A DNA stretch of 64,000 bases, taken from positions 1 to 64,000 of the forward strand of contig NZ_JAKRGB010000007.1 in NCBI RefSeq assembly GCF_022347725.1. The letters are read 5' to 3'. Below, one piece after another: positions 1-64,000 of this stretch. Every line of letters begins with the position of its first letter. Position 1 is the first letter of the stretch. Below the pieces are notes generated by a model. It was not told where the DNA came from and made no database searches. It saw only the letters and a program-made list of their open reading frames with translations. A program made the position numbers and the translations under genes. The stretch comes from Ruegeria sp. Ofav3-42. GTDB lineage: Bacteria; Pseudomonadota; Alphaproteobacteria; Rhodobacterales; Rhodobacteraceae.

Positions 1-334
1 ACCAGACCGTTGCGCCAATCCCTCAGCGCGCCCGCCTACTCAGTCCCTCAAGATGCCCCCGGTCTCTCCCGAGCGTCTCCGCCGCTTCCGCCGCGTCCCG
101 AGCGCCTCAGCAGCGCCGGTGAAGGGGTATTTACGGATTAGGTCTGGGACCTGCAACCCCTATTTTGGAAAAACTTCACATTTCTCTGCAGAAACTTGTT
201 CATGTTAATGAAAACAACAGGTTAGCTTTAGAATTCACGCCTCCGGTCCGCTCGCAAGCTGCTTGAACAGCGAGAGAATTCAGTCTTTCGGCGGAATCGT
301 ACCCAGTGCTGGGTATGCACCCGAGACCCGGACC
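1..334. other. Gene-free left edge
   Basis: No open frame with coding character is visible on either strand here. The minus strand holds a promoter (128-156, listed separately) followed by over 120 bases with no reading frame, as expected of the leader of a stable-RNA operon lying beyond the left edge. Bases 157-334 show only an A/T-rich stretch upstream of that promoter and otherwise nothing I can name. Confidence 0.5.
128..156 (-). promoter_or_regulatory. Strong rRNA-type sigma-70 promoter reading left
   Basis: On the minus strand a -35 TTGCAG (151-156) and a -10 TAAATA (128-133) are separated by exactly 17 bases. Just upstream of the -35 is an A/T-rich tract that resembles an UP element. 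Downstream the sequence is a G/C-rich, frame-free leader. This combination is typical of rrn or tRNA operon promoters in Rhodobacteraceae, so I infer a stable-RNA operon just outside the window. The hexamers are seen directly; the rrn assignment is inference. Confidence 0.55.
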
Positions 335-369
335 AAAGAAAACGCCGCCCGAGTCTCCCCGAGCGGCGT
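335..369 (-). terminator. Rho-independent terminator of katG
   Basis: A 7-bp GC stem (342-348 with 363-369) is followed on the minus strand by a T-rich run (TTTTCTTT). It lies about 25 bases past the katG stop codon, in the right orientation. Confidence 0.8.
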
Positions 370-391
370 AATCACAGTAATGAGCGCGGAA

Positions 392-2611
<2,220 letters not shown>

Positions 2612-2791
2612 CTAAAATCCGGCTCAGTCGCGCGGTGGAAAACTCGGGCGATCAAGAACATATATAGATGACACTTTTACCTCTTTTAGATGCGCGGCCT
2701 GGATTGCGCGCATTCCAGCAGAGGTATCGGCGACTCTTGTCTTGTCGCCGCCAGAAGTAGCAGATTCAAACCATGCAAATAAGTTTTGTTT

Positions 2792-2806
2792 ATAGATGAT
2801 TTCTAT
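2792..2806. promoter_or_regulatory. OxyR-like half-site upstream of katG
   Basis: ATAG and CTAT are separated by seven bases, matching one half of the classical OxyR motif (ATAG-N7-CTAT repeated). The second half is not preserved. The site lies about 200 bases before the katG start in an A/T-rich segment. KatG is a standard OxyR target, so the position makes sense, but the motif is short and the distance rather long. Confidence 0.3.
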
Positions 2807-2861
2807 AATCAAAACCTATCAAAGTAAGCACAGGGCAACTCGCCCCGGAACCGTCCGACCT

Positions 2862-3707
2862 CTAGTCGTCGATCATCAGAGACTTCAGCCCGACCCTGTA
2901 GTCTGGATAATGCAGGGAAACCCCCAACTCATCCTTGATACGGTCATTCCTGACGCGTTTGTTTTCATTGTAAAAGCTGCGTGCCATCGGGGTCATATCC
3001 GCCTCGTCAAATGACACTTCGGGCGGTAGCGGTAGGCCCTGCAACTCGGCCGCATAGGCGATGACATCCTGTGGCGGGACTGGTTCGTCATCGCACACAT
3101 TGTAAATCGCCCCCGGATTGGGCGCGGCCATCGACGCCGAAAGAACCTGCGCGATGTCGGCAACGTGGATGCGCGAAAAGACCTGGCCGGGTTTGATGAT
3201 CCGCCGCATACCCACACGTTTCAACTTAGAGAACGGACCGCGTCCCGGGCCATAGATACCGGCCAGACGGAAGATATGCGTTGGCAGGCCGGGTATGCCA
3301 CGCCATTGCTCTTCGGCGTGAACCCGCCACTTACCGCGCTCGGCCGTTGGGGTCGCGGGTGTCGTTTCATCTACCCAAGCGCCTTGATGATCTCCGTATA
3401 CCGCAGTAGTCGACAGATAGCCGACCCATTCAAACTGCGCCGCACGTTCCGCGATTTCATCCTGCATCGCAGCCAGAACCGGATCCCCCTGCGCGTTGGG
3501 CGCCGTCGAGATCAGCAGGTGTGTCACCCCATCCAACTCAGGCGTGTGTCCGGGCCAGATTACCGGCTCGGCCCCGGACGCCCTGATCGCTTGCGATTGG
3601 GCCGGGTCACGCGTGGTGCCAAAGATGCGCCATCCATTGGGTTTCAATTGCCGGGACAAGGCCTGCGCCGAATACCCGTGACCAAACGAAAAGAGAGTAC
3701 CTGTCAT
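2862..3707 (-). CDS. NAD(P)-binding SDR / epimerase-like protein (YeeZ type)
   Basis: An atypical extended short-chain dehydrogenase-like protein of 281 aa. The N-terminus (LFSFGHGYSAQALSRQL) forms a Rossmann glycine loop of the GxGYxxxxL type seen in YeeZ-like proteins rather than the canonical TGxxGxxG. Later come the serine strand STTAVYGD, with Tyr in the YxxxK-like region replaced by the AERGKWRVHAE helix, and a substrate-domain segment RLAGIYGPGRGPFSKL typical of epimerases. The substrate is unknown. It is transcribed divergently from the neighbouring methyltransferase, with 90 bases between the two starts. No downstream partner, since katG has its own promoter region. Confidence 0.8.
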   Translation of the reverse strand: MTGTLFSFGHGYSAQALSRQLKPNGWRIFGTTRDPAQSQAIRASGAEPVIWPGHTPELDGVTHLLISTAPNAQGDPVLAAMQDEIAERAAQFEWVGYLSTTAVYGDHQGAWVDETTPATPTAERGKWRVHAEEQWRGIPGLPTHIFRLAGIYGPGRGPFSKLKRVGMRRIIKPGQVFSRIHVADIAQVLSASMAAPNPGAIYNVCDDEPVPPQDVIAYAAELQGLPLPPEVSFDEADMTPMARSFYNENKRVRNDRIKDELGVSLHYPDYRVGLKSLMIDD

Positions 3708-3797
3708 GCGTTCCTAGATGATCCGCAAATTCACGGGATGCAAGCATCTGCACGCAGATACTTGATTCGAATCCCTCAATGCGCCTTTCTTTTGGGC

Positions 3798-4430
3798 ATG
3801 AGTGAAAAAACACCAGACCTGCAGGCAGCCTATGCGTTGGAATCACCGGAAGGCCACAAGCGTCTTTATGCGGAATGGGCCGGGGATTATGACGAAGGCT
3901 TTGCCACGCGTGAGGACTATCAACTCCACATCCACACCGCCCGCGCCTTTGTCGGCGCCGGAGGACAAGGGCCAGTACTAGATGTCGGTGCCGGCACCGG
4001 GTTGTGCGGTGCGGTTCTGGCCCGGTTGGGCGTTGGCCCGATCGACGCCACAGATATCAGCGGCGAGATGCTGGAACAGGCGATGCGCAAAGACATCTAC
4101 CGCGATGCGATCGAGGCCGATCTGAATGAAGGCATCCCGGTTCCGCGCGAAAGCTATTCCGGCATTGTCTCGTCCGGCACATTCACCCATGGCCACCTCG
4201 GCCCAGAAGCCCTGCCTGCCTTGTTGCGCGTGGCCCGCCCGGGCGCACAGTTCGCCCTGTCGATCAACGCCCAGCATTACGAGAAACTGGGCTTTGCCGA
4301 GGCCCTGCACCTTTTGGCGCAAGACCAGATACGCAATCTGGCCCTGCCCGAAGTCCGCATCTATGGCGATCTTGCCTCCGGTCCCAACAAAGATGACACT
4401 GCGCTGATTGCCTTATTCGAACGCGTTTAG
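3798..4430 (+). CDS. SAM-dependent class I methyltransferase
   Basis: A 210-aa methyltransferase. The SAM-binding motif I is VLDVGAGTGLCGAVLARLG (about residues 60-80), the acidic motif II is IDATDISGEML, and a post-I region follows (SYSGIVSSGTFTHGHLG). The N-terminal YAEWAGDYDEGF is typical of the Williams-Beuren/UbiE-like small-molecule methyltransferases. The substrate cannot be read from sequence. ATG at 3798 fits the family length; the reading frame stays open far upstream but that part lies opposite the SDR gene and has no similarity I recognise. It converges on the hydratase gene with a six-base gap. Confidence 0.85.
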   Translation: MSEKTPDLQAAYALESPEGHKRLYAEWAGDYDEGFATREDYQLHIHTARAFVGAGGQGPVLDVGAGTGLCGAVLARLGVGPIDATDISGEMLEQAMRKDIYRDAIEADLNEGIPVPRESYSGIVSSGTFTHGHLGPEALPALLRVARPGAQFALSINAQHYEKLGFAEALHLLAQDQIRNLALPEVRIYGDLASGPNKDDTALIALFERV

Positions 4431-4436
4431 GCTAAC

Positions 4437-5216
4437 CTACCGCCCTTTCCAGACAGGATCGCGTTTTTCAGCAAAAGCGCGAGCGCCTTCCAGATTGTCT
4501 TCCGATCCGTACAGAGTATCGACTGTTGGCAATTGCCGCCCAGTGATCCGGTTCATGGCGTCCTGAAACTTTGAATCTTCGGCGTCCCGCACGATCTCTT
4601 TGATCGCGGCGTAGACAAGGGGCGGTCCGCTGGCCAAAAGACGCGCCAGTTCCCACGCGCGGTCCATCAGTTGATCGCCCGGCATGACTTCGTTGACCAA
4701 TCCCCAGTTTTTGGCCTCCTGCGGGTCGAACCAACGTCCTGTCAGCAGCAGTTCCATTGCGATGTGATAAGGGATGCGCTTGGGCAGTTTGACACTGGCC
4801 GCATCAGCCACCGTGCCCGAGCGGATTTCCGGCAATGCAAAACTAGCGTGATCCGCCGCGATGATCATGTCTGCACTCAGGGCCAGTTCCAACCCGCCGC
4901 CACAGGCGATTCCGTTGACGGCTGCGATGACCGGCTTATTCATATCCCGCAGTTCCTGTAAACCGCCAAATCCGCCGACGCCATAATCGCCATCTACGGC
5001 GTCTCCATCAGCGGCAGCTTTCAGATCCCAGCCGGGGCAAAAGAACTTTTCGCCCCCACCCGTTACGATAGCAACGCGCAAGTCAGGATCGTCCCGAAAG
5101 TTGCGAAACACCTCGCCCATGATGCGGCTGGTCGCCAGATCAATGGCGTTGGCCTTGGGGCGATCCAGGGTGACTTCGAGAATGGCGCCTTCGCGCTTGG
5201 TTTTGACCGGGTTCAT
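4437..5216 (-). CDS. Enoyl-CoA hydratase, carnitinyl-CoA dehydratase (CaiD)-like
   Basis: Crotonase-fold protein of 259 aa, last gene of a three-gene minus-strand operon. The oxyanion-hole segments are visible: FCPGWDLKAA (first) and GIACGGGLELALSADM (second), followed by the catalytic-Glu region FALPEIRSGTVADAASVKLPK. The opening (REGAILEVTLDRPKANAID) and overall pattern resemble CaiD, which hydrates crotonobetainyl-CoA to carnitinyl-CoA. Its start overlaps the stop of the synthetase gene by four bases (ATGA), so the two are translationally coupled. The carnitine assignment rests on resemblance plus the neighbouring acyl-CoA genes; a hydratase for another short acyl-CoA remains possible. Confidence 0.85.
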   Translation of the reverse strand: MNPVKTKREGAILEVTLDRPKANAIDLATSRIMGEVFRNFRDDPDLRVAIVTGGGEKFFCPGWDLKAAADGDAVDGDYGVGGFGGLQELRDMNKPVIAAVNGIACGGGLELALSADMIIAADHASFALPEIRSGTVADAASVKLPKRIPYHIAMELLLTGRWFDPQEAKNWGLVNEVMPGDQLMDRAWELARLLASGPPLVYAAIKEIVRDAEDSKFQDAMNRITGRQLPTVDTLYGSEDNLEGARAFAEKRDPVWKGR

Positions 5217-7228
5217 GAACTTGCCTTTCGGATCAGAGCATCCACCGCCACCGCGCCATCCGGCGTGCAGATCAGGGGATTGATTTCAACTTCGCTGACG
5301 TGGGCTGCATTGGCAATGACATAGGCCTGAACGGCCTCAACCGTGGCCAGAACCGATCCCATGTCCGCAGCCGGCTTCCCGCGATACCCCGCCAAAAGCG
5401 GGGCGCAGTTCAACCTGCCCAGCGCCTCTTGCACTGCGTTACGAGAGGATGGGATCAGCAAAGACACCGAGTCGCGCAGGATTTCCGTCAACACACCGCC
5501 TGCGCCCAAGGTCAAAACGAAACCATGAGCCGGGTCACGCGTTACACCCACCAACAGTTCCGCCACGCCACCGGTTGCCATTTCTTCAAGCAGAACTTCT
5601 TCGGTACCGATATCCGCTGCGACCTCGGTGACGTCGGCGATGGCAATCCCAAGACGGACCGCCGCATGCTCGGATTTGTGCGCCAGCCCAACTCCTTTGA
5701 CGGCGAATGGACCCGTCAGGTCAGCTGCGGCCTCGGTCACCGCTTCTGCAGGCACAACAGTGCTTCTGGGTATGCGGACCCCGAAACCCGCCAATGCGTG
5801 CTTGGCCTCAGCCTCGGTCAAAACCTGGTCTGCAACCGAGGCTGAGGGCAGCATGACCGGGTCAGACCCTTCAGTTTGTGGGCATGCAGCAGCTTCCACG
5901 GCCGCCAATGCCTCGTGAAGGCCGGAAAATGGGACCACGCCGCCGTCCAACAAACGCTGTGCGATGTTTTCGGGCATCAGCTCCGGCAATGTTGCGGTCA
6001 CTGCAAATCTGCGCCCCGTCTGTTCCACACAATTCAAAGCGGCCTGCGTGGCACATTCCCAATCCGTCGCATCCGTGTGCGGATAGTCGACGATCGCCAT
6101 CGTCAGCGCCTGTTCCGGACCCATCATGGCGGCCCATGCCCGCGTCATCGCCGCAGTGTCCCGCCAAATATAGGTGTGGTAGTCCAGCGGGTTCGCTAAA
6201 GCCACCATTGGCCCCAATGCGGCGCGCAAATCATCCTTTTGCGTATCTGTCAGCGGCGGAAAATGCACCGCACGACCTTCCGCCATGTCGGCTGCCAGAC
6301 TGGCTTCGCCGCCGGAGCAGCTGATCGAACCCAGACCATTATGGTCAAGCCGACCGGTCACATGCAGTAGCTTGAGGCATTCAAGAAAGCTGGGAATATC
6401 CGCCAATCGCGCGATCCCGAGCCGATCCAGAAACACCTGCGCGCCCGCATCGCCACCGGCCAACGAGGCCGTGTGGGAAATCGCCGCCGCCTGCGCATGG
6501 GCTGAGCGACCCATTTTCAGAGCAATGATCGGAACGTTTCGATCCCGCGCCTTTTGGGACAACGCTTCCCATTTGCGCAGATCGCCGAAGCCTTCGATAT
6601 GCAGACCAATCGCGGTGATCCGGTCATCATCCAGCAGTGCCGAGGCGATGTCGGCCTGATGGGTCTGCGCCTGATTTCCGCTGGTCAGCATAAAGGCCAA
6701 CGGCAAGGCGCGGCGCTGCATCGTCATATTGATGGCGATGTTCGAGCTTTGGGTCAGGATCGCCACGCCGCGATCCACGGGTCGCATACCATGCTGATCG
6801 GGCCAAACGGCGGCACGATCCAACCCATTTATAAATCCATAGCAATTCGGCCCAAGAATGGGCATGTCACCTGCCGCCTGAACCAACTGAACCTGTAGAT
6901 CCGCGCCCTGATCGTCTTCAGCACGCGCCTCGGTAAATCCCGAGGCAAAACACACCGCGCCCCCTGCTCCCATCGAGGCCAAAACAGCTACTGTTTCGAT
7001 CGTCGCATGGCGGTTGATACCAATGAATGCAACGTCCGGCGCGCCGGGCAGCGCTTCCAGACTGGCAAAGGCCTGTTCACCCGCGATTTGGCCCGCCTTT
7101 GGATGGACGGGCCAGATTTCGCCCCGAAAGCCAAACTTTCGGGCCTGTTCGATGACAGCGGCGCACCATGCGCCGCCGCCGATCACGGCTATCGATGTGG
7201 GTTTCAGGACGCGTGACAGCGAAGACAT
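5213..7228 (-). CDS. NDP-forming acyl-CoA synthetase (acetate-CoA ligase family)
   Basis: A 671-aa fused acyl-CoA synthetase of the NDP-forming superfamily. Order: CoA-binding Rossmann domain (SIAVIGGGAWCAAVIEQ, about residues 10-110), succinyl-CoA-synthetase-like flavodoxin domains with the phosphohistidine loop AISHTASLAGG, and a C-terminal ATP-grasp domain (from about residue 450, with GPFAVKGVGLAHKSE and VEINPLICTPDG). It activates a carboxylic acid with ATP and CoA; next to the dehydrogenase and the CaiD-like hydratase the likely substrate is a betaine such as gamma-butyrobetaine. ATG at 7228 is preceded by AGGGGCGG; an in-frame GTG overlaps the upstream gene's stop. Confidence 0.88.
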   Translation of the reverse strand: MSSLSRVLKPTSIAVIGGGAWCAAVIEQARKFGFRGEIWPVHPKAGQIAGEQAFASLEALPGAPDVAFIGINRHATIETVAVLASMGAGGAVCFASGFTEARAEDDQGADLQVQLVQAAGDMPILGPNCYGFINGLDRAAVWPDQHGMRPVDRGVAILTQSSNIAINMTMQRRALPLAFMLTSGNQAQTHQADIASALLDDDRITAIGLHIEGFGDLRKWEALSQKARDRNVPIIALKMGRSAHAQAAAISHTASLAGGDAGAQVFLDRLGIARLADIPSFLECLKLLHVTGRLDHNGLGSISCSGGEASLAADMAEGRAVHFPPLTDTQKDDLRAALGPMVALANPLDYHTYIWRDTAAMTRAWAAMMGPEQALTMAIVDYPHTDATDWECATQAALNCVEQTGRRFAVTATLPELMPENIAQRLLDGGVVPFSGLHEALAAVEAAACPQTEGSDPVMLPSASVADQVLTEAEAKHALAGFGVRIPRSTVVPAEAVTEAAADLTGPFAVKGVGLAHKSEHAAVRLGIAIADVTEVAADIGTEEVLLEEMATGGVAELLVGVTRDPAHGFVLTLGAGGVLTEILRDSVSLLIPSSRNAVQEALGRLNCAPLLAGYRGKPAADMGSVLATVEAVQAYVIANAAHVSEVEINPLICTPDGAVAVDALIRKASS

Positions 7229-7244
7229 CAGGCCGCCCCTATCG

Positions 7245-8405
7245 TCACGCACCGAGCGCCCTCAGCAAATCGCGGCTGATGATGTGCCGTTGGATTTCGC
7301 TGGTGCCATCCCAAATGCGCTCAACCCGCGCGTCACGCCAGAACCGTTCCAGCGGGTAGTCGTCCATCAGCCCCATACCACCGTGGATCTGAATGGCGGC
7401 ATCGGTAACGCGCGCCAGCATCTCAGACGCATAGAGCTTTGCCGAGGCGATTTCGCGGTTGGCAGGCAGGCCTTTGTCCAGCCGATCCGCAGCGGCCAGC
7501 GTCAACAGGTCCGCCGCGTCGATCTCGGTAATCATGTCCGCGATCTGAAAGGATACGCCCTGAAACTTGCCGATCTTCTGACCGAACTGTTCGCGCGTGG
7601 CGGAATAATCCAGCGCGTAATCGAAAGCACGGCGCGCGCGGCCCACGGACATGGCGGCAACCGTGATACGAGTCGCATAGAGCCATGTGTTCATGACGTC
7701 GAACCCGCCATCGACTTCGCCCAGAACCTGACTGTCCGGCAGGCGGCAGTCGTCGAAATCCAGCACCATGTTCTTGTAACCACGGTGGCTGACGGACTTA
7801 TACCCATCCCGGATAGTGAACCCGGGCGTCCCGCGATCAACCAGAAACGCCGTGATCCGCTTTTTTGGGCCTTTCGGCGTCTGATCCTCTCCGGTTGCGA
7901 TGAAGACGATGATGAAATCCGCATGTTCTGCGCCCGAGATGAAATGCTTGGTGCCATTGACCACCCAATCGCCACCGTCCCGGACGGCTGCGCATTTCAT
8001 ACCGCGCACATCCGACCCGGCACCGGGTTCGGTCATCGCCAGCGCGTCCATCTTTTCGCCCCGCACGGCCGGCATCAAGTAGCGTTCGACCTGTTCGCCC
8101 TCACACGCCATCAGAATGTTCTGAGGACGTCCGAAGAAGTGGTTCAGCGCCATGGAACCGCGGCCCAGCTCGCGCTCCACCAGCGCAAATTCGAGATGGT
8201 TTAACCCGGCACAGCCCACGCTTTCTGGGAAGTTACAGGCATAGAAACCCAGCTCAATCGTCTTGCGTTTGATCTCATCCGCGATTTCCTGCGGCACCTC
8301 GCGGGTGCGCTCGACCAGTTCTTCATGCGGGTAGATTTCGTTTTCGACAAAGCTGCGAACGGTTGAGACGATCATCTCCTGTTCGTCGGACAATCCATAT
8401 TGCAT
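7245..8405 (-). CDS. Acyl-CoA dehydrogenase
   Basis: FAD-dependent acyl-CoA dehydrogenase of 386 aa, first gene of the operon. It introduces an alpha-beta double bond into an acyl-CoA. The N-terminal helical domain is followed by the FAD/substrate motif ALAMTEPGAGSDVRGMK, and the C-terminal domain by YPLERFWRDARVERIWDGTSEIQ, which carries the catalytic-base region. Length is standard for the family. The order dehydrogenase, synthetase, hydratase gives the first steps of a CoA-linked pathway: activation, desaturation and hydration. The gene is divergent from the GlxA-type regulator with a 77-base intergenic region that must contain both promoters. Confidence 0.93.
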   Translation of the reverse strand: MQYGLSDEQEMIVSTVRSFVENEIYPHEELVERTREVPQEIADEIKRKTIELGFYACNFPESVGCAGLNHLEFALVERELGRGSMALNHFFGRPQNILMACEGEQVERYLMPAVRGEKMDALAMTEPGAGSDVRGMKCAAVRDGGDWVVNGTKHFISGAEHADFIIVFIATGEDQTPKGPKKRITAFLVDRGTPGFTIRDGYKSVSHRGYKNMVLDFDDCRLPDSQVLGEVDGGFDVMNTWLYATRITVAAMSVGRARRAFDYALDYSATREQFGQKIGKFQGVSFQIADMITEIDAADLLTLAAADRLDKGLPANREIASAKLYASEMLARVTDAAIQIHGGMGLMDDYPLERFWRDARVERIWDGTSEIQRHIISRDLLRALGA

Positions 8406-8482
8406 CGGGCGTCTCCAATTCCGGTGTTGCGCATATCCTGACGCGGCTTGAAATTTGAAACGTGCAGAAATAGACGTTAATC

Positions 8483-9424
8483 ATGCAAGTTTGGACAAAA
8501 TCACCCTCTGCACCGCAGCAAATAGGGGTTCTTCTGTTCGACGGATTCTCGAACCATTGTCTCGCCAACACGGTCGAGCCCTTGCGGGCCGCAAACACAC
8601 TGGCGGGGCGCAAGTTGTATGACTGGCAGTTCCTTGCGCTGGACACCGGGACGGTGACATCGTCATCCGGACTGCAGGTTGCACCGCATGGGACCTTGCA
8701 GACCGCCAGCGGCGACATGCTGATGGTGATGCCATCCTATGGGTTCCGCGCGCATGGGGGTTGGCGCACCCTCTCGGGCCTCCGCTCTGCCGACCAACGT
8801 TTTACGGTTCTGGCGGGGCTCGACACCGGCAGCTGGCTGTTGGCTTTGGCCGGGCTTTTGGACGGGCATCGCGCTACGATCCACTGGGAAGAGTTGACCG
8901 GATTCACCGAAAGTTTCCCAGAGGTCGATGCGCAACGCGAACGCTATGTCATCGATCGAAACCGCGTCACCTGTTCGGGGGCCATGGCGGCCTTTGATCT
9001 TGTCCTGCATCTGGTCGGTCGGGATCAGGGGCAGGCGCTGGCCCTGGAGGTATCTCAGCTGTTCATGACCCGTGATTCCGCGCGCTCCCATACTGGCGGC
9101 GTAGGCGCGACGAGCGGTTACGTCAACAAGGCGCTGGCCCTGATGCAGGAGAATCTCGAGTCGCCTTTGCCTGTGTCCGAGATCGCCCGTCGGGTCGGAC
9201 GGTCGCAAAAAGCGCTGTCCGTCCGGATGCAAGCTGAGCTTGGTGCTGGGCCCGCGCAGGTTTATCGGCGTCTGCGGCTAGATCTGGCGCGCAAGCTGGT
9301 TTCCGAAACCGACATGAGCATTGGCGAAATTGCCCTGCGCGCGGGCTATGACGACCCAAGCGCCCTGACACGTGCGTTCAAAGCAGAGTTCGGCATCACG
9401 CCGCGCGCTTTACGGGCAGGCTAG
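8483..9424 (+). CDS. GlxA/CdhR-family transcriptional activator (GATase1-like + AraC)
   Basis: A 313-aa regulator: an N-terminal DJ-1/PfpI (GATase1-like) sensing domain (about residues 10-185, starting IGVLLFDGFSNHCLANTVEPLRAAN) and a C-terminal AraC helix-turn-helix pair (about 215-310, with MSIGEIALRAGYDDPSALTRAFKAEFG). This architecture is that of CdhR and GbdR, the known activators of carnitine and glycine-betaine catabolism. It is divergent from the acyl-CoA operon, which it presumably controls; that supports a quaternary-amine substrate for the operon. Its stop codon overlaps the end of the convergent hydroxylase gene by four bases. Confidence 0.92.
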   Translation: MQVWTKSPSAPQQIGVLLFDGFSNHCLANTVEPLRAANTLAGRKLYDWQFLALDTGTVTSSSGLQVAPHGTLQTASGDMLMVMPSYGFRAHGGWRTLSGLRSADQRFTVLAGLDTGSWLLALAGLLDGHRATIHWEELTGFTESFPEVDAQRERYVIDRNRVTCSGAMAAFDLVLHLVGRDQGQALALEVSQLFMTRDSARSHTGGVGATSGYVNKALALMQENLESPLPVSEIARRVGRSQKALSVRMQAELGAGPAQVYRRLRLDLARKLVSETDMSIGEIALRAGYDDPSALTRAFKAEFGITPRALRAG

Positions 9425-10410
9425 GTGTACATCTGCTTTTTGTAGGCGCGCGTGCGTGTCGTCGCCTCGGCCGAGCCGTCATGATACGTTCCAAACCACT
9501 TGTCGAAAGGGATCTCAGAGGTGCCGTAGTTGCACTCGAAGTACCGGTGATGGAGCTGGTGAAAGAAATCTCCGGCCCGGGCGGCCTCCGCGTCGCCTGC
9601 TTTCAGCTTTTCGAAACCGGAATGAGACAACACGGGGCTGATCTGCTGGAAATATGCATGGAACAGCACGTGCATCGGGTGCGAGGGCACAATCAGATGG
9701 ACAAAGTAGGTCGAGAAATACAGCAGGTTTTCGTACCAGTGGTTTGATATCCCCGACCATGGACCAGTGTTCACATTGCGATGATGCACGGCGTGAACGT
9801 GTTTATAGAGCTTGGGATGATGCTCCAACCTGTGCACCCAATAGAAGTGAAGGCCCGACCACATGGGTATTAACGCCATCCAGACGACGCACCATACCGG
9901 CGCACTGGCCCATGTGACGGTTGGCACATATCCGTTGGCCATCGCCCAGTAGATGATCCACTGATACACGGTCGCCACAGACATCGCGCTGCCCAGCGTC
10001 CACCAGATATTGTCCAGAACCTGACTACGGAACGTGAACGTACCGTTGTTGCGGGTCAGGTCTCGGCGGTCGAACTTTTTGTACATGCCCTGCCCTTTTC
10101 GCATGTACAGCCACCAGTGCAGCCCACCCGCGACCAGAATCTGAGGCACCATGTTCATCAGCCAGATGCGGAACATCCACCCCGGAGCAAAACTCTGCAT
10201 CGATTCTAGCGAAGGGAAGAAGAACGCGTAGGCAATGACGGCCATTGTCAGACACAAGGTCAGCGACGTGATCTGAAGCCATGCCCCGCCGTACCATTTC
10301 AGCACGGCGGAAGGGCGCGGGGGCCAATTGAACAAAGGGTTCAGCTTCACCGGACCTTCAGGGTGATAGTTCCAGCGGGCAGCTTCAGGATCCTGGGCAG
10401 TGTCAGACAT
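9421..10410 (-). CDS. Sterol desaturase / fatty acid hydroxylase family protein
   Basis: Integral membrane di-iron oxygenase-type protein of 329 aa. Three histidine clusters expected for the family are present in order: HRLEHH (about residue 195), HAVHHR (about 206) and HQLHHR (about 290). At least four hydrophobic segments can be seen (for example around residues 45-70 and 85-105). The reaction is probably O2-dependent hydroxylation or desaturation of a lipid; the substrate is unknown. ATG at 10410 is used, although its ribosome-binding site is weak; the open frame continues upstream into the aldolase gene. The two may be co-transcribed, since the aldolase stop lies only 22 bases upstream. 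Confidence 0.87.
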   Translation of the reverse strand: MSDTAQDPEAARWNYHPEGPVKLNPLFNWPPRPSAVLKWYGGAWLQITSLTLCLTMAVIAYAFFFPSLESMQSFAPGWMFRIWLMNMVPQILVAGGLHWWLYMRKGQGMYKKFDRRDLTRNNGTFTFRSQVLDNIWWTLGSAMSVATVYQWIIYWAMANGYVPTVTWASAPVWCVVWMALIPMWSGLHFYWVHRLEHHPKLYKHVHAVHHRNVNTGPWSGISNHWYENLLYFSTYFVHLIVPSHPMHVLFHAYFQQISPVLSHSGFEKLKAGDAEAARAGDFFHQLHHRYFECNYGTSEIPFDKWFGTYHDGSAEATTRTRAYKKQMYT

Positions 10411-10432
10411 GGCAAATACTCTATCGAGGTGG

Positions 10433-11188
10433 TCAGGTGGCGTAGTCCGAGCCTTCCGCATCCAGCAGAGCCTTGATCTCTCGCAGATGCGCTTCGGCCT
10501 GATCCGGATAGTCTTCCAGTTCCTGCGCGGTCTTCTCGGCGATCTCGTCTGGCAGCACACGCAATGGCTGGCCGGTTTGCAGCACGCGAATGTAAGTTTC
10601 TGCCGCACGCTCGAAATAATAGAGCCTGTTAAAGGCATCTGCCGGGTCACTGCCGATCACGAGCACACCGTGATTGCCCATGATCATGACCTTCTTTTTG
10701 GGGTCCGACAGCATGGATGCACAGCGTTCACCCTCGCTTTCGAATGCAAGGCCACCGAATTCCTGATCGATGACATACCGGTTGTAGAATGTGGCTGTGT
10801 TCTGATCGATCGGAGGAAGCGTGCTGTCCGCCAGCGAGGCCAGAACTGTCGCAAAGATCGAATGCACATGCATCACGCAGCGCGCATGCGGGCAATGACG
10901 ATGGATTGATCCGTGCAATCCCCAAGCCGTTGGATCGGGGGCACCAGGCTGGTTCATGACCTCGGCGTCATTGGCATCCAGAAACAGCAGATTTGATGCT
11001 TTGACCCGAGCAAAATGCATCTGGTTCGGGTTCATCAGAAACTGGGTACCGTCCGGGTTCACCGCAAGGCTAAAGTGGTTGGCCACGCCTTCATGCATGT
11101 TCAAACGTTCGACCCAGCGAAACGTTGCGGCAAGGTCCACGCGTTCGGCCCAATGGTCGATATTGGCGCGCAGGTTGGTGACACTCAT
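10433..11188 (-). CDS. Class II aldolase/adducin family protein
   Basis: A 251-aa member of the zinc-dependent class II aldolase (fuculose-phosphate aldolase/AraD) family. Metal-binding elements are HGSIHRHCPHARCVMHVHS near the middle and a later histidine in MIMGNHGVLVIG; the acidic region EGVANHFSLAV lies near the N-terminus. The substrate is not evident. The start ATG at 11188 follows AAAGGAG at good spacing. It is divergent from a GcvA-like LysR gene, which may regulate it, and lies upstream of the fatty acid hydroxylase gene in the same orientation. Confidence 0.87.
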   Translation of the reverse strand: MSVTNLRANIDHWAERVDLAATFRWVERLNMHEGVANHFSLAVNPDGTQFLMNPNQMHFARVKASNLLFLDANDAEVMNQPGAPDPTAWGLHGSIHRHCPHARCVMHVHSIFATVLASLADSTLPPIDQNTATFYNRYVIDQEFGGLAFESEGERCASMLSDPKKKVMIMGNHGVLVIGSDPADAFNRLYYFERAAETYIRVLQTGQPLRVLPDEIAEKTAQELEDYPDQAEAHLREIKALLDAEGSDYAT

Positions 11189-11300
11189 TCCGTGCTCCTT
11201 TGCGGATAGCTGAGAACTTTGGGAAATCGTGCCTGCGACGCAAATGTTTGACCAACGAAAAAAACGCAACTATCCCATAAGCTGAACTAATGGCAAGGTT

Positions 11301-12182
11301 ATGCACATGCAGAAGACGCTCCCTCCGCTGGGTTGGCTGCGCACGTTCGAGGCTGCGGCCCGGCACTTGTCCTTTACAGGTGCCGCCCGGGACCTGAACA
11401 TGACCCAAAGCGCGGTCAGTCAGCAGATCAAGTCGCTGGAAGGATACCTTGGCCAGCCGCTGTTTTTGCGGCGTCCGCGAGCGCTGGAACTGACCGAGGC
11501 AGGGATCACCTATCTGCCCGTTGTACGCGAGGCTTTTCGGACGCTGGTTCGCGGAACGCAGGCCGTTACCGGAGCTCAACAGAACGCCGTACAGGTTCAG
11601 AGCAACATCACCTTCGCGGTCAATTGGCTGGCACCAAGACTGCCGGATTTCCGCGCCCAGCATCCGGAGGTGCAACTGAACATCTTCACCGAACTTTGGG
11701 AGCCCCGGGAAATGGCCGACGGGGCTGCGGTGGAAATTCGCTACTCGCTGCGGCCTTCGGATACGGTTCGGACCGAGTTGCTGAGAACCGAATACTATTA
11801 TCCGGTCTGCGCGCCGGGATTCGAGGTGACACTGGAGACGCTGCAACAACAGCCGCTTTTTGATTGCTCGAACCTGTTGTCGAATTGGCAGGAATGGGTC
11901 GAAGACCAGGGTCTAAACTGGGAGAATCCCGCAATAACCTACTCGACCACATACCTCGTCAGCCTATCCGTGGCGATGGTAGGAGGTGGGTTGTGTCTGG
12001 CCCATGACACCATCGCGCGCAGCCTGATCAAACAAGGTCGGTTGGTCGCTCCTTTCCCTCACCGCTCAGCCATGCCCGAAGCATATTACTTGCTGCTGTC
12101 ACCACGCGCAGAGGAAAGCCCTGGTGCCGTCGCTTTTGCCGATTGGGTCCGCCGCGAAATGGCCGCTGACCTGCCAATGTAG
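11301..12182 (+). CDS. LysR-family transcriptional regulator (GcvA-like)
   Basis: A 293-aa LysR regulator. The N-terminal winged helix-turn-helix is clear (LRTFEAAARHLSFTGAARDLNMTQSAVSQQIKSLE split over residues 12-47), followed by a substrate-binding-protein-like effector domain. The PLFLRRPRALELTEAG segment is typical of the GcvA subgroup. Because it is divergent from the class II aldolase gene with a 112-base gap, that gene is the likely target. Two start codons six bases apart (11301 and 11307) are possible and neither has a strong ribosome-binding site. Confidence 0.9.
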   Translation: MHMQKTLPPLGWLRTFEAAARHLSFTGAARDLNMTQSAVSQQIKSLEGYLGQPLFLRRPRALELTEAGITYLPVVREAFRTLVRGTQAVTGAQQNAVQVQSNITFAVNWLAPRLPDFRAQHPEVQLNIFTELWEPREMADGAAVEIRYSLRPSDTVRTELLRTEYYYPVCAPGFEVTLETLQQQPLFDCSNLLSNWQEWVEDQGLNWENPAITYSTTYLVSLSVAMVGGGLCLAHDTIARSLIKQGRLVAPFPHRSAMPEAYYLLLSPRAEESPGAVAFADWVRREMAADLPM

Positions 12183-12325
12183 GCGGAGCGCTCCCGCCCA
12201 TCATCAATGCCCTTTCAGGGCACCTCTTCTGGTTGGGCCGGGCAGCGCTGGCGCGCTGCGTGACGGTTTGATGATACGTGTTCGCGAGGGGTTGAACCTT
12301 TCCGCGCATTCGGGAAAGTTGGGCC

Positions 12326-14128
12326 ATGGAATACACACCTTTCCCAAGTTGGCCCGATGTCGCCCCTCGTTTGATTGCTGTTGCCGCTGGTCGCGAACCT
12401 GCGGACATGGTGATCCGTGGCGGAATCTGGGTAAACGTTCACAGCCGCGAATGCCTGCCTGATCATGACATTGCCATAGCGAATGGGCGCGTGGCCTTTG
12501 TCGGCCCGGATGCGTCGCATTGCGTGGGGCCCGACACGCAGATCATCGAAGCGGCCGGCCGTTATATGATCCCTGGTCTGTGCGACGCGCATATGCATAT
12601 CGAATCAGGGATGCTGACACCCGCTGAGTTTGCGCGTGCCGTTATTCCGCATGGCACCACCAGCATGTTCGCCGACCCGCATGAAATCGCCAATGTGCTG
12701 GGTCTCGATGGCGTACGCATGATGCATGACGAAGCAATGATGCAGCCGGTGAACATCTTCACGCAGATGCCATCCTGTGCGCCGTCGGCGCCCGGGCTGG
12801 AAACCACCGGATACGAAATCACACCTGAGGACGTGGCCGAAGCCATGAACTGGCCCGGAATCATCGGACTGGGTGAGATGATGAATTTCCCGGGTGTTAT
12901 CAACGGCGACCCCAAGATGCTGGCCGAAATCGCCGCAACGCAACGCGCGGGTAAAACCGTTGGCGGTCACTACGCTTCCCCTGATTTAGGGCCTGATTTT
13001 GCGGCTTATGTGGCCGGAGGTCCGGCGGACGATCACGAAGGCACCTGCGAGGCCGATGCCATTGCGCGCGTTCGTCAGGGCATGCGGTCGATGATGCGGC
13101 TGGGTTCGGCCTGGTTTGATGTGGAAAGCCAGATCACGGCGGTCACCGAGAAAGGCCTGGACCCGAGGAACTTCATCCTGTGCACCGATGACTGCCACTC
13201 GGGCACATTGGTCAATGACGGGCATATGAACCGCGTCGTTCGGCACGCCATTGCCTGCGGATGTGATCCTCTGGTCGCGCTGCAGATGGCAACGATCAAC
13301 ACCGCGACTCATTTTGGACTGGAGCGTGAAATCGGGTCAATCACACCGGGGCGACGTGCGGATGTCATCCTCAGCTCGGACCTGAAGGAACTGCCCATCG
13401 AAACCGTGATCGCACGCGGCCAAATCGTGGCCGAGCATGGTGAGATCACCGTGGACTGCCCACACTACAACTGGCCGGATTCGGCGCGGAACACTGTTCA
13501 TCTGGGGCACGCTTTGACCGCGACCGATTTCGAAATCGAAGCGCCAACCGGCGCCAACCGGGTGCAGGCCAATGTGATCGGAGTGGTTGAAAACCAAGCC
13601 CCAACCAAAGCCTTGAAAGCCGAACTTCCAATCATTGAAGGGTTGGTCGAAGGCGAAGGCGATGTCTGCCAGATCGCACTGGTCGAACGACACCGGGCCA
13701 CGGGCGGCGTGACCAATGCCTTTGTCTCGGGATTTGGATATCAGGGCAAAATGGCCATGGCCTCGACCGTTGCGCATGACAGCCATCACATGATTGTCGT
13801 CGGTACCGACCGCGAGCAAATGGCACTGGCCGCCAACCGATTGGCCGAAGTCGGCGGCGGCATCACCATCTTCCGCGATGGGCAAGAACTGGCACTTGTC
13901 GAATTGCCCATCGCGGGCCTGATGTCAGACAGCCCTGCCTCCCAAGTGGCTGCCAAAGCCGAAGACATGGTCGTGGCGATGGAAGCCTGCGGTTGCACGC
14001 TTAACAACGCATATATGCAGCACTCACTGCTGGCGCTGGTTGTTATTCCCGAATTGCGGATCTCAGACCTGGGCCTGGTGGACGTGCGCACCTTTGAAAA
14101 AATCGATCTTCTGGAACCACTTGCATGA
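12326..14128 (+). CDS. ade: Adenine deaminase
   Basis: Amidohydrolase of 600 aa converting adenine to hypoxanthine and ammonia. The metal-binding motif CDAHMHIESGM (about residue 90) and the following PHGTTSMFADPHEIANVLG are hallmarks of the Ade family; GLGEMMNFPGVI and the C-terminal domain with the GFGYQGKMAMASTVAHDSHH segment complete it. Length agrees with the family (about 570-600). The stop overlaps the start of amn by four bases, so both are made together: AMP nucleosidase yields adenine, which this enzyme deaminates. Confidence 0.95.
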   Translation: MEYTPFPSWPDVAPRLIAVAAGREPADMVIRGGIWVNVHSRECLPDHDIAIANGRVAFVGPDASHCVGPDTQIIEAAGRYMIPGLCDAHMHIESGMLTPAEFARAVIPHGTTSMFADPHEIANVLGLDGVRMMHDEAMMQPVNIFTQMPSCAPSAPGLETTGYEITPEDVAEAMNWPGIIGLGEMMNFPGVINGDPKMLAEIAATQRAGKTVGGHYASPDLGPDFAAYVAGGPADDHEGTCEADAIARVRQGMRSMMRLGSAWFDVESQITAVTEKGLDPRNFILCTDDCHSGTLVNDGHMNRVVRHAIACGCDPLVALQMATINTATHFGLEREIGSITPGRRADVILSSDLKELPIETVIARGQIVAEHGEITVDCPHYNWPDSARNTVHLGHALTATDFEIEAPTGANRVQANVIGVVENQAPTKALKAELPIIEGLVEGEGDVCQIALVERHRATGGVTNAFVSGFGYQGKMAMASTVAHDSHHMIVVGTDREQMALAANRLAEVGGGITIFRDGQELALVELPIAGLMSDSPASQVAAKAEDMVVAMEACGCTLNNAYMQHSLLALVVIPELRISDLGLVDVRTFEKIDLLEPLA

Positions 14129-15588
14129 CAATAATAAAAACACCCGACGCACCAAAACCCGAGCAATTCACCGATCCCAAGGCCGCCGTGGCCCGTCTGG
14201 AAGAACTATACGAACAAGCGACACGTTTTCTGTGCGACAGCTTTGCCGAAGCGATGAAGCAAGGCGCACTAACAGCCCGATACAGAGCCTATTACCCGGA
14301 AATTCGCATAAGAACGTCGTCCTATGCCCATGTCGATAGCCGGTTGAGTTTCGGTCACGTCTCGGAACCGGGCATTCACGCAACGACGGTCACCCGACCC
14401 GACTTGTTTCGGTATTACCTGACCCAGCAGATCGCATTGCTGATCAAGAACCACGATCAACCGGTGACGATTGGTGCATCAGAAACACCGATTCCGGTTC
14501 ATTTCGCGGTGGCCAACAACCCCGATCTGCACGTCCCGCAACAGGGCGCAGCCGGGTTCACATTGCGCGACGTTTTTGACGTGCCCGACCTGACCACCAC
14601 CAATGATGACATCGTGAACGGAGTGTACGACCCCGAGGCCGAGGTCGGCCCGCTGGCTCTGTTCACAGCGCAGCGTGTGGATTACTCACTGGCCCGGCTG
14701 GCGCATTACACTGCGACGGACCCCAGCCATTTCCAGAACCACGTCCTGTTCACGAACTACCAGTTCTACGTGTCCGAATTCGAAAATTACGCGCGCGAAC
14801 AACTGGCCGATCCCGAAAGCGGCTACACCAGCTTTGTCTCGACCGGCAATGTCGAGATCACCGATCCCAAGGCCGAGCTTATCCAGCCGTTGAAACTGCC
14901 GCAGATGCCGACCTACCACCTGAAACGGGCGGACGGGTCGGGGATCACGCTGGTCAATATCGGCGTCGGTCCATCAAACGCCAAAACGGCGACCGATCAC
15001 ATCGCGGTATTGCGACCCCATGCCTGGCTGATGGTCGGCCACTGCGCTGGCCTGCGCAATACACAGGCACTTGGCGATTTCGTACTGGCCCACGCCTATC
15101 TGCGCGAGGACAAGGTGCTGGACGATGATTTGCCGGTCTGGGTCCCGATCCCACCACTGGCCGAAGTTCAGGTCGCGCTGGAAAGCGCTGTCGCCGAAGT
15201 GACGGAACTGGAAGGGTATGAGCTCAAACGCATCATGCGTACAGGCACCGTCGCCTCAGTCGATAACCGAAACTGGGAGCTGCGTGATCAATCCGGCCCG
15301 GTACAGCGGCTTAGCCAATCCCGCGCGATTGCGCTGGATATGGAAAGCGCCACCATCGCTGCAAATGGCTATCGCTTCCGCGTTCCCTACGGCACATTGC
15401 TGTGCGTTTCGGACAAGCCCTTGCACGGCGAATTAAAGTTGCCCGGCATGGCTTCTGCGTTTTATACCACGCAGGTGAGCCGCCATCTGGCCATCGGAAT
15501 TCGGGCGATGGAGCATCTGAGAGGCATGCCGCTGGAGCGTCTACACAGCCGGAAATTGCGTTCATTCGACGAAACGGCCTTTCTCTGA
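14125..15588 (+). CDS. amn: AMP nucleosidase
   Basis: A 487-aa AMP nucleosidase that hydrolyses AMP to adenine and ribose 5-phosphate. It has the Amn-specific N-terminal domain (about residues 1-180, with YPEIRIRTSSYAHVDSRLSFG) and a C-terminal nucleoside-phosphorylase-like domain (about 260-480, with the LMVGHCAGLRNTQALGDFVLAHAY segment and ALDMESATIAANGYRFRVPYG). The length matches family members. Translationally coupled to ade (ATGA overlap), so the two form a salvage module that feeds AMP towards hypoxanthine. Confidence 0.95.
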   Translation: MTIIKTPDAPKPEQFTDPKAAVARLEELYEQATRFLCDSFAEAMKQGALTARYRAYYPEIRIRTSSYAHVDSRLSFGHVSEPGIHATTVTRPDLFRYYLTQQIALLIKNHDQPVTIGASETPIPVHFAVANNPDLHVPQQGAAGFTLRDVFDVPDLTTTNDDIVNGVYDPEAEVGPLALFTAQRVDYSLARLAHYTATDPSHFQNHVLFTNYQFYVSEFENYAREQLADPESGYTSFVSTGNVEITDPKAELIQPLKLPQMPTYHLKRADGSGITLVNIGVGPSNAKTATDHIAVLRPHAWLMVGHCAGLRNTQALGDFVLAHAYLREDKVLDDDLPVWVPIPPLAEVQVALESAVAEVTELEGYELKRIMRTGTVASVDNRNWELRDQSGPVQRLSQSRAIALDMESATIAANGYRFRVPYGTLLCVSDKPLHGELKLPGMASAFYTTQVSRHLAIGIRAMEHLRGMPLERLHSRKLRSFDETAFL

Positions 15589-15718
15589 CGCAAAAAAGCA
15601 ACGTTTTCCCCATATTTTTAGGGTTTTCGGCGCTACTATTCGTTGTGTTCGCCCACAATATCCCGTTACAGTTACGCGGTGAGGCCCTATGTTTCGGGCA
15701 CGTTAAGGAGACCAAGAA

Positions 15719-16006
15719 ATGGCAAAGCCTATGACAAAGACTCAGCTGGTGGCTGCTCTCGCTGAGGAAATGGGAACGGACAAAAAAGCCGCGAACGCTG
15801 CGCTTGAGGCCATGACCGGCCTGATCACACGCGAAGTTTCGGCTGGTGGCGCAGTGACCCTGCCCGGCGTTGGTAAAATCTACTGCCGCGAACGCCCCGA
15901 GCGCATGGTGCGCAACCCCGCCACAGGCGAGCAGTTCAAGAAAGAAGCGGACAAAGTGGTCAAAATGACCATTGCGAAAGCTCTGAAGGACAGCGTGAAC
16001 GGCTGA
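15719..16006 (+). CDS. HU family DNA-binding protein
   Basis: A 95-aa histone-like protein of the HU/IHF fold, which bends and compacts DNA. The N-terminal helical part (TKTQLVAALAEEMGTDKKAANAALEAM) is followed by the beta arm region, where the usual GFG and RxGRNP motifs are altered to LPGVGKIYCRERPERMVRNPATGE. This divergent arm sequence matches the alphaproteobacterial HU variant found beside housekeeping genes rather than canonical HupA/B. A good AAGGAG lies 10 bases before the ATG. The gene is monocistronic with its own terminator. Confidence 0.92.
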   Translation: MAKPMTKTQLVAALAEEMGTDKKAANAALEAMTGLITREVSAGGAVTLPGVGKIYCRERPERMVRNPATGEQFKKEADKVVKMTIAKALKDSVNG

Positions 16007-16031
16007 TTTCAGCTTTCACTGCGATATGATC

Positions 16032-16058
16032 AAGGGCCGCCGTTTGGGGGCCCTTTTT
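16032..16058 (+). terminator. Rho-independent terminator of the HU gene
   Basis: A 7-bp stem (16032-16038 with 16049-16055) is followed by a T run and lies about 25 bases past the HU stop codon. Confidence 0.85.
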
Positions 16059-16132
16059 CATTTCCGCATCTAGACACCGATCTTTCGTAATTCCTTACTT
16101 CAGGCCCTACTTTCTGTTTCGGCGGCCCGAAA

Positions 16133-16558
16133 TCACTGCTTCGGTGTGTATGCCGGATTGTAAATCGAATACACTCTGACATAGGTGAACTTGTTGTTAG
16201 GGCTTACGTCGTAAAACGCACACATCATTAGGCGGAATTTTGTACCCGCTTTGTAAGGAACTCCGTTCCACTCAACGTCCTCTCTGCACAGGAAGTCTAT
16301 CGGTGCTTCTGACGCCACTGTAGTTTCGTTTGCCAGGTAGTGCGTGTGGGCAAGAATAACCTCTTGCATCTTGTCGCCAACCCCGCCCCAAAATTTCAGA
16401 ACTTCTTCTCGACCAATGTTTTTACGGGCCTGCGGCACATACTCAAATGTAGCATCTTGTTCGTAGTACTTATCGAAAAATTCTGGCAGAGACAGCCCGC
16501 CGACAAAAGTTGAGTTAAAGTCACTTATGTATTCTTGGTATCTGGCTTCGCTGAACAT
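16133..16558 (-). CDS. NTF2-like / SnoaL-type small protein
   Basis: A 141-aa protein whose pattern (SDFNSTFVGGLSLPEFFDKYYEQDATFEYVP, split; then IGREEVLKFWGGVGDKMQEVILAHTHYLANE) resembles the NTF2/SnoaL cone fold used by isomerases, hydrolases and binding proteins. No catalytic residue can be assigned with confidence. ATG at 16558 is preferred because GAGGTTGG stands just upstream; the frame is open for another 34 codons without similarity. Base composition here and in the flanking noncoding DNA (about 16080-16780) is clearly less G/C-rich than in the neighbours, which suggests acquisition by transfer. Function unknown. Confidence 0.6.
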   Translation of the reverse strand: MFSEARYQEYISDFNSTFVGGLSLPEFFDKYYEQDATFEYVPQARKNIGREEVLKFWGGVGDKMQEVILAHTHYLANETTVASEAPIDFLCREDVEWNGVPYKAGTKFRLMMCAFYDVSPNNKFTYVRVYSIYNPAYTPKQ

Positions 16559-16780
16559 GTTCCAACCTCGTTGCAAAAATACGCTGGTGATTGCTGCCAC
16601 ACTGCCCTCAGCAGCGCGTTGGCTGCAGTTAGTGTAGTCCCATGACCACTTAGAATGCACGCCCCACCGTTCTAGCTTTGCCCGCTGCCTAGTTGCACGA
16701 AAGTCTCTGCGGCACCATTCTTTCTCGTCCGACGAAAAACCGACGCTACGAACACAGCCGCAGATAGAAATCGCGAGTAC
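16559..16780. other. Noncoding, relatively A/T-rich spacer
   Basis: Between the NTF2-like gene and the BCCT terminator no supported gene is visible. It should contain the promoter of the NTF2-like gene. Composition differs from the flanking genes. Confidence 0.4.
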
Positions 16781-16809
16781 AAAAAAACGGGCGCTAAAAG
16801 CGCCCGTTT
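16781..16809 (-). terminator. Rho-independent terminator of the BCCT gene
   Basis: A perfect 10-bp stem (16785-16794 with 16800-16809), 5-base loop, then seven T on the minus strand. It lies just after the BCCT stop codon. Confidence 0.92.
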
Positions 16810-16830
16810 CTGATTCTTACCTACGACTGA

Positions 16831-18039
16831 TCAGTGAACCGTCTCGACCTTATGGAAGTCCAGATCGCGGTCCTCGGGCATTGAATCGATGCTCAGCACC
16901 TCTTTTCGCTTGGCGATCAGGATATAGACCACGCAGGCCAGGTATAGCCCAACAACAACGGCACCGATCCACTGGATCTGCAGCCACTGGCTCTGGAACA
17001 GCAGGGTCAGGACGAACAGCAGCGCGACGTTGCCGCCCACATAGATCGCCTTGCCGAAGCGCTCGACCGTCAGGTTCAGGTTGTCGGTGTAGAGACGGAT
17101 CAACGAGTCCAGCGAGTTGATCACGAAGGTTACGCCCACGATCACCATAGCAATGTTGGTGATGCCTGCGGTGCTGATGCCGTTCAGGTGATAGTAGTAG
17201 AGAACGGTGAACCAGATACCCAGCGGGATCGACGGAAAGATTAGCAGAGCAGCCAGTAGCTGCCATGTGGTCAAACCACCGACAAAGCGCGAGGTGAACT
17301 GGCCGATCATGATCGACCATGCGAACCACCAGAACAGGTAGAAGGCGTGGTAGTCGGTCAGCGGCAGTACGAACTTGTGGATATTCGCGAAATAGGCGCC
17401 AATATTGCTGCCGGTTTCGACAAATCCGGTCATTCCCATGCCCGCGGCCGCCCACATGCCGATGATCAGCGCAAGGAACAGGAAGGTCGAGCCAACCGAC
17501 AGGATACGCACGTATTTCAGGTCGGTCGACGAGTACGCCGCCGCCAGAATGACCACAAACACGATGATGTAGAAGGTCGAAACAACAGATTCACCATCGC
17601 CCACTTCAGGCAGGTAGCCTGGCAGGTAGATCAGGAAAAGGCTGGCGGTGAAGGCGCAGGTGCCGATGATCACCACGTTGTTGATCAGCTTGACCAGTGG
17701 GATCTCAAAGAACTTTACGCGGGGTTCAATGACGCAGAAGTAGAATGCTGTCAGGAAGTAGAAAGCCCAAATCAGAAAGCCCCAGAACCCGAACTCGATG
17801 GCCAGCGGGTTGGCGAACGCATAGGCCGGTTCCTCGGCATAACCGCCGAATTCGGTCAGCGGGAACATGATCAGCCCCACGTCCAATCCGGAAGTGAACA
17901 GGATCGCGATGAAGGTGAACAGATGCACGGGCGTCACGCCCACACAGCGCAGGTTCCACCACTTCACGACGAAGAAAGCGACCAGGCCCAATGCCAGCAG
18001 GACGCCAAAAGACAGAATGTACTCCAGAAGCACCAACAT
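16831..18039 (-). CDS. Short BCCT-family (betaine/carnitine/choline) transporter-like protein
   Basis: Polytopic membrane protein of 402 aa with about ten hydrophobic segments. The signature is the tryptophan-rich segment LFWWFAWSIMIGQFTSRFVGG (about residue 235-255), which matches the BCCT core motif around TM8 (WWxxWxPFVGxFxARxSxG), followed by a loop and the NSLDSLIRLYTDNLN segment. BCCT proteins usually have 12 helices and over 500 residues, so this is a shortened or divergent form. Likely function: sodium- or proton-coupled uptake of a quaternary ammonium compound. Support comes from a BetI-like palindrome 38 bases upstream of the start. The gene is monocistronic with a strong terminator. 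Confidence 0.75.
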   Translation of the reverse strand: MLVLLEYILSFGVLLALGLVAFFVVKWWNLRCVGVTPVHLFTFIAILFTSGLDVGLIMFPLTEFGGYAEEPAYAFANPLAIEFGFWGFLIWAFYFLTAFYFCVIEPRVKFFEIPLVKLINNVVIIGTCAFTASLFLIYLPGYLPEVGDGESVVSTFYIIVFVVILAAAYSSTDLKYVRILSVGSTFLFLALIIGMWAAAGMGMTGFVETGSNIGAYFANIHKFVLPLTDYHAFYLFWWFAWSIMIGQFTSRFVGGLTTWQLLAALLIFPSIPLGIWFTVLYYYHLNGISTAGITNIAMVIVGVTFVINSLDSLIRLYTDNLNLTVERFGKAIYVGGNVALLFVLTLLFQSQWLQIQWIGAVVVGLYLACVVYILIAKRKEVLSIDSMPEDRDLDFHKVETVH

Positions 18040-18076
18040 ACCTCCCTTGGTTAGTCAGAGTGCGGATCGCATAGCG

Positions 18077-18096
18077 TTAATTGACCAATCAATCAA
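18077..18096. promoter_or_regulatory. BetI-like palindromic operator
   Basis: Arms TTAATTGA (18077-18084) and TCAATCAA (18089-18096) flank a 4-base spacer; seven of eight positions are complementary. This is the shape of TetR-family BetI operators, which contain ATTGA...TCAAT dyads and control choline/betaine genes. It sits 38 bases upstream of the BCCT-like start, in the promoter zone. The dyad is seen directly; BetI binding is inference. Confidence 0.55.
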
Positions 18097-18208
18097 CAAT
18101 CATGACGCCGTTGTGCCCGACAGACCTGACCTGTGATGTTTTTGACGCGTGGCGCTTGCGCGACGCAGGAATTTCGGAAACAGTCGCGGCGTTCGGGAAG
18201 GGGTCGCC

Positions 18209-19096
18209 ATGGATCTGCGCGCCATAGCCATGGGGCTGGCATTTGCCTTTATCTGGTCATCAGCCTTTACCTCGGCGCGGATCATCGTTGCCGACGCCTC
18301 GCCTTTGTTTTCGCTGGCATTGCGGTTTCTGATTTCGGGACTTCTGGGGGTCGCGATTGCCCGCGCCATGGGCCAAAGCTGGAAGCTGACCCGCGCCCAG
18401 TGGCATGCAACCATCCTGTTCGGAATTTGCCAAAATGCCCTTTATTTGGGCCTGAATTTCTACGCGATGCAAACGGTCGAAGCGTCCGTTGCGGCCATTA
18501 TTGCATCAACAATGCCATTGATCGTCGCCCTTGCCAGTTGGGCGCTGTTTCATGAAAAACTGCGGCCATTGGGTGTAGTCGGATTGCTGGCCGGATTCGC
18601 CGGCGTGGCGCTGATCATGAGCAGTCGGATCAGTGCGGGTGCCGACCTGTTCGGCGTCATGCTGTGTGGGCTGGGGGCACTTGCGCTCAGCTTTGCGACC
18701 CTCGCCGTGCGCGGGGCAACCTCGGGCGGCAATTTCATGATGGTGGTCGGGCTTCAGATGCTCGTGGGCGCGGCCGTTCTGTTTGTTGCCGCCCCCGTCT
18801 TCGAGGCCATATACATCCACCCCAACGTACCGTGGATGCTTGCCTTTGCTTACACAACGCTGTTCCCGGGACTGCTTGCGACACTGATCTGGTTCTTATT
18901 ACTGAACCGAATTGGTGCGATCCGCGCTGCAACATTTCACTTTCTGAACCCGGTGTTCGGTGTCGCAATTGCAGCGCTGTTGTTGGGCGAAAAACTCAAC
19001 CTCATGGATGCAGTAGGGGTGGGCATCACAACGCTGGGCATTCTGGCAGTGCAGCTGTCCCGGCAACCCGATCAACGCAGCAAAGCTTCAACCTGA
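18209..19096 (+). CDS. DMT superfamily (EamA) transporter
   Basis: Inner-membrane metabolite transporter of 295 aa with ten predicted membrane helices arranged as two EamA repeats (about residues 5-135 and 145-285). Typical motifs: FAFIWSSAFTSAR in TM1 and ALLLGEKLNLMDAVGVGITTLGILAV at the end of repeat two. These proteins usually export amino acids or related metabolites; the substrate is unknown. ATG at 18209 is preceded by GGAAGGGG. The last 25 bases overlap the end of the convergent glutathione peroxidase gene. Confidence 0.9.
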   Translation: MDLRAIAMGLAFAFIWSSAFTSARIIVADASPLFSLALRFLISGLLGVAIARAMGQSWKLTRAQWHATILFGICQNALYLGLNFYAMQTVEASVAAIIASTMPLIVALASWALFHEKLRPLGVVGLLAGFAGVALIMSSRISAGADLFGVMLCGLGALALSFATLAVRGATSGGNFMMVVGLQMLVGAAVLFVAAPVFEAIYIHPNVPWMLAFAYTTLFPGLLATLIWFLLLNRIGAIRAATFHFLNPVFGVAIAALLLGEKLNLMDAVGVGITTLGILAVQLSRQPDQRSKAST

Positions 19097-19593
19097 CGCA
19101 ACAACTTGGGCGAGTCCGGTTTGACGTTGGACCCATAGGTCGCAACCACCTCGCCTGCCGGATCAATCAGGACCTTGTTGAAATTCCACTTGGGCACAAA
19201 ACCCGTTTGCTGGGCGACCGCCCTGTAAAACGGATGCGCGCCGGCCCCTTTGACCGGAGTGATGTCGGTCATGGGCAGGGTCAGGCCATAGTTCATCTCG
19301 CAGAATTGCTTGACCTCTTCGGCTGATCCCAGTTCCTGATTGAACGAATCCGACGGGACGGCCAAAACCACCAAGCCCCTCTCGGCATAGATATCATGAA
19401 CCTTCTGCAAACTTGCATACTGCCCTGTGAACCCGCATTGGGACGCTGTGTTGACCACCAGAACGGGCTGCCCTCGCCAGTCTTCGATAGACAATGTGCC
19501 CCCGTCGATCGAGTTAAACTCTCCGGTCAAAGGTGCAGCTTGCACCGCGCGGGCGACCAACAGCAGGGCAAATAAAAGAAGCATTCTGAACAT
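19072..19593 (-). CDS. Secreted glutathione peroxidase (cysteine type)
   Basis: A 173-aa thiol peroxidase of the glutathione peroxidase family. Residues 1-19 (MFRMLLLFALLLVARAVQA) form a signal peptide, so it acts in the periplasm. The catalytic motif is NTASQCGFTGQYASLQ, with Cys in place of selenocysteine; the Gln and the WNF(N)K motif of the catalytic tetrad (VPKWNFNKVLID) are present. The start at 19593 is set by AGGAGG and the signal peptide; an open frame extends far upstream but runs antisense to msrB. The gene is divergent from msrB-msrA, so three oxidative-damage functions sit together. Confidence 0.93.
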   Translation of the reverse strand: MFRMLLLFALLLVARAVQAAPLTGEFNSIDGGTLSIEDWRGQPVLVVNTASQCGFTGQYASLQKVHDIYAERGLVVLAVPSDSFNQELGSAEEVKQFCEMNYGLTLPMTDITPVKGAGAHPFYRAVAQQTGFVPKWNFNKVLIDPAGEVVATYGSNVKPDSPKLLRQVEALLR

Positions 19594-19737
19594 GGCGGCA
19601 CCTCCTTTATTGTGAATTACGTGCCCTTTCGGCAATCGGATCACACGCACGAGCGCGCGAGGTGGTTGAAATATGATTTTGATTTCCGCTTCGTTATGAC
19701 CAAATAGAGCCCCAAGCCCAACAAAACCGGAGGAGCC

Positions 19738-20187
19738 ATGACCCGCTACACCAAAGACCCCGAGGCCATCGCCGCTCTGTCTCCCGAAGAATACCATGTT
19801 ACACAGCGCAGCGGTACCGAACGCCCCGGTACAGGCAAACTGCTGGGTAACAAGGAACCGGGGATTTATGTGGATATCGTTTCGGGCGAACCGTTGTTTG
19901 CCTCGACCCACAAATACGAATCCGGATGTGGCTGGCCCAGTTTTACCAAGCCGATCGTGCATGAACACGTCGAAGAGTTTCGTGACGCGTCTCTTGGTAT
20001 GGTCCGGACCGAGGTCCGCTCGAAACATGGGGACAGCCATTTGGGGCATGTGTTCCCCGACGGCCCGCGTGAACATGGCGGGCTGCGCTATTGCATCAAC
20101 TCTGCCGCCTTGCGGTTCATCCATCGCGATCAGATGGAAGCCGAAGGATATGGCGAATACCTGATCCATGTGGAGGAAATCCAATGA
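19738..20187 (+). CDS. msrB: Peptide methionine-(R)-S-oxide reductase MsrB
   Basis: A 149-aa MsrB that reduces the R epimer of methionine sulfoxide. The catalytic Cys lies in [11 protein letters not shown] near the C-terminus and the resolving Cys in ESGCGWPSF. The two CxxC zinc motifs of many MsrB proteins are absent ([18 protein letters not shown]), so this is the zinc-free type. No signal peptide is seen, so it is cytoplasmic. A GGAG lies about 8 bases before the ATG. The stop overlaps the msrA start by four bases. Confidence 0.95.
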
Positions 20188-20696
20188 CCGAACAACGCGC
20201 TGTTCTGGCCGGTGGCTGCTTTTGGGGCATGCAGGACCTGATCCGCAAACTGCACGGCGTTTCCCGTACTCGTGTCGGCTATACCGGTGGCGATGTGCCG
20301 AACGCGACCTATCGCAACCATGGCACTCATGCCGAAGGAATTGAGATCTGGTTTGACCCGGCACAGATCACCTATCGCGATCTGCTCGAGTTTTTCTTTC
20401 AGATCCACGACCCCACTACACTGAACCGACAGGGCAATGACCGCGGCATGAGCTACCGCTCGGCCATTTACTACGTGGACGACGCCCAGAAACAGGTGGC
20501 CGAGGACACGATTGCCGATGTGAACGCCAGTGGCATCTGGCCCGGCAAAGTCGTGACCGAGGTCGAACCCGTCGGCGATTTCTGGGACGCCGAGCCCGAG
20601 CATCAGGATTATCTGGAGCGTATCCCCAACGGATACACCTGCCACTTCCCGCGCCCGGATTGGGTTCTGCCGAAACGGTCCAGCGCAGCTGAGTGA
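20184..20696 (+). CDS. msrA: Peptide methionine-(S)-S-oxide reductase MsrA
   Basis: A 170-aa MsrA that reduces the S epimer of methionine sulfoxide. The catalytic motif [10 protein letters not shown] lies at residues 10-19, followed by the substrate region [23 protein letters not shown] and the segment [16 protein letters not shown], all diagnostic. The open frame extends upstream through msrB, but the ATG in the ATGA overlap at 20184, behind TGGAGGAA, gives the standard length. With MsrB it repairs both methionine sulfoxide epimers. Confidence 0.96.
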
Positions 20697-20703
20697 AATA
20701 TCT

Positions 20704-20725
20704 GGTAGCCCCGGTTGGGGCTACC
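20704..20725. terminator. Hairpin between convergent msrA and hydantoinase genes
   Basis: A perfect 9-bp stem (20704-20712 with 20717-20725) with a 4-base loop just after the msrA stop; it includes the stop codon of the convergent gene. There is no T run, so termination efficiency is uncertain. Confidence 0.5.
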
Positions 20726-22724
20726 CAACCGCCACCCGGGGCCGACCGCTGGCCTCAACGGTGACCTGCGCCTCGACAAACACGTCCTGTGCTTCGACGC
20801 GTGCGGTGCGGATGTCGCGGTCAACGACCACACGGATGTCTGATGCCCCCGCCTGCCGCACGGCACCCTCGGCCTGATCTCGCAGCACGGATTCCAACAG
20901 CGCCAAGGCCTTGTCGGATTCGCTGAAATCCTGTGGACCGTCTTCCAGATGCACCCGAAAGCGACCCTCGGACGGGGACGTCACGGTCCCGGATTTGCGC
21001 AGGGTCAGCCGACCGACCACCGCCCCGATGGCATTCGCAACACCGGCATGCTCGGGCAGGATCATCTTGCAATGCAACCGGTCCCCGACCGCGGGATAAT
21101 AGCTCGGCGCAGACGCGCCCAAGCCCACGACATCCACGTTCAACGCGGCGTCCAGCGCCAGCAAACCACGATGTTTCGCTAACCCTCTTTGCGTCAGGAC
21201 ATGCCGGGCCAGATCAGCAGACGGGATACCAAAATCGTCAGCCTCTTCCGCAAAAGCAGTCTCTAACAAGGTCAAAGAGGTCTGCTCGGTCAATTGATCC
21301 ACGATCACTTGCGCCAGCTGCTCGGGCGTGGCGGCAAGCCTGTCGCCGGTCCCAACGCGCTTGCGCGCGACCAGCTCCAGCGCTTTACGCGCGGCATCGG
21401 CATCCCATGTGTCCAGACGGCCCAGAACATGGCTGGCATCCGATGGCGTCACGCCCGAAACCTGAACGACGCCCCGGTCCACCAACCGAGACAGAGCGCC
21501 GTTTTCCATACGAGTGCGCAACAAATCACTCAGGGGCAAGACGTTTTCGCCCAACCGCTCCAACAAAGATTCTTCGCGTAATCCCAACCCTTCGGCATTG
21601 ATACCCGGAACACGGCGGGCAAACCGCGTGTCATGTTCGCCAACGGTTGTTGCGCGCAATTGCATATCCAGAACAGCGTGGACGATATCTGGTGCCTCGG
21701 CAGCGATCAGAGATACTGGTAGCACCCTCCGGGGGCCGAGGAACACACCGCCGCCTAGCCCTTCGGTCACTACGTGAACTTGGCTGTCACCCCCCAATCC
21801 ATGGGTCCGCATTGCCACAGCCTCGACCATGGTTCGGAACCCGCCAACCTGCGCGCCGGCAGGATCAATCGCGGGTTTTCCAGCCCGAATTAGCGCGACA
21901 TCGGTTGTTGTGCCGCCAATATCCGACACCAGCGCGTTCTCGACCCCTGTCAGCCAGCTTGCGCCAACGATCGAGGCCGCAGGCCCACTGAGGATGGTTT
22001 CAATCGGGCGCTCGCGCGCCTGTTCCGCGCTCATCAAAGCGCCGTCGCCGCGCACAACCATCATCGGCGCGGTGATGCCCAAGGTAAAAAGCTGATCCTG
22101 CGCGCGCCCAATCAGACGATCTATCATCCCGATCAATCGCGCATTCAGAACGGCCGTTACCGCACGCTTTGGACCATTCAACTTGGCTGAAAGCTGGTGT
22201 GAACAGGTAACCGGAGCGCCGGTTTTCTCACCAATGATACGAGCGGCCTCCAATTCATGCGCCGGGTTCCGTGTAGCGAATTGCGCGGCAACCGCAAAAC
22301 CGGAAACGTCTTTATGTGATTCCAGGAAAGCCGCGAGCGCTGCGGCGTCCAGCGGTGCCGCCTCACCTCCGGCATGGCTATGCCCGCCACCGATCACCAA
22401 CGCCGGGTCGCCCTTCAGCGCGTCCCGTAGCCCGTGCTTTTCCAGATCGGTGTCCTTGAACCCGATATACACCAGTGCAACGCGGCCGCCCTGCCCTTCG
22501 ACCAGTGCATTGGTCGCCAGCGTGGTCGACAAAGACGCCATCGAGATCTGATCGGGTCCCACCTGCGCCTGATCCAACACCGCCGAGATCGCCTTGCCGA
22601 CGCCGATAGCCAGATCGGCCCGCGTGGTCAAGGACTTGGCCGAGGCGATCACCTCTTTCTCGTCCCGGATCAGCACCGCATCCGTGTAGGTTCCACCCGT
22701 ATCCACCCCCAAAGCCAACGCCAT
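20721..22724 (-). CDS. Hydantoinase/oxoprolinase family protein (HyuA-type)
   Basis: A 667-aa protein of the HyuA/oxoprolinase-A family, ATP-dependent enzymes that open cyclic amides. The N-terminal ATPase-like motif is GVDTGGTYTDAVLIRD and the second phosphate loop LVSDIGGTTTDVALI, with MRTHGLGGDSQ after it. A HyuB partner, found beside many HyuA genes, is absent here. The start at 22724 is set by GGAAGGAG; the frame extends another 24 codons upstream without similarity. The substrate is unknown: hydantoin, oxoproline or, in related acetone-carboxylase-like proteins, other substrates are possible. Confidence 0.87.
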   Translation of the reverse strand: MALALGVDTGGTYTDAVLIRDEKEVIASAKSLTTRADLAIGVGKAISAVLDQAQVGPDQISMASLSTTLATNALVEGQGGRVALVYIGFKDTDLEKHGLRDALKGDPALVIGGGHSHAGGEAAPLDAAALAAFLESHKDVSGFAVAAQFATRNPAHELEAARIIGEKTGAPVTCSHQLSAKLNGPKRAVTAVLNARLIGMIDRLIGRAQDQLFTLGITAPMMVVRGDGALMSAEQARERPIETILSGPAASIVGASWLTGVENALVSDIGGTTTDVALIRAGKPAIDPAGAQVGGFRTMVEAVAMRTHGLGGDSQVHVVTEGLGGGVFLGPRRVLPVSLIAAEAPDIVHAVLDMQLRATTVGEHDTRFARRVPGINAEGLGLREESLLERLGENVLPLSDLLRTRMENGALSRLVDRGVVQVSGVTPSDASHVLGRLDTWDADAARKALELVARKRVGTGDRLAATPEQLAQVIVDQLTEQTSLTLLETAFAEEADDFGIPSADLARHVLTQRGLAKHRGLLALDAALNVDVVGLGASAPSYYPAVGDRLHCKMILPEHAGVANAIGAVVGRLTLRKSGTVTSPSEGRFRVHLEDGPQDFSESDKALALLESVLRDQAEGAVRQAGASDIRVVVDRDIRTARVEAQDVFVEAQVTVEASGRPRVAVG

Positions 22725-22796
22725 CGGGATCTCCTTCCTGTTCGCTGAGCACGGGTGTAGCGGTTTGGACCGACACGTCCAGCCTGTTTGCGGCAC

Positions 22797-23834
22797 TTAT
22801 GGCAATCGTTTCACCGCCCAGCGCGCCGCATCAGCCACCGTCGGGTCGGGATCATTGGTCAGCGACTGCGCCACGGGCTTCAGATCGGGCCGCTGTGCGT
22901 TGCCGATGGCGTACAGCACGTTGCGCACAAACCGGTCCCGGCCGATCCGCTTGATGGGCGAGCCCGAAAACTTCGCCCGAAACGCTGCATCATCCAACAC
23001 CGCCAGTTCCGCCAAGGCAGGCGCCTTCAGATCATCGCGGGCGGCATAGCGTATATCGCTCGCAGCAACGGCAAACTTGTTCCACGGGCACGCGGCCAGA
23101 CAATCGTCACATCCATAGATCCGGTTTCCCAGCTTCGGGCGCAGCTCTTCGTCCACGGGTCCTTTGTGCTCGATCGTCAGATAGGAAATGCAGCGCCGCG
23201 CATCCAACTGATACGGCGCGGGAAAAGCGTCTGTTGGACACGCATCCAGACAGGCCCGACACTTCCCGCAATGATCCGTTTCCGCCATATCGGCGGGCAG
23301 ATCCAAAGTGGTGAAAACAGACCCTATAAAGGCCCAATTTCCCCAATCGCGACTGACCAGATTGGTGTGCTTCCCCTGCCACCCCAAACCCGCAGCATGA
23401 CCCAATGCCTTTTCCGGAACGGGCGCGGTATCGACAAAAACCTTCACTTCTCCACCCGCTTCGGCAATCAACCAGCGGGCCAGGCGTTTCAGCCGCTTCT
23501 TGACCAGATCGTGGTAATCTTTGTTCTGCGCATAGACGGATATCGCCGCCTTGTCGGGATGTCGCAGAACTTCGGTCGGATCATGCTCGGGCGTATAGCT
23601 TTCGGCCAGCATGATCACAGACCGGGCCTCGGGCCACAGCGCCGCCGGATCGCCACGCCAGTGGGTCCGTTCGGCCATCCACGCCATTTGCCCGTGGTGT
23701 CCTGCTTCCAGAAACGCCTCTAACCGAGGCGGTACTTCGGGTACGTCCCATGGGCGACACACCCGGCAGGAAACGAATCCTTCGCCCAGCGCCTGTACCA
23801 CCAGTTTTTCCTTTAAACCCGATCCGTTCTTCAT
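22797..23834 (-). CDS. queG: Epoxyqueuosine reductase QueG
   Basis: A 345-aa cobalamin-dependent iron-sulfur enzyme that performs the last step of queuosine synthesis in tRNA. Two ferredoxin-type clusters are visible: [16 protein letters not shown] and [13 protein letters not shown]. Upstream lie the QueG motifs HHGQMAWM and [25 protein letters not shown] (split), and a C-terminal HEAT-like segment. ATG at 23834 gives the normal family start ([20 protein letters not shown]); an upstream in-frame ATG at 23870 adds twelve residues without match. Same direction as the GST gene, separated by two hairpins. Confidence 0.94.
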
Positions 23835-23861
23835 CTGGCCCAAAATACCTTCGGGGGTGAA

Positions 23862-23898
23862 TTGGCCCAAGGGGCCAAGAGGGGGCAGACAGCCCCCT
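23862..23898. terminator. Two tandem GC hairpins between GST and queG
   Basis: Perfect 7-bp stems at 23862-23868/23872-23878 and 23880-23886/23892-23898. They lie just downstream of the GST stop codon on the minus strand and upstream of queG. No T run follows, so they may attenuate rather than end transcription. Confidence 0.35.
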
Positions 23899-23908
23899 CA
23901 ACACCCTA

Positions 23909-24574
23909 TCAGAAATCCAGATCGGCGTAATGGGGCGGAGGCCGGAACCCCGGCACCTGATCTGCGAGGATCGACCGGAACGCGGGCCGCGACTTGATCT
24001 TTGCGTACCAGTCCTTGACCGCCTGAGAGCGGTTCCAATCCACGTCCGAGATATAATCCAGCGCCGACAAATGCGCAGCAGCCGCAAAATCCGCGAGCGA
24101 CATCTGATCCCCGGCCAACCAACGGCGATGATCCAGCAACCATGCCATGTAGTCCAGATGATACTTGATCGCCTTTGCCCCGGCTTTGACATTTTTGCTG
24201 TCCGGGTAGCCCTGCCCGGTCACTTTCTTGTTCACCCGCTCATACAGAAGTTTCGAGGTTACCTCGTGATGGAACTTGTCATCGAACCACCCTACCAGAC
24301 GCCGCACTTCGTACCTTGCTTCGGGTGATTTTGGCATCAGCGGGGGCTCGGGCCGCGTTTCCTCGATGTATTCACAAATAGCCGCGCTCTCTGCCATGAC
24401 CTGCCCGTCCAGCCGCAGAACCGGTACTTTTCCGGCCGGGTTGCGGCGCAGGAAATCGGGGTCCTGTTCCCAGTATCGTTCCTCGACCAGCTCAACTTCG
24501 ATCTTTTTTTCCGCCAGCGACAGGCGCACCTTGCGGCAGTACGGGGACAGGGGAACGTGAAACAGACGCGCCAT
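23909..24574 (-). CDS. Glutathione S-transferase family protein
   Basis: A 221-aa GST. The N-terminal thioredoxin-like domain (residues 1-80) has the start LFHVPLSPYCRKVRLSLAEKK, with the SPYCRKVR catalytic-site motif, the cis-proline segment GKVPVLRLDG and the glutathione-binding ESAAICEYIEE. The all-helical C-terminal domain (about 90-215) has the LAGDQMSLADFAAAAHLSAL motif with the N-capping Asp. The substrate is unknown. ATG at 24574 fits this alignment; the longer open frame runs into the antisense of mtgA. Confidence 0.93.
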   Translation of the reverse strand: MARLFHVPLSPYCRKVRLSLAEKKIEVELVEERYWEQDPDFLRRNPAGKVPVLRLDGQVMAESAAICEYIEETRPEPPLMPKSPEARYEVRRLVGWFDDKFHHEVTSKLLYERVNKKVTGQGYPDSKNVKAGAKAIKYHLDYMAWLLDHRRWLAGDQMSLADFAAAAHLSALDYISDVDWNRSQAVKDWYAKIKSRPAFRSILADQVPGFRPPPHYADLDF

Positions 24575-24632
24575 GGGCTTCCAATCGGAACAGTGAATAC
24601 CCCCCAGCTTTAGCCTTGAGGGGCCTGGGGTT

Positions 24633-25367
24633 TCAATCCTCGAAACAATCCGCGCGACCATCTGCGCGGATGGTGGCCGCTCCGTCCAGAATGGCTGCCG
24701 CCCGGCGGCGGGTACGCACCGAGGGGTCCGTGACCGATCTGTTACGCGGAGACGGCAGGATTGCCGCCAGCCGCGCCGCTTGCACCGGAGATATATTGGC
24801 CGCGCTGACACCGTAATAGCGCTGTGCCGCGGCCTCGACCCCGAACACCCCCTGACCGGTTTCGGCAACGTTCAGATAGACCTCGAGGATTCGCTGCTTG
24901 CTCCAGAAAATTTCGACCACAGGCGTGATCGATGTCTCGAGCGCTTTTCGTATCCAACTACGCCCCTGCCACAGGAACACGTTCTTCACCACCTGCTGGG
25001 TTATGGTCGAAGCGCCCCGATTGCCTCCGTCTTCCAGTGCATCACGGATTGCTTCGACATCGAACCCCCAGTGCAGACAGAAATTCGCATCCTCAGCCGC
25101 CACAACAGATCGCGCCATGATCGGAGAAATCTCTTCGATCGGCATCCAATCCCGCTCAACCTTGCCCAGACGGCGCCACTCGGACCAGATCGTATGGGTC
25201 ACCGGCGGATTGATCACCGAATAGAGTAAGATCAGACCAACGACAAAAACCACGGCACCCAAAGCCACGCGAACCGCCCAGAGGCGCAGCCGCGGGACAA
25301 GTGATTTCCTAGTTTTTGACGCCTTGCTTTTTTTACTGCTCGACTTGCGCGCTGCTTTTTTTGCCAT
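24633..25367 (-). CDS. mtgA: Monofunctional biosynthetic peptidoglycan transglycosylase
   Basis: A 244-aa glycosyltransferase-51 protein that polymerises lipid II into glycan strands. A basic N-terminus (KKAARKSSSKKSKASK) precedes one membrane anchor (about residues 32-55). The catalytic region VVAAEDANFCLHWGFD contains the first Glu, and GASTITQQVVKNVFLW and ILEVYLNVAETGQGVFGVEAA follow with the second. There is no transpeptidase domain, hence the monofunctional assignment. Located between the GST and Hint-domain genes, same strand, 39 bases from the latter. Confidence 0.94.
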   Translation of the reverse strand: MAKKAARKSSSKKSKASKTRKSLVPRLRLWAVRVALGAVVFVVGLILLYSVINPPVTHTIWSEWRRLGKVERDWMPIEEISPIMARSVVAAEDANFCLHWGFDVEAIRDALEDGGNRGASTITQQVVKNVFLWQGRSWIRKALETSITPVVEIFWSKQRILEVYLNVAETGQGVFGVEAAAQRYYGVSAANISPVQAARLAAILPSPRNRSVTDPSVRTRRRAAAILDGAATIRADGRADCFED

Positions 25368-25406
25368 GCTGTTGCTATACGACGCGGCGATCGGGTTTGG
25401 AACGGA

Positions 25407-26357
25407 TTAAATCACGATTGCCCGCGCCTCGCGCGGACGCACAACCGGCCGGGCGGTTTCCGGCAAAGTAGGACGACGGCGACCCAGTTCCGGGAACAGG
25501 CGCAGAACCTCGGCCTGAACATCCTTGTCCGCCTGCGAAATTGCGTGACCCGGATAGTAGCTTTCGCTTTTCGCCCCATTGGCCGTAACGATCTCATGCT
25601 TCGAGAACAGCAGGTGAATATATTCGACCTGTCCGCCTTCCACGCGGGTGACGGTGTCGCCGTTGACCAGGCAATGGGCTGCGATCAACACCTCGGAATG
25701 GCCAAACAGGAAGGGGGCACGCCAATCTTCGACCAACATCCTGTGTTGCGGCGAAACCACCAGAGGGCGGCTTAGCCCCAAAACCCCGGCGTCGAACCTG
25801 ATGGGGGCCAGCTTGCCCGTCGCCTCAACCGTCGTGCGGCCGATCCAAAGCAGGGGCCGGGGGCCGTTATCAGCTGTCAAAACCTGATCTCCGGGTTTCA
25901 GGTCCTCGACAGCGCGGGGGCCATCGGGGGTGTCGATCAGTGTTCCGGGCGTAAAACAAGGCGGGCCGAGATCGCCATTACCGATATCGACCGAACCGAA
26001 GGAATCCCCGGAATCGCTGACATCCGTGAAGGACGAGCTGACGAACGTTCCATTCTGCAGCACCTGGTCCCCATCGGGCGTAAAGACCCTGCGCCCGTCG
26101 GCCAGATAGAATGTGACCCCGGAATAGGTCACCTGGGTCCCGTTACTAAGTTCGATCGTCACCATGTCGTTGAAGAAAGTCGATGTGATGTCAGACCCAT
26201 CGACCGAGTCGTCATTCAGCCTGTTGATCAGGCCATCATCGTTCTGATCCACGATATCCAAAGACTGGACCGTCAGCGGTGTCCCAACAACCGTGCCGTT
26301 GTTGCCGGGGTTCGCCGGATCCAGCTCAAAGAACTGATCTTTATAGGTCGTAGGCAT
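25407..26357 (-). CDS. Hint-domain protein (Hedgehog/intein-like)
   Basis: A 316-aa protein. Residues 1-130 are Asp/Asn/Gly/Thr-rich with IDVxD-type loops (DIVDQNDDGLINRLNDDSVDGSD), resembling calcium-binding extracellular domains. From about residue 133 a Hint domain follows: it starts CFTPGTLIDTPDG, has VEDLKPGDQVLTADNGP and the block LVVSPQHRMLV, and ends near the VEYIHLLFSKHEIVTANG segment. Hint domains cleave themselves at the N-terminal Cys; in roseobacters they are frequent in secreted RTX-like proteins. No signal peptide is visible, so export, if any, would be by a type I-like route. Biological role unknown. Confidence 0.82.
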   Translation of the reverse strand: MPTTYKDQFFELDPANPGNNGTVVGTPLTVQSLDIVDQNDDGLINRLNDDSVDGSDITSTFFNDMVTIELSNGTQVTYSGVTFYLADGRRVFTPDGDQVLQNGTFVSSSFTDVSDSGDSFGSVDIGNGDLGPPCFTPGTLIDTPDGPRAVEDLKPGDQVLTADNGPRPLLWIGRTTVEATGKLAPIRFDAGVLGLSRPLVVSPQHRMLVEDWRAPFLFGHSEVLIAAHCLVNGDTVTRVEGGQVEYIHLLFSKHEIVTANGAKSESYYPGHAISQADKDVQAEVLRLFPELGRRRPTLPETARPVVRPREARAIVI

Positions 26358-26486
26358 GCGCCTGCTCCTGCCTGCTCATCACGCTGGGGTGCAGTTTGGC
26401 TGCAAATCCCGAAAAATTTATGGCATTAGCTGGGCGCGAATTGCGTAATAACGCAATAAACTAGCGGAATTTGCCAAAAAATAGAT

Positions 26487-26520
26487 GAAACCCGCGTGTT
26501 TCTGGTAACACGCGGGTTTC
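26487..26520 (-). terminator. Rho-independent terminator of the glutamate synthase operon
   Basis: A perfect 14-bp stem (26487-26500 with 26507-26520), 6-base loop, then a T-rich run on the minus strand. It lies 25 bases past the gltB stop codon. Confidence 0.93.
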
Positions 26521-26544
26521 TTTGATCAGAGGTCGCCGGACCGA

Positions 26545-29500
26545 TTATTCCGCCGGGACAGCGGCCGCCTCCGCGGTCAGAGGGTGGCTGAGCTTGTTCA
26601 GCATCTCTTTCGGGCAGACCTGCAGGAAATTGGCTTTTTCGACATCCCAATGCTGCAGGATGTCGGCGGCCTTGCGGCTGTAGGTTTCAGCCTGATGCGT
26701 TTCGATCAGGGATTTCAGCTGCTCTTCCCAATGGTCCACAGACACTGGGCAGGTCACCAGGGTTTCCATGTTCATCAGCGCTTCGGCCTTGCCTTCGGGG
26801 TCGTACAGATAGGCCATACCGCCCGTCATACCCGCGCCAAAGTTCGCGCCGATATCCCCAAGGATGACCGCAACACCGCCGGTCATGTATTCGCACCCGT
26901 TCGAACCGCAGCCCTCGATCACCACAGTGGCGCCCGAGTTCCGCACCGCGAACCGTTCGCCAGCGCGGCCGGCGGCGAACAGGTGGCCGTCGGTTGCGCC
27001 GTAAAGGACGGTGTTGCCGATAATGGTATTCTCATCCGCTTTCAGCGGGCTGACCTGCGGCGGGCGCACGACGATCATACCGCCCGACAGCCCCTTGCCG
27101 ACGTAATCGTTCGCATCCCCCGACACTTCCAGTTTCAGACCCGGAGCCGCAAAGGCCCCCAGCGACTGACCGGCCGAGCCTTGCAGTTTCACATGCAGGT
27201 GGTCCGGCTGGAACGTGTTCCTCATGCCAAAGTTCTGCACGATATGGCTGGAGACACGGGTGCCCACAGTCCGATGCGTATTTTGGATCGCGTAAGACAG
27301 CTGCATCTTTTCGCCGTCTTTCAGGAACCGCGCCGCATCGCGCACGATTTCGGCATCCAGCGTATCCGGCACCGCATTCCGATCCTTGTCACGGTTGTAG
27401 ACGATGTCATGCGCACCATCGACCGTGATCAGCAGCGGGTTGAGGTCCAGATCGTCCAGATGTGCCGAACCACGGCTGACCTGAGCCAGCAGATCTGCCC
27501 GGCCGATGATTTCATCAATCGACCGCGCACCCAGGCTGGCAAGCAGTTCACGCACTTCCTGCGCATAGAAAGTGATCAGGTTCACCACCTTGTCCGCATT
27601 GCCGGTGAACTTGGCGCGCAGGGATTCGTCCTGTGTACAAACACCAACCGGGCAAGTGTTGGACTGGCACTGACGCACCATGATGCAACCCATCGCGATC
27701 AGGGCGGCGGTGCCGATGCCGTATTCCTCGGCCCCCATCATCGCCGCCATGACAATGTCACGACCGGTCCGCAGCCCACCATCAGTCCGCAGAGTGATGC
27801 GATCCCGCAGGTTGTTCATCGCCAGAACCTGATGCGCCTCGGTCAGACCCATCTCCCACGGCAGGCCAGCGTATTTGATGCTGGTTGCGGGAGACGCGCC
27901 CGTGCCACCATTATGGCCCGAGATCAGGATCACATCCGCCTTTGCCTTGGCGACACCAGCGGCAATCGTGCCAACGCCAGAAGACGCGACCAGTTTTACC
28001 GTCACCTTGCAGCGCGGGTTGATCTGCTTCAGGTCATAGATCAGCTGCGCCAGATCCTCGATCGAGTAGATATCGTGATGCGGTGGCGGCGAGATCAGGG
28101 TCACACCCTTGGTCGAGTGCCGCAGGCGCGCAATCAGGTCGGTGACCTTCATGCCCGGCAGCTGACCGCCTTCACCGGGTTTCGCGCCCTGGGCTACCTT
28201 GATCTCCAGCTCTTCACACTGGTTCAGGTATTCGGCGGTCACACCGAACCGGCCCGAGGCCACCTGCTTGATCTTGGCGGACGGGTTGTCTCCGTTTGGT
28301 TCCGGCACAAAGTGCGCGGGGTCTTCACCGCCCTCGCCCGAATCCGATTTCGCGCCGATCCGGTTCATCGCCACGTTCAGCGTCTTATGCGCCTCGGGGC
28401 TCAGCGCACCCAGCGACATGCCCGGCGTGACAAATCTTTTGCGGATCGAGGTGATCGACTCGACCTCTTCGATCGGGACCGGCTTGCCCAGCGGTTTGAA
28501 ATCCATCAGGTCGCGCAGATGGATCGGCGGGTTCGACTGCATCTTAGCCGAATACTGCTTCCACAGCTCGTACGAGGCGCGGTTGCAGGCCATCTGCATC
28601 ATATGCATCGAGGTCGCTTCCCACGCGTGGGTCTCACCCGATTTGCGCGCCTTGTAGAAACCACCAATGGGCAGCACATCCAGACCGCTATCCCAGCCTT
28701 TGGCGTGGATTTCTTCAAGCTTGGTCTGAATACCGGTCACACCGATACCCGAAATCCGGCTGGTCATGCCCGGGAAGTATTCCGCGACCATTGCCCGGCT
28801 AAGGCCCACGGCCTCAAAGTTCAGACCGCCGCGATAGGACGAGATCACCGAAATGCCCATCTTGGCCATGATCTTCAGCAGGCCCTGGTCAATCGCCTCG
28901 CGATAACGGGCAACGTTTTCGGTCAACGTGCCGTCCAGCAGGCCGCGATTAATGCGGTCGGCAAGCGAGTCTTCAGCCAGATAGGCGTTCACCACGGTCG
29001 CACCGCATCCGATCAATACCGCAAAGTAATGCGGATCGACACATTCAGCCGACCGCACGTTCAGCGAGCAGAAGGTCCGAAGGCCCTGACGCGTCAGATG
29101 CGAGTGTACTGCGCTGGTTGCCAGGATCATCGGCATCGCAACCCGGCCTTCGCCCGAGTGCATGTCCGTCAGCACCAGATGCCCCGCGCCCGAGCGCACA
29201 GCCTCTTCTGCTTCGGCTCTAACACGGGCCAAGGCGGCGCTTAGTGCGCCTTGACCGGGTTCGAAACTACAGTCGATCTCCGCCAGCGGCGCATCAAAGG
29301 TTTCGACCAGCTTGTCCCATTGCGCATTACCGACGAAGGGACTTTCCAGAACCACGATCTCGGTCTGGCTGCTGTCTTCATCCAGCACGTTCTTGAGGTT
29401 TGCGAACCGCGTTTTCAGCGACATCACGCGATATTCACGCAAAGAGTCGATCGGCGGGTTGGTCACCTGGCTGAAATTCTGTCGGAAGAAATGGCTGAGC

Positions 29501-31077
29501 GGTCGATATTGTTTGGACAGAACCGCCGAGGGCGTGTCGTCGCCCATCGAGGCCAGAGCCTCTTTTCCGTCTTCTGCCATCGGGGCGAGGATCTGCTCCA
29601 GTTCTTCGACCGAATAGCCCGCCGCAATCTGACGTTTGCGCAGCTCTTCGCCCGAGAACATCGGCTTTTCAGTTACGCCCGCCAGCGCTTCGTCCAGATC
29701 GTTGATCTTGCCGACCCACTCACCAAACGGCAGTGCAGCAGCCAATTTGTCCTTGATCTGCGTGTCGCGGAACAGCTTGCCCTTCTTCATGTCGACGGCC
29801 AGCATCTGGCCCGGCCCAAGCGCGCCTTTCTCGGTCACGGTGGCCTCATCAATCGGCACCATCCCGGCCTCGGAACCCGCAATGACCAGACCGTCACCTG
29901 TCACCACATACCGCATCGGGCGCAGACCATTCCGGTCCAAACCGGCGCAGACCCAGCGACCATCGGTCATCGCCAAAGCGGCGGGGCCGTCCCACGGCTC
30001 CATCACTGAGTTGCAGTAGGAATACATGTCACGCCAGGCCTGCGGCAGTTCCACCGCCTGCTTGGACCAGCTTTCCGGCACCAGCATGGTTTTCGCCATC
30101 GGAGCGGAGCGGCCGGCCCGCACCAGAACTTCAAAAACCGAGTCCAACGCGGCCGAATCCGATGATCCGCCTGCGATGATCGGCTTGATGTCTTCGGCGT
30201 AGTCGCCAAAGGTGCCGCTCGCCATGCGGATCTCATGGCTTTTCATCCAGTTGATATTGCCCTTCAGCGTGTTGATCTCGCCGTTATGGGCCAACATGCG
30301 GAACGGCTGAGCCAGCCACCACTGCGGGAACGTGTTGGTCGAATACCGCTGGTGATAGATCGCAAACGCCGATTCAAAGCGTTCATCCATCAGGTCGGGG
30401 TAGAAGACGGCGACTTGTTCGGCCAGCATCATACCTTTGTAGATGATCGATCGGCAGGACAGCGAAGCCAGGTACAGACCGGAAATGCCCGCCGCGGCGG
30501 CGGCTTTTTCGATGCGGCGGCGAATGACATAAAGTTCGCGCTCAAAAGTCTCTTCATCCACGCCCTTGGAGTTCGAGATCAGGATCTGTTCAATCTCGGG
30601 GCGGGTCGCGTTGGCCTTTTCACCCAGACAGGTCACATCGACCGGTACGTGGCGCCAACCATAGATGTAATAGCCCATCCGCAAGACTTCGGTTTCCACG
30701 ATGGTCCGGCATTGTTCCTGCGCGCCGAAATCGGTGCGGGGCAAAAAGACCTGACCAACAGCGATCAGCTCATCCAGGTTGGGCTCATGGCCCGTACGGC
30801 GGATCTGGTCATAGAAGAACGGCACCGGGATCTGGACGTGGATACCCGCTCCGTCACCGGTCTTGCCATCAGCGTCGACAGCGCCACGGTGCCAGATCGC
30901 CTTCAGAGCATCGATACCGGCATCGACAACCTTGCGGCTTTTCTTACCGTCAATAGAAACGACAAGCCCCACACCACAAGAGGAATGCTCTTCTTCCTCG
31001 GAATAGAGACCGTTTTCCGCCATCCATTGGCGTTTGGCCTCTTCGGCCCGCACCCAATCGGCATCATATTTGGTCAT
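26545..31077 (-). CDS. gltB: Glutamate synthase (NADPH) large subunit
   Basis: A 1510-aa large subunit that transfers the glutamine amide to 2-oxoglutarate. Order: class II glutamine amidotransferase domain with N-terminal nucleophile Cys34 (EHSSCGVGLV; the first 33 residues would be a cleaved propeptide), central domain, FMN-binding domain (about 850-1220, with LISPPPHHDIYSIEDLAQL and ISGHNGGTGASP), the 3Fe-4S motif CIMVRQCQSNTCPVGVC, and the C-terminal GXGXG beta-helix. Full length for the family. Its start overlaps the upstream GFA gene by four bases. Works with GltD to assimilate ammonia. Confidence 0.98.
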   Translation of the reverse strand: MTKYDADWVRAEEAKRQWMAENGLYSEEEEHSSCGVGLVVSIDGKKSRKVVDAGIDALKAIWHRGAVDADGKTGDGAGIHVQIPVPFFYDQIRRTGHEPNLDELIAVGQVFLPRTDFGAQEQCRTIVETEVLRMGYYIYGWRHVPVDVTCLGEKANATRPEIEQILISNSKGVDEETFERELYVIRRRIEKAAAAAGISGLYLASLSCRSIIYKGMMLAEQVAVFYPDLMDERFESAFAIYHQRYSTNTFPQWWLAQPFRMLAHNGEINTLKGNINWMKSHEIRMASGTFGDYAEDIKPIIAGGSSDSAALDSVFEVLVRAGRSAPMAKTMLVPESWSKQAVELPQAWRDMYSYCNSVMEPWDGPAALAMTDGRWVCAGLDRNGLRPMRYVVTGDGLVIAGSEAGMVPIDEATVTEKGALGPGQMLAVDMKKGKLFRDTQIKDKLAAALPFGEWVGKINDLDEALAGVTEKPMFSGEELRKRQIAAGYSVEELEQILAPMAEDGKEALASMGDDTPSAVLSKQYRPLSHFFRQNFSQVTNPPIDSLREYRVMSLKTRFANLKNVLDEDSSQTEIVVLESPFVGNAQWDKLVETFDAPLAEIDCSFEPGQGALSAALARVRAEAEEAVRSGAGHLVLTDMHSGEGRVAMPMILATSAVHSHLTRQGLRTFCSLNVRSAECVDPHYFAVLIGCGATVVNAYLAEDSLADRINRGLLDGTLTENVARYREAIDQGLLKIMAKMGISVISSYRGGLNFEAVGLSRAMVAEYFPGMTSRISGIGVTGIQTKLEEIHAKGWDSGLDVLPIGGFYKARKSGETHAWEATSMHMMQMACNRASYELWKQYSAKMQSNPPIHLRDLMDFKPLGKPVPIEEVESITSIRKRFVTPGMSLGALSPEAHKTLNVAMNRIGAKSDSGEGGEDPAHFVPEPNGDNPSAKIKQVASGRFGVTAEYLNQCEELEIKVAQGAKPGEGGQLPGMKVTDLIARLRHSTKGVTLISPPPHHDIYSIEDLAQLIYDLKQINPRCKVTVKLVASSGVGTIAAGVAKAKADVILISGHNGGTGASPATSIKYAGLPWEMGLTEAHQVLAMNNLRDRITLRTDGGLRTGRDIVMAAMMGAEEYGIGTAALIAMGCIMVRQCQSNTCPVGVCTQDESLRAKFTGNADKVVNLITFYAQEVRELLASLGARSIDEIIGRADLLAQVSRGSAHLDDLDLNPLLITVDGAHDIVYNRDKDRNAVPDTLDAEIVRDAARFLKDGEKMQLSYAIQNTHRTVGTRVSSHIVQNFGMRNTFQPDHLHVKLQGSAGQSLGAFAAPGLKLEVSGDANDYVGKGLSGGMIVVRPPQVSPLKADENTIIGNTVLYGATDGHLFAAGRAGERFAVRNSGATVVIEGCGSNGCEYMTGGVAVILGDIGANFGAGMTGGMAYLYDPEGKAEALMNMETLVTCPVSVDHWEEQLKSLIETHQAETYSRKAADILQHWDVEKANFLQVCPKEMLNKLSHPLTAEAAAVPAE

Positions 31078-31511
31078 TGGCTGTCTCCTTCTTCGGATGG
31101 GGCATACATGGCTTCGACCTGCGTCTTGGTCATCTGGTTCCGTTCGCCTTCGAACGCATAGCCCCCGGGCTTTTTGTCGATATAGAGTTCAAGTTTCAGA
31201 TCGTTTCCGGCTGCGTCTTCAAACAGGCCGGCCGCCATTTGTGTCTGGCCGTGCATCTCGCCCGGCAGCGTGATCCGATACCAAAGCGCCGAACCGCAGA
31301 CCTCGCAAAAGGCGCGTTCGGCCCAGTCGGACGAGGTAAAAGTCTTCACCGGTCCCAAGGCGGCATAGCCGGGCTGCGCCGGAAATGTCACCAGCATCGA
31401 GCTGGTCCAGCGGCGGCATTGGTCGCAATGGCACGCTCCCAGTGCATCCCGCGCCGGCGTTGCGGTCACCGTCACCGCGCCGCACATGCATTGGCCTTGC
31501 AATTCGGTCAT
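31074..31511 (-). CDS. GFA-family protein (glutathione-dependent formaldehyde-activating-like)
   Basis: A 145-aa zinc-binding beta-fold protein of the GFA family. The cysteine motifs are complete: QCMCGAVTV, GACHCDQCRRW and FCEVCGSALWY. Members bind structural zinc and in one case accelerate addition of glutathione to formaldehyde, but most have no proven function. It is inserted between gltD and gltB, overlapping the gltB start by four bases (ATGA), so its translation is coupled to glutamate synthase. Whether it serves the enzyme or is a passenger is not known. Confidence 0.88.
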   Translation of the reverse strand: MTELQGQCMCGAVTVTATPARDALGACHCDQCRRWTSSMLVTFPAQPGYAALGPVKTFTSSDWAERAFCEVCGSALWYRITLPGEMHGQTQMAAGLFEDAAGNDLKLELYIDKKPGGYAFEGERNQMTKTQVEAMYAPSEEGDSQ

Positions 31512-31540
31512 TTCTGACGCTCCTGTCGCTGGGCTGATGG

Positions 31541-32974
31541 TTACTCGGCCGCCACGGCGGCCTTGCTATTGAAACGGTCAATGATCGCGTCGGCGCAATC
31601 ACGTCCGTCGCGGATTGCCCAGACCACCAGCGATGCACCGCGCACGATGTCACCAATGGCGTAAACGCTGTCCATCTCGGTTTCGCCGGTCTGGAACGCG
31701 GCCTTGACGGTGCCCCAACGTGTCACGGGCAGATCGGGTTGGCCAAATAGCGTCGGCAGGTCCTCGGGCTCGAAGCCCAGCGCCTTGATGACCAGATCCG
31801 CGTCTTCGACGTAATCCGCGCCTTCAATCACTTCCGGTGCCTGACGGCCTGTCGCGTCGGGCTGACCCAAACGCATTTTCTGAACCATCACGCCAGATAC
31901 GGTGTCGTCTCCGGTAAAGCCCTTGGGCGCGCTCAGCCATTCGAAGATCACGCCTTCTTCCTCGGCGTTCTGGGTTTCGCGTTGCGAGCCCGGCATGTTC
32001 GCGCGGTCGCGGCGGTACAGGCATTTGACCGAGGTTGCGCCCTGACGGATCGACGTCCGCACGCAGTCCATTGCGGTATCACCACCGCCGATGACGACAA
32101 CTTTTTTGCCTTCTGCATTCAGACGACCGTTGTCGAAATCCCCGACGTCGTCGCCAAAGCTCTTGCGGTTCGAGGCGGTCAGGAAATCGATGGCTTTCTC
32201 AATCCCGTTCAGACCGCTGCCGGGCATGGTCAAATCGCGAGACTTGTAGACACCGGTCGCAATGATCACGGCGTCATGCTTGGCACGGATTTCGTCGAAT
32301 TTGGCCGCATCGACGTCACAGTTCAACACAAACTCGACTCCGCCATCTGCCAGCAGATCGTTGCGGCGTTGGACGATGTCCTTTTCCAGTTTGAAACCCG
32401 GAATGCCATACATCAGCAGGCCACCAGCGCGGTCGTAACGGTCATAAACGGTGACTTGGATACCGGCACGGCGCAGCATGTCAGCAGCCGCCAGTCCTCC
32501 GGGACCACCGCCGATGATACCGACGCTTTCGCTACGCTCTGACCCCGGGGCCGTTGGCTTGACCCAGCCTTTGTCCCACGCGGTATCGGTGATGTATTTC
32601 TCGATTGTGCCGATGGTAACCGTGCCGTGACCCGATTGCTCAATCACGCAGTTACCTTCGCACAGACGGTCCTGCGGGCAGATGCGGCCACAGATCTCGG
32701 GGAAAGTGTTGGTGGCCTGACTCGTCTGATAGGCCTCTTCCAGCCGCCCGGTCGCCGTCAGGCGCAACCAGTCGGGGATGTTGTTGTGCAACGGACAATG
32801 AGACTGACAGTAGGGAACGCCACACTGGCTGCACCGGCTAGCCTGTTCCTTGGCCTTCTCAGCTGCGAATTCGGCATAGATTTCGTCAAAATCTTCTTTG
32901 CGATCTTCTGCAGCACGCTTTTCGGGCATGACACGGTCGATCTGCACAAATTTCAGCATCGGTTGCTTGGCCAC
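31541..32974 (-). CDS. gltD: Glutamate synthase (NADPH) small subunit
   Basis: A 477-aa flavoprotein that passes electrons from NADPH to GltB. N-terminal 4Fe-4S cysteines appear in CSQCGVPYCQSHCPLHN (about residues 48-64) and CGRICPQDRLCEGNC. The FAD-binding loop is GIIGGGPGGLAAADMLRRAG, the NADPH-binding loop VVIGGGDTAMDCVRTSIRQG, and the C-terminal FAD-contact is VYAIGDIVRGASLVVWAI. First gene of the operon gltD-GFA-gltB; its promoter lies in the 230-base region shared with uppP. Confidence 0.97.
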   Translation of the reverse strand: MAKQPMLKFVQIDRVMPEKRAAEDRKEDFDEIYAEFAAEKAKEQASRCSQCGVPYCQSHCPLHNNIPDWLRLTATGRLEEAYQTSQATNTFPEICGRICPQDRLCEGNCVIEQSGHGTVTIGTIEKYITDTAWDKGWVKPTAPGSERSESVGIIGGGPGGLAAADMLRRAGIQVTVYDRYDRAGGLLMYGIPGFKLEKDIVQRRNDLLADGGVEFVLNCDVDAAKFDEIRAKHDAVIIATGVYKSRDLTMPGSGLNGIEKAIDFLTASNRKSFGDDVGDFDNGRLNAEGKKVVVIGGGDTAMDCVRTSIRQGATSVKCLYRRDRANMPGSQRETQNAEEEGVIFEWLSAPKGFTGDDTVSGVMVQKMRLGQPDATGRQAPEVIEGADYVEDADLVIKALGFEPEDLPTLFGQPDLPVTRWGTVKAAFQTGETEMDSVYAIGDIVRGASLVVWAIRDGRDCADAIIDRFNSKAAVAAE

Positions 32975-33204
32975 GGGTCAAACTCCATGAATTGGCTTGG
33001 TCGGGTCTCTTTACGAGATGCGAATTCAGATGAAAAGTCAACCGTACTGACCTAATTTGGAAAAAATCTCCGAACTTTTGAAGCGCGCTGGAATTTATTG
33101 CGTTTTTTAGTTCCGATTCGGACCTATATGCACGCTTTTCTTTTCGACAACACACTTATACCCATTGAACCCAAACAAGACGTAACGATTACGCGGCAGG
33201 GCAG

Positions 33205-34008
33205 ATGAGTCTTTTTCAATTGATTCTCGCGGCAATTATTCAGGGTATCACCGAATTTTTGCCGATTTCTTCGTCTGGACATCTGATCCTTTTGCCCAGC
33301 CTAACCGGACTTGATGATCAGGGGCTGGCCATAGACGTGGCCGTGCATGTGGGCACGTTGGGTGCCGTGATCCTGTATTTCTGGTCGGACGTAAAGCAAG
33401 CCATCGCGGGCCTGCCCCGAGCATTGACAGGCCGGGTTGACACGCCCCAGGCGCAGCTGGCCATGGGGTTGATCATCGCTACAATCCCCACGGTCATCGC
33501 CGGAGCCATTCTGTACAAAACCGGGCTGATCGAGTCATTTCGGTCGATGGCGGTCATCGGTTGGACAATGCTGGGGTTCGGCCTTGTGTTGTATTGGATG
33601 GATCAGAAAGGCCCCCAAACCAAAGAAGCCAGCGACTGGGGCATGCGCGACGCGCTGATCATGGGGCTGTGGCAGGTTCTGGCGCTGATACCGGGGACTT
33701 CCCGATCAGGCATCACGATCACCGGTGCCCGACAACTGGGCTACACGCGCGAAGATGGCGCACGGATTGCGATGCTGATGTCGATCCCGACCATTCTGGC
33801 CTCCGGCGTCTTGCTGTCGGTCGACGTGATCCGCGAAGCAGACGCCCAACTGGCCCGCGACGGAGCTATCGCGGCTTTCTTTGCCTTTATCTCGGCCCTG
33901 CTGGCTTTGACCTTGATGATGCGCCTTCTGCGCAGCGTTAGCTTCACGCCTTATGTCATATACCGCGTGATCCTTGGCGCCATCTTGTTGGTGATTGCCT
34001 ATAGCTGA
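33205..34008 (+). CDS. uppP: Undecaprenyl-diphosphatase UppP (BacA)
   Basis: A 267-aa integral membrane phosphatase that recycles undecaprenyl pyrophosphate to the monophosphate carrier used for cell-wall synthesis, and gives bacitracin resistance. The two diagnostic motifs are present: GITEFLPISSSGHLILLP (residues 13-30, with the catalytic Glu) and ALIPGTSRSGITITGARQLG (about 155-175). About seven hydrophobic segments are seen. It is divergent from gltD and converges on the NDUFA9-like gene, whose stop directly follows. Confidence 0.96.
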   Translation: MSLFQLILAAIIQGITEFLPISSSGHLILLPSLTGLDDQGLAIDVAVHVGTLGAVILYFWSDVKQAIAGLPRALTGRVDTPQAQLAMGLIIATIPTVIAGAILYKTGLIESFRSMAVIGWTMLGFGLVLYWMDQKGPQTKEASDWGMRDALIMGLWQVLALIPGTSRSGITITGARQLGYTREDGARIAMLMSIPTILASGVLLSVDVIREADAQLARDGAIAAFFAFISALLALTLMMRLLRSVSFTPYVIYRVILGAILLVIAYS

Positions 34009-34992
34009 TCAGGTGCGCAGGTTGTCGGCCGAGTTCTGGATGTCGTCGTACTGACCCGAAGGGCGGAATTTCCAAAGGTAGTCCGGCAGCACTGATTCCA
34101 GCGTCGCAGGTTCGATCCCAAGATCAGCAAACCCTTTGGCCCCGTCGGACACCACATTGTCGCGACGCAGGTTCTTCAGCTGATCGCGCGTCAGAATGTG
34201 GTTCGGGAATAATTGGAAGCTGACGAATTTCAGGATATCCAGCACGCCCGCCATGATACGGGCCACAATGAATGGGATTTTGACGATAACACGGCGGCGA
34301 TGAATTACCTCAAGCATCTGCTGCATCAAGGCGCGGAAGGTTTTCACCTCTGGGCCGCCCAGTTCGTACACACCGGGACCTGCCTGTCCAAGAACACCCT
34401 GAACTGCAGCCTTGGCCACGTCATCCACAAATACCGGCTGGAACTTCGTCTCTGCCCCCACTAAAGGCAGGAATGGCCCCATCCGGGTCATCCCGGCAAA
34501 GCGGTTAAAAAACTGATCCTCGGTTCCGAAAATGACGGACGGCCGCAGGATGATTGCGTCTGGCATATGGGCCAGCACTCCGGCCTCTCCATGCGCTTTG
34601 GTTCGCGAATACATGCTGTTGGACTCGGCGTCTGCTCCGATGGCTGAAATATGTACCATCCGGAAAATGCTCTGTTCTGCAGCTAGGCGCGCGATCCGCT
34701 CGGCCCCGTCAGCCTGCACCGCGTCGAATTCATTTTTGCCCAGTTCGTTCAGCACACCCACGCAGTTCACGACCGCGTCAGCCCCGTGCATTGCCGCTGC
34801 GACCGAAGCATCGTCACGAATGTTGCAGAGAATGGGCTCAACCTGGCCAACGACACCGTAGGTTTTGACGAACATTGCCTCATTTGGTCGCCGAACCGCG
34901 ACCCTGACGCGCCATCCTTCGCTCGCCAAACGCCGCGCAATGTACCTTCCGACAAATCCGGATCCGCCATAAATCGTGACCATTTTGGACAT
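34009..34992 (-). CDS. NDUFA9-like complex I-associated NAD(P)-binding protein
   Basis: A 327-aa extended SDR-like protein. The N-terminal Rossmann loop is VTIYGGSGFVGRYIARRL, and the segment VHISAIGADAESNSMYSRTKAHGE carries the serine and YxxxK-like Lys region (YSRTKAHGE). The pattern, including SVIFGTEDQFFNRFAGM, matches alphaproteobacterial homologues of the mitochondrial complex I subunit NDUFA9. It may bind NADPH and assist complex I assembly or stability; not directly shown in bacteria by this sequence. It converges on uppP with no gap. Confidence 0.88.
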   Translation of the reverse strand: MSKMVTIYGGSGFVGRYIARRLASEGWRVRVAVRRPNEAMFVKTYGVVGQVEPILCNIRDDASVAAAMHGADAVVNCVGVLNELGKNEFDAVQADGAERIARLAAEQSIFRMVHISAIGADAESNSMYSRTKAHGEAGVLAHMPDAIILRPSVIFGTEDQFFNRFAGMTRMGPFLPLVGAETKFQPVFVDDVAKAAVQGVLGQAGPGVYELGGPEVKTFRALMQQMLEVIHRRRVIVKIPFIVARIMAGVLDILKFVSFQLFPNHILTRDQLKNLRRDNVVSDGAKGFADLGIEPATLESVLPDYLWKFRPSGQYDDIQNSADNLRT

Positions 34993-35145
34993 GAGTGGGC
35001 TCCTGCTGATGGGTCCTGATCCGATCTACCGCCCTGCGGCTTGCCAAACAAGGCGCAATAACGCCGCGCGTCAGCGAAAAGACCAGTCAATTCAAACAGA
35101 ATCTAGGTGGGTTGAAAAAACTTTCAAAAAACTTCCCGAATCTGG

Positions 35146-35174
35146 TTGACCCTCCCTGCCAGTAGGCTTAAACG
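35146..35174 (+). promoter_or_regulatory. Promoter of tRNA-Leu
   Basis: TTGACC (35146-35151) and TAAACG (35169-35174) are separated by 17 bases, placing the transcription start about 10 bases before the mature tRNA. The arrangement is like that of the stable-RNA promoter at the left edge of the window. Confidence 0.5.
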
Positions 35175-35190
35175 CCGCTCCACGACACCT

Positions 35191-35277
35191 GCCCAGGTGG
35201 CGGAATTGGTAGACGCGCTAGCTTCAGGTGCTAGTGTCCGTATGGACGTGGAGGTTCGAGTCCTCTCCTGGGCACCA
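35191..35277 (+). tRNA. tRNA-Leu (CAG anticodon)
   Basis: An 87-base class II tRNA. The acceptor stem GCCCAGG pairs with CCTGGGC, followed by A and an encoded CCA. The D-arm is GGCGGAATTGGTAGACGC, the anticodon stem CTAGC/GCTAG encloses a loop with anticodon CAG, a long variable arm (TGTCCGTATGGACG) marks a leucine tRNA, and the T-arm reads GGTTCGAGTCC. It decodes CUG leucine codons. Confidence 0.97.
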
Positions 35278-35353
35278 AATCCCTTATACTCGAATAATTG
35301 TACCCGGTGATCGCAATGATTGCGTTCATGTTCACCGGTATTGGCCGGGTTCG

Positions 35354-35376
35354 GGCCGGACAGGGCTAGTCCGGCC
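35354..35376. terminator. Hairpin between tRNA-Leu and coxG
   Basis: A perfect 8-bp stem (35354-35361 with 35369-35376) lies between the converging tRNA and coxG transcripts. No clear T run on either side, but the position suits a bidirectional terminator. Confidence 0.45.
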
Positions 35377-35382
35377 ATTCAT

Positions 35383-35835
35383 TCAGGTGACCGGTTGTTC
35401 CGAAACTACCTCGCCGAACCGGGTGAAGAACTTGCCCGAAAGCTTTTTGGCGGTGCCCGCGATCAGGCGACTGCCCAGTTGGGCGATCTTACCGCCCACG
35501 TCGACCTTGGCGGTATATGCCAACACGGTTTCGTCGCCATCCTCGGTCAGCGTCACGTCTGCACCGCCCTTGGCGAATCCGGCGGCACCCCCTTTTCCTT
35601 CGCCCGACAGCGAAAAACCGTCGGGCGCATTGGAGTTGTCCAACGTGACTGCACCCGCAAAACGTGCTTTGACCGGGCCGATTTTCAGAACCACCTTGGC
35701 TTCTAGCTCTTCGGGAGAGTTTTGGATCAGTTCTTCACAACCCGGAATGCACTCTTGCAGGATTTCAGGGTTGTTCAGCGCCTGATACACCACGTCCCGC
35801 GGCGCAGCGATGCGGACTTCGTCACTCAGTTCCAT
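35383..35835 (-). CDS. coxG: CO dehydrogenase accessory protein CoxG (SRPBCC)
   Basis: A 150-aa START/SRPBCC-fold protein, the last gene of the cox cluster. Its pattern (MELSDEVRIAAPRDVVYQALNNPEILQECIPGCEEL, split) is that of the CoxG family. CoxG proteins connect CO dehydrogenase to the membrane or quinone pool. Known CoxG is longer (about 200 aa) and ends with a membrane-binding region; here the protein stops soon after the lipid-pocket helix (KFFTRFGEVVSEQPVT), so the C-terminal anchor seems missing. It is separated from coxF by 106 bases and may have its own promoter. Confidence 0.9.
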   Translation of the reverse strand: MELSDEVRIAAPRDVVYQALNNPEILQECIPGCEELIQNSPEELEAKVVLKIGPVKARFAGAVTLDNSNAPDGFSLSGEGKGGAAGFAKGGADVTLTEDGDETVLAYTAKVDVGGKIAQLGSRLIAGTAKKLSGKFFTRFGEVVSEQPVT

Positions 35836-35941
35836 TCATATTTCCTTTGTTCAACAACATCTTGGGTAAACCAAAAGCGCGGTTTCCGTCGCCTCTTGTG
35901 GAGTTTGTTCGGGACGCGCGGGCCACAGGGACCGCAAGCGC

Positions 35942-36754
35942 TTAAGCACGTTTCTCATCATGGGACTCGCTCTTCGATTTGTCACTGTTTCGCCAAAGCA
36001 CAATTTCGGCGAGGATCGAGACGGCGATTTCATGCGGGTCGATCGCATGGATATCCAACCCTGCCGGCGATTTAAGCTGGGCCGCCCGCACCGGATCCAG
36101 GCCTTGAGTGATCAGTTTCGCCGTCAGCGTCTCAGCCTTGCGGCAGCTGGCGACCATCGAAACATGGGCGGCATCCGTTTGCAGCGCCGCAGCCAGAGCT
36201 GCCGCATCCCTATGTCCCTGCGAAGCGACAACGACAAAATCCCGCGCTTCGATCCCCAGATCCCCAATGGTTTCAGGCGTGAAACGCTGGAAGTCACCAC
36301 TTATCTCAGCCTCTTCACTCAGACAAACACGGAACCCGGCCAACGCCGCATGTGCCGCCAGAGCCGTCGCGATCGGTGATTCTCCAAAAATCACCAGACG
36401 CGGAGCTTGCTGGTAGGGTTCCACGAGCAGATCGACCGTACCACCAGACGGGCAACCGCTTTTGAACGTCTGAATGCCGTCAGGGTCGGGCATGTTCACC
36501 ACCTTTTCCGAAGGTTTGACCCGGATCATCTGCGGCTCGCCACTGGACAGAGCCTGCTGGGCCGAGGCCTTCACCGCACGTTGAACGCAGCCCCCGCCCA
36601 GGTGCCCCAGGATCTGTCCATCTTTTGTGATCGCGGCCTTGCCTCCAGCTTTGGCCGAAGTTGCATCTGCGGTGCGCAACACGGTGGCCACGCAGAAGGC
36701 TTCGTCGGTTTGGCGCAGCTGCTCTATTGTGTCGAATATGTCGAAACTGGCCAT
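35942..36754 (-). CDS. coxF: XdhC/CoxF-family molybdenum cofactor maturation protein
   Basis: A 270-aa XdhC/CoxI-family protein. The N-terminal part has FCVATVLRTADATSAKAGGKA and the Cys-containing LGGGCVQRAV motif, the C-terminal part a Rossmann fold (VIFGESPIATALAAHAALAGF). XdhC proteins bind and insert the sulfurated molybdenum cofactor into xanthine- and CO-dehydrogenase-type enzymes. In cox clusters this gene is called coxF (coxI is a paralogue); the order D-E-F supports coxF. ATG at 36754 with AAAGGA is used; an in-frame GTG overlaps the coxE stop. Confidence 0.88.
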   Translation of the reverse strand: MASFDIFDTIEQLRQTDEAFCVATVLRTADATSAKAGGKAAITKDGQILGHLGGGCVQRAVKASAQQALSSGEPQMIRVKPSEKVVNMPDPDGIQTFKSGCPSGGTVDLLVEPYQQAPRLVIFGESPIATALAAHAALAGFRVCLSEEAEISGDFQRFTPETIGDLGIEARDFVVVASQGHRDAAALAAALQTDAAHVSMVASCRKAETLTAKLITQGLDPVRAAQLKSPAGLDIHAIDPHEIAVSILAEIVLWRNSDKSKSESHDEKRA

Positions 36755-36765
36755 GAGAGTTCCTT

Positions 36766-37953
36766 TCACAGCTTACGGAATTGCGGTTCCAACGCCGCCA
36801 ACGCCTCAAGCGTATTGGCGGGCAGATGCGCGTCCAGATGGGGTTCGGCCGCCTGCATAGCGGCTGCGATAGGTTGATAGTTGCGCCAGCCTTTCAGCGG
36901 GTTCAGCCACACGATCCGCCGCGCCTTGCGCCGGATGCGCGCCAGCACATCGCCCAGCGCCTGCGGGTCGGAACTGCAATACCCGTCTGACAAGATCAGG
37001 ACGATGGTCCGCCCGTTCAAAGCCCGCGCGCCGTATCCGTTCAGAAGGTGCTCGAGACTGCCCGAGATATCCGTGCCGCCGCCAAACCCCTCGGCCATCA
37101 GCGATAACCGTCCTGCCGCGCGTAACGAGTCGTGGTCGCGCAGCGCATCCGTGACGCGCATCAGGCGGGTATGGAAGAGGTAAGCATCCGCCTCTGTTCC
37201 GCTGCCGATCAGACCTTTGAGGAAGGCCAGAAAAACCCGCGAATAGACTGTCATTGATCCACTGACATCGCACAGTGCCACGATCCGCATCGGACGAGGC
37301 GGTCGGGCGCGACGGTACAGGTCCATTGGTTCTCCGCCCCGCGCAAGGCTGGCCCGCTGTATGCGACGCATATCCAAAGCAGGCCCTCGCAGCGCCTGTT
37401 TGCGCCTGCGCGAGCGCCGGTCGAGAATAGCGCGCGCGATGGCGGCTGCGGCTTGCTCGGCCTGCCGCAGCGCTTCTTCATCCATCAACTCGCGCAAATC
37501 CCGGCGCGACAGGTTGGCCGTACGGGTTGCAATCAGCTTCCCGTCTCTCCCCACGGCCTCCCCGTCGCCGGAATCAGGTGCGGCGGCCTGATCCGTACCG
37601 GTCTCAGTTTCCTGAGCATCCTGACTTTCCTGATGCCAGATCATCGGCTTTGCAGACTGAACCTGCACATGAGCCGTTTGGGCGGTTCCCGTGCGTTGCT
37701 TGCCTGCGTTGAACCAATAGGCTTCGAACAGGTCACCGAACCGCCGCCAATCGTCGGCGTCACCGGCCAGCAACACGCAAAGAGCCTGCTGGGCCTGTCT
37801 GACATCCGTCGCCTCAACCGCCGCCAGCGCAGCCAATGCGTCCCCCGTCTCAGCCGGCCCGACGCGCAGTCCGTTCATACGCAAATGCGCGATGAAACCA
37901 GACATTCGGTCCGCCAAACCAGACGCGCGAGAGGGGAATCGGGTGACATGCAT
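36766..37953 (-). CDS. coxE: VWA-domain protein CoxE
   Basis: A 395-aa protein of the CoxE family. The von Willebrand A domain covers about residues 210-395, and its MIDAS site is DVSGSMTVYS, followed by GFGGGTDISGSLEHLL and LILSDGYCSSDP. With the MoxR-type ATPase CoxD it forms the ATP-dependent machinery known from Oligotropha to insert sulfur and copper into the CODH active site. It starts in a one-base overlap with the coxD stop, so the pair is translationally coupled. Confidence 0.93.
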   Translation of the reverse strand: MHVTRFPSRASGLADRMSGFIAHLRMNGLRVGPAETGDALAALAAVEATDVRQAQQALCVLLAGDADDWRRFGDLFEAYWFNAGKQRTGTAQTAHVQVQSAKPMIWHQESQDAQETETGTDQAAAPDSGDGEAVGRDGKLIATRTANLSRRDLRELMDEEALRQAEQAAAAIARAILDRRSRRRKQALRGPALDMRRIQRASLARGGEPMDLYRRARPPRPMRIVALCDVSGSMTVYSRVFLAFLKGLIGSGTEADAYLFHTRLMRVTDALRDHDSLRAAGRLSLMAEGFGGGTDISGSLEHLLNGYGARALNGRTIVLILSDGYCSSDPQALGDVLARIRRKARRIVWLNPLKGWRNYQPIAAAMQAAEPHLDAHLPANTLEALAALEPQFRKL

Positions 37954-38819
37954 TACGCCACCTTTCCGATCAGGCGATCCATCACTTCGGGCGGGGCAGC
38001 GTCATAGTCGGCTGCAGTTTTAAGAAGACAGACAAGGGTCGCCTGAACCTCTTCGCGGGACTGCGCCATGTCGTTGACACCCAGCCCCGAAAGGGCGGCC
38101 GCCCAGTCCAGCATCTCGGCGATGCCGGGGGTCTTTTCCAAGTCTTCTTTGCGCAACGCTTGCACAACGCCAATGATCTGGCGCGCCAGCAGGCCTTCGA
38201 CTTCTGGCATACGGGCTTTCAGGATCGCCATTTCCGTTTCACGCGACGGGTAGTCGAGGAAACTATACAGGCACCGACGCCGCAGCGCGTCCGACAGGTC
38301 CCGCGTCCCGTTTGCCGTCAGGATCACGATGGGCCGCGACCGCGCCTTGATGGTGCCGAGTTCCGGAATGGTGATCTGAAAGTCAGACAGGATCTCAAGC
38401 AGATAGGCTTCAAACTCCTCATCTGCCCGGTCGATTTCATCGATCAGCAGAACTGGTGGGTCTTCTTCGCTGATTGCTTCCAGCAAAGGTCGTTTCAGCA
38501 GATAATCGTCAGTGAACAACTGCGCTTCGATGGTGCCGCCCTGTGCCTCACTTGCACGGATGGCCAACAACTGGCGCTGGTAGTTCCACTCGTAAATCGC
38601 GTGGCTGGCATCCAACCCTTCGTAGCATTGCAACCGGATCAACCGTGCCGCGCGCTGTGCCGCCAACGCTTTGGCAACCTCAGTTTTACCAACCCCAGCC
38701 GGGCCTTCCAGCAGCAGCGGACGCCCAAGGGTCTGCGCCAGATGCAACGCCATAGCCAATCGGTCATCGGCAACATAGCCCACCTCGGCGAGGCCTTGCT
38801 GTATGTTCTGCAAGCTCAT
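37953..38819 (-). CDS. coxD: MoxR-family AAA+ ATPase CoxD
   Basis: A 288-aa AAA+ ATPase. Walker A is GPAGVGKTEVAKAL (about residue 36), Walker B VLLIDEIDRADEE, sensor-1 IVILTANGTRDLSDALRRR. In Oligotropha CoxD is an ATP-driven chaperone-like protein needed to build the Mo-S-Cu cluster of CO dehydrogenase. ATG at 38819 behind GGGAG is preferred to the longer open frame, which overlaps the coxL gene. It follows coxL by 52 bases on the same strand. Confidence 0.93.
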   Translation of the reverse strand: MSLQNIQQGLAEVGYVADDRLAMALHLAQTLGRPLLLEGPAGVGKTEVAKALAAQRAARLIRLQCYEGLDASHAIYEWNYQRQLLAIRASEAQGGTIEAQLFTDDYLLKRPLLEAISEEDPPVLLIDEIDRADEEFEAYLLEILSDFQITIPELGTIKARSRPIVILTANGTRDLSDALRRRCLYSFLDYPSRETEMAILKARMPEVEGLLARQIIGVVQALRKEDLEKTPGIAEMLDWAAALSGLGVNDMAQSREEVQATLVCLLKTAADYDAAPPEVMDRLIGKVA

Positions 38820-38871
38820 GCCATTCTCCCGGATTGCCGCCGCGCCGTTTTCAGCGCGGCGGATTTTCCTG

Positions 38872-41289
38872 TTAGCCATGCATTCCCAGACCGTTGGCGA
38901 TCTTCCAGATACGCCAGTGGTCATGCGGCATGTGGCTCTGAACAAGGCCAAATGGGCGGAAAGCATCATGCACCGCGTTCGAGAACGCGGGCACACCGCC
39001 GACATTCGGGCTCTCGCCCACGCCTTTGGCCCCGATCGGGTGATGCGGAGATGGCGTCACCGTATGATCGGTGGTGTAGTTGGGCGTCTCCCATGCCGTG
39101 GGCAGGAAGAAGTCCATCAGAGTACCGGTCTTGACATTACCCATCTCATCATAGGCGATTTCCTGACCCATCGCGATGGCCAGCGCTTCGGTCACGCCAC
39201 CATGGACCTGCCCTTCGATGATCATCGGGTTAATCCGGGTTCCGCAGTCGTCCAGCGCATAGAACTGCCGGACGTCCCATTCGCCGGTATCCACATCGAT
39301 CTCCATGACGCAGATATAGGCTCCGAACGGATAGGTCATATTCGGCGGGTCATAGTAGCTGACAGCTTCAAGGCCGGGTTCCAGCCCCGGGATTGCCTGA
39401 TTGTAGGCGGCGAAGGCGATTTCCTTCATCGTCTTGAAACGCTCTGGCGCACCTTTGACCGAGAACCGATCCACGTCCCACTCGACATCGTCATCGTGGA
39501 CTTCAAGCAGATAGGCGGCAATCATCTGCGCCTTGGCGCGGATTTTGCGGGCAGCCATTGCTGTTGCCGCGCCGGCAACGGGTGTCGACCGAGACCCATA
39601 GGTCCCAAGCCCGTAAGGCGCGGTGTCGGTATCACCTTCCTCCAGCGTAATATCGTCGGCAGGCAAGCCGATCTCGCTGGCGATGATCTGCGCAAAGGTC
39701 GTAGCATGGCCCTGACCCTGACTGATCGTCCCCAGCCGCGCGATAGCCGAGCCCGTCGGGTGGATACGGATTTCACAGCTATCGAACATGCCCAGCCCAA
39801 GGATATCGCAGTTCTTCACAGGACCCGCTCCGACGATTTCCGTGAAATGCGTCAAACCAATGCCCAGCAGCTTGCGGGTCTTTCCGGCCTTGAAGTCCTC
39901 GATCCGCTGCGCCTGTTCCGCCCGCAGACCTTCATAGTCGACAGCCTTCAAAGCCTTGTCCCACGCGGTGTGATAATCGCCCGAGTCATATTCCCAGCCC
40001 AGCGCGGATTGGTATGGAAACTGATCGGCCTTGATGAAGTTGATCCGGCGCAGCTCGGCCGCGTCCATGTTCAGCTTGATCGCCAGAACCTCGATCATCC
40101 GTTCGATGAAATAGGCGGCTTCGGTCACGCGGAAGGAACAGCGATAGGCCACCCCGCCCGGAGCCTTGTTGGTATAGACCCCATCCACAGCCAGATAGGC
40201 GGTCGGGATATCGTACGAACCTGTGCAGATGTTCATGAACCCGGCTGGGAATTTGGTCGGGTCAGCACAGGCGTCAAATCCACCATGATCCGCTGTTGTA
40301 TGGCACCAGAGACCAGTGATTTTGCCGTCTTTGGTCGCGGCGATCTTACCCTGCATCCAGTAGTCCCGCGCAAACGCGGTGGACATCAGGTTTTCCATCC
40401 GGTTCTCGACCCATTTCACCGGTTGGCCGGTGACAATGGACGCGACAACCGAGCAGACATAGCCTGCATAAGCACCAACTTTGTTACCGAAGCCACCACC
40501 GATATCAGGGCTGATCACCCGGATATTGTGCTCGGCGAGGCCAGAGATCAGCGACACAACCGTTCGGATCGCGTGGGGGGCTTGGAAGGTGCCATACAAC
40601 GTCAACTTGCCTGTCACCTTATCCATCGAGGCAACACAGCCACATGTCTCCAGCGGGCATGGGTGGGTCCGATGGTAATAGACCATCTCTTCGGCCACGA
40701 CATCCGCCTCACCCAGTACGGCCTCGGTCGCTTCTTTGTCGCCCTGTTCCCAGGTGAAGATGTGGTTGTGATGCTTACGCGGCCCGTGTGCGCCCTCGGT
40801 CTGACCCGCAAGGTCTTCGCGCAAGACAACATCGGATTTCAGCGCTTCGAACGGGTCGGTCAGAACCGGCAGTTCTTCATACTCAACCTCGACCAGTTCC
40901 GCCGCATCCGCCGCGATGTATCGGTTTTCGGCGACGACATAGGCGACTTCCTGGCCCTGGAACAGAACTTTGCCATCGGCCAGAACCATTTGCTTGTCAC
41001 CGGCCAGCGTCGGCATCCAATGCAAACCCAGCGGAGCCAGATCCTCGGCGGTCAGCACAGCAACAACACCGGGTACAGCCAGCGCAGCCTCTTTGTTCAC
41101 ACTGACAACGCGGGCATGGGCATAGGGCGAGCGGACAAAGGCGCCGAACAGCATCCCGTCCAGCTTGATGTCATCGACGTAGTTGCCCTTGCCTTGGGTA
41201 AAGCGCACATCCTCGACACGTTTGCGCGAACTTCCCATCCCTTTGAGATTGGCGGCGCGTTCTTCGGGGGTCATGGTTTGATCGTTCAT
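38872..41289 (-). CDS. coxL: Form I aerobic carbon monoxide dehydrogenase large subunit CoxL
   Basis: An 805-aa molybdopterin subunit that carries the [CuSMoO2] active site and oxidises CO to CO2. The active-site loop AYRCSFR (residues 381-387) is the form I signature; Cys384 is the copper ligand. The molybdenum-proximal Glu lies in [12 protein letters not shown] (Glu759). Offsets to the Oligotropha enzyme (Cys388, Glu763) are both four residues, so the protein is intact and in register. Other blocks: [11 protein letters not shown] and [14 protein letters not shown]. It overlaps the coxS stop by four bases. Form II enzymes have AYRGAGR here, so function as a true CO dehydrogenase is well supported. 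Confidence 0.97.
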
Positions 41290-41780
41290 TCCGCGGCCTC
41301 CTTCTGAGCGTTCAGCATGTCAGCGGAGGCCGAGATTGCCTTGACGATGTTCTGATACCCGGTGCAGCGGCAGAGGTTCCCGGACATGCCAAAACGGATG
41401 TCCTCTTCGGTCGGGTTCGGATTTTCCTGCAGCAGGCGATGCGCGCGGGTGATCATGCCCGGCGTGCAGAATCCACACTGCAACCCGTGATGTTCGCGGA
41501 ACATCTCCTGCAGAACGCCAAGGCTGCCATCATCATTGGTCAGCCCTTCGACCGTGGTGATCTCGGCCCCGTTCACCTGCGCCACAAAGGTTGTGCAGGA
41601 TTTGACCGACTTGCCGTCGATATCCACGGTACAGGCCCCGCAATGGCTGGTCTCGCACCCGATATGAGGGCCGGTGATTTTCAGATCTTCCCGCAGGAAG
41701 TGGATCAACAGCGTGCGCGGCTCGGCCAATCCTTCGACCTCTTTGCCGTTCACGGTGAGTTTGACGTGCATTTTCGACAT
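41286..41780 (-). CDS. coxS: CO dehydrogenase iron-sulfur subunit CoxS
   Basis: A 164-aa protein with two 2Fe-2S clusters. The N-terminal plant-ferredoxin-type motif is [16 protein letters not shown] plus a later Cys (KSCTTF); the C-terminal helical cluster has CGFCTPGM and [13 protein letters not shown]. It passes electrons from the Mo centre of CoxL to the FAD in CoxM. ATG at 41780 follows GGGGAGG. Order M-S-L is the standard transcriptional order for CODH, and overlaps at both ends show tight coupling. Confidence 0.97.
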
Positions 41781-41794
41781 GAGTTTTCCTCCCC

Positions 41795-42628
41795 TCAACT
41801 CGCGCGGCTTTGCGCACGGTCGATGGCGCGGCGCAGCATCACGGCGGCCACGTGTTTCTTGAATTCGACGGGGCCGCGGTTGTCGGCCACGGGATCAATG
41901 GCGTCGAGCATCGCGGCGACGCAGCCGCTGACATCCCCATCAGCCAGCGCGTTGCTTGCGCTTTCGGACCAGATAGGTGTGTCTGCCAGATTGGTCATCG
42001 CGACCGAGGCCTGACCATTGCCAACCATCACCGCCGCCGCAGCGGTCGCGTAATCGCCGATCTTGCGCTTCTGCTTCTCATAGGCCTGACCAACACCAGC
42101 GCCCGGCACAGGGATCGAAATCCGGGTCAGGATTTCCTCATCCTCGCGCGCGGTGAAATATGCAGCCTCGTAGAAATCCCGCGCCGCTACGCTGCGTGCA
42201 CCGTCAGGCCCGGACAGTTCAAACGTCGCGTTCAGACACTGCATCAGCCCCGGCATGTCATTGCCCGGATCACCATTGGCCACGTTTCCGCCAACAGTAC
42301 CTACATAACGCACCTGCGGGTCCGCGATCTGCAGCGCGGCCTCGCGGATCAATGGAATGGTCGAAGCCAAACCGTCATGGGTGATCAATTCATGCTGGGT
42401 CACCATCGCGCCAAGTGTGGCGGTGTCGGAACCGACCTCGATGCCCTTCAGCTCATCAATTGCCTGCAGATCGACCAGGTGGCCCATCTCGGCCATGCGC
42501 AGCTTCATCATCGGAATCAGGCTGTGGCCGCCTGCGATCACGCGCGCTTCATCTCCATGTTCCTGTAAAATGCCAATGGCCGAGGCGATATCGCCTGGCC
42601 GGTGATACTCAAAACCGGCTGGTATCAT
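41795..42628 (-). CDS. coxM: CO dehydrogenase FAD subunit CoxM
   Basis: A 277-aa FAD-binding subunit that hands electrons to the quinone pool. Both FAD-binding motifs are seen: [11 protein letters not shown] (residues 32-42) and [14 protein letters not shown] (about residues 110-123), matching the AGGHS and TIGG motifs in CoxM of Oligotropha. First of the catalytic M-S-L trio; its stop is 14 bases upstream of coxS. The 139 bases between coxC and coxM might hold a CO-responsive promoter. Confidence 0.96.
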
Positions 42629-42767
42629 GTTTTTCCTCCCTGGGTCCGAGCGGTATGCCTTGGGGGACCTGGGGTAAGGAAAGAACGCTAAGGTCTGCCA
42701 TTCCAGCCAGTGGGAACGGGGCGCGCAGCTTGTTTCACGAAATGCGAATGGGCTGCACGAGCTGCGA

Positions 42768-43877
42768 TCAGAGGCCCAGCGCCTCGCGAATGTCCGTCAG
42801 ACGAGATCGGCTGACCGGCACCTTGGTCAAGGCGTCAACACGGTCAAAATAGCAGGTGCCGTTGTCCTTGTGCCGCTCAAAGCTTGAGACATGCTTGGGG
42901 TTCACCAGATAGCTGCGATGCGCCCGTAGGAAACCATCTGGTTTGAGACGCGATTCAGCTTCGGTGATCGACCAGGGGCAGAACAGTTTTTCGGCATCCA
43001 TATAGAGGACCGTGTAATGCCCCTCGGCCCGGATGGCGGCGATCCGGGCGGGTTCGGCGAAAAAGGTCTGGCCTTCGCGCTCGAATGGAACGCCAGCACG
43101 CAGAGCGGGTTCTGGCTCGGGCGCAGGGTCCGGAGTGGCGGGCGGCGCGTCTGACGACGCAGGCTCGATGAAGGTGATACCGGTCAAAAGGAACGCGCCG
43201 CAAATCAGGAATACGGACACAGTGACACCCATCGCCAGCACCTGATTGTTCAGCGCAGGCCCTGCGCGGCCCGGACCATCGCTTGCGACGAAATCGGTCA
43301 GACCCGTGGCGACGAAATGCATCGTGAAGACCGCCAACCCGAAACACACCGTCCCCAGCAGGATGTTGCGTTGCGTGCGATTGTCGTAAGCCACCCAGAT
43401 TGCCAGCACCGACAGAACCACAGACGCCAGCGTCGAAATTGCCACATCCCAAACGTTGTAAACGGGGCGGCACAGCTCCATCCCGGCCATGCCGACATAG
43501 TGCATAACAACAATACCGAGGCCCACGATCACCCCAGCGACAAATATTGTCCCCATCGTGCGCGGGCGAAAATGCAGGATCAGCAGCGCCAGCCCAACCA
43601 TCAGGATCGCAACCAACGCAGAAATCAGGGTGATCAACGCGTCATAATAGAACAGGATCGGCAATTGCAGACCCAGCATGGCCACGAAATGCATCGACCA
43701 GATTCCGCCGCCCAGAATGATCGCGGCCAGCGCTACGACCAGTTTGCGCTTCTGATCGTCCAGCTTGGACGCCCCATGCGTCAGATACAGCCCGGTGAAT
43801 CCGGCCATCATCGCCACAGCGAGCGACGCCGCAACAAGCCAGGCGTTATGCGAATAGTCCAGCATTTGGGTTTGCAC
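42768..43877 (-). CDS. coxC: CoxC-like membrane sensor-regulator (MHYT + LytTR)
   Basis: A 369-aa protein that begins the cox cluster. The N-terminal half is a seven-helix MHYT domain with its motif triplicated: MHFVAM, MHYVGM and MHFVAT, which are thought to bind a metal, perhaps copper, able to sense O2, CO or NO. After a Pro/Asp linker (about 230-260) a LytTR DNA-binding domain follows (about 265-365, with the FLRAHRSYLVNPKHV and KVPVSRSR segments). CoxC of Oligotropha has the same architecture. It is a single-polypeptide regulator that could bind the cox promoter. The start may be GTG 43877 or ATG 43865; spacing to GGGGAGGG is imperfect for both. Confidence 0.9.
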   Translation of the reverse strand: MQTQMLDYSHNAWLVAASLAVAMMAGFTGLYLTHGASKLDDQKRKLVVALAAIILGGGIWSMHFVAMLGLQLPILFYYDALITLISALVAILMVGLALLILHFRPRTMGTIFVAGVIVGLGIVVMHYVGMAGMELCRPVYNVWDVAISTLASVVLSVLAIWVAYDNRTQRNILLGTVCFGLAVFTMHFVATGLTDFVASDGPGRAGPALNNQVLAMGVTVSVFLICGAFLLTGITFIEPASSDAPPATPDPAPEPEPALRAGVPFEREGQTFFAEPARIAAIRAEGHYTVLYMDAEKLFCPWSITEAESRLKPDGFLRAHRSYLVNPKHVSSFERHKDNGTCYFDRVDALTKVPVSRSRLTDIREALGL

Positions 43878-44020
43878 GCCCTCCCCGACGCGAAGGCGAC
43901 GTTAGCAAACGGAATTGATTGGGACAATTGTATGTTAGGCAGGAATACCGATTGTCGCCAGAATGACAGGCCCCGCCTGTTTTGTGCCTTGCATTTTCGC
44001 AGCCACGACCAATACGGGCA

Positions 44021-45025
44021 TTACTGAATGACCGCATCTTCCCAGGCGGACAGAAATTTTGCTCTTTTTAAACCGTCCAGGAACGTCAGCAACGCGGGAT
44101 CGAGGCTAATCGTTTCTTGTCCGTTAGCTCCGGCTCTTGGCTGCAAGAGGGGAAGAGGGCTGCTTCCTTCGGGCACGGCAGATCCGTCGGCAACAAGATA
44201 ACGCAACAGCAATTCCGCCGCCTGTGGTTCAGCTGTCGCATTCGAGACCATGGCCGTACGCATCATGACTGTTTGAAAATCTGACGGCAGCACGACCTCA
44301 AGGGCATCCTTGCCCTCGGTACGCACAGCCGCGTAACTCCCCAGAACATTGTAGGCAACAAGTATGGTTCCGTCCGCAAGGTCATTGATCATTTCGCCCG
44401 AGCAGCAATACAGCCGCACGTCCAGGCCGCCCATGACCTCCATCAGCCGCCAATAGGTCTCGGACGCGCGCGCGTCTTGCGTTGCGAACAGGTACCCCAG
44501 ACCCGACTGTCGCACGTCATAGGTGCCGACCTTGCCCCGAAACTCATCAGGTCGGTTTCGCAAAGTCTCAATAAGGCCCTGCCGGGTCTGTGGTATCGGC
44601 TGACCCTCGAAAGCGGCGCGGTTGATCACGATGGTTGCCGGTTCCGAGGTGAAGGCAAAAAGGCTGTGGTGCCACTGCGCCCAGTTTGGCGCCGGGACAT
44701 CCTCGATCGGTAGGGCAAACCCGTCATTTGCCAGTTTCAACTGCAGATCCATGGCGCTGGAGATGATCACGTCGAACGCCTCGGGTGTGGCCCGGACCCG
44801 CCTGTTGATGTCAGCAGTGCCGGAGACAAGATATTCGACACTAATCAAGGGATTTTGGGCCACAAATCCTTCGATCACAGGGGCAAACAAAACGGTATCG
44901 GTACTGGAGATGACACGTAGGCGTGGACCCTCGGCACCTTCGTTGAAGATCAGGCGATCTTCCCAATCATCTGCCCACCCGACAAAGGGGAGAAGTGTTA
45001 CGACTAGAGCGATAAGATAACGCAT
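44021..45025 (-). CDS. Periplasmic solute-binding protein linked to TctDE (Fe3+/ABC type fold)
   Basis: A 334-aa exported binding protein: signal peptide (residues 1-18, MRYLIALVVTLLPFVGWA), then a bacterial extracellular solute-binding fold (RLRVISSTDTVLFAPVIEGF ... TAVVINRAAF-like region, then GKVGTYDVRQSGLGYL). It is not a TctC-type (Bug) protein. It overlaps the tctE stop by 22 bases, so it belongs to the regulatory operon tctD-tctE rather than the transporter operon. I infer a periplasmic sensor that presents the ligand to TctE, giving a three-component system. Confidence 0.75.
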   Translation of the reverse strand: MRYLIALVVTLLPFVGWADDWEDRLIFNEGAEGPRLRVISSTDTVLFAPVIEGFVAQNPLISVEYLVSGTADINRRVRATPEAFDVIISSAMDLQLKLANDGFALPIEDVPAPNWAQWHHSLFAFTSEPATIVINRAAFEGQPIPQTRQGLIETLRNRPDEFRGKVGTYDVRQSGLGYLFATQDARASETYWRLMEVMGGLDVRLYCCSGEMINDLADGTILVAYNVLGSYAAVRTEGKDALEVVLPSDFQTVMMRTAMVSNATAEPQAAELLLRYLVADGSAVPEGSSPLPLLQPRAGANGQETISLDPALLTFLDGLKRAKFLSAWEDAVIQ

Positions 45026-46371
45026 GCGCCCCCCTTTGCCCGGTTCTTGAGTATCAACGACCCTCCGTGCGCCGTCGCCACATCCTGCGCGATCGTCAAC
45101 CCCAGACCGGACCCGATAGTCCCTGCCGCGTTCTGACCACGTTCGAACCGGCGCGTCAGCGTGTCGATTTCATCAGGCGGAAAGCCGGGACCCGCATCGC
45201 GTACTTGGATCTGCGGGTCCGGATATGCGATGATCGTGATCGCTACAGTGCTGTCCGACGGCGCGTATTTCATTGCATTATCAATCATGTTCCGCACGGC
45301 ATTCTGGATCAGGATCGGGTCGCCCGAATAGGGAACCGACGGCTCGCCGGTTAGGGACAGCGTCAGCTCTTTCATTTCGGCAATCGGGTTCAGGCGTTGA
45401 ACCAGTTCACGGATCAGGATGACCAGATCGATCTCCTCACGTTCCAGATGGTCCGCCCGAAAGGTAATCATGGCGTGATCCAGCAACTGCCCCGCCGCGC
45501 GCGAGCTTTCGTCGATGGCCCGCACCATGGCCTTCAGCGCCTCGCGGTTGTCTTCTCGTTCGACGCGGTGAAGGGTCGCCTCAGCATACGATCTGACCGT
45601 CGCCAGCGGAGTCCGCACCCGGTGCGCGGCCTCTGCAATAAAGTCCTCTGACTGGCTTAGCGACTGATCCAGACGACCCATCAGGGAATTCAGAGACATC
45701 ACCAGCGGTGCCATCTCTTTTGGAACGGGCTTTTTGAACGGGCTCAGATCCTGTGGACCTCTGCGCGTGACCGAGGTCGTCAGTTTGTTCAATTGGCCGA
45801 TCGTTGTGGACGTCACCCAGAACGATAACGCCGCAGTCAGCAGAAAGAACCCGATCCCAAGATAGGCTGCGTTCCGCGAAATCTGATCCAAAGTATCCGC
45901 CAGCGCGTCCTGCGTTTGCCCCAACGCAACCTCAATCTCGGTTTGGCGGCCCAACCCGACCAACGTCCGGCTGGCGCTGACTTGCCGAATACGTTCGCCA
46001 CGCACTTCGCCGGTTTGAAACGTCCATCGGTCCTCGACGGGACCTTCCGCAATGCTCAGGTCCTCGTATCCGGACAGGAACTTGCCGTCCTGAAAAATGG
46101 CATAGAACACCCGATCATCAGACGGAGTGGTCAACATGGAGAAGGCGGCATAGGGAATGTCGACCTCAAGCTGGCCATCCCTAAGCGCGGCGGCGTCAAG
46201 GATGGACGTCACCGAGGCCCCCAATATGTCATCCTGACCCTGCTGAGCCACCTTTGCGGCATAGTTGCGCACCGTAAAGAACAGAAGAATGGCCAGAACC
46301 GCAGCCCCGCCGATTAGCGTCAACACCAGACGGTTTCTCAGCGATCCCGAGACGGTTGGGTTAGTCGTCAT
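45004..46371 (-). CDS. tctE: Sensor histidine kinase TctE
   Basis: A 455-aa membrane kinase. Two membrane helices (about residues 15-35 and 170-190) enclose a periplasmic sensor region of about 130 residues, followed by a HAMP-like linker. The phospho-acceptor His250 lies in EAAHRVRTPLATVRSYAEA (H-box), and N, G1 and G2 boxes follow (NMIDNAMKYAP, VRDAGPGFPPDE, GSGLGLTIA). Matches the TctE/QseC subgroup controlling tricarboxylate transport. It overlaps tctD by 11 bases and the periplasmic binding protein by 22, forming one operon. Confidence 0.93.
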   Translation of the reverse strand: MTTNPTVSGSLRNRLVLTLIGGAAVLAILLFFTVRNYAAKVAQQGQDDILGASVTSILDAAALRDGQLEVDIPYAAFSMLTTPSDDRVFYAIFQDGKFLSGYEDLSIAEGPVEDRWTFQTGEVRGERIRQVSASRTLVGLGRQTEIEVALGQTQDALADTLDQISRNAAYLGIGFFLLTAALSFWVTSTTIGQLNKLTTSVTRRGPQDLSPFKKPVPKEMAPLVMSLNSLMGRLDQSLSQSEDFIAEAAHRVRTPLATVRSYAEATLHRVEREDNREALKAMVRAIDESSRAAGQLLDHAMITFRADHLEREEIDLVILIRELVQRLNPIAEMKELTLSLTGEPSVPYSGDPILIQNAVRNMIDNAMKYAPSDSTVAITIIAYPDPQIQVRDAGPGFPPDEIDTLTRRFERGQNAAGTIGSGLGLTIAQDVATAHGGSLILKNRAKGGACVILSL

Positions 46372-47029
46372 GATCCAGCCTATAACCCAGCCCGCGCAGA
46401 GTGGTGATTTTCATGTCGGATTTCTCAAGATGTTTGCGCAGGCGACCGACATAGACCTCAATCGCGTTGTCCGAAACGTTGTCGTCATAAGAAAACAGCC
46501 TGTCCGCCAGTTTCTGCTTTGAGAACACCTGACCCGGCGCGTTGATGAAAAGTTCGATCATTCTCAGTTCGCGATTGCGGAGTGAGACCGTTTCGCCATC
46601 AACCGTCAAATGACCCGCCACCGGGTCAAAAACAATTCCACCAATCTCGATCGTCGACTTCGCGCTTCCGGATCTGCGGCGCAAAACGGCGCGGCAGCGC
46701 GCTTCAAGCTCGGCATGATCGAAGGGTTTCGTCACGTAGTCATCCGCCCCCAGATCAAGTGAGCCGATTCGATCCGAAACCTGACTGCGCGCGGTCAGAA
46801 CGATCACCGGCGTGTCCAGACGGCTGGCGCGATGCTGTCTGAGGAACTCACGCCCATCGCCGTCGGGCAACATGATATCCAGAAGGATCAGGTCATACTC
46901 TTCGGTCGCAACAAAAGCGCCCGCGTCCCCCAAATCTGCTGCATGATCAACGACATGACCGTCCAGGCGCATACGGGAACTGATCGCATTCGCGAGGTCC
47001 AGATTGTCTTCGACGAGCAGAAATTTCAT
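46361..47029 (-). CDS. tctD: OmpR/PhoB-type response regulator TctD
   Basis: A 222-aa two-component response regulator. Receiver domain (1-115) starts MKFLLVEDNLDL; phospho-acceptor Asp51 lies in LILLDIMLPDGDG; Lys of the receiver is in DYVTKPFDHAE. The C-terminal winged helix (about 125-220) has RNRELRMIELF and the recognition-helix segment NAIEVYVGRLRKHLEK. ATG at 47029 gives the normal length. It is divergent from tctCBA with 108 bases between starts, and a PhoB-like 11-bp repeat lies in that region. Confidence 0.95.
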   Translation of the reverse strand: MKFLLVEDNLDLANAISSRMRLDGHVVDHAADLGDAGAFVATEEYDLILLDIMLPDGDGREFLRQHRASRLDTPVIVLTARSQVSDRIGSLDLGADDYVTKPFDHAELEARCRAVLRRRSGSAKSTIEIGGIVFDPVAGHLTVDGETVSLRNRELRMIELFINAPGQVFSKQKLADRLFSYDDNVSDNAIEVYVGRLRKHLEKSDMKITTLRGLGYRLDHDD

Positions 47030-47054
47030 GGGCTGTGGACAGTTTCTTTTCACA

Positions 47055-47076
47055 TGACAGGTTGATGTCAGGTTGG
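47055..47076. promoter_or_regulatory. 11-bp direct repeat: predicted TctD box
   Basis: Two adjacent 11-mers, TGACAGGTTGA (47055-47065) and TGTCAGGTTGG (47066-47076), agree at 9 of 11 positions. Direct repeats with an 11-base period, on the same helix face, are the recognition pattern of PhoB/OmpR-type regulators. A -10 element GATAAT lies at 47092-47097, so the second repeat covers the -35 region of tctC as in class II activation by PhoB. Binding by TctD is inference. Confidence 0.6.
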
Positions 47077-47137
47077 CGTGTTTAGTTGCAGGATAATCTG
47101 TGCCGCTGAGCGGCCGGTTGTCAAATGGGAGGACATA

Positions 47138-48115
47138 ATGACAACATTTAACCTGGGCCGTCGGGCCCTGATCGCAGCGGTTGCAGCAATCGGTCTGGTT
47201 GGACCTGCCGCATCCGAGGAAGTCGTCGACAGCATCCACTTTCTGATCCCCGGCGGTGCCGGCGGTGGCTGGGACGGAACTGCACGCGGAACTGGCGAGG
47301 CCCTGACCAATGCAGGTCTGGTCGGCACGGCATCTTATGAGAACATGTCGGGCGGCGGCGGTGGCAAGGCCATCGGCTTCCTGATTGAAAACGCCGACAG
47401 CAACCATGGCACACTGATGGTCAACTCGACCCCCATCGTGATCCGCTCGCTAACCGGCGTGTTCCCGCATAACTTCCGCGACCTGACACTAGTGTCGGGA
47501 ACAATCGGCGATTACGCAGCGATTGTTGTGGGCAAGGACAGCCCCATCAACTCGATGGATGATCTGCTGGCCGCTTATGACGCTGATCCCGGTGCTACTG
47601 CGATCGGCGGGGGTTCCGTGCCGGGCGGTATGGACCACCTGGTTGCAGCGATGGTTATGGAAGCCGCCGGCAAGGATGCGCTGGGCGTGAAGTACATCCC
47701 TTATGACGCCGGTGGCAAAGCCATGGCGGCTCTGCTGTCAGGAGAGATCGCGGCCCTGTCGACCGGTTTCTCGGAAGCCGTCGATCTGGCCAATGCGGGC
47801 GAGGTCAAAATCATTGGTGTGACCGCTGAAGAACGCGTAGACGCCGCGCCTGATGCACAGACCATGAAGGAACAGGGCATCGACACCACCTTCGTGAACT
47901 GGCGTGGTTTCTTTGCAGCCCCCGGCCTGCCCGAGGACAAGCTGGTCGCCTATCAGGAAGCCATCACCAAGATGTACGATACTCCTGAATGGGAAGAAGT
48001 TCGTGCCCGTAATGGTTGGGTCAACATCCACAACTCGGGTGCCGATTTCGAAGCGTTTCTGGAAGATCAGGAACAGCAGATCAGTGACCTGATGAAGAAG
48101 CTGGGCTTCCTCTAA
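47138..48115 (+). CDS. tctC: Tripartite tricarboxylate transporter binding protein TctC
   Basis: A 325-aa periplasmic substrate-binding protein of the Bug/TctC family. A signal peptide (about residues 1-26, ending GLVGPAASEE) is followed by the mature chain with IHFLIPGGAGGGWDGTARG, the typical TctC N-terminal motif, and the GGSVPGGMDHL binding loop. It delivers a tricarboxylate or related carboxylate to TctA-TctB. The start is set by GGGAGGA and the signal peptide. First gene of the transporter-degradation operon. Confidence 0.95.
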   Translation: MTTFNLGRRALIAAVAAIGLVGPAASEEVVDSIHFLIPGGAGGGWDGTARGTGEALTNAGLVGTASYENMSGGGGGKAIGFLIENADSNHGTLMVNSTPIVIRSLTGVFPHNFRDLTLVSGTIGDYAAIVVGKDSPINSMDDLLAAYDADPGATAIGGGSVPGGMDHLVAAMVMEAAGKDALGVKYIPYDAGGKAMAALLSGEIAALSTGFSEAVDLANAGEVKIIGVTAEERVDAAPDAQTMKEQGIDTTFVNWRGFFAAPGLPEDKLVAYQEAITKMYDTPEWEEVRARNGWVNIHNSGADFEAFLEDQEQQISDLMKKLGFL

Positions 48116-48124
48116 AATAATCTG

Positions 48125-48150
48125 CGGCAGAGCGTTTGGTCGCTCTGCCG
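48125..48150 (+). other. Intercistronic hairpin between tctC and tctB
   Basis: A perfect 10-bp stem (48125-48134 with 48141-48150) with a 6-base loop, no T run. It could protect the 3' end of the tctC message and so raise TctC above the membrane subunits, a usual arrangement for binding-protein genes. Confidence 0.6.
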
Positions 48151-48182
48151 TCCCCAATAAACGAAAAAAGGGAGGGGACGCT

Positions 48183-48665
48183 ATGGCGCTGGATCGCTGG
48201 ATCGCGCTTGTTTTACTGGGTGTTTGCCTGACATACGGGTACGCCGCCTGGTTCACGATGGATGGAAGTCTTCCTCCTTTCATGCAAAGAAACCCAATCT
48301 GGCCCAGCACATTTCCCAAGGTGCTTTCGGTTCTGGGCGTAGTCGCGTGCTCGATCATCCTGCTGGGCTTTGAAAAGAGCGAAATCAAAGAGGCCGACAT
48401 CGATTACCGCAGACTTGGGGACTATCATCTGGGTCAGGCGATTTCGCTGCTGGTTCTGATGGTCGTCTACGCCCTGTGCCTGCGCCCTGTCGGTTTTCTG
48501 ATCGCGACATCCGGTTTTCTGATCCTCGGGTCCTACATCCTTGGCGAACGCAAATGGCACATCATGCTGCCTGTCGCGTTCATCGCAACCGGATCTGTCT
48601 GGTATCTGGTTCAGGAAGTTCTTGGAATTTACATGCGCCCCCTGCCGGGCCTGTTCGGAGGCTGA
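48183..48665 (+). CDS. tctB: Tripartite tricarboxylate transporter small membrane subunit TctB
   Basis: A 160-aa membrane protein with four hydrophobic segments (for example around residues 8-24, 40-62, 85-110 and 118-150), typical of TctB. It forms the membrane complex with TctA. A GGGAGGGGA lies before the ATG. The next gene, tctA, starts one base past the stop, so the two are co-translated. Confidence 0.92.
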   Translation: MALDRWIALVLLGVCLTYGYAAWFTMDGSLPPFMQRNPIWPSTFPKVLSVLGVVACSIILLGFEKSEIKEADIDYRRLGDYHLGQAISLLVLMVVYALCLRPVGFLIATSGFLILGSYILGERKWHIMLPVAFIATGSVWYLVQEVLGIYMRPLPGLFGG

Positions 48666-48666
48666 C

Positions 48667-50178
48667 ATGCTTGAAGGACTTCTGATCGGCCTGCAAACGG
48701 CATTCTCAATTCAAAACCTTTTGATGGTCATCGCCGGATGCCTCATCGGCACATTCATCGGCATGCTTCCAGGTCTGGGGCCGATGTCGATCATCGCAAT
48801 CATGATCCCGGTTGCGATTTCGATGGGCGATCCATCTGCTGCGCTGATCCTTTTGGCCGGCGTCTATTATGGGGCGATCTTTGGCGGATCGACCTCATCC
48901 ATTCTGCTCAACGCGCCGGGGGTCGCGGGCACCGTTGCTTCAAGCTTTGACGGCTATCCGATGGCCCGACAAGGCAAGGCGGGCAAAGCGCTTACCATCG
49001 CCGCAATCGCCAGTTTCGCAGGTGGTACGCTGGGCGCAGTGTTGCTGATGATCTTTGCGCCGGCTTTGTCTTCCGTCGCGCTCTTGTTCCACTCTGCCGA
49101 ATATTTCGCACTTATGGTGGTCGGCCTTTCGGCCATCGCCGCTTTTGCCGGTTCGGGGCAAGTGGCCAAGGCCATCATCATGACGACCTTGGGTTTGATC
49201 ATGGCCACCGTCGGAGAAGGCGCCTTATTCAATCTTCCGCGATTCACAATGGGAATCATGGACCTGCAATCCGGGTTTGGCTTCATCACCCTAGCCATGG
49301 CCATGTTCGCCCTGCCCGAGGCCTTGTTTCTGGTTCTGAAACCGAAAGACCTGAAAGGCGACGACGGAGAAATCAAAGACCTGCGTGTGACCAAAGACGA
49401 GGCCAAGGCAATCGCTCCGGTCATCGGTCGCCAATCGGTGCAGGGCTTCTTTATCGGCGTCCTGCCCGGAGCAGGCGCGACCATCGCAAGCTTCCTCGGC
49501 TACGCGGTCGAGCGGAACATCGCCCCCAAGGAAGAGCAGGAGGAATTCGGCAAGGGCTCGATCAAAGGACTCGCCGCACCCGAGTCGGCCAACAACGCCG
49601 CCTGTACCGGGTCGTTTGTTCCGCTGCTGACGCTGGGTATTCCCGGATCCGGGACAACGGCGATCCTGTTGGGTGCCTTGATTGCTTTGAACGTGACTCC
49701 CGGGCCCCGGCTTATGGTGGACGAGCCCCAGATCTTCTGGGCCGTGATCATGTCCATGTTCATCGGAAACCTCGTCCTGCTGATCCTGAACCTGCCGCTG
49801 ATCCCTTACATCGCCAAAGTGCTGGCTGTACCGCGTAACTACCTGATCCCGTTCATTTTGTTCTTTACTCTAATGGGGGCCTATATCGGGCAGAACAACG
49901 CAACGGAATTGCTGATCCTTGTGGGCTTCGGCGTCTGCGCGACAGCACTGAAATTCGCGGACTATCCGCTGGCTCCACTGCTGATCGGCTTCATCCTTGG
50001 CGGCATGATGGAGGATAACTTTGCGCGTTCCATGCAGCTGTACGATGGTATCGCCTTTATCTGGGAACGCCCGATGACATTGGGGCTCCTGGTGATCGCT
50101 GCCTTGCTTGTGCTTCTACCCAGCTACCGTGCACGTCGTGCACGGGCCCGCGCTGCTGGTGTGGCCGATGGCGACTGA
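48667..50178 (+). CDS. tctA: Tripartite tricarboxylate transporter large membrane subunit TctA
   Basis: A 503-aa membrane subunit with about 11-12 helices. Diagnostic motifs: GMLPGLGPMSIIAIMIPVAISM near the N-terminus (split), YYGAIFGGSTSSILLNAPG, and the second repeat GVLPGAGATIASFLGYAVE and GIPGSGTTAILLGALIALN. These GxPG motifs define the carboxylate pathway in the TctA family. ATG at 48667 fits the family start; the frame is open upstream in tctB. The end overlaps the CoA transferase start by 11 bases. Confidence 0.96.
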   Translation: MLEGLLIGLQTAFSIQNLLMVIAGCLIGTFIGMLPGLGPMSIIAIMIPVAISMGDPSAALILLAGVYYGAIFGGSTSSILLNAPGVAGTVASSFDGYPMARQGKAGKALTIAAIASFAGGTLGAVLLMIFAPALSSVALLFHSAEYFALMVVGLSAIAAFAGSGQVAKAIIMTTLGLIMATVGEGALFNLPRFTMGIMDLQSGFGFITLAMAMFALPEALFLVLKPKDLKGDDGEIKDLRVTKDEAKAIAPVIGRQSVQGFFIGVLPGAGATIASFLGYAVERNIAPKEEQEEFGKGSIKGLAAPESANNAACTGSFVPLLTLGIPGSGTTAILLGALIALNVTPGPRLMVDEPQIFWAVIMSMFIGNLVLLILNLPLIPYIAKVLAVPRNYLIPFILFFTLMGAYIGQNNATELLILVGFGVCATALKFADYPLAPLLIGFILGGMMEDNFARSMQLYDGIAFIWERPMTLGLLVIAALLVLLPSYRARRARARAAGVADGD

Positions 50179-51355
50179 ACCGCTCAGGGGCGTTCGGGTC
50201 CTTGATCTGACAAACGTGCTTGCAGGCCCGTATTGTTGTTACCAGCTGGCCCTGATGGGGGCAGAGGTGATCAAGGTCGAACGCCCCGGCAGCGGTGATC
50301 TGGCGCGTGTGCTTGGGGCTGATCCTGACCGGAACAAAGCCGGCATGGGGATCAGCTTTCTGGCGCAGAACGCTCAGAAGAAATCGATCACGCTGGATAT
50401 GAAATCCAGCCGGGGCAAGGCTCTGCTGAAACTGTTGGTGCAATCGGCTGACGTGCTGGTCGAGAATTTCAGGCCCGGCGTCATGGATCGTTTGGACCTG
50501 GGCTATGAAGTTCTGCGCGCCGAAAACCCCGCTTTGATCTACTGCGCAATCAGCGGTTTTGGGCAAGATGGGCCGCGCCGCGATGACCCGGCCTATGATC
50601 AGATCGTCCAAGGGATCAGCGGGGTCATGTCGATCACCGGCGCGCCGGACACCGCGCCCTACCGTGTTGGCTATCCGTTGGCCGACACAGTTGGCGGGCT
50701 TACAGCCGCCTTCGCGGTGAGCACGGCGTTGAACGCAAAACCGCGCGGCACATTCCTGGATATCGCCATGTCCGAGGCCGTGATCTCGACCATGGGTTGG
50801 GTCGTGTCCAACTACCTTGTCGGAGGCGTGATGCCGGGCGCGCATGGCAACGAAAACACAACCTCTGCACCGTCCGGTACATTTGCCACATCCGACAGCC
50901 CGATCAACATCGCCGCAAATCGCGATGAGCAATGGCAGGCTCTTGCCCGACATCTTGGCCGGGAGGAACTGTTGGATGACCCCGATTACGCGACGCGCGA
51001 GGATCGCAAGCGAAACCGTCATGCGCTGAGGGGCGAGTTGGAGAAGTCATTGAAATCACGCCGGGCAAACGAATGGGTCGCCGAACTGAACGGATTGGGC
51101 GTGCCAACTGGGCGAGTCCAGACGGTTCCCGAGGCTTTGGCGGACGAACAACTGGCTGGGCGCGGATTGATCGGCACGCTACAGGTAGATGGCGAAGACA
51201 TGCAGTTGGCTGGCAGCCCCGTCGTGATGGATGGGCAGCGAAGCATGCCACAAGCGGCACCACCGAAACTCGGCGCGGATAACGCTGCAATCTGGTCCGA
51301 ACTTGGCCTGTCTACGGACGAGCTCAACGAGTTGGCAAAGGATGGCGTGATATGA
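50168..51355 (+). CDS. Family III CoA transferase (CaiB/BaiF type)
   Basis: A 395-aa class III CoA transferase. The family start LRGVRVLDLTNVLAGPYCCYQLALMGAEVIKVERP (split) is clear, and the presumed catalytic Asp144 is in DDPAYDQIVQGISG, as in formyl-CoA transferase and CaiB. The start overlaps the tctA end by 11 bases and its stop overlaps the downstream lyase by four. Because of this neighbourhood, I infer that it transfers CoA from a donor such as acetyl- or succinyl-CoA to the imported tricarboxylate (for example citrate to citryl-CoA). Confidence 0.88.
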   Translation: MATEPLRGVRVLDLTNVLAGPYCCYQLALMGAEVIKVERPGSGDLARVLGADPDRNKAGMGISFLAQNAQKKSITLDMKSSRGKALLKLLVQSADVLVENFRPGVMDRLDLGYEVLRAENPALIYCAISGFGQDGPRRDDPAYDQIVQGISGVMSITGAPDTAPYRVGYPLADTVGGLTAAFAVSTALNAKPRGTFLDIAMSEAVISTMGWVVSNYLVGGVMPGAHGNENTTSAPSGTFATSDSPINIAANRDEQWQALARHLGREELLDDPDYATREDRKRNRHALRGELEKSLKSRRANEWVAELNGLGVPTGRVQTVPEALADEQLAGRGLIGTLQVDGEDMQLAGSPVVMDGQRSMPQAAPPKLGADNAAIWSELGLSTDELNELAKDGVI

Positions 51356-52131
51356 GCGACGTTTCCGACTGGTGGCGCACATCCATCATCGACATGGAAC
51401 CCGGTCGCATTGCTTTGCGCGGTGAACCGATTGAGGGACTGATCGGCAATCTGAGCTTTGCCGAGATGATATGGTTTCTGGTTCGCGGCGACCGCCCCTC
51501 ATCGGCGCAGGTGGACCTGTTCGAAGCAGCCTTGGTGGCCGCCGTGGATCATGGACCGCAAGCGCCTTCAATCGCAACTGCCCGAATGGCGGTGACCTGC
51601 GGGTTGCCTTTGAACAACGCGATGGCAAGCGCAGTGAATATGCTGGGCGACATCCACGGCGGAGCGGGTGAGCAGGCGGTAGAGCTTTATCATTTTGTCG
51701 GCTCCCACGCGGGCGAGCTGGGTGCAGCGCTGGACGACTGGATCGCAGAACGCGAAAAGATCCTGCCGGGTTTCGGCCACAGGTTTCACACACCGACCGA
51801 TCCGCGCGCACCACGACTGATGGCTTTGGTCTCGGAGGCCATAGAAAATGGCGCGTGTGATGGACGATTCAGAAAAATCGCACTTGATATCGAAACCGAA
51901 CTCGCGCGGCGCAAAGGCAAGCCCGTCCCGATGAACATCGACGGAGCCACTGCGGTTATCTACGCAGAGCTTGGGTTTGAACCACCCCTTGCGCGCGGTC
52001 TGTTCTGCCTGTCCCGGTCAGTTGGAATACTGGCACATGCGTGGGAGCAAACGCAGCAAGGCGGACGCAACAAAGGGCCGACTCCGCCCAAGTACCGCTG
52101 GACCTACGTTAAGGCCACGTCCCAGGAGTAG
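51352..52131 (+). CDS. Short citrate-synthase-fold protein, probable citryl-CoA lyase
   Basis: A 259-aa member of the citrate synthase family without the large N-terminal domain; full citrate synthases have about 430 residues. Residues matching the catalytic triad are present: His102 in GDIHGGAGEQ, His143 in LPGFGHRFH, Asp197 in MNIDGATAVIY. The order CoA transferase then this protein suggests cleavage of a CoA-activated acid to acetyl-CoA and an oxoacid (citryl-CoA to acetyl-CoA plus oxaloacetate). A synthase role is possible but less likely at this length and context. Last gene of the tctCBA operon. Confidence 0.8.
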   Translation: MSDVSDWWRTSIIDMEPGRIALRGEPIEGLIGNLSFAEMIWFLVRGDRPSSAQVDLFEAALVAAVDHGPQAPSIATARMAVTCGLPLNNAMASAVNMLGDIHGGAGEQAVELYHFVGSHAGELGAALDDWIAEREKILPGFGHRFHTPTDPRAPRLMALVSEAIENGACDGRFRKIALDIETELARRKGKPVPMNIDGATAVIYAELGFEPPLARGLFCLSRSVGILAHAWEQTQQGGRNKGPTPPKYRWTYVKATSQE

Positions 52132-52141
52132 GAACTGGCCG

Positions 52142-52188
52142 GACCCGCTCGCTGTCGCAAACACCATGGCATTTGCGACAGTCGGGTC
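52142..52188. terminator. Long hairpin between convergent operons
   Basis: A perfect 10-bp stem (52152-52161 with 52172-52181) with a 10-base loop, extended after a small internal loop by GACCC/GGGTC (52142-52146 with 52184-52188). It lies between the lyase stop and the convergent hemY stop. No T run is present; it probably acts in both directions. Confidence 0.6.
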
Positions 52189-52207
52189 GGCAGGGGAATT
52201 AACGGGA

Positions 52208-53716
52208 TCAGGCCTGTTTTTCGACGGCCGGCTCGACGTCGGGTCGGACGGGTTCAACCTCGGCTTCGATGACCTCGGGATCAACTGCATCCTCGACCTC
52301 TTCCGCTTCCGGCTCGGCCTCGGGTTCAGCCTTATCTTCCAACGCGCCGACAATCAGAGGCAGCATGTGAACACCCGTTGCAGTGGCAATCTCTGGCGTT
52401 TGCGGTGTTTGCCAGCTGAGCGTGTCAAAGCTACCGCAGTTCTGACAGACAGGTGCCCATTCGGGCTGAATGTCATGGCAGTTATCGCAGACCCATTGCG
52501 GTCCGCGCGGCGCGTTCAGCGCCTTGGCCAGCCAACCCTGCACCACGGCATCCGAAGCGCCTTCGCCCCGTTCGATGGCCGCCATCAACGTATAGCCGCG
52601 TGCATCCGCCTGTTTTTCGACTACATCGCCCAGCGCCCGGCGCGCCTCGGGGAAGTCTTCGGCCACGATGTTCAGTTCGGCCAGAATCAAGCGTGTTTCC
52701 ATGTTCTCTGGGTGGATACGCGTCAACGCTGTAAAGCGTTTGATCCGCTCATGCGGAGTTTCATCCGGCACAATCTCGGCAAAAGCATGGGCAAGATCGG
52801 GATGCGGCTGCACTTCCCACGCTTTCTTCAGGATCTTGGTGGCGTAACGCGGCTTGCCCTTTTCGATGTAAGCACGCGCGGCCATTGCGGCGGCCGGCAC
52901 CAGGTCAGGCGACAGGCGGTTTGCCTCTATTGCGCGTTCGCGTTGTTCGATTGTGGCGTCTTCATCCAGAATGCCCTTGGCCTCGGACAGGGCAAGCACA
53001 GCATCGCGGCGCTTGAACACGTCACGTGGCAGGTGACCGGATTTCAGCTTGGCTGTCAGGGTCGAGCGTGCCCCAGCCCAATCATGCGCTTTGGTCTGCA
53101 GGCCCAGCAAGATATCCTGCGTTTCCTGATGGCGCGGTTTCATGACCAAAGCTTTCTCGGCCAGTTTGCGCGCTGTCTCGTCATCACCTTCAGCCAGCTT
53201 CTGTTTCATGATGCCACGCACCCCGACAAAGCGGGTCGCGTTGTTAGTCACCAGCTTTTTATAGGTGTCCGCCGCTTTCTGGGTGTCGCCATTCATCTCG
53301 GCAGCCTGCGCGACCAGCAGGTTGGTCAACTCGGGCTTGTTCAGCAGTCTTTCGGCTTTGGTCGCTTTGTTCAGAGCCACGCGCCCTTCGCCCGAAGCCA
53401 GCGCCATAAGCCCATCGGCCAGCGCCTGATACCCGCGCTTTTCGCGGCTGCGGTCGAAATAGCGTGACAGGGCGGTTTCGTCGCCATTGAGGAAATGAAG
53501 CGTTGCGATAAGCAGGGTCAGCAGCTTGAAGAACAGCCAGATCGCAAGAACCAAAACGCCCAGCGCGATCACGGATTGCAGCGGGCCAAGCGTGTATTCT
53601 GTACCGCCCGCGGTGATCTGCACGCCACCGCTGGTTTCCATAAGTAGCCCGGCGCCCATGGCCAGAAGGCCAATAATCGCAACAAAAACAAGAATCTTAA
53701 ACAGTGACCACAGCAT
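52208..53716 (-). CDS. hemY: HemY-like tetratricopeptide membrane protein
   Basis: A 502-aa protein of the proteobacterial HemY (N-terminal) family, not the protoporphyrinogen oxidase of the same name. Two membrane helices lie at residues 1-30 and 45-70; the rest is a helical TPR-like region. Near residues 407-432 a zinc-ribbon-like block follows (VCDNCHDIQPEW, VCQNCGSF). The tail is Glu/Val/Asp-rich. Its role in haem synthesis is poorly defined; conservation beside hemD supports a link. It is the third gene of hemD-mitofilin-hemY. Confidence 0.88.
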   Translation of the reverse strand: MLWSLFKILVFVAIIGLLAMGAGLLMETSGGVQITAGGTEYTLGPLQSVIALGVLVLAIWLFFKLLTLLIATLHFLNGDETALSRYFDRSREKRGYQALADGLMALASGEGRVALNKATKAERLLNKPELTNLLVAQAAEMNGDTQKAADTYKKLVTNNATRFVGVRGIMKQKLAEGDDETARKLAEKALVMKPRHQETQDILLGLQTKAHDWAGARSTLTAKLKSGHLPRDVFKRRDAVLALSEAKGILDEDATIEQRERAIEANRLSPDLVPAAAMAARAYIEKGKPRYATKILKKAWEVQPHPDLAHAFAEIVPDETPHERIKRFTALTRIHPENMETRLILAELNIVAEDFPEARRALGDVVEKQADARGYTLMAAIERGEGASDAVVQGWLAKALNAPRGPQWVCDNCHDIQPEWAPVCQNCGSFDTLSWQTPQTPEIATATGVHMLPLIVGALEDKAEPEAEPEAEEVEDAVDPEVIEAEVEPVRPDVEPAVEKQA

Positions 53717-53726
53717 GGCAGGTCCT

Positions 53727-54974
<1,248 letters not shown>

Positions 54975-55028
54975 CGCGACGTTCCCCTTATCGAATCCAA
55001 TTTCGCATGAATAACAGGCCACTCTAAG

Positions 55029-55754
55029 TTAATCGGTGGCCCCTCCACCCTCAACCCGCATCGCATGTTTCACAAGCTTTTTGACGGCTTTCCGCATTTT
55101 CTTGGGTGTGGGTTCTTTGGCAATCTTCAGACGCTCATACGCCAAGGAATTAAGGGGTTCAGCCGTCGCTTCGCTGATAGCAACCAGCCACAAAGGCGCC
55201 GGTCCGGCCCAAATCTCGGCAAATTGTCGCGCCGTTCGAGGTGAAAACAGCGGCGCGATCACGGGCCTGTCACCTGCGGCTGCGTCGGCAGCTTCGGATG
55301 TCAGCGGTAACAGGCGCTGTTGATAAACGACCTCTTCGTGAACCGTCAGGCCCGATTCGGTCAGTCGTCCGGCGACATTGCCCCGGGTATGTTCACCGCG
55401 CAGGTGCAACAACGGACTTTCAGGTCGGTGTTTCAGCAGATAGGCCACCAATTCTTCGGCGGTGTTGCCAACCATCATCGCATCCCACCCGGCCCCTTTT
55501 GCGGTTCCGGTGGTCGCAGGGCCGACGCAAAATGCAGGCAAATCGCGTCTGACCCCCAGCGAGGCCGCAGCATTGACCGAATTGGCCGAGGTAAAGATCA
55601 AACCCCGAACACCATCTGTGTCGATCTCAACCCGCAAGGGGAGAATCTCAAGAATCGGAGAATAAATGACGTCGACCCGAGACCTGACGCGGGTCGGCAA
55701 CTGCGCGACAAACCTCTCAGAGGCGGCGCGAGGGCGGGTCATCAACAAATACAA
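55029..55754 (-). CDS. hemD: Uroporphyrinogen-III synthase HemD
   Basis: A 241-aa HemD that closes hydroxymethylbilane to uroporphyrinogen III. Family features include the opening [67 protein letters not shown] and a domain-two segment [19 protein letters not shown] at 55754 is used so that the first beta strand (YLLMTRP) is kept; the next ATG (55742) would cut into that strand and has no ribosome-binding site. hemC is not beside it. It is divergent from tsaD and probably starts the hemD-mitofilin-hemY operon. Confidence 0.88.
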
Positions 55755-55838
55755 TGGCGGGGCCTTCGGCCTTGGGATTGTTTGCGTCCGCGCAGGGTGA
55801 TACCCCGCTTGGGTGTCATGATGCAACGGATCAGGCCT

Positions 55839-56936
55839 ATGGTGCAAATACTTACCGTACTTGGATTGGAAAGTAGCTGTGATGACACGGCTGCTGCAGT
55901 CGTGCGCCAATCCGACGGAGCAGGGGCCGAAGTGTTGTCGTCGGTCGTTTACGGCCAGACCGAGCTGCACAGCGCCTTTGGAGGCGTCGTACCGGAAATC
56001 GCTGCACGCGCGCATGCGGAAAAACTGGACACCTGCGTGGTGCAAGCGCTTGAGGCCGCCGGCCTGACGCTGGCGGATATGGATGCGATTGCTGTCACCG
56101 CTGGTCCGGGCCTGATCGGCGGTGTGATGTCAGGCGTCATGTGTGCCAAAGGGCTGAGCGCCGCGACGGGTCTGCCCCTGGTCGGCGTGAATCATCTGGC
56201 TGGCCATGCGCTGACGCCCCGCCTGACAGATGGCATCGCGTTTCCCTATCTGATGCTGTTGGTTTCAGGCGGTCACTGCCAGTACCTGATCGCGCACGGG
56301 CCTGAGCAATTCACCCGATTGGGCGGTACAATCGACGATGCCCCCGGTGAAGCTTTCGACAAAACCGCCCGCCTGTTGGGCCTGCCTCAACCCGGTGGTC
56401 CTTCGGTAGAGGCCGAATCACGCTCTGGTGATCCCAAGCGGTTCCGATTTCCGCGACCACTACTGGATCGGCCGGGATGTGATCTGTCCTTCTCGGGGCT
56501 GAAAACTGCTTTAATGCGGATGCGGGATCAGATCGTTGCCGAAAAAGGCGGCTTTACCCGTCAGGACCGCGCTGATCTGTGCGCCGGGTTCCAGCAAGCC
56601 ATCGTGGACACACTGGCTGAGAAAACCCGCCGTGCGATTGATACATATCTCGAGGAAAACCCCGCAGACCCGGTCATTGCCGTCGCCGGTGGAGTCGCTG
56701 CAAATTCGGCAATTCGGGCTGCGTTAGAGACTGTTTGCGCTGAAAAAGGTGCGCGGTTTACCGCTCCACCAATCAGCCTTTGCACCGACAATGCCGCCAT
56801 GATCGCTTATGCCGGGATGGAACGCTTTCGCACCGGCGCGCGCGATGGTCTGGACCTGACCGCCCGCCCGCGCTGGCCCCTGGACAAATCCAGCCCGTCC
56901 ATGTTGGGCGGCGGCAAGAAAGGGGCCAAGGCATGA
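55839..56936 (+). CDS. tsaD: tRNA threonylcarbamoyladenosine transferase TsaD
   Basis: A 365-aa ASKHA-fold protein that, with TsaB and TsaE, transfers the threonylcarbamoyl group to A37 of tRNAs reading ANN codons. Motifs: [16 protein letters not shown] at the N-terminus, [15 protein letters not shown], metal-binding HLAGHA, and the phosphate loops [13 protein letters not shown] and [17 protein letters not shown] at 55839 gives the usual start; an ATG 21 bases upstream is possible. Its stop overlaps gpsA by four bases. Confidence 0.95.
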
Positions 56937-57895
56937 GCGTTTCCGTTCTGGGATCCGGCGCCTTCGGCACCAGCCTGGCCATCTCTCTGGCAGGCAACGG
57001 GCCGGTGACGCTTTGGTCTCGGGACGAGGATCAGGCCCGGCACATGCAGGACAGTCGCGAGAACGCCCAGCGCCTGCCGGGCGTGGCTCTGCCTGCGGAA
57101 ATCACGGTGACTTCGGACATCCAGAAATTCGCCAAAAATGACATCCTGTTGGTGGCGGTGCCGATGCAGAAATTGCGCGGCGCTCTGCAAGAACATGAAT
57201 CGGTGCTGGCAGGTAAATCTCTGGTGGCTTGCTGCAAGGGCATTGAACTGTCATCCGGGCTTGGGCCGATTTCAGTCATCCGGCAAACGATCCCGGACGC
57301 GCACCCGGCGCTGCTGACAGGGCCCAGTTTTGCCGACGACATTGCCCGGGGTCTGCCAACCGCGTTGACCCTTGCCTGTGCGGATGACGCGCTGAGCCTG
57401 ACGCTGCAGCACGACCTGACTACCGCGAACCTGCGCCTTTACCGCACGTCTGATGTGATCGGGGCTGAATTGGGCGGGGCCCTCAAGAATGTGATGGCCA
57501 TCGGGTGCGGTGCCGCAATCGGGGCGGGTTTGGGTGACAGTGCCCGCGCCGCCTTGATGACCCGCGGATTTGCCGAGATGCAGCGTTTCGCTCTGATGCG
57601 CGGTGCACGTCCCGACACCCTGATGGGGTTGTCCGGATTAGGCGACCTTGTTCTGACATGTTCGTCCGAATTGTCGCGCAACTATCGCTATGGGCTGTCT
57701 CTGGGGCGCAATAGCCAGTTCGACGCCCATACTACAGTCGAAGGCGTCGCCACTGCGCGCGCCATGACGGAAATTGCCACCGCCGAAGGGCTGGACATGC
57801 CTATCAGTACGACGGTGGCGGACCTTAGCAGTGGCGCCTACAGTGTGACCAAAGCTATCCAAACCCTGCTCAACCGACCCCTGAAGGAGGAATAA
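56933..57895 (+). CDS. gpsA: Glycerol-3-phosphate dehydrogenase GpsA
   Basis: A 320-aa NAD(P)-dependent enzyme producing glycerol 3-phosphate for phospholipids. The Rossmann loop is [17 protein letters not shown] at the N-terminus, and the catalytic region includes [19 protein letters not shown] and the Lys in [34 protein letters not shown] confirms the family. ATG in the ATGA overlap with tsaD at 56933. Followed by the YciI gene after one base. Confidence 0.97.
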
Positions 57896-57896
57896 C

Positions 57897-58166
57897 ATGC
57901 TGATCGCCCTTATCGCTCGTGACAAAGACGGCGCGCTGCAAACCCGGCTGGACAACCGGGCGGCTCACCTTGCCTATATCGAGGAGACCGGAGTTGTTTC
58001 GCAGGCAGGTCCGCTGTTGGACGGAGACGCGATGATCGGTTCGCTGATTATCCTGGAAGTCGAGGATATGGCCGCAGCGCAAGGCTGGGCGGACAATGAC
58101 CCTTATGCCAAGGCCGGGTTGTTCCAGTCGGTCGACCTGATTGCGTGGAAAAAGGTCATAGGCTGA
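57897..58166 (+). CDS. YciI-family protein
   Basis: An 89-aa protein of the YciI-like ferredoxin-fold family. The conserved His and Asp expected in the putative active site appear in DNRAAHLAYIEE and GPLLDGDAMIGS. Function is not known; family members include a haloacid-type hydrolase. It lies between gpsA and the EVE-domain gene with overlaps on both sides, which suggests one operon. Confidence 0.85.
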   Translation: MLIALIARDKDGALQTRLDNRAAHLAYIEETGVVSQAGPLLDGDAMIGSLIILEVEDMAAAQGWADNDPYAKAGLFQSVDLIAWKKVIG

Positions 58167-58588
58167 TGGCGTATTGGCTGTTCAAATCCGAGCCATCGAC
58201 CTGGAGCTGGGACCAGCAGGTTGCCAAAGGTGATGTGGGCGAAGAATGGGACGGTGTGCGCAATTACCAGGCGCGCAATTTCATGCGGCAGATGGCAGTC
58301 GGCGACCGCGGATTCTTCTATCACTCGCAAAAGGACAAGGCGATTGTCGGCATCGTCGAGGTTTGCGCCGAGGCGCATCCCGACAGCACCACCGATGATG
58401 AGCGTTGGGAGTGCGTCGATATCAAGGCGGTCCGCCCCTTTACGACGCATGTCACTCTGGACCAGATCAAAGCAGATGAACGCCTGTCAGAGATGGTGCT
58501 GGTGAAAAACTCACGCCTGTCCGTTCAACCGGTTAGCGATGCGGAATGGCAGGTGATCTGCGGGCTGGGGGACACGCAGGCGGATTAA
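58166..58588 (+). CDS. EVE (PUA-like) domain protein
   Basis: A 140-aa EVE-domain protein. The PUA-like fold starts YWLFKSEPSTWSWDQQ and continues WDGVRNYQARNFMR and FFYHSQKDKAIVGIVEV, all diagnostic. EVE domains bind modified bases in DNA or RNA (thymocyte nuclear protein 1 type) and may detect altered nucleotides. The ATG overlaps the YciI stop by one base (TGATG). Last gene of the tsaD-gpsA-YciI-EVE operon. Confidence 0.92.
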   Translation: MAYWLFKSEPSTWSWDQQVAKGDVGEEWDGVRNYQARNFMRQMAVGDRGFFYHSQKDKAIVGIVEVCAEAHPDSTTDDERWECVDIKAVRPFTTHVTLDQIKADERLSEMVLVKNSRLSVQPVSDAEWQVICGLGDTQAD

Positions 58589-58597
58589 GCAATTCGT

Positions 58598-59587
58598 TTA
58601 TACGGAAAGCTCGTTCTTCTTGATCCAATCAAGCACCAGTTCGGCGATCTGGTCCGAGTTGTCATCCATCATCATCACATGTGTATTCCCGGTGATCCCC
58701 TCGCTGGGTAGGTCGAGCAGTTGGACCGACCCTCCATTTGATCGCAATTGGTCCGCATAGCGATCCGCCTTCTTGCGATAAGAAATCCAGATCGCAAACT
58801 CGTCGATAAAATCGCCCCAGATGAACAGATGCGGTACCTGTGCGGCTTTCCCTGTGGCAGGGGGTGCCGAGGCCGGTTCGATGACAACAACTCCTTTAAA
58901 GAACTCCGGATGTGTTGCGGCGGCTTCCAAGGCAAGGTTGCCACCCTGGCTATGCGCGATCATCCAGACCGGACCAACCCGCGCGAGCACCCGATAATAG
59001 GCGTCGAGTGTCATTTCCGCATGCGCCGTCCAACGCGGCACCAGTTGTGCACCCAGCATATCCAACGCGTTCAGGGGAAATCTGTTCCCGTCAAAAGGAT
59101 GTCGGGCGGCTTCCTCTGACTTGTACGCACCCGCAGGCCCAAACCGGAACATGGTCCAGACGTCGTTCTGGGTGCGAAACACCGGGTTGTCCTTGTAGAT
59201 CTGCGGGTAGGGCGACCAGCTTGCTCGCCCGCGTTCGACCGCGTCGCAGAGATATGTATCAAAGCCTGCGTTCAGAAAGAAGTTGTGCCACCCGGGGCGA
59301 CCGTCAGGCGTGGTTTCCCACGTGGCACCTGTCATACCGCCCCCGTGCCAGAACATGAGCGGCGCGTCGAATTCGGGTTCGGATTGGAGAAGATACTGAA
59401 CGTAACATTGCCCGGTGATGTAATCCCCGTTCATGTCGACCGTTCGGGCCGGTGCGTTTCGCGCCACTTGTATTTGCTGAACCGGCTGACCGGTAAGGGT
59501 CACCCGGCGCCCACCGGTAAAAAAACTTCCCGCCTCTTTGATCGATACACCCGGCGTGTCTTGGCTGGTTCGGTTCTTGAGTGACAT
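58598..59587 (-). CDS. Alpha/beta-hydrolase (esterase-like)
   Basis: A 329-aa alpha/beta-hydrolase. The oxyanion segment is FWHGGGMTGATWETTPDG, the nucleophile elbow MIAHSQGGNLAL with Ser about residue 214, and a late His in TGNTHVMMMDDNS that would complete the triad. No signal peptide is obvious. The pattern resembles esterases annotated as tannase-like or C-C hydrolases, but the substrate is unknown. Convergent with the EVE gene; only nine bases separate the stops. Confidence 0.85.
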   Translation of the reverse strand: MSLKNRTSQDTPGVSIKEAGSFFTGGRRVTLTGQPVQQIQVARNAPARTVDMNGDYITGQCYVQYLLQSEPEFDAPLMFWHGGGMTGATWETTPDGRPGWHNFFLNAGFDTYLCDAVERGRASWSPYPQIYKDNPVFRTQNDVWTMFRFGPAGAYKSEEAARHPFDGNRFPLNALDMLGAQLVPRWTAHAEMTLDAYYRVLARVGPVWMIAHSQGGNLALEAAATHPEFFKGVVVIEPASAPPATGKAAQVPHLFIWGDFIDEFAIWISYRKKADRYADQLRSNGGSVQLLDLPSEGITGNTHVMMMDDNSDQIAELVLDWIKKNELSV

Positions 59588-59660
59588 GGAACCCCCATAA
59601 ACAACTTTGAATATCGACCGAGCCTATCCGGCGATACCGTTGATCTCAAAGCAGTATGTA

Positions 59661-59698
59661 CAAAAAGGGAAGGTCCTGACGGATTCAGAACCTTCCCT
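59661..59698 (-). terminator. Intrinsic terminator of the candidate small RNA
   Basis: A 9-bp stem (59666-59674 with 59690-59698) extended by CTGA/TCAG after a C-A mismatch, then five T on the minus strand. No annotated gene ends here, since the DUF2853 gene has its own terminator upstream. Confidence 0.85.
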
Positions 59699-59763
59699 AC
59701 CCCGCGTGCTCCCAACTCACCACACGCGTATGGAAATTTTTGGCTCTGACCATCCTGGTCGCG
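59661..59763 (-). ncRNA. Candidate small RNA with three stem-loops
   Basis: On the minus strand, between the DUF2853 terminator and the esterase start, a transcript of about 103 bases can be drawn. A promoter-like pair TTGAAC (59793-59798) and TTAGTG (59770-59775) with 17-base spacing would start it near 59763. It has stem-loop 1 at 59748-59760 (GACC/GGTC), an A/U-rich single strand that could bind Hfq, stem-loop 2 at 59703-59728 (CGCGTG/CACGCG) with a G-rich 14-base loop, and an intrinsic terminator at 59661-59698. No reading frame is visible. No known RNA family is recognised. Confidence 0.5.
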
Positions 59764-59811
59764 TTTTGACACTAACCGATCAGCAGCGCACAGTTCAAAC
59801 GGCAAGTGTCT

Positions 59812-59847
59812 AAAATTGAAAACGCCCACCAGTGATCTGGCGGGCGT
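59812..59847 (-). terminator. Rho-independent terminator of the DUF2853 gene
   Basis: A stem ACGCCC/GGGCGT (59822-59827 with 59842-59847) continued by CCAG/CTGG after an A-C mismatch; the minus strand then runs TTTTCAATTTT. It lies about 20 bases past the DUF2853 stop. Confidence 0.88.
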
Positions 59848-59867
59848 CGCAAGGAAATCTATCGGGA

Positions 59868-60209
59868 TCAGCCGTAGACCGACTCTTTACCGAAATGCTT
59901 GGTCAGCATGTAATAGACGACTGCGCGGTACTTGTTGCGCTCGGACATGCCATAGGTTTCCATAACCTTGTTGATACCTTCCATCAGTTCCGGACCATCG
60001 GACAGGCCCAGCTTTTTGATGAGGAAGTTGTTCTTGACCGTTTCAAGCTCACCTTCCTGAGTTGCCGCAACGGTTGATGCATCGGCGTCATAGATAGCAG
60101 GACCACAGCCGATGGTAACTTTGGTCAGCAGATCCATGTCGGCATCCACACCACATTTAGATTTCAGGTCCTCGGCATATTTGGCGATCAGCTCGTCGCG
60201 TTTTCCCAT
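59868..60209 (-). CDS. DUF2853 family small protein
   Basis: A 113-aa soluble protein of the DUF2853 family, with sequence features LIAKYAEDLKSKCGVDAD near the start and a helical C-terminus MSERNKYRAVVYYMLTKHFGK. Function unknown. ATG at 60209 is selected because CCAGGAGA lies upstream; the longer frame has no such site. It is divergent from the DUF899 gene with about 200 bases between starts, and it has its own terminator. Confidence 0.88.
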   Translation of the reverse strand: MGKRDELIAKYAEDLKSKCGVDADMDLLTKVTIGCGPAIYDADASTVAATQEGELETVKNNFLIKKLGLSDGPELMEGINKVMETYGMSERNKYRAVVYYMLTKHFGKESVYG

Positions 60210-60357
60210 AGTCGTCTCCTGGTTCGAATGTGTTTTTGGCCACTCCAGCGCCGAAGACACGGTAACCAGCCGCGAAAAATGCACAAAGGGAAAAATTGGC
60301 AGCATTCCCCCTAGGCCCGGTCCTGCCTGACTAGGGACTTGATTTTGGCGTCTCTTT

Positions 60358-60377
60358 ATTTAACAATAATGTTAAAT
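60358..60377. promoter_or_regulatory. Perfect palindrome before the DUF899 gene
   Basis: Arms ATTTAACA (60358-60365) and TGTTAAAT (60370-60377) are perfectly complementary around a 4-base spacer, 31 bases upstream of the DUF899 start. TTGATT at 60339-60344 with TAACAA (60361-60366) would place the -10 region inside it. It looks like an operator for a dimeric repressor such as an ArsR- or TetR-family protein; none is encoded nearby. Confidence 0.6.
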
Positions 60378-60408
60378 ATCTTCTTCTTTCCGGGATCAGG
60401 AGGTCACC

Positions 60409-61056
60409 ATGCCCGTATCGCTACCCAATGAAAGCCCGCAATACAGAGCCGCCCGAAAAACCTTGCTGACGGCTGAAGCCGAATTGCGCGCCCAGGTCGA
60501 AAATGTTGCAAACCTGAGGCGCAGATTACCCAAGGGCGGGACCATCCCGCAGGATTATGCATTTCGGTCAGACCGGGGTGTGCCAGCGCCGCTATCATCT
60601 TTGTTCGGGTCACATGACACCTTGGCGATTTATTCGCTTATGTATGGGCCGAATGCCGAAACTCCCTGTCCAATGTGTTCGGCCTTTCTGGATGGGCTGA
60701 ATGGGCAAGTCGCGCATATTTCCCAAAAAATTGCATTTGCCGTCGTGGCTCAGAACACCTGTGAAAAGCTGGCGAAACTGAAAGCGGATATGGGATGGAG
60801 TGATCTGCCGCTCTATTCAGCCTTGGGCACGGATTATCAGCGCGATTATCTGGCCGAGGCCGAGGACGGCAGCCAACTGCCGATCCTGAATGTCTTTCAG
60901 CGCGACCAAGACGGCGTTAGCCATTTCTGGAGCTCCGAATTGTTCTTTGAGCCCAGCGACTGGCATCCCCGGCATGTTGATGCGGCGTGGCCACTATGGA
61001 ACATTCTGGATTTCACTCCGCAAGGGCGCGGGGATTTCTTTCCGTCATTGCGCTGA
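60409..61056 (+). CDS. DUF899 family thioredoxin-like protein
   Basis: A 215-aa member of the DUF899 family. The start ESPQYRAARKTLLTAEAELRAQVENVANLRRRLP (split) and the CPMCSAFLDGLNG region are typical. These proteins have a thioredoxin-like fold and often occur beside ArsR regulators; the function is unknown. CAGGAGG stands 6 bases upstream of the ATG. A perfect palindrome in the promoter suggests repression by an unlinked regulator. Convergent with ahcY, with a shared terminator. Confidence 0.9.
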   Translation: MPVSLPNESPQYRAARKTLLTAEAELRAQVENVANLRRRLPKGGTIPQDYAFRSDRGVPAPLSSLFGSHDTLAIYSLMYGPNAETPCPMCSAFLDGLNGQVAHISQKIAFAVVAQNTCEKLAKLKADMGWSDLPLYSALGTDYQRDYLAEAEDGSQLPILNVFQRDQDGVSHFWSSELFFEPSDWHPRHVDAAWPLWNILDFTPQGRGDFFPSLR

Positions 61057-61060
61057 CCGC

Positions 61061-61091
61061 AAAAGAAAACGGCGGCCAAACTGGCCGCCGT
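61061..61091 (-). terminator. Terminator of ahcY (bidirectional)
   Basis: A perfect 9-bp GC stem (61069-61077 with 61083-61091), 5-base loop. On the minus strand the run TTTTCTTTT follows; on the plus strand only a weak T/C stretch. It lies between the DUF899 and ahcY stops. Confidence 0.9.
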
Positions 61092-61114
61092 GTCTTCTCT
61101 GCTAGGTGCAGAGA

Positions 61115-62503
61115 TCAGTAGCGATAGTGCTCGGGCTTGTACGGGCCTTCGGGCTTGACGCCGATATAAGCCGCCTGCTCGTTGTCCATCTTGGTCAGCT
61201 TTACGCCAATGCGATCCAGGTGCAGGCGCGCAACCTTCTCATCCAGATGCTTGGGCAGAATGTAGACGTCGTTTTGGTATTCATCACCCTTGGTGAACAG
61301 CTCAATCTGAGCCAGCACCTGGTTGGTGAACGAGGCCGACATCACGAACGAAGGGTGACCGGTGGCGTTGCCGAGGTTCAGCAGACGGCCTTCGGACAGC
61401 AGGATGATACGGTTGCCCGAGGGCAGCTCGATCATGTCCACCTGTTCTTTGATGTTGGTCCACTTGTGGTTCTTCAGGTTGGCCACCTGAATCTCGTTGT
61501 CGAAGTGACCGATGTTACCAACGATGGCCATGTCCTTCATCTCGCGCATATGCTCGATGCGGATCACGTCCTTGTTGCCGGTGGTGGTGATGAAGATGTC
61601 GGCATTTGCGACTTCGTCTTCCAACAGGGTGACTTCAAACCCGTCCATAGCGGCCTGCAGGGCGCAGATCGGGTCAACTTCGGTCACTTTCACACGGGCA
61701 CCGGCACCGCGCAGTGACGCGGCCGAACCTTTGCCCACGTCGCCATACCCGCAGACAACGGCAACCTTACCGGCCATCATGGTGTCGGTGGCGCGGCGGA
61801 TACCGTCGACCAGCGATTCCTTGCAGCCGTATTTGTTGTCGAACTTCGACTTGGTGACCGAGTCATTCACGTTGATCGCCGGGAACGGCAGGTGGCCGTC
61901 TTTCACCAGCTGATACAGGCGATTCACACCGGTGGTGGTCTCTTCGGACACGCCCTGGATCTGGTCGCGCATCCTGGTGAACCAGCCCGGTGATGCCGCC
62001 ATGCGCTTGGCGATCTGGGCCTTGATGACCTCTTCCTCTTCCGAACCCGGAACAGGGATGATGTCCTCACCTGCTTCGGCACGTGCGCCCAGTAGGATGT
62101 ACAGCGTCGCGTCGCCGCCATCGTCCAGGATCATGTTCGGGCCTTCCTCGAACAAGAAGGATTTGTCCAGATAATCCCAGTGCTCTTCCAGAGTCTGACC
62201 CTTGATGGCGAAGACCGGAATGTCAGCCGCCGCAATCGCAGCTGCCGCGTGATCCTGCGTCGAGAAGATGTTGCACGACGCCCAGCGCACATCGGCGCCC
62301 AGCGCAACCAGCGTTTCGATCAGAACAGCGGTTTGGATGGTCATGTGCAGCGAGCCGACGATGCGAGCACCCTTTAGGGGCTTGCTTTCGCCATATTCGG
62401 CGCGCAGGGACATCAGTCCCGGCATTTCTGTTTCGGCAATATCCAGTTCCTTGCGGCCGAAATCGGCCAGCGAAATGTCCTTAACGATATAGTCCCCGGC
62501 CAT
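61115..62503 (-). CDS. ahcY: S-adenosylhomocysteine hydrolase
   Basis: A 462-aa enzyme that splits S-adenosylhomocysteine into adenosine and homocysteine, removing the by-product of methylations. The N-terminal catalytic region has [17 protein letters not shown] and the substrate segment [15 protein letters not shown], the NAD-binding loop [19 protein letters not shown], and the C-terminal [13 protein letters not shown] signature. It has the 40-residue insertion of bacterial forms. ATG at 62503 is preceded by GGAG; an in-frame GTG is four codons upstream. A compact two-hairpin leader abuts the ribosome-binding site. Confidence 0.97.
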
Positions 62504-62509
62504 CAGATG

Positions 62510-62566
62510 CTCCACTCCGGTAAATTTCGATCCGGAGTGCCACTAGCATCCCTTTATGCAAGTGGC
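62510..62566 (-). promoter_or_regulatory. ahcY leader: two abutting hairpins at the ribosome-binding site
   Basis: Upstream of ahcY on the minus strand, hairpin 1 (62539-62566: GCCACT/AGTGGC, then GCAT/ATGC after a T-T mismatch, loop AAAGGG) directly abuts hairpin 2 (62513-62539: 8-bp stem, 11-base loop). Hairpin 2 ends at the Shine-Dalgarno GGAG (62510-62513). CCACT of hairpin 1 could also pair with AGTGG overlapping the GGAG. The layout is that of a short translational switch; it does not fit the SAH, SAM-II or SAM/SAH riboswitch consensus I know. Confidence 0.45.
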
Positions 62567-62603
62567 AACGAAGATAGGCAGAAACAGGTCTTACGCCCTC
62601 AAA

Positions 62604-62918
62604 TCAGCTTGGCGTTCCATCAATCTTGATCTTTGGTATCGCTTCAAAAAAATCCGTGCCGACGGCCACAATGCAGCTGATGCCGTTGGCTTGGGTCAAC
62701 AGAACGGTATAAGTTCCCGTCTCTTTCGATGACCAGACTTCCAGAACTGACTGCGCGCCACGGGTTTTCTGCAGGCCGCCAAAGGTCAGTTCCTCGGCAT
62801 AACTGTTCTGCAGTTTGGCAATGACATCCTCGCGTTGCGCACAGCTTTGGGCGAATGCGGGCGGCGCGGTGGCAGCCATTCCAAAGGTCAGGGCGATTGC
62901 AAACAAGCGTTTGAACAT
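62604..62918 (-). CDS. Small secreted protein of unknown function
   Basis: A 104-aa protein with a signal peptide (about residues 1-22, MFKRLFAIALTFGMAATAPPAFA split), so the mature protein of about 80 residues is periplasmic. Two cysteines (SCAQRED and ISCIVAV) could form a disulfide. I do not recognise the family. ATG at 62918 follows AAAGGAG. It is upstream of ahcY in the same direction but separated by about 100 bases including the ahcY leader, and is probably expressed independently. Confidence 0.75.
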   Translation of the reverse strand: MFKRLFAIALTFGMAATAPPAFAQSCAQREDVIAKLQNSYAEELTFGGLQKTRGAQSVLEVWSSKETGTYTVLLTQANGISCIVAVGTDFFEAIPKIKIDGTPS

Positions 62919-63124
62919 AACAAGCTCCTTTCGATTCAAACTTCGACTCGAGAGGGGCGCAACTGGGAGGAGTGTGCACCCCCCTCAGTCCATATGTCGG
63001 GATCGTTTCGTGTAGGTTCAAAGCACGAATGCTCAAGAAAATGTTGGCAGCTGGTGATCCAGACAGGTACATCATAACACAAAAGCGCGAATATAACGTG
63101 TCCAACTTCACAAGGCATGGCAGA

Positions 63125-63718
63125 ATGGCAACACAACCCAGAGCATGGCAACGAATGCTGTCGGGCCGCCGGCTGGATTTGCTGGATCCGACCCCTGTGG
63201 ACATCGAAATCGAAGATATTGCGCACGGATTGGCCTTTGTAGCGCGCTGGAACGGGCAAACAGCCGGAGATTTTGCCTATTCCGTGGCCGAGCATTCCCT
63301 TCTGGTTGAAGAGCTTTTTGGCCGGATTGCACCCAAAGCCCCTGTTAAATGGCGGCTCGCGGCTTTGTTACATGATGCGCCGGAATATGTGATCGGAGAT
63401 ATGATCTCGCCGGTCAAATCCGCTGTCGGCCCCGATTATGGCGCGCTGGATGACCGTCTGGCTGCGGCGATCCACATCCGGTTCGGACTGCCTGCTGAGG
63501 TGCCGAAAACGGTGAAACGGCAGATCAAAAAGGCCGACAAGATCAGCGCCTGGATGGAAGCGACGCAAATTGCGGGGTTCTCCGAGATCGAGGCAAGTAA
63601 GTTCTTTGGCCGCCCGGACAAGTCGGTGATGGAGGGGTTGGGGATCAGGTTGAGGCCGCCGGTTGAGGTTCGGCGGGCGTATATGGAAAGGCATGAGGTG
63701 TTGTTGGCGGAAGTTTGA
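63125..63718 (+). CDS. HD-domain phosphohydrolase (YfbR-like)
   Basis: A 197-aa HD-domain protein. Metal-binding residues are spread as in YfbR-type nucleotidases: His in SVAEHSLLVEEL, HD in ALLHDAPEYVIGDMISPVK, and a later Asp in KKADKISAWMEA. Such proteins dephosphorylate deoxynucleotides, or act on other phosphoesters. ATG at 63125 gives the family-like start MATQPRAWQRMLSGRRLDLL; the frame is open 51 codons further without similarity. No operon partner in the window. Confidence 0.85.
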   Translation: MATQPRAWQRMLSGRRLDLLDPTPVDIEIEDIAHGLAFVARWNGQTAGDFAYSVAEHSLLVEELFGRIAPKAPVKWRLAALLHDAPEYVIGDMISPVKSAVGPDYGALDDRLAAAIHIRFGLPAEVPKTVKRQIKKADKISAWMEATQIAGFSEIEASKFFGRPDKSVMEGLGIRLRPPVEVRRAYMERHEVLLAEV

Positions 63719-63812
63719 AGCAGTGAAAGACAAGTACTACCAAATTGATTGTGCACCAGCCAACATATCATAGAATTAAATCGCTAGGCTCCTCAATTTT
63801 CATGCTTTAAAG

Positions 63813-64000
63813 TCAACAATCCAACATGATTGGCTGCTGAAAGAATGGCCATCTGGCAAGAGACTCGTTAGCCTCGCCAGAAAGATCATAGCGCACACCT
63901 ACGGGTTTTTTCCCCATCTTTTCATAGACTATTCGGAAGTAAACGTTTCCCACTCTCGGTGAATTTAGTACTATAAAATGCTCAATGAATAGATCATTCA
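63813..64000 (-). CDS. Partial CDS at right edge, unknown function
   Basis: An open frame on the minus strand enters from the right edge and ends at a TGA (63813-63815). The visible C-terminal 61 or so residues include the segments NSPRVGNVYFRIVYEKMGKK and PVGVRYDLSGEANESLARW and end QQPIMLDC. Amino-acid make-up looks like a real protein. The DNA is less G/C-rich than in neighbouring genes. The start lies outside the window. I do not recognise the family. Confidence 0.5.
   Translation of the reverse strand, partial: NDLFIEHFIVLNSPRVGNVYFRIVYEKMGKKPVGVRYDLSGEANESLARWPFFQQPIMLDC

Follow-up and report, generated by a model that had tools for sequence, protein, structure and literature searches.

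What becomes of a tricarboxylic acid after uptake when the transporter genes run on into genes for two CoA enzymes? The question is raised by a locus of Ruegeria sp. Ofav3-42 (assembly GCF_022347725.1) within the window, the 64,000-nt stretch analyzed here (contig NZ_JAKRGB010000007.1, positions 1–64,000, forward strand). Given the R. pomeroyi transporters described in a natural bloom in excerpts of PMC10130141, what Roseobacters do with the citrate they import is of consequence for marine carbon flow. With a probability of roughly 60%, we propose that the locus is a citrate-responsive catabolic unit that would sense and import citrate, transfer CoA to it and cleave the product to acetyl-CoA and oxaloacetate.

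Organization of the locus

The initial annotation described five genes at 47138–52131, and all five are present there on the plus strand, each with a family match. By Pfam, the first three encode every subunit of a tripartite tricarboxylate transporter: the receptor TctC (47138–48115; PF03401, 91.3 bits), the small membrane subunit TctB (48183–48665; PF07331, 73.3 bits) and the large membrane subunit TctA (48667–50178; PF01970, 471.5 bits). They are followed by a family III (CaiB/BaiF) CoA transferase, presumed to act on citrate (50168–51355), and a stand-alone citrate-synthase-fold protein, the candidate citryl-CoA lyase (51352–52131). Reading frames overlap from tctA onward, as first described, by 11 nt between TctA and CoA transferase and by 4 nt (ATGA) between CoA transferase and lyase, the latter overlap being shared by 68 of 80 related loci. 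The TctB stop and the TctA start, as read in the sequence, are 1 nt apart and do not overlap. Between tctC and tctB, a 10-bp G+C-rich hairpin (48125–48150, plus strand) perhaps sets TctC:TctBA stoichiometry.

The unit is larger than these five genes. A divergent sensor module on the minus strand (44021–47029) belongs to it; this module and the adjacent operator, the strongest pointers to citrate, were missed in the earlier five-gene reading. Genome-wide searches gave 7 TctA matches, 9 family III CoA transferase matches, two of which share one open frame, and 3 genes with the citrate synthase fold. With these numbers and the recurrence of the set across genera, the grouping is not a product of chance.

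Predicted citryl-CoA lyase

Assignment of the last gene to the citrate synthase fold held (PF00285), and the protein is better placed as a member of the NCBI-named citryl-CoA lyase family NF004864 (420.6 bits; curated cut-off, 261). Its predicted model, in which residues 242–252 have low confidence, best matches 6hxp, a Hydrogenobacter citryl-CoA lyase (E 1.3e-16, TM 0.81). Citryl-CoA lyase or ATP-citrate lyase structures fill ranks 1–40 of the fold search, with whole citrate synthases appearing from rank 41. The large N-terminal domain had been called missing; alignment with GltA of the same genome revealed that about 50 residues at the start and a block in the middle are absent, but the protein retains the opening stretch of the citrate synthase profile (positions 9–65). 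The catalytic His/His/Asp set was correctly recognized as H102, H143 and D197, which are invariant across 37 aligned orthologues together with H67, R144, R152 and R222; we take the roles of these catalytic residues and binding arginines to be those of citrate synthase. Family membership and fold thus make the protein a likely citryl-CoA lyase, predicted to cleave citryl-CoA. A PF00285 search identified the three citrate-synthase-fold genes of the genome as GltA and two stand-alone lyases, with the lyase paralogue residing in a QuiC/TRAP cluster that lacks a CoA transferase.

One position bears on substrate. The C-terminal arginine of citrate synthase, a functional residue in that enzyme, is proline in the window lyase and arginine in the aligned Photobacterium, Cupriavidus and L131 sequences. 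This substitution favors a reading in which the same architecture serves mainly another acid (citramalate, 2-methylcitrate, homocitrate or 3-hydroxy-3-methylglutarate), which the CoA transferase would activate and the lyase would split by retro-Claisen cleavage, yielding acetyl-CoA and the matching oxo acid. We consider that reading unlikely, though far from negligible.

Family III CoA transferase

The CoA transferase exceeds the PF02515 cut-off of 23.3 by a wide margin (379.2 bits). Its presumed catalytic residue, Asp144, is conserved in 79 of 79 top loci covered by the alignment, 1 of the 80 being uncovered at this position. All of the nearest NCBIfam models scored below their cut-offs: succinate-glutarate (266.7 bits; cut-off, 750), succinyl-CoA:mesaconate (256.7; 700) and oxalate (254; 522). 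No specific equivalog was reached among these models, and no specific function through PDB relatives, which include a succinate--hydroxymethylglutarate CoA-transferase; the acceptor and donor proposed below are therefore putative. The succinate-glutarate and mesaconate scores and the hydroxymethylglutarate relative lend weight to an acid other than citrate, as does the carriage of several acid kinds by Tct systems recorded in excerpts of PMC5812351.

Divergent sensor module and presumed operator

All three genes of the sensor module are on the minus strand. They encode an MctA-like periplasmic substrate-binding protein with a metal-citrate-binding fold, presumed to be a citrate sensor subunit (44021–45025), a sensor histidine kinase (45004–46371; PF08521, 95.7 bits, plus HisKA and HATPase_c) and an OmpR/PhoB-type response regulator (46361–47029). 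The 2CSK_N domain of the kinase is, we assume, a mark of TctE-type kinases. For the response regulator, TctD was the best of 83 NCBIfam models, at 194.5 bits against an equivalog cut-off of 337 that was missed.

PDB sequence matches of the binding protein were 3c9h (2e-49) and 7f6e (1.7e-32). Its AlphaFold model best matched 3c9h and then MctA, which occupied fold ranks 3–15 (13 chains of 10 entries). PDB titles identify MctA as a metal-citrate-binding protein, and the literature searched yielded no paper on it. Residues mutated in the MctA entries map to S41, D43, S90, S174, S209 and Y231 of the binding protein; five of these six site residues are identical and the sixth is a T199-to-Ser change. 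Resembling citrate-bound MctA in sequence and modeled fold, and keeping its site, the protein is presumed to bind citrate, which argues against another acid as the main substrate. Elsewhere, TctCBA/BctCBA and TctED systems serve citrate (excerpts of PMC5812351 and PMC6403454), and TctDE-type regulators may serve other acids (PMC8102459). A Ruegeria pomeroyi tctABC mutant lost 99% of growth on citrate according to excerpts of PMC10130141. Its transporter may be orthologous to that of this operon; searches on SPO0182–0188 yielded no sequence and no neighbor identities for comparison.

Between the divergent halves lie two tandem 11-bp direct repeats, ATGACAGGTTG ATGTCAGGTTG (47054–47075, plus strand), presumed from sequence to be the operator bound by the response regulator. 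Counting the window, the pattern recurs in 57 of the 62 intergenic regions compared, as 21 distinct 19-mers, against a shuffled expectation of 0.0, and the whole genome contains 4 exact sites and 0 of the reversed pattern. One of the 3 further matches, at C11, is near apparent tat genes and a WYL-type regulator, as judged by eye. In the operator, TGWCAG boxes are spaced by 5 nt, an arrangement close to the Pseudomonas aeruginosa PhoB box, for which excerpts of PMC4513871 give two (T)GTCAT boxes with the same 5-nt spacing; a PhoB-type regulator may therefore bind here.

Linkage across genomes

Conserved linkage of the CoA transferase-lyase pair with tctCBA, the check proposed in the initial annotation, was borne out near this gene and more weakly for distant lyases. 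In 80 of the 80 closest loci, the gene directly upstream of the lyase encodes a family III CoA transferase, albeit a distant one (156 bits) in L053 and L065. From a family sample of one genome per genus, the 57 best-scoring lyase loci were taken, leaving 27 lower-scoring genomes outside. The CoA transferase adjoins the lyase in 56 of these 57 loci, TctC and TctA are nearby in 43 (TctA identity of 81–89% in 34 and 40–59% in 9), and the sensor trio is present in 34. Among lower-scoring lyases the CoA transferase is often missing. Five of those 27 genomes (L138, L139, L142, L143 and L144) have none, and in a phylum sample the CoA transferase was found at 14, and TctC plus TctA at 8, of the 21 lyase loci examined. 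A tree gave at least 12 label changes for gain of Tct linkage, yet the starred branches force only 1; independent assembly is therefore not proven. An association with acetate kinase, suggested by a single Ruegeria plasmid, did not generalize, being present at 4 of the 80 closest loci.

TctC/TctA are missing within 9 kb at 14 of the 57 family loci, three of which have one side of the examined stretch ending within 2 kb; 13 keep the pair, and the 14th has neither Tct nor CoA transferase. Those 13 loci would suit a pair that processes an internally made CoA ester or runs as a synthase, its place behind tctCBA reflecting co-regulation with citrate only, and so would the varied plasmid contexts of the pair and the paralogue in the QuiC/TRAP cluster. 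We judge this improbable, since the frames overlap with tctA and one genome (L221) holds a more distant pair (61% and 66–67% identity) at the same place behind tctA. The genus distribution, in which genomes are related and counts not independent, also speaks against it: among 54 genomes, each of the 34 that carry the CoA transferase (E ≤ 1e-100) also holds the TctA orthologue, though at another place in at least one (G429), and none of the 15 lacking TctA has the CoA transferase.

On a Photobacterium plasmid, all five genes adjoin a CitA/DcuS-type sensor kinase unrelated to the window kinase. Its sensor domain is closest in the PDB to CitA, a second sensor-based argument for citrate over another acid. 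The kinase itself scores best against DcuS/MalK (389.4 bits; cut-off, 520), ahead of DpiB (373.2; 656), with neither cut-off reached, so a C4-acid signal is possible in Photobacterium.

Aconitases and known citrate-splitting enzymes

Both CoA transferase and lyase are kept in 29 of the 39 genus genomes with TctA. Five genus genomes have lost the pair and kept sensor and transporter, two of them retaining CoA transferase relics. The imported acid is thus usable by other means, as citrate is; these five genomes would strand an acid degradable by the pair alone, contrary to the other-acid reading. They also weaken the earlier view of a route operating without an aconitase entry, as does the genome itself: of three aconitase-family matches, one is LeuC and two are aconitases, AcnA and an AcnB-type enzyme, both over cut-offs. 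Aconitases and the loss of the pair fit an operon for plain citrate import, with minor roles for the two downstream genes and use of citrate through aconitase. Such an operon is very improbable, as the invariant lyase residues, the CoA transferase Asp present in all covered loci and the 29 genomes keeping both genes run against it; lyase and CoA transferase look selected.

Absence of an "ATP-dependent citrate lyase complex" had also been claimed, a term that mixes ATP-citrate lyase with CitDEF, which is not ATP-dependent. For CitF, the search gave 0 matches in the genome; the control matched 3 of 14 genomes and exceeded the cut-off in 1. The ATP-citrate lyase synthetase domain PF16114 matched nothing in the genome, and nothing in the controls either.

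Discussion

From the genes, their order and conservation, the predicted fold and the active-site residues, we infer the ligand, donor, reactions, regulation and flux of this unit. Import, CoA activation and cleavage, as originally suggested, are best supported for citrate, the likely substrate, and gain from the linkage data. The MctA-like protein would bind citrate or metal-citrate in the periplasm and pass the signal to the TctE-type kinase. The TctD-like regulator, acting downstream of this kinase, would bind the tandem repeats and switch on tctC-tctB-tctA-CoA transferase-lyase. TctCBA would bring citrate into the cell, where the CoA transferase would form citryl-CoA by drawing CoA from a thioester donor, with succinyl-CoA the most likely and acetyl-CoA a possible one. 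The lyase would split citryl-CoA by retro-Claisen cleavage to acetyl-CoA and oxaloacetate. Running parallel to aconitase, the route would deliver acetyl-CoA and a C4 acid, releasing no CO2 and requiring no iron-sulphur enzyme. What the cell would gain is not evident, since with a functioning TCA cycle the route spends a thioester.

CitDEF is an established dedicated citrate-cleaving route, in which acyl exchange onto citrate precedes citryl thioester cleavage, and the citramalyl-CoA lyase of the itaconate pathway is CitE-like. The predicted route shares the CitDEF order of exchange and cleavage but would use CoA in place of the acyl-carrier-protein prosthetic group, with different protein families. 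ATP-citrate lyase contains a C-terminal citryl-CoA lyase module resembling the window lyase; here, in contrast, the genes are separate, the lyase has no fused synthetase domain, and no citrate enzyme that uses ATP was seen in the operon. Also established are ATP-citrate lyase and the pairing of citryl-CoA synthetase with its lyase, alongside reversed citrate synthase, as covered in part by excerpts of PMC9768450. Citryl-CoA synthetase and lyase (Aoshima 2004, cited in those excerpts) likewise proceed in two steps, with free citryl-CoA as the intermediate and a stand-alone lyase that shares this fold. In the window, a family III CoA transferase replaces the ATP-using synthetase, and the context is that of a heterotroph taking up its substrate. 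Itaconate degradation by CoA transferase, hydratase and citramalyl-CoA lyase (excerpts of PMC12290011) shares the logic of CoA transfer and CoA-ester cleavage but includes a hydratase, which the window route would not need. Regulators also accompany tripartite citrate transporters in Salmonella (TctCBA with TctD/TctE) and Bordetella (BctCBA with BctDE; excerpts of PMC5812351 and PMC6403454), whereas here the kinase operon also includes an MctA-like protein and the transporter operon continues into two CoA enzymes.

Word searches of open-licence PMC full text turned up no paper describing a citrate:CoA transferase that supplies a citryl-CoA lyase. We give even odds to the broader proposal that Roseobacters, along with some other proteobacteria, split citrate by a transferase-driven route, with free citryl-CoA formed by a family III CoA transferase and then cleaved by a stand-alone lyase. 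Were acetyl-CoA the donor, this would constitute a soluble, ATP-free citrate lyase cycle, converting citrate to acetate and oxaloacetate with catalytic acetyl-CoA, a CitDEF analogue with CoA for carrier protein. A transferase-type route could stand in for ATP-consuming citrate-splitting enzymes. If real, it would explain stand-alone citryl-CoA lyase genes in heterotrophs and would warn that such genes alone are not markers of carbon fixation.

Results

The initial annotation had proposed a co-directional set of TctC, TctB, TctA, a family III CoA transferase (50168-51355, + strand) and a stand-alone citryl-CoA lyase (51352-52131, +), and all five genes were borne out. Junction sequences also agreed with its overlaps from tctA onward (11 nt for TctA/CoA transferase and 4 nt for CoA transferase/lyase), and a 1-nt gap was read between TctB and TctA. 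The lyase stop lies at 52131, and the next likely gene is on the opposite strand. A strong hairpin occupies 48125-48150, between tctC and tctB, with no T run after it on the plus strand. The divergent half of the unit (44021-47029) encodes a substrate-binding protein, a histidine kinase bearing the 2CSK_N sensor domain and an OmpR-type regulator; among NCBIfam models the regulator scores best against TctD, below the cut-off. Also in the window, 53727-55022 (-) encodes a 431-aa protein with a long Glu-Ala repeat (EAEAEA...), neighbored by HemY-like and uroporphyrinogen-III-synthase-like genes (names by eye).

The lyase scored 420.6 bits against NCBIfam NF004864 'citryl-CoA lyase' (cut-off 261); it already carries this NCBI name, and the enzyme families of the unit are known. 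A fold search with its AlphaFold model (mean pLDDT 84.8) put H. thermophilus citryl-CoA lyase at rank 1 (E 1.3e-16); the hits down to rank 40 are ATP-citrate lyases or citryl-CoA lyase modules of these, and whole citrate synthases enter only from rank 41. Residues H67, H102, H143, R144, R152, D197 and R222 align with GltA from the same genome and with the H. thermophilus enzyme and showed no variation across 37 orthologues; the catalytic His/His/Asp set claimed earlier corresponds to H102, H143 and D197. The position of the last arginine of citrate synthase, a functional residue there, is Pro in the window lyase and Arg in the Photobacterium, Cupriavidus and L131 (a relative's locus) proteins by alignment, and this lack of conservation argues against naming the substrate with confidence.

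The CoA transferase matches PF02515 and reached no specificity model (best 266.7 bits versus a cut-off of 750). Asp144, the catalytic aspartate of the family, was kept in 79 of 79 covering alignments among the 80 closest loci. Because the two CoA transferase models scoring closest describe succinyl-CoA enzymes, succinyl-CoA appears a more likely donor for citrate activation than acetyl-CoA, which as donor would give a catalytic cycle with acetate release. Elsewhere in the same genome (G000:C3:82141-96552, ~15 kb), a single match to TctA and three to family III CoA transferases, two of them sharing one open frame, mark a possible further transporter-CoA transferase cluster.

Sequence comparison with the PDB relates the window's binding protein to 3c9h and the 7f6e series. 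In a fold search its AlphaFold model (mean pLDDT 79.5) hit 3c9h ahead of thirteen chains from ten MctA entries; these are titled metal-citrate-binding protein, and several contain bound citrate or Mg2+-citrate. Ferric-binding proteins follow in the ranking. The mutated MctA residues S26, D28, S79, S164, T199 and Y221, which from the PDB entry titles would hold citrate, correspond to S41, D43, S90, S174, S209 and Y231. Among 33 sequences, D43, S174 and Y231 are present in all, S90 in 32 and S209 in 31; at position 41, 20 carry Thr and 12 Ser.

Two 11-bp direct repeats, presumably an operator, lie between the regulator gene and tctC. The pattern TGWCAGNYNNNTGTCAGNY was found in 57 of 62 regulator-tctC intergenic regions (window counted; 21 distinct 19-mers), a count that measures conservation since the pattern was derived from the same regions. 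It lies 59-71 nt upstream of tctC, with a single exception at 23 nt, is absent from these regions in L059, L064, L077, L217 and L223 (loci of relatives) and never occurred in 200 shuffles of the 62-region set. Genome-wide, the pattern has four exact sites; its reverse has none. In P. aeruginosa, tctD and opdH-tctCBA carry a TctD motif, and the PhoB box consists of two (T)GTCAT boxes 5 nt apart, a layout like that of the window's presumed operator (PMC4513871).

Linkage was examined in the 80 closest loci kept from 415 relatives found. In 80 of 80, the gene directly upstream of the lyase, on the same strand, is a family III CoA transferase; the surrounding stretch holds TctC and TctA in 61 and the trio of MctA-like binding protein, 2CSK_N kinase and TctD-like regulator in 50, never without Tct. 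A family sample taken to reduce bias (394 genomes, nearly one per genus) had the lyase at E <= 1e-90 in 86, of which the better-scoring 57 were checked; the window's genome, G440 and 27 lower-scoring genomes stand outside this count, and five of the 27, known through the phylum sample, are without the CoA transferase. The transferase is adjacent in 56 of the 57 loci, and the trio is present in 34. The lyase cut-off was passed by 22 of 398 genomes of the phylum sample, and 14 of the 21 other than the window's have an adjacent CoA transferase. Conserved linkage of the pair with tctCBA, a check set by the initial annotation, held among near relatives (TctC and TctA within 9 kb in 43 of 57 family loci; TctA identity 81-89% in 34 and 40-59% in 9) and less so across the wider phylum (8 of 21).

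Some loci are variants. In L131-L133 the trio, pair and TctCBA are all present in rearranged order; next to them L131 has genes for an IclR regulator, a chemoreceptor and an AbrB-family protein, which suggests chemotaxis towards the same acid, and genes of comparable size occur in L132 and L133. On an Agrobacterium larrymoorei plasmid (L095:6486-15384), lyase and CoA transferase have an aldehyde dehydrogenase on one side and a TcuA-like FAD enzyme (350.5 bits, cut-off 369) on the other; aconitase acnA is nearby, and the set is perhaps a tricarballylate/aconitate route. In Ruegeria sp. AD91A (L098:9773-12363), acetate kinase and a phosphate acetyltransferase-type gene are convergent to the lyase gene; acetate kinase is present in 4 of the 80 closest loci and has no match in the window, so it is a local neighbor.

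A Photobacterium plasmid carries the same five genes (TctC-B-A, CoA transferase and lyase), and a two-component system of another kind is encoded divergently from them. The kinase of this system contains an sCache_3_2 domain, with PDB chains 8bgb and 8biy (labelled histidine kinase) nearest, then CitA; the best NCBIfam models for the kinase were DcuS/MalK (389.4, cut-off 520) and DpiB (373.2, cut-off 656), and that of the regulator was DpiA (172.7, cut-off 264), none reached. This system is a second pointer to citrate, although the kinase scoring best as DcuS/MalK makes a C4-acid sensor possible there.

The window's genome has a second citryl-CoA lyase gene, 67% identical, on contig C33 (L006:8706-9533, -). 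Its cluster holds a QuiC-like 3-dehydroshikimate dehydratase (540 bits, cut-off 1200), a TRAP transporter, a SauS-like acylating aldehyde dehydrogenase and a TPP enzyme; the 16 kb around the gene include no CoA transferase. Six of the seven phylum-sample lyases without an adjacent CoA transferase form with it one starred clade, where QuiC clusters containing a TRAP transporter account for five of the seven rows; the C33 lyase may act on a substrate other than citrate.

The genus offers a natural experiment. Among 54 genomes, a TctA orthologue (E <= 1e-150) occurs in 39, the CoA transferase (E <= 1e-100) in 34 (31 at >=77% identity) and the lyase at >=77% identity in 29. All 34 have TctA and 0 of 15 TctA-less genomes have the transferase, counts that are not independent in related genomes. 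Five genomes (G415, G417, G442, G446 and G450) retain sensor and transporter but no pair after them, pieces of the transferase remaining in G446 and G450. G399 (L221) has a more distant pair in the same position, G422 and G434 have Tct with no adjacent pair, G412 has lost the lyase, G427 matches its first part only, and in G429 the pair is separate from the transporter. The pair is dispensable in some lineages. Since transporter and sensor persist without it, the imported acid is probably not degradable solely through the pair; citrate fits because the window's genome has AcnA (1430.5 bits, cut-off 686) and an AcnB-type aconitase (958.6, cut-off 782).

Discussion

At roughly 60%, the best reading is that citrate would be sensed and its uptake induced, CoA would be transferred to citrate, and cleavage would yield acetyl-CoA and oxaloacetate. 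The Photobacterium kinase scores and the 27 family genomes outside the locus count keep this estimate from being higher. Growth and drawdown on citrate reportedly fell by 99% in an R. pomeroyi tctABC mutant (SPO0184, a possible orthologue of the window operon), and no other transporter was as highly expressed in a bloom (PMC10130141). TctCBA and BctCBA citrate systems have been described with regulators alongside (PMC5812351), and P. aeruginosa without TctED did not grow on citrate (PMC6403454). Word searches of open-licence PMC full text found no published account of a CoA transferase supplying citryl-CoA lyase, and a conserved combination of citrate sensing and uptake with a transferase-lyase pair seems not to have been described in the literature searched. 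This combination is easily testable. Its possible gains would be acetyl-CoA from citrate with no CO2 lost and, where iron is scarce, a route independent of the iron-sulphur cluster of aconitase.
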